Below the pieces are notes generated by a model that did no database searches, was not told the DNA's origin, and saw only the letters and a list, made by a program, of their open reading frames with translations. The translations under genes were made by a program, and so were the position numbers. From contig WIUZ02000006.1 in NCBI GenBank assembly GCA_015956445.1, positions 1,116,001-1,180,000 on the forward strand: a DNA stretch of 64,000 nucleotides. The letters run 5' to 3'. The stretch's first letter is position 1. Each line of letters opens with the position of its first letter. Shown piece after piece: positions 1 through 64,000 of the stretch. The DNA comes from Thelephora terrestris. Its lineage: Eukaryota > Basidiomycota > Agaricomycetes > Thelephorales > Thelephoraceae.

Positions 1-135
1 CCTATTCCTCCGAGAAGTCCTCTCCGGAGGGCCTTGTCGATGCGGACCATGTTGAATGTGAGTCATCTCTTCCCCCCCACGGTCTCCGTTGTCCAAACAG
101 ACCTTAACGGCTCAATTGTAGATATACGCCCGTGA
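1..135 (+). CDS. 3' end of an unidentified gene (partial)
   Basis: The first 57 bases are open in frame 3 and end at a good donor (GTGAGT at 58). A pyrimidine-rich stretch ends in AAACAG at 100, and splicing 58..100 (43 nt) gives a short final exon ending in TGA at 133-135. The encoded tail reads roughly SSPEGLVDADHVE then LNGSIVDIRP. The intron is shorter than most in the window and only about 30 residues are visible, so family and function are unknown. It could be chance. The next gene starts about 275 bp further on. Confidence 0.3.
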   Translation, partial: PIPPRSPLRRALSMRTMLNVSHLFPPTVSVVQTDLNGSIVDIRP

Positions 136-409
136 AAGTCTAGTAGGATGAAGAAGATTTATTCTCACCTTCATCGTATCTTCCTTGACTCCATCTTATG
201 GGAGCGTGCACCCAACCTAATCATGGGTGCGCGCCAGGAAGTGGTATATCTGGAGCAGTATATTATCGCGAGAATATATTTAAAAGACAACTATTAGGTA
301 TTCATGATGATATTAAACCCGTAGAACGAGGGAAAGTCGGGGATGAATATTTCAGAGATTGATACCAATAGACTCACTGGTCCTAGTTTGCGTATTTTCA
401 CACGCTTCC

Positions 410-1345
410 ATGGAAGGAGACGACGAGGTGGTGGGTGTGATGCCCATTCATTACACAAACTCTCTCGCTCCCGATGTCGCAGTCCTCCAGTTCCCGCTTC
501 TGACACGCCCCCTGGAGGTCCCCCCTTCCGCGGCTGCGAGCGGAAAACGGATCAGGGCTCGAATCAAGCCTAATGTCCGGAAACTCGAGGTTCATGTCCC
601 TGCAGACATCCGTCCCGAGGTATGGAATAGGGAACGAGCCGCTATCTTGGGCGCTGCGAGGCTTGGAGACGATGAGGAGAAAAATCAAGAGTCCAAGATC
701 AAGCAGAGAGAAGGGGAGCAACCGAGATTAAGCGAAGTCAGACTGAGCAGCGAGGAAATTCCTCGTGCGGGAACGTACATGATAGGAGTAGTCAGAAATG
801 GTATGCCATTCTTTACGATGGTTCGTACCGTACTCAAGCAAATTTCAAGGAAGGTTGTCTCTACATCCCATTGCCGAGACGCTCCAGCTACGTCCAACAC
901 TGACGTATATGGACCACCTTTCAAAAAAGAAAGCGGGGCGTGGGGGCGAGGAGTCTGGGTCAGAGGACGATGGACCTCCCCAATACCCCGATGAAGTCAC
1001 CCTGGACGTGGCTAAGAAAGAGAAGCCTGAACCTCAGGCGAAGGAAGTACAAGTTTCTGTCCGAAAATCTATGCCGGATGAGAAGAACGTTCTAGGAGGG
1101 CTATCTGTTCAAAGGCGAGAATTGTTGGCCCATATCCGCGCAGAAGCAGAAGATCCCTGGGAGGAACTCGTGTACCATGATGGCGCAGTATGGATTGTAC
1201 CTTGTTTGTCTTGTTGGACTTGCCGACTGACAATTGTTCTTAGTCGGATGAATCTCACGACGCTTTCGAGTCGCTGTTATCCAAGGAGGAACAAGAGCTG
1301 CAGACATCTGATAACATGTCGATATTTATTCATGGGAAACCATAG
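410..1345 (+). CDS. RPC37: RNA polymerase III subunit Rpc37 (RPC5/Sin-like)
   Basis: Exons 410..800, 850..1187 and 1244..1345 give 276 aa with consistent phases. The N-terminus (DDEVV, then PIHYTNSLAPDVAVLQFPLL and TRPLEVPPSA) has the signature of the Rpc37/RPC5 family, followed by a charged stretch and the block HPIAETLQLRPTLTYMDHL that is typical of the family's dimerisation half. Rpc37 pairs with Rpc53 in a TFIIF-like heterodimer on RNA polymerase III and acts in initiation, termination and re-initiation in the nucleus. ATG 410 is preferred to ATG 359 because conservation begins there. The C-terminal exon is short and acidic. The gene runs tail-to-tail into APC11 with 28 bp between stop codons. 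Confidence 0.85.
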
Positions 1346-1373
1346 GATGTGACTGCAGTATAGTAACAAGACC

Positions 1374-1793
1374 TCATTGCCCCTGCTGTCCCTGGGGTGG
1401 GACCTTCCTCTCGGCGGTGACTGTGATGATTTTAGCAAAAAGAATATGTTGCTTCGGGATCGAGCACGTACCCCACGTACGACGGTCCATAGGACATTGT
1501 TGCTTCGAGGCAGGCGTGCCAATCCACTTCAGGAGACAGTGCATATGAAAGACATGACTACATTCACCCCATACTGCGTAACTGTCAGTGGTGATTACAA
1601 TGGATGGGTGAATTTGGTACTCACTGAGCGGACAATCATCGCCTGGTACCTTACACGTGGGGCAGCAGCCTTCGTAGGGTACGCGACATATGCCACAAAC
1701 ATCACCTTCACCGTCTCCCTCGTCGTGATCCGTGTTTCCGGTGTCCCATTGCCATTGAGCAATAGCGTGCCATGCCTTGATCTTCACCTTCAT
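1374..1793 (-). CDS. APC11: Anaphase-promoting complex subunit 11 (RING-H2)
   Basis: Exons (minus) 1793..1625, 1573..1472 and 1420..1374, with two 51-nt introns, encode 105 aa. The start MKVKIKAWHAIAQWQWDT and the RING-H2 core (CGICRVPYEGCCPTCK, GDDCPL, WGECSHVFHMHCLLKWI) are diagnostic for Apc11, the catalytic RING subunit of the APC/C, which with Apc2 carries E2-ubiquitin to cell-cycle substrates. The last ligand pair reads CPMDR instead of the animal CPMCR; as I recall, fission yeast has the same Asp, so this looks like a fungal variant. The unspliced frame is also open, so intron retention would still give a protein, but with an insertion inside the RING. Confidence 0.95.
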   Translation of the reverse strand: MKVKIKAWHAIAQWQWDTGNTDHDEGDGEGDVCGICRVPYEGCCPTCKVPGDDCPLSEYQIHPSIVITTDSYAVWGECSHVFHMHCLLKWIGTPASKQQCPMDRRTWGTCSIPKQHILFAKIITVTAERKVPPQGQQGQ

Positions 1794-1974
1794 CAGCTGC
1801 TCAACTGACTAGGTCGCACGCACAGGTTGAGGTGACGATGGACGAAAGGAGTAAAGTGACTTTGAAGTGATCGAGTCAACCGTCGCGTTCGCCCATGAGG
1901 CTAATTGAGTCTCAATAATCTTTAAACGACCAGGCGCGCTTCACAGTAACTGGTAACCCTCCACTCTCACGAAC

Positions 1975-3844
1975 ATGGCTCCCCCACTCAGTTCGGATAT
2001 CCTTTACTGTGTGCTCACATCGTTGCCCGACTTTGCAACGCTGCTATCTGGCATCTTAATCTCGAAGGCATTCCACCAGGTCTTCCAGGCTCATCCAAAT
2101 TCAACTCTCATCTCGGTGGCCGCGACTCAAATCGGCCCTGAAGTCTTGCCATGTGCAATTCGTCTGGCACACTTCAACAGAGACGAATATTTGACGTCTA
2201 GAGCTGCATATGTCAGGGGTTTCCCCTCGGAACGAATGTTCACCCACACTGAAGCATCGGAGGTCACCCCATATGTTGGGGCATTGGCCAAGAATGACAT
2301 AATAGTGAGGGAGCTGGAGCTGTTCTTCAGCACTGTGTGTGTATTATCTTCTATATACCCGTGAAGGTGCACTAATGAATCGTTTGGAAACAGATGCAAG
2401 GATAGGGCGAGTGGGACTAGGTCACTGTTGACTCCACGCGAATCCTTGCGATTCCGACGGGCATTCTACCGGTGGTGGTTGTTTGTCAATCTGGTTACGC
2501 CTTGTTATCTCCGGTCAAAAGAAGAAGCCAGGGACACGGAAGGGAACGAAGGCTTCGCTAATGCCGACGGTGGCATCGATAGTGATACAGACGACGACGC
2601 ATACGATGATACGGATGATGGCACAGACTATGACACAGAGGGCGACACGGAAGATGACACGGAGGGCGACACGGACGATGAAACCGAGGGCGACACGGAC
2701 GATGAAACCGAGGGCGACACGGACAATGACGACGGAGCTGACGTAAACGCGCAGGATGTGTATATCGCCGAATCCAACGACCTTCGAAAGGGATATCTGT
2801 CTGAGTTTTCCGATGACGAAGTGGTAGAGATGTGGCAGGTCCACAATTTTATGGTGTTCGTCTCCATTTGCATACGGAATGCAACGTCAGATCCCACAAT
2901 GGGTGACCGTGGGTTGCGTAACTCATGCTACATGTGATGGGTACTGAACCCTCGTTAGCTCTCCTCTTATGGCACGGTCCCTCTGCTGCTGCAGGAGTCC
3001 TCCGAACCCTTCGAACATCTGACAAACCAAAAGCTCACTTCACAGAGGTACTCAATTGGGCCTTCGGCTATCCTGACCCAATTTGGCCGGGTTTTTTAGA
3101 ATACCTAGTACTGGGGGCAAGATATGATATCTCCAAGGTGAAGACGAATATCTGGGACCCAATCACAGGGAGTTATGTATTCTTAGACAGCAGGGTTGAA
3201 GACTCTGAAGAGTGTGGGTCTACGAGGAACTTCGTTTGTCGAATGTGCTAAACGATTGCAGGCGAAGAGTGTCACGCCACTGATCTGGGTCCGAAGCTAT
3301 GGTCTTCCTCGAGTTTGTGCTCCCCTGCAATGCTGTATGCAAATAGCTGACCTCCTGTGTTCTAGACTGGCACCTACTCCCATGCGCTATCGTACTTAAT
3401 GAGATACTCGGACATCTGCCCGGGACTCTCGCTTGGAACTGGCTTGAAACTCAACCGCTTTCAACTACCCCCTGGTCATTTGCCCAATTTGTTGACCGCC
3501 ATATATCGCCGGGAACACATGACTGGTCGGAGGGCAAGGTCTTATGCAAGGAATGTGTGTTGAAACTTATGGGGCGCCACGCCTTACGTTCCCTGCGAGA
3601 ACTCAAAGCACAGAGTGGGTCTTCTTGTGTGCTGTGCTGCGATACGCCTGGTGATAATCTGGTCTCCTGTTTAGATGGACCCCAGCTTGAGGATTGCTGG
3701 TACGGGTACAAATGCAGGACGCAGAGGAAGCCGGACCATGCAGCTAGGCTCAACGTACGTTATACGGCACTCATTTTCTGCTATGCTTATCTAACGAACC
3801 GGCCCCACGGTCAGCACCTCTGCGATCCCACCAGAGGGGAGTGA
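1975..3844 (+). CDS. F-box-like protein with acidic repeat and C-terminal PBZ-like zinc motif
   Basis: Six exons fit in phase: 1975..2336, 2394..2902, 2959..3213, 3262..3312, 3366..3754 and 3815..3844, giving 531 aa. The N-terminal 40 residues (LSSDILYCVLTSLPDFATLL...ISKAFHQVF) look like a degenerate F-box. A middle segment (about residues 200-245) is an Asp/Glu/Thr repeat. The C-terminal part holds CKEC and CVLCC pairs and ends with CWYGYKCRTQ...HAARLNHLC, which resembles a PBZ-type C2H2 finger (poly-ADP-ribose binding in animals). The binding role is inference. The last intron splits the PBZ-like motif just before its final His-Leu-Cys. Family name not known to me. Confidence 0.7.
2632..2730 (+). 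repeat. Acidic coding minisatellite, about 24-bp unit
   Basis: The unit gagggcgacacggacgatga plus aacc occurs twice almost perfectly, flanked by degenerate 12-24 bp relatives built on GACAC(A/G)GA. It encodes (E)GDTDDETE and keeps the frame of the F-box/PBZ-like gene, so it is a length-variable acidic linker. No stop appears in the sense frame; the antisense frame is also open but reads as low-complexity SVSPSVSS repeats. Confidence 0.8.
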
Positions 3845-4009
3845 TAGTCCGTCAACTACTCGTTACGTCTCCTGCAGATTATGCGCTCTCGCTTGTACCG
3901 TATTATATAATTTCCGTCCAAGTTTCGTGTGCCCAATCATGAATGCCCAATGTCACGTTCGCGTTTGTCACACCTCCTGTCAGTGTCACGACTTTCTCCT
4001 CCGGCCCCG

Positions 4010-6921
4010 ATGCAGATTTGCGATAGTGACACTGAGTCCGAACCCGAGAGCGATTTGAAGAAATGGGACGCGACCGAGTTTGCGTCGCAGCTTCCTCATG
4101 TGATATCAGAGCACTCAGATCGTAACCTGGTGGAGAGGGTCACGGATGCGATAACCACACTGGAATCGATTCCCGTTGGGGAGGTTCTGATGGTGCTGGT
4201 TGCGATGCTTGTACCTTCAATCGTGGAATCTGACTGGTCTTTGGTTACAGAGTGAAAGACTTCACGGGTCTATCGAGGGTGCAGCGAGCGCGATCTTCGT
4301 GTTCTTGAACGAATTCTCTGCCCCGGAGTTATCAATGGGAGTGGGCCAAGTGCTCAAGGCACTTTCTCTAATAGGTTCGTTGACTGGCATTGTCATGATA
4401 ACATACTAAAGCTTTACCTCCCACAGCGAATGAATCATTCATGTCTTTGCTTTTCGAGTATCGAACAATCTTCCGTACGCTTGCGGCGCGACAAGTACCG
4501 GTTGGCCGTTCACCCTCTTCAGTTATTTGTTGGGTCGACGTTGTGCTTTATCGGATTTCCGCTCTGGTTGATCACCCGGATTGCATACTTGCTCATCTTC
4601 CCAGTCTCCAAAAGCAGAGGGAGGATGATATGCTCAGAGCGGCCACTCAACTACCAGGTTTGTGTGGCATTTCCCCCAGCGTGCGAATTATGATTTTTTA
4701 GGAATTGTGTGCAGGTTCTTGGCTTGAAGCAGCAGGTTGGTTCGCTTCAGAAGATGCCTCTCCTGCGGCCTGCAGGATGTCCCTTCGCCTCGCCTTTGTG
4801 GTATACGCCTTGTGCGCCACGGGTTCTCGAAAGGATGAACCTTCAGAGAAAGCGCGGTGGGTACCCAGAGATTTGCTCAACCCGACAGGGATCTGACACC
4901 GCCGTAGCTTAATCATGCAGAGTGCTTTGGATGGATACATTCAACGACTGCCTTCCCCGACTCAGGAAGACTCCGGAGAACTCTCCCCTTTATCTAGGAC
5001 GCAGGCCAGGTTAACGCACGCGATGATTTTGTCACTTCTCGGGGTATTTAACTCCCTGCGACAAACCCTCCTTATCCTCATTTTGTCCACAGGTCATCGA
5101 GACGGACGCAAGCCTCCAATTTCGTCCACACAGAGCCGCAATTCTCATGAGACACGTCCAAAGCATTTTTCATCCCTCGTCAACCGCATCAGAGATCTCA
5201 CGTATCCTCCCATTAGCGGAGCTAGATGTGCCCCAGCGGATCTTGGTGTCGTTTGGTAAGACCATATTCTGGGCTTGGACGCAATGGAACGACGGGAGAA
5301 TTTTGGGGATAGAGTCTATTTTGATCTGGGTACGCCCCCTTTTTCCGGCTGACTCTGAAAGGTCTGACTGGTCGCAGACGGCGACCTGGATTCACCAGTT
5401 ACCATCCGAAGACAACTCAGAATGGGATAACGAAGTTTGCGACGCGCTAGACATATGGAGAGTCCCCTTTTCGGCTGTGCTTATGGTGAATTCTCACCCA
5501 CTCATCCTAATCTTCATTGAGCTGGACGACGTTCAGATGACGCTGAGGCGATACGTCGAGCTTATCAATGTCTCCACGATGCTTGCCCAAGAAATCACGG
5601 AGCTGTTCAGAAGACCTGTTACACTTGCAAATCGACTTCTTCGATTCTGTTGCGAGTCACCTGTCCCATGCCATACGGAGATGAAAAGGTGCCTCGTGGA
5701 GGCGTATCCTTTCATTGATGACGTTGAGGGTGGGTCGCTTTGCACTGTATCAATGTCCTGTTTGATGCTACCCAACAAGGGGCTAGTTCTTGATTTGATT
5801 GTTGAAGTCATATCAAACACCGAGAATAGGATGCTGGCAGCGATCTTGGATACGATAACGCAGGATACGAGGTCAAACTTCGTTATGAAGCTTGCATTGG
5901 GTTTCGTCTCATTCTTACGTATGGCGGCACGCGGCTCACCGGTCCCTAGTCATCTCATCTAGCGCAAATGAGGCTCTCGGGGGCGATAAGCCTGCAATCG
6001 AACGCATTCGGAGGTTATTAATGTTCCTAACAGTCCTATGGCAAGCCGGGGCGATGGGAACGGGACTCCCACAGATAATTACCTCGTTTGTTTCATCACT
6101 TGGGAAGAAGTTCGCCGCCCGAGATCCAAATGTAAGGACTTTGGGCGGGGACATTCTGAATGCCTTGACCGCTCTCGAGGTATCTGTTCCTGGATCACTT
6201 GGCAAGGACAGAGACTTGGGCTGCGCTGACATGTGGCTGGCTTCACTCGATTCTGATCCTGAGAATCTACTGGACGCTTGTGTGTATTTACCTCGGACCG
6301 ATCGACTCATTGACCCTTCTGATCTCGTACAGCTGCGTTTGCTAACTTTGTGGCCGTGTCCTTGGGTTCTCGGAAACGCGATGCTCTGCTGGAGTCGGAA
6401 ACTTGGGATTACCTGCGGGATAGTTTGCTGCTCATCTTGACCCGCCACTACTTCTGTGATGAGGAGCCGATCGCTCTTGCTGCTGCCCCTTCTGCGTGCT
6501 TTGCCATGACATGTCTGTTCTGTGCTGCGGCGCCCCAAGCGAGTGCGAGCTTTCTGGGTTCCTTCTGTCACTGTAAATTTATCTCATCATTCAAGGATCC
6601 TACATGCTAAACTCTCCGTGGACCATGAACATGTGTGCCCTGCTGAAAGCTACTCTGGGAGATATCGACGAGAAGGATCAATTTGCTGTGGTGCTGAAGG
6701 ACCGGTTGAAGAATCGTGGGGCAGAGTTATTGGATCAGGTGAGTATCGAGAACTTACGTTTGCCTTGCGCAGGCTGACAGAAATTGATCACAATCGCGAA
6801 GATCGCTCAAGCCGTCCACGCGGAAGGATCGCCCTCGACGTCTTCAGGAACGAAAAAGGTGCGTCGAATCGCTAGTGGGAGAAGTCTCCCCCTGATCAGA
6901 GACCCAATAGCCAAAACGTGA
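4010..6921 (+). CDS. Large unidentified protein, helical (possibly HEAT-like)
   Basis: About eleven exons: 4010..4192, 4251..4374, 4427..4657, 4715..4860, 4921..5043, 5093..5485, 5537..about 5870, about 5963..6279, 6333..6542, 6596..6738 and 6781..6921. All junctions agree in phase except the one between 5870 and 5975, which I could not settle, and the last intron is only 42 nt. The product, about 740 aa, starts with an acidic run (DSDTESEPESDLKKWD) and continues as leucine-rich helical sequence without signal peptide or clear membrane segment. A conserved-looking C-terminal block contains SPWTMNMCALLKATLGDIDE and ends basic. I do not recognise the family; a HEAT/ARM-like repeat protein is a guess from composition. 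Confidence 0.6.
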
Positions 6922-7731
6922 TGAACGGACGCGATTGATTTTCTGCAAGCGCGGTGGCAGCCCTCCTTCATTACTCTCTGTACCATACTGTTAGACGAGG
7001 ATCGTTGGGTACTTTCGTGGACTTCGAAGGAAGGGAAGTCGAATTCATCCCAGAGCCACGATCAGTTACGCCTCGAGATCTTGGGAGCGCGATCAGCGCC
7101 GGGGGAAAACCAAAGACAGTAAAGGGTGCGGTTACAGCGGGAGTGATATCGATAGATCGTTTCCCGCGGAATAAGTAAATCAAGACAGCCTCGTTGGCCC
7201 TCAAAACCGTTCGGTGCTATTTGAGTTCGGCACCCCGGCGTGATGCGCCTCGCCGGAGCGAGACGCGTGATGCCGTTGCCAGACGCCCAATGCCGGGCCA
7301 GGTTCCTCAGCACAACTCATTTGATCACCCGCAAGAAAACAGCGATACGCCTCGGGCATTAACAACGGGTCGTTGGTGACCTTGAGTATCGAAGAACAAA
7401 TTGACTAGATGGAATTACGGCCCGCTGGAAGCCGATGCGCAAAACGGCAGGCTTCGCGATGCCGAGGTGCCGGGCCCCGATGGCGTCAAAAGCCGCGAAA
7501 CGGTCGAAGTAAGTATCGATATGACCCCCGCAGCCCGCTGTAAGATCGATCCGGGCGCAACCCCGGAGCGGATGCGTGGAAAGCGCATGACCTGATTCTT
7601 CCTGGACCAATTCCTAGCAATAGGCTCACCCCGTCAAACTGCCACACCACCCGCCGTTTGACTACCTGACAGACTACATTCGCACCCCGCATCGTTTATT
7701 CTACGCAAGCTAGGAACGCACGCGGACGGCG
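6922..7731. other. Intergenic, 810 bp, no gene seen
   Basis: Only short unrelated open frames occur. The part 7190-7610 is GC-rich and lacks fungal codon bias or splice signals. It probably holds the terminator of the upstream gene and the promoter of the acyltransferase. Confidence 0.6.
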
Positions 7732-9572
7732 ATGGCGGTCATCGCAGAAAGTCCCTCCCGCGCGTCGCCACTCTTCTCGAACTTGACCAACCTCTACGCC
7801 CTTCCGATATCGGAGCGTCCTAGGAAGACTTGGGCTCAGTTCTTGAACGCGGTCGCTTTTGGGATGCTGTTTCACCTTGGGTGTGTGTTGATCAACGTGG
7901 CGCAGTTTGTGCTGCTGTTGCCGTTGAGACCGTTCTGTTTGGTGCCGATTGTGAGGAGGTTGTATGATGCTGGGATTAGAAGGTCAAAAGGAGCTTTTGG
8001 GACGCTTCTAGGTGAGTTCTGTGGTTCCAGACACCCCGTCTATCACCCACCCTATGGCAACGTGCGTTCCTGCCACACTGATCGTTAAGATGTCTCGTGA
8101 TTCTTCGGGGCGGTCTCCTGGCGCTAATTCTTCGATGCTGACCGACTTACGGCCTCGTGTGTTCAGTGACCATGTGCGCGTGGTTCGGACCTACGAACTT
8201 TGTGATCACGTTCGAGACCGAGGGACCCGGGAAATTCACTCGAGATGAACTCGAGAAGCTGGTCGAGAGGGATTCCGAGGGAAACGTGTTCCTGAACTTG
8301 CCCACTAAGTCGGTTCTAATCGCCAACCATCAGGTGAGGTCCGCTCTTACTACCCTCATTCAGTCCTCTGACATACTAATGACGATGTAAAACGTAGATA
8401 TATGCGGATTGGTGGTCAGTCTAGCCCTTTCTGAGGTCCTTTGCTTTGTTCAGACGCACGGTTTTATCACAGGTATGCGTGGTGCCTTACGTATTTCATG
8501 AACACCCATCGGGACGTATACATCGTACTCAAGAAGTCCCTCAAGTGGGTTCCGATCCTTGGGTGGGTATGTAAAAACATTCGACCAATCTCCACCTCCC
8601 CGTTCAGCGTCATTTTGCATCAAGAAACCTCTTCCAATTGAAAGCGGACGGACCATACTGAATTGGAGGCAATCCTCGTTTTTTACAGGGCATGCAGTTC
8701 TACAACTTTATCTTTTTGGCGCGCTCGTGGGCGTCCGACAGGTTGTACCTAGCGAATCGGCTAGCCTGGCTGGGTAAACGAGCGCAAGAACAGGACATCC
8801 CTCTCACGTTCATCCTCTATCCCGAGGGAACTCTCGTGAGTCCGGACACACGACCGATCAGCAAGAAATACGCGGATAAGTTGGGGATCGTGAGTCTTGT
8901 TTTCTATGGACTGATCGCCATTGTGGGTGCTTCTCTGACACATAACTATCTTCCTATGGGTTTGCCTAGCCCGATATGGCCCACACCCTCATGCCGAGAT
9001 CCACGGGGCTACACCACAGCCTGCGAGCTTTAGCACCCAGAATATCAAACCTCAAGGTCATTGACGTTACTGTGGCGTACCCGGGTGAGTGTGAGAATGC
9101 CGCGGACTAGGGATCGGACCGGGGATTTTTCTCTCTACTGACGCTAGCGAAAAAAGGAATCCCGGAATTCAAGTACGGACAATCGTATTACACTTTGAGG
9201 TCGATTTTCTTCGATGGGATCCCTCCTCCGGCGGTTCACATGCACATCCGAGTGTTTGACGTATCACGCGATGTTCCGATTGGCGATATCTCCGCATCCA
9301 ATCCAAATGTGTTGCCGCAGAACAGGAGCCAAGCTGTGGAGACGGAGGTACCTGAAAAGGAGAGGGAGGCGTTTGATCTGTGGCTGAGGGACTTGTGGCG
9401 GGAGAAGGATTCGATGATGGTCAGATACCTCGAGACGGGGACATTTGCGGAGGAAGGACAAAAAGAGGTCGTGATACCGGTCAGGTTTCGGAGCAGGTGG
9501 GAAGCGCTGACGCCCTTTGGGTTTTTCATTCCGGATGTTGTTGTGTGGGCACGAGGGAGGGTGGGATTATAA
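7732..9572 (+). CDS. Lysophospholipid acyltransferase of the PlsC/Cst26 type
   Basis: Seven exons (7732..8011, 8167..8333, 8398..8414, 8473..8566, 8689..8889, 8970..9084, 9157..9572) give 429 aa. The acyltransferase motifs are present: NHQIYADWW (NHxxxD catalytic box, split by introns after NHQ and inside DWW) and LYPEGT (block III), followed by MPRSTGLHHSLRAL and VAYPGIP, typical of the eukaryotic 1-acylglycerol-3-phosphate / lysophosphatidylinositol acyltransferase group. One hydrophobic segment near residues 40-75 (AFGMLFHLGCVLINVAQFVL) should anchor it in the ER membrane. The exact lysolipid substrate cannot be read from the sequence. A 17-nt exon carries IYADW. It is tail-to-tail with TIM8 (50 bp). 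Confidence 0.88.
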
Positions 9573-9622
9573 AAGATTTCTGGAATACATTAACGGGTGT
9601 CTCTACTTTGAGGGGAGGTCAT

Positions 9623-9986
9623 CTATTGTCCGCCGGCTGCGTTTCTCTGGTCTTGTATGAGTTGAACGAGTTTGAGGCTGGTGTCGAGAAAACGGTCGAC
9701 GCAGTAGGAGAGACACGACTCTTCGGAACGAGAGAAGCGGTTTGAGGGGGTGCCAGTCACGCACCTGCGTGCTCGTCAAGGATGGGATTGGAGGGAAGAT
9801 TCGGGGCAAGCTCACTTGTCCCAGCACATGCTGGTCATTTTGTGGATTGATTCCTGAACGCGGGCCTGCGCTTGTTCTTGCTCTATGAACTGAGAGAGTT
9901 CTCGCTGGAATACGGGGAGTGTGAGCTGGCAAAAACGTGTGTAAAATGAGGGAGAATACCCTGGTCGAGTCGTCGAACTTGTCCAT
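9623..9986 (-). CDS. TIM8: Mitochondrial small Tim chaperone Tim8
   Basis: Exons (minus) 9986..9960, 9904..9816 and 9764..9623 encode 85 aa, the usual size of small Tims. The twin CX3C motif is complete (CWDKC and CLSYC), preceded by ELSQFIEQEQAQARVQ and followed by VDRFLDTSLKLVQ, which points to Tim8 rather than Tim9, 10 or 13. Tim8 works with Tim13 in the intermembrane space, shielding hydrophobic precursors on the way to TIM22 or SAM. The first exon codes for only nine residues (MDKFDDSTR). The second intron lies inside the first CX3C motif, between Lys and Cys. Longer open frames on the same strand are read-through of its introns. Confidence 0.93.
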
Positions 9987-10173
9987 TTTGAATTTGGTCT
10001 GGGCGGCACTTTGACGTATGAGGCTGGATACGTCGTGGATGATGATGATGATGAGAACCCCGTGAACAAAAGCCTCCGTCAGAACCTCGTGCATCGTGCT
10101 CATCACTCTCGTCTGATGGACACGGTTCGTGCAAGCCTCGTGTTCCTCATCTCACTCCCTCTCATTCCCTCCC

Positions 10174-12657
10174 ATGGCCTCATCCTCCACACGGTCCCCC
10201 GACCAGCCCCAATACTCCGCTTACACCAACGTTTGGCAGCCAAACCAACGCACCTCGTACGTCTCTCCATCTCAGAAACCTGAAAAACTGATCGAACTCT
10301 CCCCGTTTCCCTTTTCAGCACAACCCAGTACGTCGCCAGGAAGGCCCAGCCCATAAAGCGTGTCGATTCGGAGCCTCTCTGGCGAAAGGACATCCAATAT
10401 GATTTTCTCTACTACATATTCTCAGACAGGACGAGAGCGTTCGTCGACTATCAGGCACCGGACAGGCCTGTCGTTAATTTCTGCGATCTCTATGTCAACG
10501 CACTGTACAATTCCCCAAAGTGCTCAAAGGTCCTCAAGGACAAGATGGTCGAAACCCCCGCTTTTGCGATAGAATTCGCAAAGATTTCCCTTCTTACCAA
10601 CGTCGGGAGGATCAATACCACCATGGCATGTCCGTATCTTTTTCTCTCTCTCTCCCTGTTTTTTTTTGTTTTTTTTTCCGCTCCCTTGACATGTGGCGGC
10701 GACTCATTCATTTCGCTCTTTTTAGTTTTTCCTGAAATGAAAACGGCACTTAGAAGCTATCACCCCGTGCCTTCCCTCCAAAAGACGGACGGTAACCTCC
10801 AGGACGCTCCCAGGATCAAGAATTGTCTCAAGGCCGCCCTCTTACCGTTCGAGGCACGAGGCACTCCCCCAAGTACACCCCATGCTATTCTCGACAATGC
10901 CGTAAGTAAATGACACCTCTCTCGTGGCTTTCCGAAGGCTCACGTACACGAATTTATCTTTAGGCTGCCGGTCAGCTACCAACGACGAGTGTCGTAAACC
11001 TGATCTTTGTCCTGTCATCATATTCTACGGTATAGACCAGCTCTCCGCTCACTCAGTGGCGTTCAATGACATCTTCTGTCCAGCTCCTTGGTCCCTTGCA
11101 TTTCGAACCTCCGCTAGACTTCATGGATCTCTTCCTTCCCCATCCCTTATCGTCCGCATCTAGAGCGAAAGCCTTCTTATGGCTAATCTTCTATTATTAC
11201 CAAGGTCCACAGGCCCCTAATCCTTTCGCGGACGAACACGCTCTCAAAAACCCCGGTAAAATGCCTCGAATCCGGCGACTTACCGAGGAGGAGATGAACA
11301 TGGAAAATGTCGACATGCAAGAGGAGGTAGACTGGGCAAAGCGCAAGTCCAACCAACGGAGCGTCATCCTTAGAGACCTCATCGAGACAGAGGAGCTCGA
11401 GAAGCGAGCCAAGGGAAAACTTCCCACAGCTCCTCCTGGTCCGAAAGGTAAGGCCTCACCTGCCCCACGAGGTCCCACGTTCTGGCACCTCTTCCATTGT
11501 CCCCTTTATCTGGTTTTGATTAAGCGAGATAACATCGTGCTGACCGTTACACGTGTTTTACAGTTGGCTACGCTCCACCAAGAAGCCAGCGCTCTTCGCC
11601 ACCGCCACCCACGCTACCCCTCCGCGAGGAACCCACGAGGTGGCGAGAAAACTTCAGGTATTATACACCCGGCGATCAAACGCCTTTAACTCCATCAGAA
11701 CCCCCCAATGGGAGGAGCTATCCCACACAGTCATCATCACATACGTCTTCGACCAGCCACCATCAACATCACACACCTTATCCTCCAGTCCGTTCCTCGC
11801 TTCCTACGCCTTCGCGCAGATGTAAGCCCCACGCCTTTGCCACCCCTTGATCGTTCTAACTGTTTCCTGTGCATTCAAGCGTCTGAGAAGAGCACACGCG
11901 GTATCTCGCTCGTTGATCGTAAGTGTTTACCCACCCAAAAGCTGAGCGATCTGCGGTTTCGAACCACATTTCTTTATTTAGATGCGTTCCAACGTGCGCT
12001 CACCATGGACCCTCTCGCGGACTCGGACGAGGAGATGGACCGTCCGGACGATACGGACAGCCGCAGGATGGACCACATTGACCGCAGTAAGCGTTTGACC
12101 CCTGCCTTTCTCTCGTTACGATTTACAAAGCAGAGTACCGCGCAGGCCGCAGGCTGTACGTTATTTCGAGGTTGCGGGGCAGGTCGGTGACCCCAGAAAC
12201 CGAGACCTCTCCGCCCACTACGTTACCCTCCATCCGTCCTCGAGCGAACCGCGATCCTATCCCGTTTGGACCTTCCTCCTACACGTATAGGTCGCAGGCA
12301 AGCTCGCCCACGGTCCTTCCACCGCTTCGATTTGCAAACGCCACTCCGTCGGACCAAGAGACGCAGACTATCCGGCATGGCATCTCGTCCCTACGAACGT
12401 CCTCCAAGCAAGCGAACCACACTCACCGCCGGGGCCACAGTTACGACGGCAGAGGACTGGCTCCTATGGATGTCGATCCGTCGGCTTTGACACAGCCGTT
12501 GAACCTGAAAAGCCACCGGTATGAGGACCGAGACGGAGAGAGAGATTACGAGCAGGACCGGGACAGAGAAAGGGACCGGGGCGAGAGGGACCGACAACAC
12601 TCCCTTCCGAGATCGGGCCATTCCCGTTCAAGCTCGACTTCGGTGACTCCAAATTGA
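10174..12657 (+). CDS. IES1: INO80 chromatin-remodelling complex subunit Ies1-like
   Basis: Nine exons (10174..10256, 10319..10629, 10726..10901, 10964..11029, 11084..11447, 11564..11821, 11880..11918, 11982..12086, 12134..12657) add up to 641 aa. The conserved half (residues about 35-250) contains KRVDSEPLWRKDIQYDFL, FCDLYVNALYNSPKCSKVL, NVGRINTTMAFFPEMKTALR and RAKAFLWLIFYYYQGP, which I associate with fungal Ies1 of the INO80 complex. The second half is Ser/Pro/Arg-rich and ends in an RD/RE repeat, probably disordered. The 39-nt exon and the weak GTATAG donor at 11030 are the least certain parts. It is divergent from TIM8, with 187 bp between start codons. Confidence 0.75.
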
Positions 12658-15600
12658 ACGAAAGAGGCAGCGGTCCAGACTGCTGGTGGGGTGTTAAAGG
12701 CACCGTCTCGGGGGTGATTGTGTCATCGGGGGGCCTGAGCCATCCGTTTGGAACGAACGGGCTAGGGATTGGATGTCATCTTTTTTCTCACCTCCTTGAC
12801 CAATGGCATGGGCAGGGTAAATGCCGACAGTCGCCACTTGAAATTTGACGTCCCAACTGCCTCGATGGTGCAATGCTTTGGTAATCGCTCGGAGAGTCGT
12901 TGGCTCTCTCCGCGTGGCAACCATTCCCCCGCCCCACAAAGCAAACAAAGGGGTCAGTGACCGCAAACTCGTGTGTTCTACCTTCTCCTCGGTTTTCCTT
13001 GGGCTTGATGTTCGGGGAACGTTTTGTATGTTTTTGTTTTGTTTTTGACCTACAACGTGGCTATTTTTCCCACCCTGCTGTCATTCACCTCTCCCCCACG
13101 TCCCTCTATAATTCGACCGAGCATAACCTAGATTAATTCTTGTCCTCGCCTTCTTTTCCTTCTCTCACCACCTCTGTTCTGTTTCTTGCGCTTTTTCATG
13201 TTTCTTGGCCGTCGCTGTCCCCCGAACGTTGTAGCAACAGTGTTCTCTTTCTCACACCCCACGCAGAAGTCGTCCAACTGCTTAGCATTCAGCTGTCGAT
13301 TTGCTTATCCTCTACCACTATCTTCCCCGGTTTTCCTCTAGTTCTCTCTGTTTTTGTCTGTTGGAGGTTTTCTTTTTCTTTTTCTTTTTTTGTTCTTACC
13401 GGTCCTCTTGCGCACCCTCCCACTTCAGTCTTGTCCAACCCATGTATCAAAAACATAATGACCCTCTCATCGTCTTGTCTTTCCCTCATTGACCGCGAGA
13501 AATCCTCCTACTGGGCACACCGTCGACGGATGGGTCTAGCAGAGCTAGAGCTCCATTCGATCTCGGGAACCGTATCTACGTTCCTAGATCCAAACCGCAG
13601 CTCCACCTTTGTTTTTGCTGATTCACTTGCTCTTATCCAGGCGACGTGTCCTCATCGTGGCAAGTTTTTTCATTTAATCTCCGTCAAAACGTCGTGCGCT
13701 CGTGTAAATCTTCGTGAATTAATATCGGAGGACGCGGGAGGGTTGGTGGTGAAGTGCGCGGGAAATGAAATGATTTTCGAGGTATGCTAAGGGGCTTGAT
13801 CGATCTTGTTTCAGTTTCGGATGACGTTTTTCGTGCAAAGTTTCTATACGGCTCGGTCGGCCCCTTTGGCATTCTCACACCCCGCTAGCTGCTAGCAGGA
13901 GAGGGAAACGTACGGGAGGACCGAGTCGATCAGCGATCGAGAACGGAAGAGAAAGCAAAAATTAAAAAACAAACAGTATATTTCGCTTACGTCGTGGAAG
14001 CGACGGCGGTGGCGGCGGCGGCGACTTACTTGGAAAATGGAGGATCCTCCACACAGCTATACCATACGCCATCCCCGGAGTTTCACATATACCCCTATCT
14101 TCCAGAGATTTTGATACACGCCTAACCGTAGATCACCTGGTCGTTCGGGTCAACCGGTCACCCGGTCACCCCATTGATAATATTGGAGGGGATTGAGGGC
14201 GGTGAAGAGGTGCTCTCTTGGGCCTTTTGTTCTCTTCTGACACCCCCTCCCCTCTCTCCCCTGGGACCGTGGGGAAGAGACCGGGTTTTGAAAGGGGATC
14301 TTTGTGGTCATTGAGTATTTTATATATATATCGAGTACATTGGCGACCCCCCGCTGGACCCCGAAAGGCCTGAAGAGCCGTCGGTCACCTCGGAACGGCT
14401 TTCAGCGGCCGAGGAGAGTTTTTTCAATGCCGAGAAAGATCCCGCAGTATTGACGAAGATACCAAAGATATCACCGCCACTTCCCCCCCCCGTACATGGC
14501 CACAAACCGAGACCTGCACTAACCGAGGAAGTATATACTACAGCTTACACAACGCGAAAACAGGTTCAACCGGAGAAAGAAGGCAGGGACGTTTCGGGAA
14601 ACTCGACGTTCAAAGCTGGGGGGGTCATACAGTGCGATCATCACCGCCTGAGTTTCATCAAAGGACCATTCATCGGACACCCAAGCTTAGGTAGCTTTCA
14701 ATCAGCCCGACCGTGACCTACGCACCTACGCATCTACATACAAAGAGCTCCGATGGACTCGAGCCCAGCTCCGGACCAACCGAGTTCTGGGTGGTGCTTG
14801 ATCGCTTTGATCGTTCCAATTCAAAGAACAGCGCCCAAAGGTAGAAAGAGTTCGGGGGTCAGAACCACCGCCCGAGGCTCCCCTCCCCCTCAAACACCGA
14901 GGACCACTACCTCGACAGACAACTCTCAAAACGGTGATGGAAAATGAAAATGAATCCAAGTGCATTGCACACGGATCGATCGCATGCGCCACTGCATACT
15001 TGGTAATGAATATGCAGCGATGTTGATGTGCACGGATGCAACATGGGTTCAAACGATCATCTTCGTCCAAAGATAGTGCACGGGACCTAGGATGCGCTTG
15101 TTTCGATTACGCGGGGACGAACCGCAAGGACGTCGGCATATATTCTTGGGGGGGAGCGAGACAGGGGTGGTAACATAGAGGGAGTGAGGTGATCTACACT
15201 CTCCACCGGGAAGTGAGCTACTCTACGCGAAAGGTATGGGAACAGGGGTGAAAAAGGCTTACTACGTACAAACACCACAAGGCCAAGCGAGTGTGATCGC
15301 ACAGCAAACACGATAGAAAGGTGGGATTCGGGGGTAGGGGTAGAGGAGAAGCGGGAGTTTGTTGTGCAGGACAGAAAGGGAAGAAAGAGTCGCAAACTCG
15401 GGAAATGTGAAAATCAACTAAAACGACGAAAGAGAGGACCGAAAAAGCCCGCGAGGCAGAAATAACCACATTGGAAACCCTGCAAGCAGAGGATGAGGAA
15501 CGAACAAATGAAACAAATGCTATGGGGCAGAGGCGAAATTGTTGAAACGCAAAATTCGAAGTTTTAGTCAAAAGCAAAAAGGGTTGCGACCGCTTTGAAG

Positions 15601-15831
15601 TCTGAATGCACAAGTGATTCGAGGGGGTTTGAAGGGTTCACGGAACCCCAACCTTCAAGAACCTAAGGAACGTAAAACCTCCCGCTTCCCTGAAAGAAGC
15701 AAAGGACCGTGGTGAAAAGGAGAGTCGAAATGTCCAAGAGACGATAAATCAGTATCGAGGAAACAAAGGCGGAGGGGATGAGTGTTGTCAAAACCGATCT
15801 GAAGAAACCCAGTACCAGGGGGAAAAACCAT
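12658..15831. other. Long intergenic stretch, 3.2 kb, no protein gene supported
   Basis: The part 12.9-13.5 kb is strongly pyrimidine-rich and probably 3' UTR of IES1. A 216-codon open frame at 13140..13790 is low-complexity (Ser, Leu, Phe) and has no recognisable domain. The part 13.95-15.8 kb is patchy, with runs such as GGCGGTGGCGGCGGCGG near 14010. Non-coding RNA, long UTRs or a promoter with many regulatory sites are possible, but nothing in the sequence proves any of them. Confidence 0.5.
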
Positions 15832-17024
15832 CTAGAAACCTCCAGGGAGGTCGAGGACCGGATGCTTGAACTGGCTCCTTGCGCGTATGGGCAATTCCGC
15901 AGGGGCACTTCGTCTCCTGATCACCCGATCCTCGACATGGACGGTCGACGCAGGTACGGGCTTGGGCGATACCAAAGAGACGGTGCGAACCGACCTGAGA
16001 AGCTGAGAGCGCGAGAAGGCCTCGAGATTAGACTCGGTGAGATCGATCGAGGTCGATCTCGGCATCCTGGGGATGACCGTAGTGGTCACTCGAAGCTTGG
16101 GCGTAACAGGCGAAGGTGGAACCCCGTAGACCTGTTGTTCTGGAGGGGGTGAAGAATCCCGTGTCCTAGACCCCGGCATTCGCAGACGACCGATCGTGAT
16201 CGGAGCAGGCTTCGCTGGGGTCTTGGATTCGGCAGCAACGTATTGTCTCTTCTGCAGGAAGGACGGAAGACGTGGGGCAGGCCGATGCGCTCCAGATACC
16301 TTATTGAAATTCAACCGGGCCGAGATTTCGTCCAAAGAAGGTAGGACCTTGCCGCTTTTGAAGGTCAAAGCGGTATGGTTGGCTTTCGGCTGAACAGCAG
16401 ACTTTGGGAGCCGAAAATCGACCTGCTCGGTCCATGGCTGAGATGTCAAGCATTCCTCCTCCAGATACTCGTACATCGCGAGGGGAGAAACGAGACCGGG
16501 CGAAGGGAGAGAGTAATTGTAGATCGCTGGCGAATCTGGCGGCGTCTTGGGTTCGTAAGCAGCCGCCGGGCAAGGCGGTTCAGCCACTTTGAGCAAGAAG
16601 CGCGCACGGCGTTCCACTGTTAAGGAAACAAAGGGTCAACGTGGCGTACAGCAGAGACGACGAGACGAAGGGTCTCACTTTGCTTGCTCTTATAAGTCTT
16701 CAGCGCGACCTCTTTCCTGAGATCTGGAGCCTTCCTGTGACCCAGAGCGGCAGATCGCTCGCGGGAGGACTTGAGCAACATCTCGAATCTCTCTCGTTCT
16801 AACCCTTGGCCCTTCACAGGCACATCCTCGGGCGATAACGGGGAAAGGTGCTTGGGGACGGACATGGGAGCGGTTGGTGGCGGAGAGAGTAAGGCGGGCC
16901 TGTAATTGTTTACATCTTCTTCAACAGCAAACTTTATGTTGTCGAACGGGGAGAATGGCTCGACGAGACTTTCGGTTGGGGGAGGTGGGGAGATACAAAT
17001 TTCGGGGAGAACTTGGATGGCCAT
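15832..17024 (-). CDS. Conserved-looking basidiomycete protein of unknown function
   Basis: Exons (minus) 17024..16679 and 16616..15832, joined in phase, encode 376 aa. The protein is Pro/Ser-rich and probably disordered, but a central block spanning the intron (LERERFEMLLKSSRERSAAL, KAPDLRKEVALKTYKSKQ, then MERRARFLLKVAEPPCP) is charged, likely helical and appears conserved. No catalytic motif, signal peptide or membrane segment is visible. The start at 17024 (MAIQVLPEICIS) is the first ATG of the frame after an upstream AT/GA-rich leader. Function unknown. Confidence 0.65.
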
Positions 17025-17847
17025 TGCAGGAGGGTGTGTTGGTGTTGGTATAAACCGGTTTTGACAAGAGAGGGTGAGGGGGAGGAATAAATTGAAGATG
17101 GAACGAAAAAAATGGGGGTGACCTGCACCTAGTGTATTACCTGCGAGATGAGAGTATCGACACCAGGGGAGGAAAGAGGTAGAAGAGAGAGAGAGAGAGA
17201 GCGAAGAAAGGGAGTAGGGGGAGGGAACGACGTGGAAATAAACAAGAAGCCAGAGGGAGAACAAAAGCGAGAGTGGGTGAGCCGGTGAAGGTTGTGTGAG
17301 TGTACCGTAATTAGCAACGGGAGATGATGATCATACCTTGGCGAGCGGTAACTCAACTTTCCTGTCTTTCCAATGAAGATCGTCAACGACCAGCGTACAA
17401 GCCCGAGCGCAAAAGAGGAGGAGAGAAGGAAACTGAAGAGAAACAGACGGCTTGTTTTAAGTTTTCGCTGTACGGTGTCGGGTACGCATTTGTGTACCTT
17501 ACGCAGCCGGGCTGGGACGACTGTTGCCCCCGGAATGGTGATCGATTGATCCGGTCCGGTTATCGCCATGCCATGCTCCCCTTATACTCCATTATGCATT
17601 ATCCACAATGACTTACTGACGACCCTCGAGCAAAAGATCCGATCGCAGATCACCTCTCATCGCGTTTTGTCCTCAAGAAGTCACCCCAGAGATCGTATTC
17701 TTTCTACACTCCCTACAACACCTGGCATCCAATGCTGTTCTCTCCTAGCCACGGGCTCAAACGCCGAAACGACCGCCCAAGCTGACACGCGCTGAAAGAG
17801 GATCAAACATCAGTAGCGTCCACCCCGCACTCGCATAATCCTCCTTC
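17025..17847. other. Intergenic, promoter of the unknown gene and 3' flank of LYS1
   Basis: Contains a GA-dinucleotide run (gagagagagagag near 17190) and no supported gene. Both flanking genes are on the minus strand, so the left part should hold the promoter and 5' leader of the gene ending at 15832. Confidence 0.55.
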
Positions 17848-19108
<1,261 letters not shown>

Positions 19109-19286
19109 GGGTGTCGAGAAGAGAGAATGAAGATCTGACTCGATAATCTCTCGAGACTGCCAGCCGCTTGATGAGATATCCACGTGGGAGAGACCACGTG
19201 ATGTCGTGGCGCAGAATTGAAATCCGCGCTTTTGTAACCAATCCTCCCTCTTTCTTTTTCCATACGGACATCTCGCCCGAACGAAA

Positions 19287-20249
19287 ATGACTTTACATCC
19301 CGAAATTCTCTGGGCTCAACGCAGCAGCGATGTTGAAGAAGAAAAGGTTGTCGATCCCCCGTCTCTCTCGCAAAAAAAGTCTTGATTCCTAATCATTGGA
19401 TTTTCAACCGACGTTTTAGAACGTCGTGTATCTGACTGTCAACTTGCCTGATATCAACGAATCTACGCTCGAATACGAGCTGACCTCCACAAAGATTTCA
19501 TTCAAAGCCAAAACTGGGAGGTAAGTCGCAGATCACGCAATGTGACTGATAGATGGAATCTCTGACGAGTCGCACTCTAATCGCAACAGTGCCGAGAGGA
19601 GCATCGAAGAAAGGGAATACGCATTCGACTTCGAGTTGTTCGCAGAGGTCATCCCGGAAGTACGTGCTTTTTTTCGTTGCGTTTTACCTCGCCAATTCAC
19701 AGAAGGCTGCGGCTGATCTCAACGGCAGGAGAGTAAGAAGCGCCTGAATACTCGCTCTTTTTACGCGATCCTTCGTAAGAAGGAGAAAAAAGTCGAGTTC
19801 TGGCCGCGCCTTCAAAAGGTTAAACAGAAGTCTAACTTCATTAAGACTGACTTTTCCAAGTGGGTCGATGAGGATGAGCAGGATGGGGCGATTGCAGCAC
19901 CGGAGGACCCCGATTTGGACATGGGAGGTATGGGAGGTATGGGAGGTATGGGAGGCATGGGCGGTATGGGAGGTATGGGTGGCATGGGTGGCATGGGAGG
20001 TATGGGCGGCATGGGAGGCATGGGAGGTATGGGAGGCATGGGTGGTATGGGAGGCATGGATTTTGAGAAGGTTAGTCTCATCTTCCTCCATACTAATCGT
20101 TCCTCACCGCCGTTCTGCAGATGATGGCCCAAATGAGCGCTCAGGGTGGCGCTGGCCCTTCCGGTTCATCAGGTCCAGATGATGATGTAGACTCTGATTC
20201 CGAGGACGACGGCCCCCCTCCTCTGGAAGAAACACCCTCAACCTCGTAG
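19287..20249 (+). CDS. SBA1: Hsp90 co-chaperone p23 (Sba1/Wos2), copy 1
   Basis: Exons 19287..19346, 19420..19520, 19590..19659, 19729..20070 and 20121..20249 give 233 aa. The CS domain begins HPEILWAQRSSDVEEEK and continues VVYLTVNLPDINESTLEYEL, with the p23 signature EFWPRL...FIKTDFSKWVDEDEQ, followed by a (Met-Gly-Gly)15 run, FEKMMAQM and an acidic tail. p23 binds the ATP-closed N-domains of Hsp90 and slows ATP hydrolysis while clients mature. This is the most complete of three tandem copies and the likely ancestral gene. The Gly-Met run is known in fungal p23 proteins but is long here. Confidence 0.93.
19921..20055 (+). repeat. 9-bp coding minisatellite encoding (Met-Gly-Gly)15
   Basis: Fifteen consecutive units atgggnggn without interruption, differing at wobble positions. 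The same repeat has five units in p23 copy 3 (from 23503) and is reduced to one Met-Gly-Gly in copy 2, so the array changes length between paralogues. The antisense strand is open too and gives a spurious Pro/His-rich frame. Confidence 0.92.
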
Positions 20250-21809
20250 AGGCTCCAGATTACCTTGATCGTTGTAACCCACACCTTGCTGCCATAGAAT
20301 AAATAAAAGACGGTTTCCTCGCTACTGGCCATACCTTTTTTTCGTGAGACTGCTCGTCACAAGGCGTTCTTGAGTTGGTAGGGTTTTCATGCATCTGATC
20401 ATGATCGTGTGGGAACGCGGCGGCAAGAAGCTGACACAGCTGTCGGGTTCGGCTTCCTCACCCTACGGCAATTGTTCGTAAATGTGTATGGTTTCTGACT
20501 GACGACCGCCTTCTCATGGTAGGGCTTGAGCCCAAATTCCTAAAACTACACTGAGATGCTGTTCACTACGTGACATTCGGTCGTGTCGCGCCACACCCAT
20601 CCAGCCTCTCTGGTACTTTTCCCCCCTCATCGTCTGGAAAAGTGAAGTCGAAATGACCGCCATGGACCCCAAGTGGAGGATACTCGAGTGTGCGCGGTGC
20701 GATCTCTTCGTTTGCCCACAGAGTCCACGCAGTGCCCTTGAATGGAGTCTTGACCCCACCTACTTGGTGCGTGAGATGATACTCTCGAGAGTCAGCGAGC
20801 CACTGCGGAATGGGGAGGCCCCTTCCTTGTGCACGTGGTTTCAGATCATCGTTGTCTCAATGTCTGTTGTACTTACCTTTCTTCCTCATGCCGACAGATG
20901 CGCTTTTTGGTTCGTGTCGGGTAACGGACCCCCAAGGCAAAATTCAACCGCCGACAGTGGAACCAGTCGACGGTTTCTTGACGCCAGCTCTACGTAGCTG
21001 TTTCGAATTGACGCAAAACGTAATCGAACGGGCTGCCCTCGACCTCGACGAGGGTTCGAGGCGGCCACCGCGGTGTATTCACCTTCCGTCTCCCTTCGTG
21101 GGCTACTGTTGCGATGTTCCCTTGCCTCTGGGGATTCGCCGAGCGTCCGATTTCTTGATCGACTACGCCTCCGTTTGGCCCAGGGCACCGGTCTCGTTCA
21201 CCGGCTCACGTCTGTATAACGCTCCGTTGTCGGCCGAAAAAAAAACAAAGTTGCCATGCTCGGCGCGAATGGCGGCCTTGGAATGAGCATGATGCATGAT
21301 CGTCCAAGGGAGGGATGTGTCGGACAGCCAATGCCTTGGGCTCCGCTCCCAACGAGGTCAGCATCGTAGCGGAAGGACGGGAATGGCACTCGACGCCTCC
21401 TGCGATGAGTTTGGAGGCCGAGAGTACATGCGTCACGCGCTGTGCCATAAAGTTGCACGACACCTTATGCGCATCGAGGGCCGCGGCGAAGGAATGGTCA
21501 TTGGGAGCAGTGATTTTGATCCGTCGACAGTCGAAGGGGAAACTGGAGTCTGCTGGCATTGTCCATCCGGAATTTCCAAGATGATGTTTCTCTGTGGCAA
21601 CGATTTCTGGGAAGGACATGAAGTCAGCCAGCGCGCACTGATGTTCGGAGAACATCGAGTGATGCTGTGCGAACTCATGCCCCGGAGACTTTGTGACGCC
21701 GGAATAGGACCTCGGCAGTCCCGAGGGCCAATCCCGTGGAATTATAATAGAGTCGTTCAGCCAAAATCTGATCGAAAAAAACGAGACCCCTTCGTTATCA
21801 GTTGCGGGG
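20250..21809. other. Spacer between p23 copies 1 and 2
   Basis: The first about 125 bp match the 3' flank of copy 2 (shared tract ending gactgctcgtcacaaggcgt), and the part around 20750-20830 (gaccccacctact..cgtgagatgat) matches the 3' flank of copy 3 near 23873. Open frames here lack recognisable domains. From about 21663 the sequence matches the promoter of copy 3. Confidence 0.6.
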
Positions 21810-22741
21810 ATGACTTTGCACCCCGAAATCCTCTAGGCTCAACGCAGCAGCGATGTTGTAGTTGGAAAGGTTGCCGATCCTCCGTCTCTCTCGCACAAAG
21901 GCTTGATTTCTAACCATTGGGATTTCAACCGACGCTGTAGAATGTCGTATGGCTGACCGTCAACTTGCCTGATATCAACAGATCTACGCTCGAATACAAG
22001 CTGACTTCCTCAAAGATCTCGTTCAAAGCCAGAACTGGGAAGTGAGTCGCAGATCACGCAATGTGACCGATAAATCGAAGCCCTAACGAATCGCATTCTA
22101 ATCGCAACAGCGCCAAGCAGGGCGTCGAAGAGAACGAATACGCATTCGACATGGAGTTGTTTGGAGAGGTCATTCCAGAAGTACGCGCCTTTTTCTATGT
22201 GTTTTACTCGCTAATTCACAGGAGTCTGCGACTGATCTCAACGCCAGGAGAGTAAGATGTGCCTGAGTTCTCGCTCTTTCTCCTTGTCCCTTCGTAAAAA
22301 GGAGAAAAAACTCGAGTTCTGGCCACGCCTTACTAAGGTTGAACAGAAGTCAGCCTTGATCAAGAAAGACTTTTCCACGTGGGTCGAGGAGGACGAGCAG
22401 GATGCATCGCTTAATTTCGATTTGGGCATGGGGGGTGCAATGATGGACTGTGGAGGCGGCCAGGATTTCGCGAAGGTTGGTTTCATCTTCCTCGATGCCG
22501 ACCGTTCCTCAAAGCCCTTCTGCAGTTGTTGGGCGATCTGAGTGGCTCTGGCCTCCGATCCGGTTTATCAAGTCTCGCTGCGGATGCGGACTCCGACGAC
22601 GAGGAAGATGACATGTAGAAGCTCCAAATGACCTTGATCATCGTATGAGACACCCTGTTGCCATAGAACAAGTAAAAGATGGCTTGCTTACTACCGGCCA
22701 TACCTTTGGAACCTGAGACTGCTCGTCACAAGGCGTTCTCA
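21663..22741 (+). repeat. Tandem duplication unit 2 (p23 copy 2 with flanks)
   Basis: Begins near ctgtgcgaactcatg and carries gactttgtgacgccggaata, an AT-rich tract with tataatagagtcgttcag, the gene, and the 3' flank ending caaggcgttctc. The next unit starts in the same way, with a period of about 1.08 kb. Exact edges need alignment. Confidence 0.7.
21810..22618 (+). pseudogene. p23 co-chaperone copy 2, interrupted by an amber codon
   Basis: The five-exon structure of copy 1 is kept with the same phases: 21810..21869, 21941..22041, 22111..22180, 22248..22475 and 22526..22618. Codon 9 is TAG (21834-21836) where copies 1 and 3 have TGG, the Trp of the LWAQRSS start of the CS domain. Apart from this, all exons are open and splice sites look good, and the p23 signature (EFWPRL, VEEDEQD) remains; read through, it would give 183 aa. 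The Met-Gly-Gly run is almost gone. Either a young pseudogene, a sequence error, or a gene with an unusual start or read-through. Confidence 0.75.
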
Positions 22742-23830
22742 TACTGTGCGAGCCCATGTGCTGGAGAAAGAAGACTTTGTGACGCCGGAATAGGGCCTCG
22801 GCAGTCCCGAGGGCCAATCCCAAAATCCCATGAAATTATAATAGAGTCGTTCAGCTAAAATCTGATCGAAAAAACAAGACTCCCTCCCTATCAGTCGTGG
22901 GGATGACTTTGCATCATCCCGAAATCCTTTGGGCCCAACGCAGCAGCGATGTTGTAGCTGAAAAGGTTGTCGATTCTCCGTCTCTCGCAAAAAGACTTGA
23001 TCCCTAATCGTTGGATTTTCAACCGACACTGTAGAACGTCGTGTATCTGACTGTCAACTTGCCTGATATCATCGAACCTACGCTCGAATACGAGTTGACT
23101 TCCACAAAGATCTCGTTCAAAGCCAAGGCTGGGAGGTAAGTCGCAGACCATGATCAATGAAATCCCCAACGAATCGCACTCTGATCGCAACAGCCCCGAG
23201 AAGGAGTACGGATTCGACATCGAGTTGTTCGAAGAGATCATTCCAGAAGTACGTGCCTTTTATCATTGTGTTTCACTCGCCGATTCACAGGAGGCTGGGA
23301 CTGATCTCAACGCCAGGGGAGTAAGAAGCACTTGAGTATTCGCTCTTTTTCCATGACCCTTCTTAAGAAGGAGCAAAAGAACGAGTACTGGCCACGCCTT
23401 CCAAAGGCTAAACAGAAGTCGGCCTTCATCAAGACCGACTTTTCCAAGTGGGTTGATGAGGATGAGCAGGATGGTGGAGTAGTGCAAGACCCCGATCTGG
23501 ACATGGGTGGAATGGGTGGTATGGGTGGTATGGGTGGCATGGGTGGAGGCATGGATTTCGAGAAGGTTGGTTCCATGTTCCTCAACGCCAATGGTTCCTC
23601 AACGCCCTTCTGCAGATGATGGCCCAAATGGGCGATATAAGAAGCGCTGGCCCCCCCGATTCATCAGGTCCCGTTGCGGATGCGGACTCTGATTCCGACG
23701 ACGACGGCCCCCCTCCTCTGGAAGATTGTGTAAGTTCCAAATGACCTTGATTGTTGTAACACACACCTTGCTGCCATTGAAAAAGTGAAAGACCGCTTGC
23801 TTGCTACCGACCATACCTTTGGATCGCGAG
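22742..23830 (+). repeat. Tandem duplication unit 3 (p23 copy 3 with flanks)
   Basis: Starts with ctgtgcgagcccatg and repeats gactttgtgacgccggaata and tataatagagtcgttcag in the same order and spacing as unit 2. The 3' flank (ccataccttttggat) matches that of copies 1 and 2 for a short distance and then diverges. Confidence 0.7.
22903..23744 (+). CDS. Hsp90 co-chaperone p23, copy 3
   Basis: Exons 22903..22965, 23035..23135, 23194..23248, 23317..23565 and 23616..23744 give 198 aa with all phases intact. Compared with copy 1 it has an extra His (THHPEILWAQRSS), a 15-nt shorter third exon, and five Met-Gly-Gly units instead of fifteen. The CS domain (VVYLTVNLPDI, EYWPRL, FIKTDFSKWVDEDEQDG), FEKMMAQM and the acidic tail are conserved. 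It is likely functional, perhaps with changed expression, because its promoter belongs to the duplicated unit and does not obviously resemble that of copy 1. Confidence 0.85.
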
Positions 23831-24568
23831 TTTATTGAGCGGGGTGCCGTTGAACCTGGGTACTAGGGTCGAGACCCCACCTACTCGATACGTGAGATGA
23901 TATGCCTGAGACTCAAACTCGAGCCTGACCATTTTGCGAGCCCCTTAATTCACTGCGTAATGGAGACACCCCTCCTTGGTTTCATCGATCCTTCCGCAGG
24001 GGCTTACACTGACCGTCACGGTGGGCAGAGTCTCGCGCCGAAATTCAATCGTCGATGAGATTCTCAGCCAGCACAAGGACATCAGAAGTCAGAACGAGCA
24101 CTACTGAAAGTGCGCGAGATAAACGCGGCGCCTGTCAGTAGGGTGTACTTGCAGGACCTGATGAGTGACGTCGCGAGATAAAGGGAAGTAACTCTTCGGG
24201 AGCCGGTTGACCTGGTTCAGGCAGATTTTCAACAACTTGACATTTGCAAAGGATCGGAAACGCATCCCACCGGGCAACAATGTTGGGAGCCTCACGGAAG
24301 AGGAGTTGCGTCTTCCGGAGGCCCACGATTTGGATACGACGACAGAATCGGCTGTGCCCTTCCCGTTTGCAGTCCCACTTCACCTGTTTACAACGGCCAC
24401 ACATTGAGCCGCACCGTGTGCGCTTTGCTGCTTCCTGGAAGGCAGCGCGGGAAAAATGGTTTCGGTTTCGCTGGTAGGTACGAAGGGGTATGAATTATGG
24501 CACAACGCAATGTCCCAAGTCCACCGGAATCGCCTACCGCACGTATCTGGTGACCTCAAGACAAATTA
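23745..24568. other. Intergenic between p23 copy 3 and the F-box gene
   Basis: The part 23850-23980 is related to 20740-20830 downstream of copy 1, so the duplication once reached further. The rest shows no supported gene and lies at the 3' side of both neighbours. Confidence 0.5.
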
Positions 24569-25784
24569 TCATGATTTCCCCAATTTGACCATCTCTCTCT
24601 TCGTCAGCCCTGGTAAAAACCTTTCTGTGTGCCCGTATACCTTCTCTCTCCCCCCTCTCGTGTGGCACATGACCCAGGTTTGAACCGCGTTCACCTCCCA
24701 CAGTTGGACGAGAAGGCGGTCAAGGACCATCCACTGCCCGCGAGTTTCTTCACTCATTTGTTTGAGGTCGGCGAGAGTGATATCGATCGAGACCTTGCGA
24801 AGATACCTGTGGTCGGAGGTGAGGGTTTTGAGCGTCATAACGGCACATACATTGTCGAGTCTACTGAACCGGAATACCACCTCTTTCAGTCTCTTGGCTC
24901 GAGAGAAGTCTGCTGGGGGAGCATCTGGTGCAGGCACAAACGTAAGCCGCTCACTTGAGAAGCAACTGGGGAGGTAGAACTTACTGGGCACCAGGCAATA
25001 AACATGGACGATCTCGAGGGTCTCAGAACACCCCAACGCCAGCCACGGAAGGCCGTCGTCGAAAGAAAAAGTCCAATACAGTATCCGAAAGTGAGCACCA
25101 TTCGGCAAATTCAACAACTGACGTGTGATATGTTCCGTCCCTTGCTTCAGATCAAGTTGAAGGGACCCGGTCAAGGGTGGAGAAATTGAAGGCTTGGAGA
25201 ATTCGCTGCTGGTGATTCCATGACCCTTCATATATAGGTTTTCGAGGATGGGTAGGAAACAAATGAAGTTGAAAAGATGCGAGGCAGGACAGAGTTGATC
25301 GGCTACACGGAGAGATTCGAGAACCGGTGAGGAGGCGTAGGTAGAGGTCTATTGAAGTTCTCTTACTACTGTCCCAGATATCCAGCGATACCACCTTGGA
25401 AAATGCCCGCATCCAACCGTTCCCTTCTACAACTGTGGCGGAGATAACTTCCACACGACCAATGAACAGAACACGGGTCTGACATGCAAGCGAATTTTCA
25501 GGATCCGGGAAAGTCCGCATCCAGGCCTCGATGTGAGCTCGAGAAAAGAAGGAGACTCGACGGAAAAGATGTTTTTGGACACGCGGGACCCATGATTTAG
25601 AGACGAGGCAACATATTTTGAGAGTGTAGCTTTCTTCATGCAGGAGGTCGACAACGTAGTCGCAGATTTCTGGTGGAAGGCGAGGTTGTGACCTCCTGGT
25701 GGACGGTGGCGACGATGTCAAAGTGTCTTCTCCAGGTTGTGCACCCACCGGCGCGTAGCGACGAGCAGAGAATGCGGAGCCCAT
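24569..25784 (-). CDS. F-box protein of an Agaricomycete expansion family
   Basis: Exons (minus) 25784..25367, 25302..24985 and 24924..24569 give 363 aa. The F-box region reads PPEICDYVVDLLHEESYTLK with CCLVSKSWVPRVQKHLF, followed by degenerate leucine-rich stretches (FICFLPILENLYM, RQLLNLPNGAHF, ETLEIVHVYC, ADFSRAKRLKEVVFRF) and a C-terminal LPGLTKREMVKL. Such proteins are presumed substrate receptors of SCF ubiquitin ligases; targets are unknown. Introns of 64 and 60 nt both sit at phase 1. The first one removes what otherwise looks like a frameshift. It is divergent from a paralogue, with 82 bp between the start codons. Confidence 0.8.
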
Positions 25785-25785
25785 C

Positions 25786-25798
25786 ACGCGTCACGCGT
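25786..25798. promoter_or_regulatory. Two adjacent ACGCGT (MCB-like) hexamers
   Basis: cACGCGTcACGCGTaacg lies between the divergent F-box genes, directly before the minus-strand start codon. ACGCGT is the core of the MluI cell-cycle box bound by MBF in yeasts. Two copies in 13 bp between two divergent starts suggest, but do not prove, cell-cycle control. Confidence 0.4.
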
Positions 25799-25866
25799 AA
25801 CGTTCCCTCAATGCTTAAACTTAAAGCTGGCGCCAAATGTCCATCGGGCCGTCGTTCAAAACGGAG

Positions 25867-26850
25867 ATGCCGAATACTCGCCCAAGAAATCAAGAAATCA
25901 CCGACTACATCATCGACCTCCTACACGACGAACCCGAAACGCACAGGCAATGTTGCCTCGTCTCCAGAATATGGGTCCCACGCACCAGGAAACATCTTTT
26001 CGGGACGATCAGGTTCAAGTCCTCCGCTGACCTCGACGCACGGAAAAAAGCATTCCAGAACTCTCTCAGCTCGCCTACATATCATACCCGTTGCCTAGTC
26101 GTCAACTGCACAAGAGTTGCAGCCACGATTCTAGGAGAGCCCGGTCGGGTCCAGTCGTTCTCAAACGTTGTGCGATTGGAGCTCTCGTCCTGTATGAGGG
26201 GCTTACATTTTCACTTCCCATCACGACTTTCTTACCGTTCTCAAACTTACTTTGCATAGATTTCACAACCCCTCTATACTCAGAAGTTTTCGGGTTTATT
26301 TCTTCCCTCCCTCTTCTCGAGGACCTGGAAATAAAAAGCGTGCGGGTGTGCAACGACGCTTGCGTCTTCCAACATTCGACCTCGCCGCCGTCGACGGGGA
26401 CTCTTGGAATTTATGTGGCTCGAGGGATGGAATTCGCCGCACGCCAATTATTGGACCTGCCGAACGGTTGTCACTTTCGGAGACTCGACTGTGCGTGGTA
26501 TCTCGAAGATGACGTTCGGTGGGTAAGGGCTCTGGTGGAGGGTTGTGCTGGTACCCTCCAGTATGTTCATCTTGAGCGTGATGTCGCCAGTGAGTTCCAT
26601 CCACTTGCTTTTCCGGTATTTATTCACTCCCGCATCAGAGACATCGCGAGCGGGTCCGATCGACTTCCCTAAAGCGACAAAACTCAGAGAGGTCACATTC
26701 CGGCCCAGAAACCTCGGCGACGTATCGACCGCCGTCTCCCTCAGAACCCTCACGTCAGACCATAGAGATCTCCGGCAGGTCTTGATCTACGTCCCAGTTG
26801 GTGACTCATCTGATGACAGACTAAACGTTGGAGAAATCCAAAGCCAGTGA
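25867..26850 (+). CDS. F-box paralogue, C-terminally truncated (probable pseudogene)
   Basis: Exons 25867..26191, 26260..26589 and 26639..26850 give 288 aa. It matches the divergent neighbour along its length: EITDYIIDLLHDEPETHR, CCLVSRIWVPRTRKHLF, FISSLPLLEDLEI, RQLLDLPNGCHF, IDFPKATKLREVTF, and LRTLTSDHRDLRQV. Introns sit at the same two places, also phase 1. The reading stops at TGA (26848-26850) exactly where the paralogue has TGG in GQWMVLDRLLVQLW; the frame beyond still reads VDLDRFLVQRW, meets another TGA, and FLPGMTKRGMVEL follows in a different frame near 26955. So the last 60 residues have decayed. A shorter working protein cannot be excluded. Confidence 0.65.
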
Positions 26851-29800
26851 GTGGACCTTGACCGCTTTCTTGTCCAACGGTGGAATTATGAGCGCAGTTC
26901 GCACCCGGGGCATATATATCACGAAATGGAGGGAGGCGATTGAGTGCCTGGAATGGTTCTTGCCGGGGATGACGAAGAGAGGGATGGTCGAGCTAGGAAG
27001 TTATCAAAATTTGTGGTAAGTCAGATAGACGGCTTTGGCGGATGCTTGGTGAATCTTACCTGTCAAGAACGTACAGGGGCGACAGAACGTTCGGACCCGG
27101 GACACGGCGCGGGCCTGAAGTCCCCTGCCGTGCCCATTCGTCGTATCGAAATCCTTCTGTCCACGCTGCCTTCCAAGAATCGGCAAAGACCACAACCTAT
27201 GGGAAAACGAGCTGAACTTTTGTTGCCCGGTAGAACTGTAAAACAGCGAAGGGCGCAGCCGATGCCGACCTCAAGGCCTGGAAACTTCTTGCAGGTGTAC
27301 GCCCCGGACGCTAATGAGTTTGTCTTCAAAAACCGGAAGTTCTCCGACAACCACCAGTGACGCAACCAATCATTTTTTCACAGTGCCACCACAAACGAAA
27401 CGGCTATGTGTCGTGCATACACGACCCGCGTCGAAGACGGGTAGTGACACAGAAATCGTCGGACTTGGCGTTAACAACATTTGAAGACGCCCTTGAAAGA
27501 GGAAAAATGTATACATAGCTGAAGCGGAAGCGTCTTCAAGATACTTGGCCAACCTTGAGAGGTACTCATCGAGGTGCTCATATCACGCCACGCGCGCTGG
27601 GAGAATCGTTTACGTGCGTCAGGAGGGACATCAATTTTGATAGCTCACCGCTGGAAAGCGTCCCCGTCGTTTCCCCAACAGTCCGGAGGAGAGACCCGCG
27701 TCGGATTTTGCCTCCTCAAGCCTGCCTCATCAATCCAAAATCCTAATTTGCAGCTCCCGGCCAATATAGTATGTATCCACCACATGAGTCTTCTATTGTT
27801 CGATGTGAAGGTGTGCACTGTCGAACCCGTACTCACTGGGAAACAGCCTTGCTAGGAGTGATGGATTCCGCACAGTCCAATGGGTCATGCGAAAGAAGAT
27901 GAAGATGCGATTCCGAGGACCGCCTCGGAATGGCTGGTAGCCTCCTCTCTCTGGGGGATTGTAGTTGCGCGCGATGCGGCATCGAGCTTTTTTACACCAC
28001 ACACTAGGGCATCAAGGCGGCACAAGCAATGTGCGCGCCCTAGTGTGTCACTGAAGCGTCCGAGAAGCTCCAACGCTCCCTTAAGTTGTTCAATCCCTTC
28101 CCCCGCAGAGGCTCCGGTTCCCGGTTTTCCCCAGATTGGCAACTCAATATGTGAGTAACCTCATTGTGATCTTCACCCCCTCTCACTTTGTTCCACGAAT
28201 TTTCCAACAACCGCGGAAGCTCGAAAGAGTGATTCTCTGGAAATCCTTCTATCTTTGACCCCAGCACAATGAGTCGTGGTCTGTGCAAATAAAATCGGCC
28301 CATAGAATTTTGAGAGGTACACCAAGGGTTGTCCAATCTCAATGGAGTGAGGAGGACATAGGGATGTGTTTGACGGCGGCATCCTTCGACTTAACCGATT
28401 GGGTGGCTCCCAGGTCAGGTGGCTGGGGACCAAAACTTGCCATAACAGTCCCGGGTCCGTGTCTACATGGTGAAGAAGCCCTCACTTCGATGCCGAAGAA
28501 CACAGAAGATGTTCCTCCCGCCCGGTCTGGTGGGAAACGACCAGCCGATGTTGCTCTTGTCGACGCCTCGTGGGAAAAAAGTGTCGACCCCGAGGAGGTC
28601 ACGGGCACTGGGGCAGAATTTGCGGAACGCTGGGGAGGCGGGCATGAGCTCCACGGTTGCCATCAGACTCTTATTGGAATTCGCCAGGGTACCTATGCAC
28701 GGTGTGTGTCCCACCCTTTCAAATGGCTGGCTCACATGTCGTGAGAACGGATTGGAGACAACACTACGCCTGACGGTTTTAACGTTCTGCAGATTCTATC
28801 TTCGTCTTGGTACAACACACCTCTCCAGATACAAGAAAGAGAGTAGGGAACTCATCATTCTAAGGCGACCCTCGCAATAGCATCCCCTTTCAACTAGTGG
28901 TATAAACAGCACAGGCTCGAAGGTGCAACGTCCGAGGCTTTGCGTACCCTCGAGACCTATTAAAACCTCCGTGGCATCGCAGAGTGCACGGAGTTGCAAG
29001 GCTCTGCTCCAGATCATCCAGGGGTTGGCGACTTGTCAAACTGTCAACCCTCTTCCTACGCTTGCTAATTCTCCCTCAGCCAATTCTCCCTCAGCTCATT
29101 GACCACAATCAAACAACTCTAATCATTTCTGTCTTTTCAAACGGAAATACAAAATCTCCGGTATTCGTGGAGCACCCGGATATCGCATTTCTGAACCTGA
29201 TATTCCCCACCATTACTCCCAACCTTAATCGCCCTCGTCCCTACAGGGCGGCCACAAATGAACTTGTTGACCTCCTGTACCTGTGCGTTTTTCACTTCTT
29301 TCATGATTTGCTAAAAAGCCCGGTTCATCCCTCACGTTTCTCACTGCGTCCCCGAACGCCCGGTTTGCAAATTTGACCGCGGGCTGGGACCGGAGATCCG
29401 TGGGGCGCATACCTTATGAGGACTTGAAATCGGTTTGAAGTGGGTTCACAGTCGGAAGAGAGAACCTCCGAGAAGGCCTTAGATAAGGGCCGGGTGATGG
29501 ATGAACGGTAATGTGGGTCGATGAAGCCGTTAACGGACCCGCCATCTGCGGTTAGTCGTTTGCTCTCTGGCCATTGGCGAGCGCTGGCACGGGTCGACTG
29601 AGGATCATATGTGCGATGTTGTGGTGTTCAGCCACTTGAACCTGGTTAGGCGATCGAAAGAAAATACCTTCTAACTGCATATGACACGCCCTGGAAAAAG
29701 GCCGCATGCGGTGAACGGATAACGCATACCGCGTACCGTTCTGGCAGTGTCACTCGGTGCAGAGAACAGAGGTAGTACTTGCTGTTCCTGTGGGCAGTGC

Positions 29801-30143
29801 CAGCGTTTTCGCCTGAACCCGGCAACATATTCCTTCTCCGCGCCAATAGAGTTGATTTCAAACGCATTAGGTATCTCTATGGTACTACAAATTTACAAAC
29901 CAAGCGCAGCAGGTCGACTTCACGGACGGGCGCAAGCCGACACACAACAATGCCAAAATTGAATTGAACCACAAAACAGAAACAAACTATCGGGCTGTAA
30001 TTGTAAAGCTAGAAGACGAAATCCCACTGCACCTATATATGCAAACCAGGGAGAAGGGAAAAAGTGAAGGACTCGAGAATACGCTAGCATGAGAATCAAA
30101 CGAGAAACATAAACAGGAATCGCCGAAACACCATATGAAACCA
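26851..30143. other. Gene-poor stretch, 3.3 kb
   Basis: The first 170 bp are the decayed tail of the F-box paralogue. The rest contains only short frames without domains or consistent splice patterns. A perfect 12-bp inverted repeat occurs at 27999..28010 and 28037..28048. Around 29060-29090 ccctcagccaattctccctcag is a short direct repeat. Nothing here can be assigned to a gene with confidence. Confidence 0.5.
27999..28048. repeat. Perfect 12-bp inverted repeat, 26-bp loop
   Basis: acacactagggc at 27999-28010 and its exact reverse complement gccctagtgtgt at 28037-28048. The 26-bp spacer is itself partly self-complementary. It could form a hairpin in RNA or mark a small mobile-element end. 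No target-site duplication is obvious. Confidence 0.6.
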
Positions 30144-31889
30144 CTAGTTAGCATTGGACCCAACAATGGATCTGACGTTCACGTGAACGTGTTTGGGTTT
30201 CTCCATAACATGGCAAACTTCGATACTTTGCATCCATGGATGTGCCATAATCTGTTCCGTCGTCCACCTTGACTTTGGATTGGGTTCCAGCATGGCACGA
30301 ATCAAAGGTCGGCATTGTTTAGGCGAGAGATTGGCAACGGTAGCTGGAGCAGCCGAGACCGCTGAGTTGGAAGAATTACAGGCATTGGCATAGGCGGCGT
30401 ATAAGGAATCGGACGTCTGTGCAACCCGCCAGGGCATCTCCTGAAAGTGGAGACAATAGTAGACTATGCCGCAAGCCCAGATGTCGACTAAGCGTGCGTC
30501 GTAGGCTGTTTACGAACAACCAACGCATTAAAAGTGTGCCTCCGTGGAAAGGCAACGCCCTGCTTACGTTTCCCCAAAAACTGCTCAGGAGCAATGTACG
30601 GTTCGCTCCCGCATAGCCCAGTGGACATGTGGATCGTGCTTTCCCAAGGCAATCTGTACACGGTGGATGCACCATAGTCTCCGATCTGAACGGGGGTTAA
30701 CGAAAGTCAAGGATGTGCGTCCGAGATCAAGTACCTTCAGGTGACCCTGTAGGTCAAAGAAGAGGTTCTCTGGCTTTATATCGCGATGAGCAACCCCTTG
30801 ACTGTGTAAATAGGCAACCCCCGTCAGGATTTGTTTGAAACAACATTCGACTTCGCTCGGTGACATGCGGCCTCTTTTGATCGCGGCGTATAAATCGCCT
30901 CCTGGGCAGAACTCCATCACCTCACACCAACGTTGACTCTCGTCTTGGACTAGGTCGACTGTCTCAACGATGTTCACATGGTGGAGTGTTGATGCGATAC
31001 AGAACTCTGCGGTGAGCTTCTTGACGTATTCTTTCTCGGTCTCGTTTTTCCTTCGTTTACGGAACTCCTACAGGAAAAGTCAAGGGACCGTTCTCCCTTC
31101 GAGATTGCAAGAGCTACCCACCTTGACGGCGTATATCTTCTCCTCGGTTCGATCCCACTTGTGCACCAGGCGAACAACGGAAGTGGCGCCTTTGCCAATC
31201 GAACCGTTATCGCATACACCATACTTCCTCAAAAGGGTGGAAGTGCTTTCAGCGACCGACCTGGCGCCTCCGTCCGACTCAGACTTCTTGCTACTTCCAG
31301 TAGAGCGCACCGAAGATTTCCTGCCCAGTTTGGGGGCGGTAGCCAGCAGCTCTTTCAAAGTGAACTTGTGGGCGGAATCGGAGTGAACAGAGGATGGGGC
31401 TTTGCTGCGAGGTGTGGGCGGTTGCTCCACACCGGCGGGTTGCGGGGTTGCGGGGGTCTGCTTCTTGGGGGACAACAAGCCACTCAGCCTCACTGCAGTA
31501 AAACTGGCAGCTCTACTGCTGCGCCGGCTAGGAGCTCTACTTGATGGCGGACTCCAGCTCTCATGATCGGAGGACGACAGGGATGTGGTCGAAGGAGAGC
31601 TGTTGTGAAGGTGGCCTTGGACATCCTTGGATAATACTCCAGCCACGATTTGAGGCTCTTTGGGATGGGAAGAGGCTTCTCTCGCGGGGAGAGGGACATT
31701 GGAGCGCCCGACTGACTGTTTCTTGGTACCATTGGTAGTGGGGGAAATGGGGGAGCGCAGGTTCATGTGAGATCCGTTGAGTGGACGGGAGGTGTTGATG
31801 GCGGGAGGCCGCGGTGGTTTGTCTGAGCCGTCAGGACCCTCACCCTCAGCCTGAGAAGTCCCGGTGTCATTTGAATCTAGCTGGGTCAT
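30144..31889 (-). CDS. Ser/Thr protein kinase, Hal4/Hal5 (Npr1) type
   Basis: Exons (minus) 31889..31122, 31067..30735, 30685..30568 and 30505..30144 give 526 aa. The first 220 residues are Ser/Pro-rich and disordered, as in this fungal family. The kinase domain starts KYGVCDNGSIGKGATSVVRL, has AVKEFRKRR, the catalytic HRDIKPEN, the metal-binding motif as DYG (IGDYGAS) instead of DFG, GLCGSEPYIAPE, and YDARLVDIWACGIVYYC. Hal4/Hal5 kinases stabilise plasma-membrane K+ transporters in yeast; the same role here is inference. ATG 31889 is taken because the upstream frame has only a TTG. Divergent from RPL19. Confidence 0.85.
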
Positions 31890-32344
31890 GGGCAAGTGAT
31901 AGATGGGCGAGGAACAAATGCTATGAAATCTGGCGAGCGGTGGATCACAGAAGCGATTGAGATGTGACTTGTGTGAGGTTAAAGGATCATGACGCTCCTT
32001 GTACGAAAAGGTGAGGCAAGATTGAGCGGAAACAAAAGATTAGGGGAAAGGGGAGAGTGGGTGAAGGGGGAGGATGAGGGGATGAGATGTCGTGACTGAG
32101 ATTTCGCAGGCGGTCAGAGATTAAATCCGGACGTCGTGATGACTAAGCAGGCCATTGGTTCTCCTGAAAAATTGAAAATAATTTTACTTTTACAATTTCC
32201 CCGGACTTCACCGGCCGCTTCGGTCCAGCTCCGCGTCGACTCATCGGGATCATCCGACCGGCTGTATAGCACCTTTCAAACTCAGCCACCTTTCTCCTCT
32301 CGATACCCAAGGATTGCCAGCCCGCTTCCGAATCCCTCCAGGTC
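31890..32344. promoter_or_regulatory. Divergent promoter region, kinase and RPL19
   Basis: 455 bp with GA-rich tracts near 32040-32090 and pyrimidine-rich sequence close to the RPL19 start, as common upstream of fungal ribosomal protein genes. No single factor site is certain. Confidence 0.4.
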
Positions 32345-33042
32345 ATGGTCAACCTTCGTTCTCAAAAGCGGCTCGCCGCCTCCGTCGAAAAGGTCGGCAA
32401 GCGTAAGATCTGGCTCGACCCCAACGAACAATCAGAAATCGGCAACGCGAACTCTCGTTCGCATGTCAAGAAGCTCATCAAGGATGGGCGAATCATTATC
32501 AAGCCCACCGTTATTCACTCAAGAGCCCGTACTCGCGATCTCCTCGCCGCCAAGAGGAAGGGAAGGCATACAGGTGTGGGTAAGAGGAAAGGTACCTCCG
32601 AAGCTAGGATGCCCACCAAGGTTCAATGGATGAGGAGACAACGGGTTCTTCGTCGCCTGTTAAGGAAATATCGTGAAGGTGGAAAGATTGACAAGCATCT
32701 GTGCGCATCTTATCTTGTTTTTTTCGTTTTATCTCGTCATCTGACTGCGATACAAAAGGTACCATTCCTTGTACCAAAAATCCAAGGGAAACGTCTTCAA
32801 AAACAAGCGCGTATTGATGGAGTACATCCACAAGGCCAAGGCTGAGAAGGCGCGCACGAAGGTGCTCAGCGACCAGATGGAGGCTCGTCGTACGAAGAAT
32901 AAGGTACCGCACTTTCCGATTATTGGCGATCAAAGGCTTATTAACTCCCCCCATTCAGGCTGCTCGGGAACGTCGTGCCCAGAGGATTGCCGAGAAGAGG
33001 CAGGCGTTCCTCACAGGGGAAGATGCACCCTCGAAGGAGTGA
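32345..33042 (+). CDS. RPL19: 60S ribosomal protein eL19
   Basis: Exons 32345..32700, 32759..32903 and 32959..33042 give 194 aa. It begins [14 protein letters not shown] and has the eL19 hallmarks [48 protein letters not shown] and [20 protein letters not shown]. eL19 lies near the polypeptide exit tunnel and makes an intersubunit bridge. Codon use is strongly biased to C-ending codons, as expected for a highly expressed gene. The C-terminus is cut by an intron after TKNK and ends TGEDAPSKE. Confidence 0.97.
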
Positions 33043-33969
33043 ACATCCCTCATACGACCCGCTTCCATATCCCTCGTTACTGTTGTACGCTATGCATCAC
33101 ATGTTCTCCATCAACCTCCGTCGCGCATTTATCGCCTCTCCAGTCCCGGGATCCTAATTCGATTTCATGATTACGAAGACCTGAACAGTGACCCCTTTGG
33201 GACGTGGCCCCAACCTATTCGGGACCTCTGTCGTCGTCTCTCCTTTGTCGTCAATCTTCCTTCCGTTGGATTTCACTACGTGGGCTTGAAGTAGACCAAA
33301 CCTCCAACGTAACTTGGGAGCATTCGGCCTCACTCCATGTTCTGTGCCTTGGGGTTTAATTCGGGCACTATCCGCCTCCAATGTTAGGCGGAGACTATGG
33401 TTTCCCACGTGATTTAATGTCGGACCGAGCATTCAGGACGGTCCTCTTTTCGGGTTGGCCGGCCGGCCTCCTGGATAACTCCAGCGGACTCCAGCAGTCC
33501 AAATTTGATGAACAGCCCACACTTTGGCCAAACAGTAAACAAAGGCAGGGGCGCTCCAATACGGGCCTCCCCTCGTTGAGACCAATACGTACCTTTAGCG
33601 CGCTCGTGTTGGTGGATCAACGTCAACTGTCATTCAATAAGGGACTTTCGTCAGCTCGTTCGCCCTTCCGGCTAATTGAAGGAAAACGATGATTTTCTGA
33701 CGATCATTGGGGGACTGTGCGCGTGGCTGATCGTCTGAATGCACGCTATTAATGCGACGCAGACACAAACAAACAAGGAAGAATCCTTTCGGGGCGGTGA
33801 TGAAACAGCAACTAGCGAAATAGAGCGACGGGTATTGACCCTGTTAGATTTTGCCCCAAAGTTCAGATCAGGGTTGTCAGAAGAGCCAATATGACGACAG
33901 CGAACCTTCATGTCATTACTGCCCTATACGCGGTAGGCGGTGAGCACCCCAGCGCGCCCTACACCAGCT
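33043..33969. other. Intergenic between convergent RPL19 and ESA1
   Basis: Both neighbours end here. No supported open frame, and probably long 3' UTRs. An AT-rich part near 33660-33900 has no splice-consistent coding potential. Confidence 0.5.
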
Positions 33970-36249
<2,280 letters not shown>

Positions 36250-36480
36250 GCCGGTCAAGTGCTAACTTGATGGTGCCTTGTGTCAGGCAAGACGAGTGTT
36301 GTGTACTGATACAATGTAAAGGTGGACTACAACGAGGAACTAGTGGTAGGGTGCGATCCAGGGTTCAAGCTAAAGTTAAAATCTGTTTCGCTTCCTCTGT
36401 AATGGTCGAGCTGAAGAGTCTGGCGCCCTAACACCACAAGTGAGAAACCGTCTAGGGGTTCAACTAGGTAGCATCACAGC

Positions 36481-37451
36481 TCACTTTCGATTTTTTCCTT
36501 TTCCTTCCATCGGGTCATCGGTGTCCATAGCATCCCTATCCTTATCCACCCGTGGGCCCGTAGGGGGCGAAAACGACATCTTGGTCGCATCACGTTTACC
36601 CAGTTTTGCCTCTCGCTGCTTCTCCATAACGTGCTTCAGCGTCGCGTTGAGCTCCTTGTCGTAAGCCGCTTGTTTGGATGTCTTTATCTCGGCCTGAGAT
36701 GACAGTTGAACAAGTTTGGCATCAAGGGTGGACAGGACCGATGAAGTTGTGTTTGCCCTGTATTTGGGTCACCCGTCTGTTTTTTCGTTATTCCTGCGTC
36801 AAAACTCACCATGCCTGAAGGGCTGCCAAAACGCCCTCGATTTTACCAGGAGCTAAATCTCGTCCCATCGTGTACTCCACCTCGAACTGTTGTTCCTTTT
36901 GGTCAAGTTTACCTCGAATAACATCCAAATAGATGGCATCAATGATCAAATCCTCTAAATCTCGAATCGTTGGCATTTCCAAGGAGGTGAGAAGCGTTTC
37001 GTAAGGTAGGACCTGTGTGGAGACACACGTTTAGGGGGTGCGGGTGGTACGAGACGATCATACTCACCCTCCGCCCCATGGCAAGGGAGACGAGGGACAG
37101 GTGCTTGAGTTTAACAATATGAGCATTATTCAACGGAGGGAAGGTCTCTTTCTCCCCTAGATGCGGGCTTTAGATGGAGCTGCGGTGGTTAGAATATTCA
37201 ACGCACTGAGATAATCTTCGAATGTTCCATACGCGAAGAGCTGCAGGAGGCGGTGATGACCACGATACTGCTCGTTTTGCGATAGCTGTATCAAGCGCAG
37301 AGTGAGCAGACTCTCCTGGAAATTGTTAAAGAATCCCGACCTCCTGTATGCCCGGGACATCCAACAACTCTCCAAACACGAAGACACCGGGCGAACCAGT
37401 GGCGTCGAGGATCAGTTTTGCAGCAGCAGCACCTTTGGCGGACTTGGACAT
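36481..37451 (-). CDS. CSN7: COP9 signalosome subunit 7 (PCI protein)
   Basis: Exons (minus) 37451..37341, 37285..37207, 37156..37068, 37012..36810 and 36757..36481 give 252 aa. The start [44 protein letters not shown] and the PCI core ([54 protein letters not shown]) match CSN7. The tail is a coiled coil ending in a charged, probably disordered stretch. The signalosome removes Nedd8 from cullins and so controls SCF ligases, which use F-box proteins such as those at 24.5-27 kb. It is followed on the same strand by ESA1, 231 bp away. Confidence 0.9.
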
Positions 37452-37633
37452 GAGCAAGAATGGCTCAAGCTTTACGAAAAATCCAGCTCCGAGATCCATC
37501 TTCTAGTTTGGAATGTGTTGAAATGCGGAATATCGTGAACGTAGTGGCCGATCGCAGAGGAGGCGTGAGCTGGGCGCTCAAATTCAAAGATAATCTAAGC
37601 CGATTTACTAGCTCGTGGAAGATATACAAGTTT

Positions 37634-38772
37634 CTACACGAATACACCTCTCGTTAAAGTGTTTCTCCGTCGACCGCCCTTCCCTTTAGCGATGGTGCTG
37701 TTATAAACTTTCCTCTGGACCACAAGGCTAGGAACAATCGAATAGCTCTCGAGCTTCCCTTTTTTCGCCAACCACGCAAACGCCTGGTCGATCGCCCTAG
37801 AATATGCAAAAGGGGGATATCGTAGGTACACGGCCAGCCGTCGGGCCCCTCTTTTCGATAATGCGTATGCGTGCGTACACTTTGGTGAGTTTGATGGGTG
37901 GAGAGATGTGACAGATACCGTCTTGGTCAAAAGCGACGACTTATAGGATGCTATGGCAGGCATTTTGGCTTCATCAGACCAACAGTGACCTGCACGGTCG
38001 TCAGCATTGTACTACTAAGACGCAAATGTGACAGCGCACCTAGAAACACAACGTCCCATGTACTGGGCAAGGAGTCCCACACTCCAAGTAGGCGCTGGCG
38101 AATGTCTAACTCCATATCCACATCATCTTCGAGGATGAGAGCCACGTCGTCTTGACCATCTGCTATCAAGCGTGCCGCACGCCAGTGAGAATGCCAGCAA
38201 GCGAGCCGTTCTTTTGTAAGTACTCGAAAAGGCGGCATCTCAGGGGAATAAGGATCCAAATTGAAGTTGCCACGAGCGCATGTGAGAGGTTCGTGGGAGG
38301 GAGGGTCGGGAAAATCTATGTCATCGGAAAGCCATAGATCAGATCCTTCCAGGCCTAGGGCAGATTCTGATTCGACAAGCTCGTCGACGTCCTGTGGCCA
38401 CTCGAACGGGGGTAGGAGTGAGTGATTGGCACGGAGCGCCGCTACATGTTTCGTAATCCTGTGCACCGCATCTTCGTTGGCTTCTGTCCCGGTTACGTAG
38501 GTGAAATCCAGCCCAAGCGTGTACCGGATCTGTTCCATGTCCAGACGTCGATTAAAGCTCCTTGGTAAGCTTATAACATAGATTCGAGAAGCGACATTGA
38601 GGGTAGACATGTGGTTGCGTTCGAAAGACGACTGAGATGCCGAAGCCACCGGAGGTGAAGTCGCGGTAAACGCATGCTCAAGCCGCTGGGTAGTGGACGA
38701 TAGAAACAAAACAGAAAAAAGCGCAGTCACGAGTAGAATTCCGATAACAGTCGCTCTGGGGGACACCAGCAT
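37634..38772 (-). CDS. Glycosyltransferase family 25 protein, type II membrane
   Basis: Exons (minus) 38772..38040 and 37989..37634 give 362 aa. The start at 38772 is the first ATG; the open frame upstream begins only with GTG. Residues 8-25 (VIGILLVTALFSVLFL) form a signal anchor. The GT25 pattern follows: ASRIYVISLPRSFNRRLDME, RLACWHSHWRA, ALILEDDVDME, then TWDVVFLGHCWSDE and CTHAYALSKRGARRL, with SYSIVPSLVVQ near the end. GT25 enzymes move a hexose to lipopolysaccharide or collagen in other organisms; in fungi the acceptor is unknown, probably Golgi glycans. Divergent from the LIM gene with 165 bp between starts. Confidence 0.85.
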
Positions 38773-38937
38773 GTTGCCAAGAATTACAGACGCGTCGAGA
38801 TGGGAGATGGAGGAAGAACGGACAGACACGTGACTTTTGTTGAACTTCGGCTTGAACTCATTCCTTCCTCATTTCCTTTTCTCTCTTTTCAGCGTTACCC
38901 ACTTACCTTTTAACTTTTAGCTTCAAGGTTTTGTCTA

Positions 38938-41936
38938 ATGGGTTTCTGTAGACGTTGCGGTGATATCGTTTCTGGTCCGAAGTGCAAGTGCGGCGGTACT
39001 GCAGTCGGTAAGCACTTCACCTCAGCCCAAGTGATTGGATGGCCCGGCAGGCTGATCTCATTGTTTCGCTTGGTTTAGCACCGACTGTTAAATGGAACGA
39101 ACAGGGATCCATTTCTAAAGCAACAGACAGATGGTCTCAGACATATGTTTCCACTACCAGCAATCGCGAGAAATCACCCGTTCGGAGACCTCTTTCTACC
39201 GCATTCCCTCCTACACCCGTTCAAAGTCAAGATACGGGCAGCTCTCCCTCCAACCCACTGATAAGGTCTACGACTACCAAACGATTCCCACGACCACAGT
39301 CAACCGTGGGCACGGTGAACCTCAGTTCACGTGTCTCGACGCACATCGAGAAGTCTACGGCATCTCGTCCCTCCTCGCCTCTCAAGAACCAGTACTCCCT
39401 CGAGACCCTTGAGAATGCCACCGATATCATCACTTCTCCTAACGGGCAGGTGCTCGCTAAAGCCTACGGTTCGATCCTGCAACCGATGGAAACCCTCACC
39501 TCGTTTGCCTGTGCGATCTGTCTCACACCATTCGAACCCGATGCAACCATATACCCCGATCCATTGGCTACGGCAGGCTCAGAACCTCGCTTCTTCTGTA
39601 GGTCATGCTTTGCTGCCAATGGTGGATCCAAGGGCGAATGTATTGCCTGTTGCAAACCCGTGCTCATCCTAAAGAGTGAGGGCGGCTACATCGAGAATTC
39701 TGGACGCCTCTGGCACAAGCGGTGTTTCCGGTGCGAGGGTTGTCAGAAGGACATCAGTAGCCAACCCATGGTCGACCTTTTGGGAAAGCCTTCTTGCGCA
39801 GATTGCTTTGATACCTGCCTAAAGAGGGACAGCCCCAGGCGTCACGAAAGCCCACGAGTAGATCGCGAGGATAAGAAGTCCAATCTCGGCGGAATCAGGT
39901 CCGGAAACAGGAGCCGCCAGGGCTCACCTGCACTGGAAGAGCTAGAGCAGAAACTTGGACTTTTGTCCAGGAGCCGGGAAAGCAGCCCTATGCTCGAGAC
40001 TCCGACAAAGTCTTCGAACACACGGCCTCCCCCTTCCCCTCTATCTTCCCCCACGCATACCCCTGCTAAGAGCCCCCATAGTGCCCGTTTCGTGTCACCG
40101 ATGCGGGACAGCAGTCCCCTCTTGGACCGAGTCCGGGCCAGAACAATGTCAGATCACGCCCCACCCCATCAATCCCCGTCAGTTGACGATGGAAGCCCTA
40201 TAGCCCACAGAACTTATGACGAATTCAAGACGCCCGAACGTTCGACGAGCCGCGAGCCGGTAAAATCGAGCCCGAATATCTTCTCCACTCCTTCCAAGTC
40301 GTCACCGAAGCCAAACATGACGAGCGATGAAGCCGTCGAAGAGATGAAACAACGATTCTTGAACTCCGCCCGCTCCTCCCCTTCTCCGACGGCTTCCCCA
40401 CAACACCCATCCCCTTTGCCACATACCCCTCCATCGCGCATTCCCATCATCAGTCAGGGAACCACATTATCGAGCAGTACATCACGGGAAATTAATCGAG
40501 ACAGGATTGTTTCCCCTCCCGCGAGTATGCTCATGGACTCCAAGTTCCTCTCATTCCCCGATTTCTCCAGTTCGTCAACTGCACCTTTGCGTACCATGTC
40601 CTCTGTCAGCCTCTTCCAACCATCCTCACCCCCACCCGATCAGGAACTGCTTTCTTCTGAGCTCCTTTCTACCCCCGACCCCAGTAAGAATGCGATTCGT
40701 ACCCCAGAGCTGAGAACAATTACCTCTGTGGGCTCATTCCAGGAGCCTGATCCGTTTTTGGCGACTCCGGAGCTGGGGTCAGATTTCTCTGATTGTACAT
40801 CCACTTCAGGGCCCTCAACCCCTCCTTCACTTCCTTTCAGCCCCCCAACTAGGCCGGACGGCGATAAGCCGGCGAGGATTGAAGAGATCGAGGGCGAAAT
40901 ACCCTTGCGAACCACTCCCACACCTGCACCCCAACCCAAGCGACCCTCCACCACCATTGCGATACCGACCACTCTAACATCTAACGATAAATGTTCAAGA
41001 TGCAACCTTTCGTTACTTAACAGGAACGGAGCCAAGTTCGTCGCTGTACCAGAAGATGACCCGAAGAAATCACCCAAGCTGTACCACACTCATTGTTTCC
41101 GATGCAGCGTGTGCCGTGGAACATTTGAGGATGTTCAAGGAGGGAGGGCCACATTCGTCAAGACAGACCAAGGGGCCTGTCATGTTCGTTGCGCCCCCAA
41201 AGAGACAAAGACAATAGCATCATCAAGAACAGTGACCACCTTTTCCAATGGAATCTCTCCGTCGGTATCGAAGCGGTTCGAACAACCTCCCATGACTGCC
41301 CCAGCTAGCCAAACCAAATTCCCCAGGTTCGGTGGGTCGACTTCCTGCCCTGGTTGTCTGAAGGCGGTCTCTCCAATGGAGTGGGGTGTCGTCCCTGGCC
41401 CCTCTGGAACAAGATGGCATTCCGCTTGCCTTAGTTGTGGTGGAAAAGAACGACGCGGACGAGCTGGACGACGAAAGCCAGGCGAGCCAGGATGCGGGAA
41501 GAAGTTGGACAGTGCTGCAAAGAGCGACCCTGAGGGTGGAATCTGGTGTCGTGAATGTTGGGTACGTCCTCACCCCCCGGTGGGCTTGCAAATGGCTAAT
41601 GTTTCTCAGCTTTTGTTACCCCCTCCGTCACCGATTCGCTCACCGGAGCTAAGCACACCGGGATCCATATGGTCGAGCCATACGACGACAAGATTAAAAG
41701 GGGTTGAACCCCAGACGACAGGGACGACAACCATCGCCCGTCAGTTCACTGGAATGGGCGGAGGCGATCCGTTGATTCGACAAATGACTGGTAACCGGAG
41801 CGTAAGCCCCATCAAACAACTTGGAACGCCGACGACCCGATTCCCTCGACCGAAAAGCGTGATTGGAATGCGAGGTGAGGGTCGTGGAATGCAACTCGTT
41901 CGTCAGATGACTGGGGGGAGCAGTATCGAAATTTAA
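38938..41936 (+). CDS. Multi-LIM-domain protein, long disordered linker
   Basis: Exons 38938..39007, 39079..41561 and 41610..41936 give 959 aa. The short first exon carries a small Cys motif (CRRCG...CKCGG). Around residues 165-260 lies a LIM zinc domain (CAIC...CRSCF, CIACCKPV, WHKRCFRCEGC, CADCF). A Ser/Pro-rich linker of roughly 400 residues follows, then two more LIM-like units (CSRCNLSL...HCFRCSVC, and CPGCLKAV...WHSACLSC with CRECW). Such proteins are adaptors for polarity or the actin cytoskeleton (compare the yeast paxillin-like protein), but the partner is unknown. The C-terminus repeats RQFTG, RQMTG, RQMTG. The 48-nt second intron is in frame and optional. Confidence 0.82.
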
Positions 41937-43103
41937 GCACAGGAACCTCATTCGAACCACGCTGCCTTTATACAACCGCACGGTGGCGGGTCAACGGACT
42001 TTTAGATACTTCTTGTTACAGTTTGTTTTTTCTGTGTGCATAATCCGTCTTTCCTTTTGTACAGTTGAATGTGTACAGTTGAATATGTACCTTACCTGAG
42101 ACTTAAGCTAGCTTTACCCCTTACATTCAATTTCATATGGTAAATGAATACCAGGGCCGACTCCTTGACCACGAGCTGATGAGAACTTTTAAGCATGAGG
42201 TTCTGTGCCCTGGTACCTGCAGACAACTCAAAATTGTTGACAACCTGAAAAGAAACCTGCGCGGCCTTGTCCAGGGTCGGAACGGGAGAATGATCGCGCT
42301 AGCTGCGCGAATGGTTACCGGAGCGATGGGATCCAGCTCACTCATCTTTTGTCATCTTCCAACGCCGGAAGGCTGTCCATAGTTCCAGGTCGCTTTTTTC
42401 AAACTCTCTCGGCCAGCCGACAAACCTCTGGTGGGCAGACTTGACAGACAAAACTTCTGGAAAGCACAACATTGGTTCTCGAGACATAGCAGAGCTCCGT
42501 TCGTCCTCCCGGAAGCGAGTGGGAGAGAGAGTTGGTCGCCAAGGCAGTTTACTGATTCCATCGACTGCCTCCTGGTTTCCAATTGGTAGTGGACGAAACC
42601 GTGCTTGGCGATTGGCGAGTTTTCTTGGGCTCGCAGGGCCGAAGGATCTACCTTCTTCTCCCCCCCTTCCTCATTTTCTCTTGCCAACTTTCGCCGTGGG
42701 CTAGCAGACATACCGGTGGAGTCTCAACTCGTTGAAGAGGCCCGCGGCGACGGGTTCCAAGCCGCCTTGAATTCCATTTCAGCAACCGCCGTTCGTTCCT
42801 CTTCCATTCGTTCAAGGTGAGACCGTATACAGCTTGCAATCTCCCCACTGTCAACGACCTCACCGTGTTTAGCCCTTTCGTCGCACGGTTTCCTGCCTTG
42901 ATTTAACCCAGTTCGCGCCGCTAGACAGCGTCCAAACATATTGAACACGGCCGGCGCAGGTTTCTCCTTTTCCACACCATCATTTCTCGGCCATTTTATG
43001 GCTTACCTTCCCCTGGAGGACCTTCATTTCTTTCCCTCAAAACGTGATCTCAGTGATGATGTGAATTTTGTCAGCTTCTACTCTTTAGAACTTTGTTTGA
43101 CTG
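41937..43103. other. Intergenic, 1.2 kb, no gene supported
   Basis: Near 42060 gtacagttgaat occurs twice in tandem. Frames around 42137-42860 on both strands show no domain. Likely 3' UTR of the LIM gene and promoter of the membrane protein gene. Confidence 0.5.
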
Positions 43104-45435
43104 ATGCTTTGGTTCAAGCTCAACTATGTCCTGGCTGATATTCCTCTTCTCGCCGTCGGAATCCTGGCATTCTGCACTTTTACTTTTTTGGCGCTCTTGA
43201 AGCGTCTTGGGATGTACGTGTTGTCTTCATTGATCATAGTTGTTTCGTCCTCACCGCACGTGTAGTTTGCTCACTGTCCTACACCTGACCGTTGTCACGG
43301 CTTTCATTGCTTCGATCATCGACCTATCTCAAGTGCTGCAACGGGAACAGTCCAAGAGGGACCTTGGGCCTCAGATGGATTCCCTGGTCAAGACGCGAGA
43401 GATTGGATATGCCCTCTCCAACTCCCTCCGATTTCTCTTCTTCTGGATATTCGTCGCTGAGCCCCCCAAAGCCGAGCGAGACACCCCAAACGCCCGTGCC
43501 GGCACTCACAGCGGCAATTGGGACGCTTGGGGTATCGTCGGCTTGGCCTTACGATGGGGGTCTCTCTGTCTCACCATCATCGTTTTTGCGCTGCAAGTTG
43601 TTTGGCGTCTTGACAGCAGAGTAGACGAATTTACCAGTGCGTACTTGGCCGAGTCAGCCATCGAAGTCATTCTGTCGATCATTCTCGCCTTCAAAATCCT
43701 CCTCAACTGTTCCCATTGTACGATTGTCTCCAAAGGGGTTTGCTTGCTCGATTATCTGGGTTTCCTTCTATCGTTAAACCTGAGTATCGGGCTTGGCATT
43801 GCTAACATTATACACCGTGAGTCCGTCTCTGGGTTAATCCGCGATATGCATGGTAACGAGTAACGAATAGTCAAATTCACGGAAACAATTCTCGGTCGGT
43901 TCTTCCAGGCCGTTAATTTTTATCTCCTTGTACTTTTTTCGCTCCTGGCGGTGTTCACGCCCTCCTGGGGAAGCAAATCCGGTCACGCGCCATCCTTCCA
44001 CCAACTCTCGCCAAGGCCGCCGGCTTCGTCGTTCAATGTTTCCGCGCTCAACGTTTCCACCCCTGATCCCTCCTTTGTTCAACCACGATTCGACTCTCCA
44101 GTGATCCCGCAAACCCAGGCAGATACCTCTTCGCACACGAGGAGACTGTCTGGATGGTTAGCTATTCAGCGGCGGAGACTATCAAGCCTCAGTCGTCGAG
44201 GGGACAGCCAAGTCGACATCAATTCCCAGCTATGGAAGCAAAGCCAGGTCGAACGGGGGCTAACCTACTGGGAGAACGTGTCCAAGGATTCCGCCGTACT
44301 CGGGAAGACCTATGGGAACCACGATTTATATGTGGATACTGATCCAGTTCAACACTTGGCTTTTGAAAAGGTCAAGCTGGAAGCACCCCGGTTCGGAAGA
44401 GGATTCATCAAGTCCCTGTCATCTCGATACTCGAACATCGATCTTCCTGCTCCGCAAATGGTTGACCGAAAATCGTGGCAAGCCGGCTCTCCTGTGTTTG
44501 GCTTGAATGGTATCATTCGACCTTCCACTGGCGAGTCTGCGTCTGTGACGGTTACGGGCCCGGATAGAAGCTCGAACATCTCCGACCTTTTTCGCAAGCA
44601 AGAGGAACTAGAGAATAGCATAGCCGCATTGAAGCTGCTTCAAGGTCCCACGGCTCAGCCCAGTTCACCGACATCCTCCAAACGATCGGGAGAACCGTCG
44701 ACCACTCGAAGCGAATTCTCTTTGAGTAGCTTCCCCAATCCACCATGGGTGACTGCCTCGGACCTCCATAATCCTAGCGAACTGCCGCAAAGCCGAAGTC
44801 ATGTACCTACTCGCAACACAAAGCCTTTACACTTGAAGGCACCGGGCATTAGCGTCGAGAATGTTCCTTTCGAGCTGGTCCCTCCTCGAATGCCCGCATT
44901 GATGGCAGAACGTCACAGGACTCCGTCGCTCCCGATGTCAGAAACCGCGGACTCTGAGGTGCTTGTATCTGCCCGCACACAGCGATTTGATTCTCAAGGC
45001 ACACAATACGACGTCACTTCTTTCATCGGCAGTAAGTTTTTGGAGTTTCGCCAGGTTCTCTTTACTCACACTTTGACAGACCTGACTGGCGGTCCAACTA
45101 ACGACCATCCTCCGCCTGGACACAAGAAAGAGTTCTCCGGATCATCAACTGATACAGGTGACTTGACGGTTGCGAGCTCGGGATCGTTGGATCCTGAGCA
45201 GACCGCAACGATTGTAACACTGCAGCAGTCGAAGCAGACTTTCGAAGGCTCTCCGCTGGCCAGAATGCCCGTCATCAGTCCTACGACTACGGGGTTTTTG
45301 CCGGTGACCAGGGTTACTTTACCTTCGAGGCCGAAGCTTGATATCAGCCAACCACAAGAATCAGACCCGCAGTTACGAGCGGATGTGAGCCCTGATATAT
45401 TCGAGAGACCCCGGGCTGTGCCTCCTATGCATTAG
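43104..45435 (+). CDS. Multi-pass membrane protein with long cytosolic tail, unknown
   Basis: Exons 43104..43213, 43266..43816, 43871..45031 and 45080..45435 give 725 aa in phase. The first about 285 residues hold some seven hydrophobic segments, for example DIPLLAVGILAFCTFTFLAL, LLTVLHLTVVTAFIASII, GSLCLTIIVFALQVVW, AIEVILSIILAFKILL, LGFLLSLNLSIGLGI and AVNFYLLVLFSLLAVF. The remaining about 440 residues are Ser/Pro/Thr-rich and look disordered. The layout resembles unassigned basidiomycete seven-helix proteins with C-terminal tails; a receptor-like role is only a guess. The last 48-nt intron is in frame and could be retained. Confidence 0.75.
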
Positions 45436-45778
45436 CAGCGATGCTGAAATTTTTGCGCTTTTTTAAAAATTTCTCTCTATGGTCCCGGTGTGGTGGACCT
45501 GGCGTTACCATACCGCACGCAGTCGAACTACAGCAGGATTCTGTTTACCCCGCCGCGCAGTTCTGTTACGATTTCGTTTTTACAACGTACATACACTGTA
45601 CCTATTTTTCGTCTTCTTGGGCAAATCGAGGTTTTGTTCGTCGCGTGCGATGCGCGTGGCGTTTCCGGAAATGGGAGCAGATGTGGAGGGACGGAGAGGA
45701 CGTCATCGGCGCAGTCCGACTGGCCCTTTAGCTTAATTGGCCACCACCTTTTCCCTCATTCCTCCCCTCGCAAGAGCC
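45436..45778. other. Intergenic, short, no gene seen
   Basis: 343 bp between two plus-strand genes. Probably the terminator of the membrane-protein gene and the promoter of the J-protein gene. Overlapping short open frames show no domain. Confidence 0.5.
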
Positions 45779-46731
45779 ATGTCCCAATTTCCCGACTATT
45801 ATGCAATCCTCAGCATTCCAAAGACTGCTACGACCGAGGATATTCGGACTGCTTATAAGCGGGAATCGTTGAGGTACGCAGTTCCACCTAGGGCTCTGCT
45901 CGTGTGGCATTTCTAATCCCTGTAGTGCATCAGGACACACCCTGACCGTCTGGCAAATGCAACCCCCGCCGAGAAACAGAAGGCTACTGAAAGGTTCCAG
46001 GTATGTGCTCTGCCTCGTTTCCCTCTCACGTTCACCGCTCAATCCACGCCTCGACGGTGGCGTCTCCCTGACTTAGGTCGTAGCCGATGCGTATTTTGTC
46101 TTGTCAGACCCAGACCGACGGAAGGAGTACGATTCATTGTACAGGTCCAAGAAGGAGCGTACTGCGGACCCCTCCGCGTCTGCCAACTTCTTTACGAACT
46201 TTGCGAATATGTTCGGTGGGAAGGGAGCCGAACCTGCTCCCGAGAACGCTGAGCGGCCGGACGCTGATTATATGTTTGCGGATGTTTTCGATGAGGTCAG
46301 TGGACCCCTTCTTGATTTTCTATAACACCCTTGGCATCTCGAAGGGAACACGAGTCTAATAACTCGCTTTGTTTCCCCCCCCTGGGATTTTAGCTCCTGC
46401 GACCGGAAATTCAGAATCGGGCTCATTGGTGGGCGTACCTGGGAGCTGCTTGCGGTGCCGGCTTAGGGTTTATCGTTGCGAACATTCCTGGCCTCATGGT
46501 CGGAGCTTACGCTGGAAATCGTCTGGGGGCAGTTAGGGATGCTAAGGGCAAGGCTGTCGCCGCTGTTTTTGCTGAACTCGGGAACGATCAGAAGGCTGAG
46601 GTATGTATGGATCGAGCTAGACCGTGGATCCTTGTTCCTCGGGATATACGTAGTCGTGGCTAATTCTTGATCTTTTGCAGATCATCAAAGCTCTGGTTAT
46701 GAAGCTCTTCGGGCCCAGTGGTATTATCTAG
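45779..46731 (+). CDS. DnaJ-domain (type III J-) protein with glycine-rich hydrophobic segment
   Basis: Exons 45779..45873, 45934..46000, 46077..46295, 46394..46600 and 46681..46731 give 212 aa. The J domain is at the N-terminus (DYYAILSIPKTATTEDIRTA, HPDR intact, AYFVLSDPDRRKEYD). There is no zinc-finger region. From residue about 145 a Gly/Ala-rich hydrophobic stretch (WWAYLGAACGAGLGFIVANI, GAYAGNRLGAVRDAKG) could insert in a membrane as a glycine-zipper hairpin. It should stimulate an Hsp70; location and clients are unknown. The first intron's acceptor is at GCATCAG (45933), because the TAG 12 bp earlier would break the HPD motif. Confidence 0.87.
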
Positions 46732-47630
46732 GCGTGCACACATCTCTGTTCGCTCCCTTCGCGTCGGTACTCATTAAACGCACTGCCGGGCACAATTCAT
46801 TGGAACACACGACTTCATGTAGTATTATGTAGCGTAGTTGTACTACCGCCACTTTCTTTTGGCTGGGTTCGGATCGATTGCAAGATGGAATGTTCTACGA
46901 TATATCACACCTATTCACCCCCACTTCCCCGGATCTTTAGTCAGCCACGCCCCGTAAGTTGAACCCCTCAACGTGGAGAATCGCTTTGACGGTTATACAA
47001 ACCTTTGCCAGTTGCGTAAACGGGTTACGGAAGCCTCTAAAACTCCATTCTCGCCCCAGTTTTCGGGAGGTCTGTTTGATCCAACGTTTCCATCAGATAC
47101 CATCTTCACTTATCTTTCGTCACGAGGAACGGGGACCCGTTCTAAGTACACACCGCGAACCTCTAACCTCACCGTCCCTAAATACGTCTGACGTACCACA
47201 AAGTTCAGATATCCATCTTATTCACAACTCCACCCGCCAACATCCCGGCGGGGTTCCAGGTTTGATCGTGGCGCCGGTAAGAGTGGGTAAGAGCGTTGGT
47301 AGTTTGATGATCTCTTTGACTACGGCTTTGACTTGAACCGGGTATGCTCCGCTCTATAAGGAGGAGAGGCACGATCTGATAAGGCAACCTAACTGTTGGT
47401 ATGGGGGGGTTATAAGGTCAAGGTCTGATACTGATATAACTCGCGATTCAGATAATCTGGTACGGAGAATAGGTGAAGAGAAGTCGCTCTGCGCGAGGTC
47501 ATGGGGTGTAGTAGGATCGCCTTCTGTACAGCTACGAAGGGGAGGTGGATCCACCTTCCGAGGCTCCCTAACCAACGATTGCATCGCCCATCTGAGATGT
47601 GCCAGGATGCGATTTGATTGTTGATTGACT
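46732..47630. other. Intergenic, 0.9 kb, no gene supported
   Basis: Lies between the 3' ends of the convergent J-protein and Nudix genes. Open frames of 60-125 codons on both strands have no domain, no splice-consistent extension and no shared codon bias. Confidence 0.5.
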
Positions 47631-48770
47631 TCAAGCCCGTGTACACGAGGCCGGGGGTACGCCCCGCGCACTCAACGGGACTCTACCCGAATCGACATCG
47701 AGGGTGTATCGCCACGCCTTCCACGCGATCTCGACGATACGCCTGTGAGCCTCCCTCGGCTTTAACCTCTCCAACGCCTCCTCGATCGTGCAGAGGCGGG
47801 CGACGAACGAGGCCTCCGAGGGCGTGCCGGTCCCCGTATCGGGCACCTGTGATGCGTATAACATGTCAATCTCACGATCAGGGTTCCAGGGATCAGGGGG
47901 GGACGATAAGGCTGACAGGAACTCCATAGAAGCCATCCAACAATTTTCGCACATCAGGCTTCATGGATGAGAAGGAGCGGAGAGGAATGCGATGGAAGTA
48001 GCAAAGAGGCCGATCCAACTTACCGCGTCTTCAGCAATCTGACCCACAAACCAAGTCGTGAAATACTCTCCACCCCCAAACCTCCCCAAGTGTGGGTGTC
48101 CTTCTGGCCAATTGAACGTCGTAACAGCGATGGGCTCCGTATCTTTCACGGGTAAGGATTCCTTGCTGGGCAACCTAGGATCCGGCGCGAGGCTGCCGGT
48201 GTATAAAGGGAGAAACTGGATCCGATACCCGGTCTGCGAGTCAAAAATCATCCAAGACAGAAAGAGGCGTGTGAGCAAAGAACCCTGGAATGAATGAGAG
48301 AAAACATGCATATCCATGCCATCAGGAATAAAAGGGGGATGTGTCAGTGTGCGCGGCCCAGCCAGGTCGGACATCAAAACACGAGCTGGGGCACGAAACG
48401 AATGGTCGGAGGGAGGAAGAAAGGAATCCATCCACCTAACCTCTTCATAAGCTTCCCGCAACACGGTTTGCTCGAGTGATTCTCCCTTATCTTTCCTTCC
48501 CTTCGGCAAGAACCACCGTTCGCGTTTGTCGGTCACGAGAACGACCTTACCCGTCGCCGGTTGGATGATAACCGCACCGGCGCCTAGTAAAAAGTCCGTT
48601 GCATGGAAGACGCTGTTTGGCACCGCCGGAGTTGACCTCTCCGAGAGCTGGTCGATTGACGGGGGGTCTTGTAGCGTAATCATCATCGAAAAAGTAGCTA
48701 GGAAATCTACATACCAGCGTGAGAACACCCCTTTTATCCAACGCGCGTCCCTGGGCGCTCTATGACTCAT
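47631..48770 (-). CDS. Nudix hydrolase
   Basis: A workable model is exons (minus) 48770..48441, 48233..48024 and 47846..47631, 251 aa. The Nudix box is GRKDKGESLEQTVLREAYEE, directly before the first intron, and TGYRIQFLPLY follows after it, giving the full GX5EX7REUXEEXGU pattern. Downstream FGGGEYFTTWFVGQI and CTIEEALERL fit the fungal Nudix family. The enzyme should cleave a nucleoside-diphosphate compound; substrate unknown. Both introns are unusually long (207 and 177 nt) and the first is in frame, so extra small exons or intron retention are possible. The start is uncertain too: a second Met at MMITLQDPP may be used. Confidence 0.75.
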
Positions 48771-49295
48771 GACCCTCCAAAGCTCGCAGTCCCCATGACT
48801 GCGGGCGATGTGAAATCTTCAACCTTCCTTGATGGAACTCGGATACAACTCAAGGACCTGGAGTCCGATAGGCGGAAACTCGGAGCCGCGGGTCGAAGAG
48901 GTGGCAGAAAGGAGAAATTTATAAAAACCGAATAAACACATGTGGGTAGACAAGACAGGATTGCAGAAATGAGCAAGGACTAGGAGGAGTTCCTCAACCA
49001 AGAGGACTCCAAGTAAGGTAACAGTGGGGTACTGGCCTTGCGGAATCAGCGGGGAAGGGGGAGGAAGGGTAATAGTACAGGGATACTGAGCAGTACGAGA
49101 CAGGGATTTGGGGATGGAAAAGAAAAACTGACGTATATCTTTCGCAGAAAGAAATGGGTTGAGAAGCTGGGTAAATCAAACGAGAGAAAAAGGGAGAGAG
49201 GGCTAAGAATCTGTCCATGCCCATTCAAGATGATGTTAGTTCGTGAAGTCGTCAGAACGTGAATCATAAACGCGATTGTAATGAATGGAATTTCT
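48771..49295. other. Intergenic, Nudix promoter and 3' flank of CCCH gene
   Basis: 525 bp without a supported gene. It has purine-rich tracts near 49060-49200 that would be pyrimidine-rich in the transcript of the CCCH gene. Both flanking genes are on the minus strand. Confidence 0.5.
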
Positions 49296-51449
49296 TCATC
49301 CCCAAGTCTGTTCTTGCAAGCGAGACGAGCCACTAGAAATGTCCGTCAACCACGGTGCAGACGGTTTTCCATCAGGCCCGGCGGTACGATAATCGCGGAG
49401 ATTGCTGCGACTGGAGATGTTCCAGTTCCCAGCGCTTCCGGAACGAGTGTGGCCACTGGCACGAGAGGAAGTGCGGGGAGTACCCAACGGGGGTGAATCG
49501 TTGTGAGCAGTGACCGGAGACTGAGTAACAGGCTCCATGCCATCCATGGAGGGACGCGATTTCCGCTATATGACAGAGATCAGTCAAGGTTCAACTAGTA
49601 GATAGGAGGCAGGGAAACACACCTGACCAACAATGTCAAGCCTGGCGCTGGCGTGACGACCAAAGTCGGGACCAGCCGTGACAGGACCGTGGGTCATGAT
49701 GGGGGCGGGAACGTTGGCTTGGATGAGCATACCGTTCGCCAGTGTGGGATAAGCGGACTTGTTCTGCTTGGAAGCCAGGGGGTCCAAAACGGAAGTATCG
49801 ACTCTCAGGGAGATCGGGGGTCTTCCAGTGGTAGCGGGAGGAGGGGGAGTCGAAGTAACGCTTCCAGTGGAATTGGCATCTTGATTGCGCTTGGCGGAGA
49901 TGCGAGCGAGGAGAGAACTTCCGGAAGTGTCATTGGGATCGCTATTAGTGCTCGAGGAACGGTCGCGCCTAGTAGGCTCAATAGGCGGAGGGGTACCATC
50001 GCCTTGCCCTCCACCAGCAGGGACTTCGGTATGGATGAAGCAGCACCGTTTACCGTACGGGCAAGATCCGGAAACCCAGAAAGTCTAAGAGGCCATCAGG
50101 TGGCAGTGACAGATTAAGAAACGAGTAGACGCACCCTGCAGATCTCAGTCTTGTATTTGGGGTGTCGCGGGACCTTCCGAAGTTCTTCTTCTCCATGGGC
50201 AAACTGGCACTTGGTTCCGTACCTACAGCTTCCCTTCTCCTCCCAGCTACGACAAAGCTCCGTCTTGTAGAGACCCAGCTTCCTGTTGTTCGCGCTTGGA
50301 CCGGTGCCACTCGGGGGATTCTGAGTGACGGTGGAGGTTGGGGAAGTCATCCCGCTATTGTCGGCGGGATTACTAGCAAATGAGCCCGTGTATTGGCTTT
50401 GGAGGTGCCTAGCCATCAACTGCGCCTGCGCAGCAGCGAGGTCGCTCTGTGCATAAGTCTCCGGTGGGTAGAACTGGTTTGCAAACATGGAAAGAGTGGG
50501 TCCGCCCAGAGTGGTCGCAGGATACACTCCAGCCGGAAATTGCGCAAGATTGTTGGTAAGGAGCTGTTGCAGAGCTGCGGCTTCACGGAGAGAAGCGGGA
50601 TCAGAGGCAGAATGTTGATGGGTGGGACGGAATGGTTGTCCCTGGACTCGGGCGATAGCAGGGTCCTGCGGCATGATCATATCATACAACTGCTGTGTGC
50701 TTCCGGCGGCAAGAGCTGGCATGGGGTACGTGAAGTTGGCCGGGCTGTGCACGACATTTTGGAGTTGCTGGTTGAAGGCCCTGGTAGCTTGGGGCTGGCG
50801 GAACTGTACATTCGCTGACGCATTGCTCATGCGGGGCTGATTAAAGGCGTTCCCAGAAAATTGTCTCTGAGAGACGCCGTAATCAACCTGGAAGTCCTGT
50901 GAATCGCGGGTGGAGAGAGAGGGGAAAGTTGGCTGATCGCCATGAGGCCAATTCTAGCGGTGGAGCAACAGGTCAGTACCATTCATTGCAATTGCTTGCG
51001 AGCGCTAATGCTGACCTGGTCGATGGAGCCGTGGAACGTCCTACCGTTTGATACGTCGGTTGAGGACCCGCGAGAGTGCGTCGGAAGAGCTAGATTCTGG
51101 TCGGACGGTGAAGAGTCGAGGCTGGTGTCAGAAGACGTCTCCAACGGGCTGCCATCTTGGCCGGGAGTAGCGGCGTTGCGCATTTTAGAGATGGAATCTT
51201 CGCCAGCGATCCTGAGCTTGGCCATGTGATCTGCCAGCTCCCAACCAGGGGTTGGAACGACGGAACCTGTTCCGGGAAAACGCCAAGCGTAGTTGTCAGC
51301 AGGTGCCACGAGTGTGATGTCGGATAGAGAGGTCAGCTCGGCTGGGCGTCCGATGAGCACCACGGAGGTACCTTTTAATGACGAGAGGACGTACGTTTTT
51401 GATTACTCGAAGGTGGAGTGCGACGGGGGGCCGTAGGAGAAGCAAACAT
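49296..51449 (-). CDS. Tandem CCCH zinc-finger mRNA-binding protein (TTP/Zfs1 type)
   Basis: Exons (minus) 51449..51395, 51341..51016, 50953..50135, 50084..49623 and 49565..49296 give 643 aa. Two CX8CX5CX3H fingers are seen: [18 protein letters not shown] with CQFAH, and YKTEICR then [18 protein letters not shown]; each has the lead-in YKTE(L/I)C of tristetraprolin proteins, which bind AU-rich elements and trigger deadenylation of target mRNAs. The intron 50085..50134 splits the second finger right after its first Cys-Arg. The rest is Gln/Ser/Pro-rich and disordered. The first exon codes for 18 residues. In fungi such proteins (Cth2, Zfs1) act in iron response or mating; which applies here is unknown. 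Confidence 0.9.
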
Positions 51450-52742
51450 GTCACTATTTCGTGTGAGCGTCTTCACGAGATAGTACCTAGGGGAATCGCC
51501 ACACAATAGTTTTTGGTTGATTTTAGGAGGGCAGTGTTTCGGTGAGCAAGAACGTGAAGCAGGATACTGGGCGGGAGGATATGGTCAGAGGTGAGCTTGT
51601 GGGTGAGTCAGGGAAGGGCAAACCGATTAAAGATAAGTGAAATGCCGATTTCAAAGTCTGTCGCCGGGTGAGGGGAATAACAAGGACGTATATTGAGAGA
51701 ATAATGAATTGACGAGGTCGGTGTTTGAGTGGGGGGATGGGGTGGGGTCTAGGTGGGCTGCACTTGGGGCACAAGCACGGGATATAAAAAGGGTCGTGAG
51801 TTTCGTTCTGGGTTTATAACTGGGAGGGGTGAGTGAATAAGGAAGGGGAAGATGAAGAGGGGATGGGAACATACGTTACTCGGACGGTCGTTTTTGATTG
51901 AAGGTTTTGGCGAGGCACGGGGACTTCCAGCCTAAAGGCGTCTGGTGGGGTCCTGGCCTGCAAGCAATCAATTACCCGAACACGCTGCTGGCTCGTGGAT
52001 CTAATCCAAAATCTCCGCCTCAGGGACACACACAGACGTCTGCCCGGTTGGCTGGCTGGAGGGATGGACAGATTTATAGAAAGGATAGAGATCCTCACCT
52101 CTTGTCCGCCACCGACGACTCTTCTCGGGCAAAATAATTATAGAGAGACCAAAGAAAATCTCGAGAGGAATACGCCGTTCTTGAACAGTCGTCGTCGTCG
52201 TCTGTGACAGTCAGAATCCACCCATCATCCCCAGCCGGCGCCAGCTACTCCATCACATCACGTGACTCCCTTCCCGTCCGTCCGGCCCAAACACGTGATC
52301 GATGGGCACGCTTCTGCCTCACCCAACATGCGAGGGGTTGCAAATCTAGAACTCATGGTTTCGCTCAAATGAAATCTTCCTTCAATTCCAAAAGCTTAGC
52401 TCAACGACCCGTAACCTTGCTGGCTCGCAGGGTAATCGGCTCGGTACCCACAATTAATCATCTCGGCAAAACACACCGTATCTGCCTATTCACCGCGTTG
52501 TAACAACGAAGAGCGGTAACAAACGCATTTTCTCCTTCGCCGCTCGTCCGGACCCGCTCCCCTGTACCCCATCGATGCTTTTCGCTGGGGAGGGCTCTAT
52601 TACTTGATCTTCCTGTCCGATTCGGGGCGTTGCCATTTTACGTGTAGAAATATCTCCCAAACCGGTCTCGTGGATGCGATTGAATTATTACTCTTGTACA
52701 GCTGTCTTGACTTCTCATCACCCCAATCAGCAGATCTCATAT
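51450..52742. other. Intergenic, upstream of CCCH gene and downstream of BLM10
   Basis: 1.3 kb without a supported gene. A purine-rich tract lies at 51.5-51.9 kb. The CCCH mRNA may have a long leader here, as seen for other regulatory genes of this type. The part 52150-52740 shows no coding signal. Confidence 0.5.
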
Positions 52743-55700
52743 CTATGCGTCTGCGAAACCAAGACCAGTCAGAAAGATCCACCCCCACGAAAACAGCGAG
52801 ACCAACATACAATACGACGTCCCAACCAGCATCGTGGACAAATTCTGCAGCTGATCCTCATCAAACAGCAACTGATCCTTGACCCATGTGTCCTGTTAAC
52901 AGTCCGATGCCCGTCAAAATTCTCGATTGATTAAGCGCACATAATAAAAGTCTTCGCTTACCTGATGGGTCTAGACAGGCGACGAACAAAGATCGATTAG
53001 CGTCATCCAGCCACAAGATTAAAAAAAAGATGCGCCTCACTTTCTTGAATTCAGATGCACACTTCTTGATAGTGGTCGATATCGGCGGAGGATCCGTGGT
53101 GTGTGCGGCAAGTACTACCGGTTGCCCATGACCGTCATTATCAACGCAATCTGGGGTGGCCGTGACGAAAATGAGACTCACCATCAGTCAGCGATGGCAC
53201 CCAGGGCTCAACGGAATACGGAAAGCTTTCGATCAGAGCACACAGGCCGAGGATCCCAGAATGCAATAGCCTCAGCTTTTCCGCATACCCAGCGTCCTGA
53301 CGTGATGGTAATCTCGCCTTCCTAACCAGGCCAATGAATCGATTCTGTTTTTCACACAGAGATCGAACCTTAGATGAGAAATCGCTCCCTTAAACGTGTT
53401 ACACACCTTGAGAGGGATAATGCTCTGCCTTTGCGAGCACCTGACAATCCCGGAAAGTGCCTTGGACGCCATCTCCCTTACCTCCACATTCTCATCTCCA
53501 AGGCAGTCCAAAAAGACTTCCATGACTTGTGTAGTTCCAGAATTAGAAATACTCAGCAGGTTCCGGTAGAAGAAAACCACAAGGGTGGGTAAAGCATTTA
53601 GCCTGATCCTCCACGACTGTTCCACGAGTCAGGGCGGCCAGGAGATTGTCATATGTTACCGAAACGCCTACCGTAGATGATTTGATCGCGTTCACGAAGT
53701 GATTCAGGATATCCTCGACATATTCGTGAGGAGGTGTTACGGCAGATAGGACGTAAAGCACCGCCGACTTCACCACCTGTAAGCCCTTGCGTCATTCATA
53801 ATGACGAACTACTCACCGCATAGATTTGTAATTCTGAGCTGTCGTTTAGTTCAGACATCTTGAGGATTTCCGGCCTGGGAAATGACGCCGTCAACCCCCT
53901 GAATAGAGAGCACTTGTTTGTGAACTCACAGCATGGGCATGATGTACTTGAACATCAACGGTGCCATTGGCCCATGCGACATCGTCCACATCCATAACAA
54001 CACTGGCAAAGCGTCAGGCGCAAGGGTTGTTCAATATGTTGAAACGCTTACGAGTTAGCCCGACTTTATCATACTGCGACTGGTTTGTGCGTGGTGGGGG
54101 CAGTCGTTGTTCCTTCCACTCAGGCAACATTTGGACCATGGCTACCGCGTTCTCCAAGTAACGAGCAGACCTATACACAACACCAAGCACGTAAAATACC
54201 GGCCATTTACCACGAGGAAGATGCCCAACCTGATTTGCAAAGGATCCGGATCAGTTGCACAAGTGTGAAGGAGTTCCGCTACGGAGGAATACGTTGGGTT
54301 CCACTGGGCAGAGATGATGATGTATAATGAAGAAGCGATGTGACTCCTCATCTGGGGTGGGGAGTAAGTGATAGCCGGGGATGACGGAAGGTCCCGACAG
54401 ACCTCGTTGTACCCAGTGTTTGCGTTGTCCAATAGGACCCTGAAGAACTGGTCGGCCAGCGGGGCTGAGCGAGGTGATATACTGTCAAGGACGATCCCGA
54501 ACAACGATAGTGTCTTGTTCACTTGAATAACTTCAACACCACGCAGGGGATCCTCTCATTCTCTTTCACTCACTGGTAAACGCAGAATCCCCTTGGAAGT
54601 CTATGGGCAGGTTCAGAGTCCACTGTATGAGTGGGTTGCTCCTTCTTGGATCTCTGTCATCAAGCTGAGACTAAAACACCGATTATCAGAGATGAGCCAT
54701 GAGTCAGGGAAGCACTGAGACCCTCACGCTAAACACGCTTTTCCAAAAACTCAAGGTGTCCGGCTTAATCTGCACGAAAAACTGGTCAATCCTGTCCATC
54801 GTCCAATTCCAGAGTTTGTCCCATTTCTGCTTGGGCCAATGCTTCGATCCTAGGTGATAGTCCTCAGCGTTGGTCAAACGGGAAGCATCCGGATACATAC
54901 CACGCAGCAGTCCAACAAGAACTTCGGCACCAGCCCTCTGTTTGAAACGATCTGGGTCAGTCAGCAAAGGATTGATGTTCTCGAGGATAGTATCGAGGTG
55001 GCGATCCTCGAACGCCTTGGCTGGAATATAGCTTAGCGCGAATCCGGTACGACAACGACAGGACGACCCACCAAGCGATTTTGTGAACTGCACGTGGTCA
55101 TTTCTGAGATCCGGTTTTCCTTCAGTTTGTGAGGACTCCTGGGCCCACAAAGTCACTAGCTGGGAGTAAATCTCTCCGCTATCCAGAAGTGTTCCGAGTG
55201 TCTCAAGTACGGATTGGGACGCCTGTTCCCAAATTATAGGTGAATCCCCTTCTGGCACTTTCAGATACGCCTTGAGCTGCGGTTTCCACAAGAGGAATCC
55301 CGACGTAGCCTTGTCGATGTAGATGTCCCTACGAAGCGATGATAAATAAGATCCAAAGAGATTCGAGACCGTGCTTACGATGTCTGGTCCACAAGTTCGT
55401 CGCGAATTTCGTCGGGACTTGAAACAGTGACTATTCTCTCGACTGGACTGTGCCACTCATCTAACCACAGCTCTTCCGGACTCGCGGAGTATGATCTCAT
55501 CTTGATCTGGACCATAATCTTGATGATCCCCCTGCAGTCGGCTATCAAGCATTGATCACGTGGACATGAGCATGCGTACTCACCGCACTGCAATGGCCCT
55601 GGTTGCAGTATGAGGGCTTACGCATTGTTCTAGGAAGAAACGGGCAAGTTCAGGTGTTGGGACCATATCTCTCTGCAGCAAGCTATATAGGATGCGGCTG

Positions 55701-58700
55701 GAAAACTGCTGATATCTCCACTGTTTCGACATTGGTGAGCCAGCCACACCCTGGACATGGTGAAAAACGAACGTGTGTGGTCGGCCTTGAGGCGACTGCG
55801 AGGACTGACTCCAACTGCAACACTGTGGCTTAATGTGCGAAACATATCGGGCATTGTGATCGGCGTACGTTTCTCTCATGTTTTCTGGTCTCCGCTGTGA
55901 ATCTCGCTTCCATCTTCTCGAGAGCTTCTTCCAAGAGGGCCCCATCGACAAGGGAGCCACTGAACGCTCCTTCAAGGTCATCCAGAACCGCGAGAACTCT
56001 GGGAATGTCTTCCCGATACGCCTCAGAATGGACCGCTTCATCGCTCAGATGCGCCAAACATTCAGAGGCACAGTTTGTGACGAGTTTCTGGATGGACGGC
56101 TGCAAAAACGAGTGCTAAGTGTCTCGTGTGGTAGAGCAACAGGAGAATGATGAGTCACCTTCTCTTGATGCTGACAGTCGAGTAGTCTCGTCAAGTACTG
56201 ATTCGAGATGTTAACGTCTGCGAAGAATTAGCCACGAGTGAACGTCATGGAAACAGGACTGCGGACCTGCAAGCGCATAATTTGCGAACGCGTTATCCCA
56301 GAGCATGTAAAGCGCACCCTTCATGCGATCCGGATCCGTGCCCGTAACCAACGAGTCGCACAGAGCGGGGAGCAACGACCTCGTGGAGCGAATGTAACGC
56401 TTCGGGCCATGAGTAAGGCCTCCACACATTGACAACAGAGGAGACGTACTTCCGAGACCGACCGAACGATCGACTGACAATACCTTCGCAACCTAGTGTA
56501 CTGAGAAAGTGAAAGTTCGACCAAATCCCGGATCAAGTTGTCGTCGAGGGGAGACCTTTCGCGGTACATCGCGTTGAGGTACATTCTACTGTAATGGTAC
56601 AAGTGTGCCCGTTTGAGCGCAGTCATCCTGGATCGCTCCTTTTGTCTGGGAGACATCCGATGCATGCTATGCCGAACGATGCATCAGTACCTTTGATGGA
56701 AGGAATACCAGATGTCACAACATACTCCCTCAGTTGCGTGTAGGCTTTCCTCTGCGCGCTGTACTGTCCCCTTGAAACGCCGTATTCTAAAAGGAATACT
56801 TCAGCAGCCTTCGCGATGCTGATAATGGCATCCACATGGTCCTCGGCCTCGACGCTGTTTCTCATAGCAATGATCTTCGTAGCCCTGTGGATCACTTCTC
56901 CGAATCGTCCTCGATGCGCCTCGGCGACCTTATATCTTGGGTCCTCGGGATCATCAAGTGCAAACCCAGATTTGACGGTTATGTTGGAAAGAAGCAGCCC
57001 GTCCACCTCGAAATCGTACGAGAACGTACTCTCGGGGACCTTGGGTACTTCTCGCATGAAACAAGCGAGGCCACCCCATATGGATCGTATAGCACGCATG
57101 TACCTGTGACGCGGGTAAACGTGACTGAACGGACCGACGAGGAAGTTTCTCCTACCGGCAGAAATCGTTCCGTGCGATGCTGTCCCAGTTGCTCCCACTA
57201 TCAAGGAGCTCGTCGATCTTGTCAAGGACAGGATTCCCCACGACGTCGAGGACTTCCAATACGAAATCGATTTCCTCCTTGGAAGGAACTACGCAGGCTC
57301 AGCCGAGCAGATCACATCTTGAAACGCCGCACTTACCGTGCCATTCAATCTTCACGTCCTTGGCATTGTACATCCGTCCCCAGTAAAGGTGGTGGTTTGC
57401 ATCGAACCCTTAGGTTCGAGTCAGAAAAACCTTTCACGGGTTTCACGAGACGGATACTCACCAGGACTGTTCCATTCTTCCGAATTTACAAACTGGGTGT
57501 CGAACGGATACGTTGCTGTGAGCGTACTCAATAGGTGGGTAACTATACCGCCACTCGTGGAATATCCGCGCTTGGACTTCGTCTTTTCGATGAGCAGGTT
57601 GAACAGATCAAGTAGGGTTTGTTTGTGCGTAAACAGCTGGTGAATAGGTGTGTTTTAGTTTGGGGACCCCTATCAACCAGCAGACCGCACCGAGTCGCTT
57701 CCGTTGCAGAGACAAGCGCGGAGAATCGAAAGGTCTGTGAAACTCGATGTTAGAGGTTACAGAGTCATAGTCTTGGATGCATACTCCAATGTAACGTGGT
57801 ATCGGAAGGAACGGCGGCGTGGTTGGATGTAGTCCTCAAGCTTGAGGCCCCATGCTTCAGTTCTTCCTGGATTTGAGTCGCGCAGTGTGGCAAGAATTTG
57901 TCGATGGTCTTCCCAGGTTTTGCTCGAACAAGGCACGAAACGAGTTGTCCGACGGCCTGAAGGCATCATCAATTATTGGGGGAGCACACTGATTACTCCT
58001 TGAAGTTGCATACCCTGACCGAGTTCGACCTCGCGTTTGTCATGGCATAGTCAAACACGATCTTTAACACAAGATCGAACAGTGGGTCCGATAGGTGGAG
58101 GCAGACTGTGTCCAGCATCGCCTTGACGGACTTGAGCACGAGCTCTTCCTGCTTGGGGACAGTATTTCGTTTTCCTCCTTCCTCGGGAAGGTTCTCAAAC
58201 AACGAAAAGACCCTACGGAAGAGCGAGGCCACCCAATCTGCAGAGAGATGTTTAGCTAGCTCAGACTTAGCTCGGACCACCATACCTGCAAATCCAGCGG
58301 TGCTGTCTCGCACGAGTGCACGTTCCTCTTCCCTGCTAAGTCTGTGCCCTCCAGGCTCGGTACCTTCTGGGATCGTGATGTCTTCCTCGTCGACAGCCAT
58401 CATCTCATCTCCTGGAGCATCGCTCGCAAGAGCCAGACCAGCATGACGAGTGAGATCTCCGATTTTGATGCCAGCCTGCACGATGGCCGTAATGAACATC
58501 GTCGCACACACAGTCTTGGTGGGATCGTTCTAAATAACGGGGTCAAGAGCCGTGCGGGATATTAACCAGAGGAAAGAAGCAAACCAGATCGATGCCGGGA
58601 AGTGAAAGTTCAAGTAACGGTAAAACGTGTTTCTGCCCTCCGAGCCAGATATTTTCCGAGACCAGTGGTATGGCAACTCCAGACAAGGTACTAAGGACCG

Positions 58701-60639
58701 CGGTTGTACGGTGAGTTTCGTTCACGACTTCAAGACCATCATATGCACGCTCTAATATATCTGGCATGACAAGCTTCGGTTCAAGAAGCGCGATAGACCT
58801 GAGCGCCCCCTGGGCGAGGGCCATCGAGATAGGGTCCTTCGAGAACATCGACAACAAGGCAGGAGTTCGCACTGAAAGCACGAAGGCCCTCTTGATCGCT
58901 GGTGTCAGGCGATGTGTCTGGGTTTCGAATACATTAGAACGAGATTTCGGCCGCATGCTGTGGATAGCAAACCGTTGGAGTTTCACAACCAGGCAATTCT
59001 TCGTCCTTCCACCGCTTACAGAACTCGGAAGCGACAGCTTGTAAGAACGTCGTCAACTATGGGGGGGATTAGGTTTATCCGGCAGCCTCCACAGAGGCAC
59101 TCACGAGCATGGACCAAGGCCCAAAGTTTGATGGATGGAAGAAGGATTCTGTACTTGTGAATAGTTTGTCCAGAGAGTCCAGAGCCTTCGACCCAGCAAG
59201 GAATCCAGGTTGACTTTGACCTGGGGTGTCTGTCGCGTCCCTGCGCACAGGACCATCGACGGCCATCGAATAGACAAAAAGCTTTGCAAGTGAGCCTGGA
59301 GGATTGTCAACCAAATGCGACTGTGGAAAGGTATGTGGCATACGATAGCGATTCACGCTCTTCTTTATCCTCGAAGACAGCTTTTCGCCAAGTAAGTCAG
59401 CCTGGGGGGCTGTGGTGCTTGACCCCTACGAAGATTTACAATGCAGTAGCACAAAGTACACATGGCCCGTACCTTCGTAGCACCAACAGGAACGTCTAGG
59501 AAATGCTTAGTCACAGAATGACGTGCTTGGGTAGAATGGGCTTACTCATCGATCCAAGCGCTTTTCCAACCAGGACAGTCCATTCCGCATCGGTCCAAAT
59601 CCCCACATCTTTCCATTTCACAGCGCTTCCAGCCTTGTGCTCCTCAGAGAGGTCTCCACAGAGCTCGATGAGGCGAGCGTTCATTATCTCAGAATTGAAG
59701 GCTTCCCACAGTTTGAATAGCACAGGCACATAGAGATGTATGTCGAATGGCGGAAGAAAAGAGGTCATCACGGGGATCATGATGAGAATAGACTAGGGCG
59801 GCAAACCATTAGCATATATCAAGTGAAACGAGTACTACACGTACACTTTGGGTGACAAGGGGCAAGAAGGCCTCAAGCATAGCCGGTATTTCGCTCGACG
59901 GGAAGTAGATTTTGACCTGTTCTGCGAGATACAACAGTATGTTGACCGAATTTCTCCTGCAAAACTGTTAAGAAGCACTAGAAGTGTGGTGTTTGATTTA
60001 TGGACGCACGAGCTTTCATAAGCTCTCTTCTTGGGCCATAACTCCTTCTGTAGCACACGCCACAGTGGTCGCCAGGGTAATTGTAAGTTCTCGGGTTCAA
60101 TCTTCCGAGGTGTATCACCTTTATTGGCAAGGATACGTGAGAGATCATCGACCCACGAACGGATAAGGCGAGGTTCAATCCCCGGGAGAAGGGCTAGTTC
60201 ATAGAACAGCCGTACGAGCTTGGCTCGTGTAGAGACAGGGATCGGATATCTCAGCGACAACCAACTACGGAGAGGTGAGCCGAAAGCGAGTTAGATACAT
60301 GCATGGTAGGGTGACATACCAGTGGAGCAGGTGAGACCAGTTGGGCACGAGTGACCAGTTCTTCGATCGGACGCATACATCTATCTTTCCGATAATGAAC
60401 TCCAGCTTGGCCTGCATCTCCTCGGGAGATTCACATTCATATGGCAAGGAATCGAGATACGTTTTGAGCGAGTCCAATTGTTTTTCCATTTGCCCCTGGG
60501 CAGCCGTAGGTGTGTCGATCTCTGGTGGCGTCTCCAATCCGAAGTCATCGTCTTCCATCTTCAAGGCGAATTGTCGTGCAATAGAGGAAGCGAAAGAGGC
60601 AATGTAATCTGGGGGGATGGCGTTGAAGTCGATATCCAT
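52743..60639 (-). CDS. BLM10: Proteasome activator Blm10 (PA200)
   Basis: A 7.9-kb multi-exon gene. The first exon is 60639..60320, with the Blm10 start region (LPYECESPEEMQAKLEFIIG, VPNWSHLLHW), continued from 60264 by RYPIPVSTRAKLVRLFYEL and LQLPWRPLWRVL. Helical HEAT-like coding blocks follow on the minus strand almost without gaps (59.8, 59.5, 59.1, 58.5, 58.0, 56.6, 55.8, 54.7, 54.1 and 53.3 kb); I did not fix every junction. The end is clear: ...53182, 53114..53041, a 9-nt exon 52970..52962, 52892..52811 and an 8-nt exon 52750..52743, so the protein ends TSYYA, the Tyr-containing tail that docks in the proteasome alpha ring. Blm10 caps 20S proteasomes. Start codons of BLM10 and the Aim18-like gene are 146 bp apart. 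Confidence 0.92.
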
Positions 60640-60785
60640 GTCTTCCTGGTGCGCAGTTGCTGAGGCGGACGCACCTCGTATTTATTGAGTTCCGGGTGCG
60701 TACGCGGCCTTTGAAGAGTCGCTGATCGTGAACGCGTAGTGTCCCACTCCCGATCGCAGATGACACGTGCCTTGCTGATCAAGCG

Positions 60786-61808
60786 ATGCTTTCCCCATCA
60801 TCCGCATCCGCCATCCGACTGCTGGCGAGGACGTCAGTCAGAACGACTTTACGCGCTCCAGTCTCTAGAGGATTCGCGAACTTTTCGACGCTCAGGAATG
60901 CACGCCCTAGATTTATTGGAACAGGCGGTCTCGCTTTCGGGGCTGTTCTCTTGGCTTCATTCACTCTTGCAACCACCCATATTTACGCCGACACACAGGC
61001 GGAACCCTCCGACGTTGTCAGTACGTATTATGCTGCCAACTTCGTTTGCTTTGCTGATGGTGTCTTCGCTATAGCTGACCCGAATACATCCATAACCTTC
61101 CCAAAGACCATGCACGTACCCTCCAGGGTTCCCATTCCAGACCTCAGTTTGATCGGGGTTGGTGTGAGGAAGGTTTCTTTCCTGGGTATCAAGGTATACT
61201 CTGTCGCGTTCTACGCAGACTTGAACAATCCAGCACTGCAGGTCCGTGCTTGTTTATATCTCGAGTCACTCCACCCTAACCCATGGATAGGTGTCGCAGT
61301 CAGCCACTCCGGAGGAGAAAATCGATCACATCATTCAAAATACGACCTGTGCTCTCAGGATCATTCCTACGCGTAATACATCTTATAGCCACCTCCGTGA
61401 TGGTTTCATGAGAGCGCTCCAAGGGCGGTTGGTCCTCGCCAAGAAGTCGGAGGCGCTAACGCCACAGGAAGAACTCGAGATCCAATCTCCTCTGCGGAAA
61501 TTCAAATCCATGTTTCCTAACTCTAAGCCTCTCGAGAAACATCAATCACTTGACCTTCTCTTCTTGGCAGCCATGGGCGGCGAACCTCGTAATCTGATTG
61601 TTCGTGACCTTGGCTCAGTACAGAATGACTGGCTCGCACTAGAACTATTGCGTGCTTACTTCCACGAGAAGGGTATCAGCCAAGCGGTGGGTCTAAATAT
61701 GAATATGACACCGGCGTTCTCTGTTTCTGACCCACTTGCACCTAGATGAAAGGGGACGTTTGGAAAAACATAGAAGGTTTTGGCACAAATAACCGCCGGA
61801 TCGCCTAA
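60786..61808 (+). CDS. Mitochondrial chalcone-isomerase-like protein (Aim18/Aim46 type)
   Basis: Exons 60786..61020, 61075..61241, 61291..61686 and 61746..61808 give 286 aa. The N-terminus is Arg/Ser-rich without acidic residues (a mitochondrial presequence), then a hydrophobic segment (GGLAFGAVLLASFTLATT). The chalcone-isomerase-fold part has LSLIGVGVRKVSFLGIKVYS, VAFYADL, LRDGFMRAL, PNSKPLEKHQSLDLLFL and RNLIVRDLGSVQNDWLA, as in yeast Aim18/Aim46. These proteins have no known enzymatic role in fungi; they are inner-membrane or intermembrane-space proteins by annotation. The last intron (59 nt) is needed to reach the family end MKGDVWKNIEGFG. Confidence 0.86.
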
Positions 61809-61983
61809 GGATCTTATTCAGGGGACACCTAGTAGTCTTTTCTAGTTAGTTACTCGGAACCACGACCCTTAGGAACATCTCCGATCACGGGCGAATCCTG
61901 GGATTCCGGGAATGAGCAAACGTGGGAAAAGTTGAATACTCCCGATAGTCACTGTCAGAAGCCAATACCCCTTCTCCACAGTC

Positions 61984-63230
61984 ATGATCGTCAGGATGAC
62001 CGTGCCCGCTACGAGACTGCGTCTTCTGCGTCTTAAAACGCCAGGAATCTCACCACAAATCACTGTCCTCAAACTCGTCGTGAATCGGACTTACGTTACC
62101 CACCGGAACAACGCGTCAGACTTGCTTTCACAAACCCTGGATGTGAAGCGTGGAACCCGGAGAGATACAGTGGGGCCTTTCGTACTGGGAGTGAGCCCGT
62201 CGCAGCAGAGTGCAGAGAACGTGAAAAAATGGTCCGAGCTGAGTACAGGTGGAAAAGGTGTGTGTTTCGAGCGAGCTTGGTTATGACGCTGACAGTCACG
62301 CACACCTCCCGTTCTTACCTGTCGATAAGCCGCTAGGACTGCTTCGAGGACGGGCAACCTGGTTGTAATCCTCTTCGGAGCCGGATTCTCGGCCCTTCTT
62401 CTGTACGCTCTAACCTCAGAACTGTTCTCGAAAAACTCGCCAACTGTTCTGTACAAGGATGCTTGCAAGCTAATTGAAACATCGCCCCGTGTACACCTCA
62501 AAATTCCCCTCCATTGCGAGTCATGCTGACAATACTTGGACAGGTTGCTCGGTATCTTCATGGACCCCTCACCTTTCACAACAACCCACCGAGCGCAATC
62601 CGCCCCAGGCATCGAAACAGACATGTCTCTTCCTACATTCGCTCTGACAAATCGGGGAGGGAACACATGTTCCTACACTTTTACATCCAAGGCAGCCAAC
62701 CTGGGACAAAGGCTACCGACACATCTGAGGGTCACTTCAATTCTATGATTCACTGGACCAGCGACGGCCTCTCACGGCTGAGTAACATGTCATTTGATGA
62801 CGTAGTCGACGGAGTTAGGGCTCGCGCTGCAGGTGCAGCAGATTCGTCGAAGGCGTTGTTTAGGTTCCTCAGCGGTGAACATACGTCGCCGCCTTCACCC
62901 AATCAGCCTCCAATCCGCGAACCCGCGCCAGTGGAACAGAAATCAAGTAGCGCTTGGAGTTTCGCTGGTCTGTTCTCCGGTATCAAGGGGAAGCGGCGCG
63001 GGGACGGCTTGGATGCGGCTGATGACAGGGTATTCCTTGAGGGTGAAGCCCACGCAGAGCTGGTTCGCAACGATCAAGGATACTTCGACTTCAAGGACCT
63101 TATCGTGGAGATACCGAGTACGTTGTTTCTCCAGACATATGTGCCCCACACGAGTGCCGACGACTTCCCAGATTCGCATGCTTCGAATCGTACACAAGTC
63201 GCCGTAATTCTGTCTGGACAAGGGGACTGA
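61984..63230 (+). CDS. TIM21: Mitochondrial TIM23 complex subunit Tim21
   Basis: Exons 61984..62257, 62330..62490 and 62544..63230 give 373 aa. An Arg-rich presequence precedes KWSELSTGGK, then one membrane segment (NLVVILFGAGFSALLLYAL) and the conserved intermembrane-space domain: TSELFSKNSPTVLYKDACKL, VARYLHGPLTFHNNPPSAIR, PRHRNRHVSS and GREHMFLHFYIQG. Tim21 couples the TOM complex to TIM23 and helps respiratory-chain assembly. The start may be 61984 or 61996 (second Met). The C-terminal about 170 residues are longer than in yeast and end with a folded-looking part (FLEGEAHAELVRNDQGYFDF). The first intron ends at AAG instead of the usual pyrimidine-AG. Confidence 0.93.
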
Positions 63231-63313
63231 TCGCCAAACTGCTCTTGCATACTCAGTTGTACCATAGTATTGCACAACTTAACCTAATGACACTCCTCCA
63301 ACACGAAAAACAA

Positions 63314-63842
63314 TCACTCTCCGAATAGTTTCTGCACTCGCTTGAGCACGGAGTCCTTCGATGGGTCATATGGGTGATCTTTGGAGGGGATCTCTAGGAG
63401 GGCCGGGAATGCATTCTGGTACCGGTCGACCATAGGTCTAATCTTCTCTGCTATCTGAACATGCGCAGCCGCTGGTCAATGGCTAGGCGTCGTGAAAGGG
63501 CAGAACCCACACACATGTTGGTTGATGAGGAGGATGGCTATATCCTGACGTTCCGTGAACCTCTCAAAAGCATTCTCAATCGTCGAAATTTGTGTCTCTG
63601 TGAGAGAGGTTCAGTCAGAAAACCAGGCACCCAGACCGATGACCCTCACTGGAGTCGACGATGAGGAAATTCTTCTCGTGTTTCTCGTCAATGTGGCCAA
63701 TCCCAGCCAATAGTAGGCCGGTTATTGAGTCCTATGCAACAAGGAACTTCTCAGTTGCTCAGCGTGACTTGAAGAACCCAGTCAGAGTTACTTCATCGCC
63801 GATGACGGCCAGGAGGTTGCGATCTTTGAAGGATGTGGTCAT
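63314..63842 (-). CDS. VMA7: Vacuolar ATPase subunit F
   Basis: Exons (minus) 63842..63792, 63731..63650, 63597..63515 and 63454..63314 give 118 aa, the standard length of the family. The sequence has [55 protein letters not shown] and the C-terminal [19 protein letters not shown]. Subunit F sits in the central stalk of V1 and couples ATP hydrolysis to proton pumping into vacuoles. Three introns of 52-60 nt interrupt this short gene. It converges with TIM21 (83 bp between stops) and diverges from the next gene with 48 bp between start codons. Confidence 0.95.
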
Positions 63843-63890
63843 GGACGTCACAGTTACCGAGGCACACTCCTCATGATCCACGACCATCAC

Positions 63891-64000
63891 ATGGATATCT
63901 ACAACCGACCACCTGCAATATCTGAAGATACTGTTCAATATAGGCTCTACCCTACGCAGCAATCCGCTGACAAGGTCTCAGCGCTGACCCTCGCAACTGT
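63891..64000 (+). CDS. 5' end of a probable ecdysoneless/SGT1-like gene (partial)
   Basis: From ATG 63891 the frame stays open to the edge of the window (36 codons). It starts MDIYNRPPAISEDTVQYRLY and continues PTQQSADKVSALTLAT. The pattern SEDTVxYxLY followed by SDK/ADK a few residues on is what I expect at the N-terminus of fungal ecdysoneless (Ecd/SGT1) proteins, linked to transcription and pre-mRNA splicing. With so few residues the family call is tentative. Confidence 0.45.
   Translation, partial: MDIYNRPPAISEDTVQYRLYPTQQSADKVSALTLAT

Follow-up and report, generated by a model that had tools for sequence, protein, structure and literature searches.

Six copies of a p23 (Sba1/Wos2-type) gene, p23 being a core Hsp90 co-chaperone, are present in the genome of Thelephora terrestris, in two clusters on the same contig. 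They quite probably represent a birth-and-death family of p23/Sba1-type co-chaperone genes with promoter replacement. This confidence covers the history of the family; most of the alternatives weighed below concern the role of the derived copies, so their likelihoods and that of the history are not mutually exclusive. In keeping with such a family, the copies lie in tandem and differ in age, some are broken, and exchange between copies is the best, though not the sole, reading of one of them (B3).

Two linked clusters of p23 genes

In the window (the whole 64,000-nt stretch of DNA analysed), three five-exon p23 genes, A1, A2 and A3, form a head-to-tail array on the forward strand at 19287-23744, as the preliminary description had it. 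Their intron phases are identical, and the three are mutual repeats with a blastn E value of 0.0 over the best stretches, far above chance. A1 (19287-20249; exons 19287-19346, 19420-19520, 19590-19659, 19729-20070 and 20121-20249) is intact and encodes 233 aa. A2 (21810-22618; exons 21810-21869, 21941-22041, 22111-22180, 22248-22475 and 22526-22618) is indeed interrupted, by a lone in-frame TAG at codon 9, the rest being open in all five exons. A3 (22903-23744; exons 22903-22965, 23035-23135, 23194-23248, 23317-23565 and 23616-23744), rightly called intact, has an open frame of 198 aa and a 15-nt in-frame deletion in exon 3 that is also present in B2 of the other cluster. The 3' flank of A1 (20246-20370, forward strand) recurs behind other copies, for example behind A2 at 22615-22739. 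The 3' flank of A3 with its downstream DNA (23728-23986, forward strand) is common to the DNA behind B3, and the detected homology stops at 23986.

The second cluster, B1-B3, lies inverted on the opposite strand (C56:1033175-1030189), about 102 kb from A1; the amplification is not purely local, as had been supposed, and the own-genome search added three copies to those first seen. The frames of B1 and B3 are intact, and that of B2 is broken by an 11-nt frameshift deletion. Thus A1, A3, B1 and B3 have intact frames, and A2 and B2 are classed as broken copies. No further p23 copy was found in the genome outside both clusters at E <= 0.001, a statement that rests on the p23 search of the genome itself. 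A genome search with the Pfam CS profile gave four matches at E <= 1 (three over the cut-off) on contigs C45 (two), C2 and C12, all outside the p23 clusters. It missed both clusters, in which introns split the CS domain, and so it neither adds nor excludes copies. An alignment of four copies, scanned against the viral_contigs set, detected no relative.

Spacer DNA is also common to both clusters. A segment downstream of A1 (20721-21117) recurs directly behind B3 at C56:1030092-1029641, with 303 of 371 aligned bases identical. The spacer ahead of A2 (20919-21809) recurs ahead of B1 (C56:1034065-1033176) with 11.4% divergence and 9 indels; it is taken as non-coding because 8 of the 9 indels are not multiples of 3. 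A minus-strand ORF at 21206-21832, which might have been a gene with a bidirectional promoter in common with A2, was rejected in view of these inter-cluster indels and of the lack of a Pfam match over the cut-off.

Tandem and inverted repeats are hazardous for assembly, and both the stop in A2 and the deletion in B2 are calls from the assembled sequence. However, a p23 locus collapsed or falsely duplicated in assembly, the artefact that the preliminary description had itself raised, is very improbable. Every one of the 15 pairwise comparisons among the six copies gives an exon divergence of 10-24%, too much for assembly doubles; the copies have distinct indels; and the clusters have unrelated flanks, both on one 2.49-Mb contig.

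The family assignment is supported by comparison of two copies with the yeast Sba1 structure (PDB 2cg9), to which the first 141 aa of A1 (E 6e-24) and the first 135 aa of A3 (E 1.3e-23) can be aligned. In a Pfam scan covering all copies except B2, the CS family was matched over the curated cut-off by A1, the A2 piece after the stop, B1 and B3; A3 matched no Pfam family at E 0.001. Features in common with p23/Sba1/Wos2 proteins are the alignable core, the N-terminal HPEILWAQRSS, WPRL, an acidic C-terminus, and a DF..W motif at the start of the tail, present in the homologous frame in 6/6 copies. This motif is equivalent to Sba1 F121/W124, an F..W motif described as an Hsp90 contact in an excerpt of PMC7864943. 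A3, B1 and B3 retain it and would probably still bind Hsp90. The family differs from these relatives in having six linked copies, the derived ones with other upstream DNA, and in the GGM repeats of the tail: 15 in A1, 5 in A3 and 0 or 1 in each remaining copy.

Upstream DNA, kinship and history of the copies

A1 is flanked by a divergent gene for a saccharopine dehydrogenase, presumably LYS1 (approximately 17860-19108, reverse strand), whose first 57 aa match the genome once and one piece of which matches Pfam AlaDh_PNT_N. The two start codons are separated by 178 bp (19109-19286). No recognisable counterpart of this region was found in the 60 bp compared ahead of A2 and A3 or among the blocks that the other five copies have in common, in keeping with the different upstream region first ascribed to A1. 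For example, between A1 and A2 only 14 of 60 bases are identical ahead of the ATG, but 52 of 60 from the ATG onward. Recognisable homology of the derived copies to A1 begins at the ATG; they would therefore have a different promoter.

A block ahead of A2 (21686-21809, forward strand), in which TATAATA was read by eye, is also present at A3 (22772-22902, forward strand), B1 and B2, and in a more diverged version at B3. It is the presumed promoter of the derived copies. A common block had been described for A2 and A3 with starts at 21663 and 22742; the starts now lie slightly downstream, at about 21686 and 22772, with a spacing of 1086-1094 bp. Known motifs were also looked for within 250 bp upstream of all six copies. 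GAANNTTC, TTCNNGAA and TATAWA are absent there; CACGTG is present at two positions near A1 (-106, -92) and at a single, more distant one in B2 (-160) and in B3 (-132). No conclusion on a difference between A1 and the derived copies is drawn from these motifs.

Sites that split A2, B1, A3 and B2 two against two pair A2 with B1 and A3 with B2 in 62 cases, follow the clusters in 1 and pair A2 with B2 in 5; two deletions are common to A3 and B2. Judged by these sequence patterns, A2/B1 and A3/B2 are positional partners that predate the two-cluster arrangement. B3 has 0/70 differences from B1 in exon 3 and 57/216 in exon 4, and its 3' flank has the A3/B2 state at 9/10 sites. It is best read as a mosaic from exchange between copies. 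A1 often has the type-3 state as well, and part of the type-3 signal in B3 could be ancestry rather than exchange. The early suggestion that A1 is the ancestral copy is likely to be right, in view of its lowest dN/dS, longest GGM tail and linkage to LYS1, in an unrooted comparison of the copies. The direction between the clusters and the order of events below are proposed from that same unrooted comparison.

In the proposed history, A1, divergent from LYS1, would have been duplicated in tandem along with its downstream flank. With the left breakpoint at or beside the A1 start codon, the daughter would have lost the LYS1-side promoter and taken one from the flank. A further duplication of the daughter would have produced the type-2 and type-3 copies, and the derived block would then have given rise to the inverted cluster some 102 kb off. 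Exchange from copy to copy would have produced the mosaic B3, and A2 and B2 would later have been broken, each by its own lesion. The stretch 20371-20720 behind A1 has no counterpart behind B3, so that a further indel must be assumed for the unit. The simplest tandem model also predicts the upstream block behind A3 or B3, but the 2.2-2.7 kb examined there do not contain it.

Age, constraint and fate of the derived copies

The copies are not recent, contrary to the preliminary description, since the core dS of the other copies to A1 is 0.29-0.36. dN/dS is 0.31 on the A1 branch and averages 0.96 on the derived branches (difference p 0.023), estimates that are approximate because the copies have exchanged sequence. 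A1 is the most constrained copy. It would retain the standard p23 role; A3, B1 and B3 probably encode short-tailed p23 isoforms, predicted to be still able to bind Hsp90. These would be less constrained on average, and some of their sites may be under diversifying selection.

That the derived copies are all functionless drifting relics, with the open A3, B1 and B3 as chance survivors, is possible, though doubtful. The derived mean dN/dS is not distinguishable from 1 (p 0.86), exon divergence equals or exceeds intron divergence in 14/15 pairs (the exception being A3-B2, 0.162 vs 0.164), and 2/5 derived copies are broken. Stop codons alone are compatible with neutrality (3.7 expected; <=1 in 11% of runs), and when the indel rate of the spacer is reduced to one quarter, at least 2 of 4 copies remain intact in 13-30% of runs. 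The full spacer calibration, however, predicts 15 lesions in the A2, B1, A3 and B2 lineages, against 2 observed, and at least 2 intact copies in only 0.3% of 20,000 neutral runs. The frames have stayed open longer than this one neutral calibration predicts. Gaps keep the frame in exons (18/21 tracts are multiples of 3) but not in introns (0/7; Fisher p 1e-4), the three out-of-frame exon tracts being the 11-nt deletion of B2 and two in exon 5 near differing stops. In addition, about 45% of core codons fit a dN/dS near 0.

A rather unlikely alternative is that positive selection has shaped the derived copies into new p23 isoforms, each perhaps suited to one of the genome's two cytosolic-type Hsp90 genes. 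In a three-partition analysis, model M2a fitted better than M1a (LRT 9.48, p 0.009), with 23% of codons in a class with dN/dS of 2.8, and the derived copies alone gave an LRT of 13.0. An LRT of 9.48 was reached in 1/23 and 0/31 (1/54) simulated null sets; this bootstrap comprises 54 sets, with null fits from one starting point and the observed fit from two. The data are small, however (129 codons, six sequences), and p is 0.06 with A1 and the three intact copies alone. The test is inflated by exchange that escapes detection (LRTs on a single tree are 17.9 and 22.9). Between A2 and B1, synonymous sites change less than the spacer (3/81 vs 99/871, p 0.04), a difference that may make dN/dS too high. 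The Hsp90 pair is also far older (dS 1.8, dN 0.038 over 264 codons) and strongly constrained. The support that the sites test gives for diversifying selection is moderate and unproven. A fuller version, in which three expressed short-tailed isoforms with the new promoter and the retained Hsp90-contact motif are positively selected at a minority of core sites and tune one or both cytosolic Hsp90s unlike the standard p23, is unlikely and is put forward tentatively.

Relation to known families

Birth-and-death evolution is a general model for tandem gene families. The p23 copies resemble such families in tandem duplication, copy exchange and some broken members; they differ in that the block is also present at an inverted second site and in that the derived copies are without the parental upstream DNA. 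The p23 copies arose later than the Hsp90 pair of the same genome and are under loose constraint. Cytosolic Hsp90 genes are duplicated in fungi according to an excerpt of PMC3774752, a likeness in that duplication affects the Hsp90 system and two cytosolic-type genes are found here as well. No such array was reported in the titles and abstracts listed in searches of open-licence literature on p23 duplication in fungi. The copies form a natural linked series, with the constrained A1 at one end, the broken copies at the other and the intact but fast-evolving ones between them. With it one could ask what parts of p23, such as tail length and particular core sites, may vary. The array would also allow one to ask whether upstream DNA derived from a flank suffices to keep a duplicate alive.

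Two p23 clusters on one contig

To our knowledge, p23 is normally single-copy in fungi. The window carries three p23 genes on the plus strand, A1 (19287-20249), A2 (21810-22618) and A3 (22903-23744), all of them five-exon genes with identical intron phases. Matches to yeast Sba1 (2cg9) have E values of 6e-24 for A1 and 1.3e-23 for A3; codon 9 of A2 is TAG, and its frame is otherwise open. The cluster is flanked by a LYS1-type lysine gene and by frames that look F-box-like by eye, one of which was tested and gave no Pfam match. The LYS1-type gene and the short introns suggest fungal DNA, probably that of a basidiomycete. Downstream of A3, 24561-27014 holds an inverted pair of diverged stretches, also F-box-like by eye (65.7% over 361 bp).

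The 40.6 Mb genome (60 contigs) was searched exon by exon with the A1 core. At least 16 exon matches were found, all on C56, the contig whose positions 1116001-1180000 form the window, and confined to two places. The second place, ~102 kb from A1, contains three oppositely oriented copies: B1 (C56:1033175-1032352) and B3 (C56:1031002-1030189), both intact, and B2 (C56:1032052-1031258), which is frameshifted because of an 11-nt deletion in exon 2. In a self-comparison of 200 kb, inverted matches longer than 213 bp occur only between the two clusters. Their flanks are unlike: near the second are a gene resembling homoserine kinase (GHMP domain), one for a dynein heavy chain, a fragment similar to RCC1 and a pogo/Tc5-type element. 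Exon divergence is 10-24% in every one of the 15 copy pairs; the copies are thus neither haplotypes nor assembly doubles. A limited look at the open-licence literature, including parts of PMC7864943, PMC3774752 and PMC11302251, found no report of a comparable p23 array.

The pogo/Tc5-type DNA transposon lies outside the window, ~1 kb beyond the second cluster (C56:1035047-1037538), and has 31-bp inverted ends with TA on either side. Its DDE_1 transposase piece scores over the cut-off and its Tc5 DNA-binding piece below; akin transposase stretches are found on C23 (97% similar) and C60 (59%). A 213-bp inverted repeat, also outside the window (C56:1073418-1073630 and 1083671-1083462, 96.7% identical, ~10 kb apart), is perhaps the ends of a mobile element.

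Upstream DNA and probable exchange between copies

Homology of A1, the putative ancestor, to the other copies begins at the ATG: A1 and A2 are alike at 14/60 positions upstream, which is near chance, and at 52/60 from the ATG on. The five derived copies have in common an upstream block of their own, a presumed promoter. A tandem duplication of the gene and its downstream flank, with the breakpoint at the start codon, would fit the recurrence of segment D (20721-21117, beside A1) directly after B3 and of 20919-21809 before B1. Two observations, however, oppose the simplest form of this duplication: a look at the 2.2-2.7 kb following A3 or B3 did not find the derived-copy upstream block, and the 350 bp that follow A1 (20371-20720) lack a counterpart after B3.

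Where a site divides A2, B1, A3 and B2 into two pairs, the pairing is A2/B1 and A3/B2 in 62 cases, A2 with B2 in 5, and by cluster in 1; A3 and B2 also have in common a 15-nt deletion in exon 3 and an 11-nt deletion in intron 2. The A2/B1 and A3/B2 types are therefore older than the arrangement in two clusters. B3 appears to be a mosaic of these types. It has the A2/B1 state at 4/5 diagnostic sites in intron 1, 5/8 in exon 2 and 7/7 in exon 3, and the A3/B2 state at 12 of 22 in exon 4 (A2/B1 at 4, neither at 6) and 9/10 in the 3' flank; its differences from B1 are 0/70 in exon 3 and 57/216 in exon 4. Part of the A3/B2 signal may be ancestry, since A1 often shows that state. Exchange probably reached A3 or B2 as well, because the 3' flank of A3 is 8.7% from that of B3 and 26.4% from that of B2, while its upstream block is nearest to B2's (5.3%).

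Predicted products and Hsp90 genes

The DF..W motif at the tail start is kept in all six copies. Its equivalents in Sba1 are F121, which functions in Hsp90 binding and ATPase inhibition, and W124, needed for full ATPase inhibition (PMC7864943). GGM repeats number 15 in A1 and 5 in A3; the remaining copies have 0-1, with a single repeat in B1 and in B3 and zero in A2. The predicted products of A3, B1 and B3 are likely short-tailed p23 isoforms. The A1 run is encoded by an in-frame 9-nt minisatellite (19920-20059).

Two cytosolic-type Hsp90 genes, on C45 and C1, differ by dS 1.8 and dN 0.038 (264 codons), and this pair is much older than the p23 copies; a further, more divergent Hsp90 gene is on C9. 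Both cytosolic-type proteins terminate in MEEID, not in the characteristic MEEVD (PMC3774752).

Divergence and selection

Over 129 core codons the derived copies show dS of 0.29-0.36 and dN/dS of 0.30-0.45 to A1, and dN/dS of 0.41-1.82 among themselves. With the alignment partitioned on account of the apparent B3 mosaic, a branch model gave dN/dS of 0.31 for A1 and 0.96 for the remaining branches (difference p 0.023; 0.96 against 1, p 0.86), and exon divergence equals or exceeds intron divergence in 14/15 pairs. Gap tracts are multiples of three in 18 of 21 exon cases and 0 of 7 intron cases (Fisher p 1e-4). Neutral simulation of the four partner lineages (A2/B1 and A3/B2), calibrated on the spacer preceding A2 and B1, predicts 15 lesions; 2 are observed. 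Two or more of the four copies remained intact in 0.3% of runs at full spacer calibration, and in 13-30% when the indel rate was cut to a quarter. Stop codons by themselves are not decisive (3.7 expected, one or none in 11% of neutral runs).

A sites model favors a class with dN/dS above 1 (LRT 9.48, three partitions), a value attained in 1/23 and 0/31 simulated sets; the test on A1 and the three intact copies gave p 0.06. Single-tree fits gave larger LRTs (17.9 and 22.9), and exchange thus inflates the test. Positive selection on the p23 copies is possible but unproven. We read the p23 copies as under coding constraint on a core, with rapid change elsewhere.
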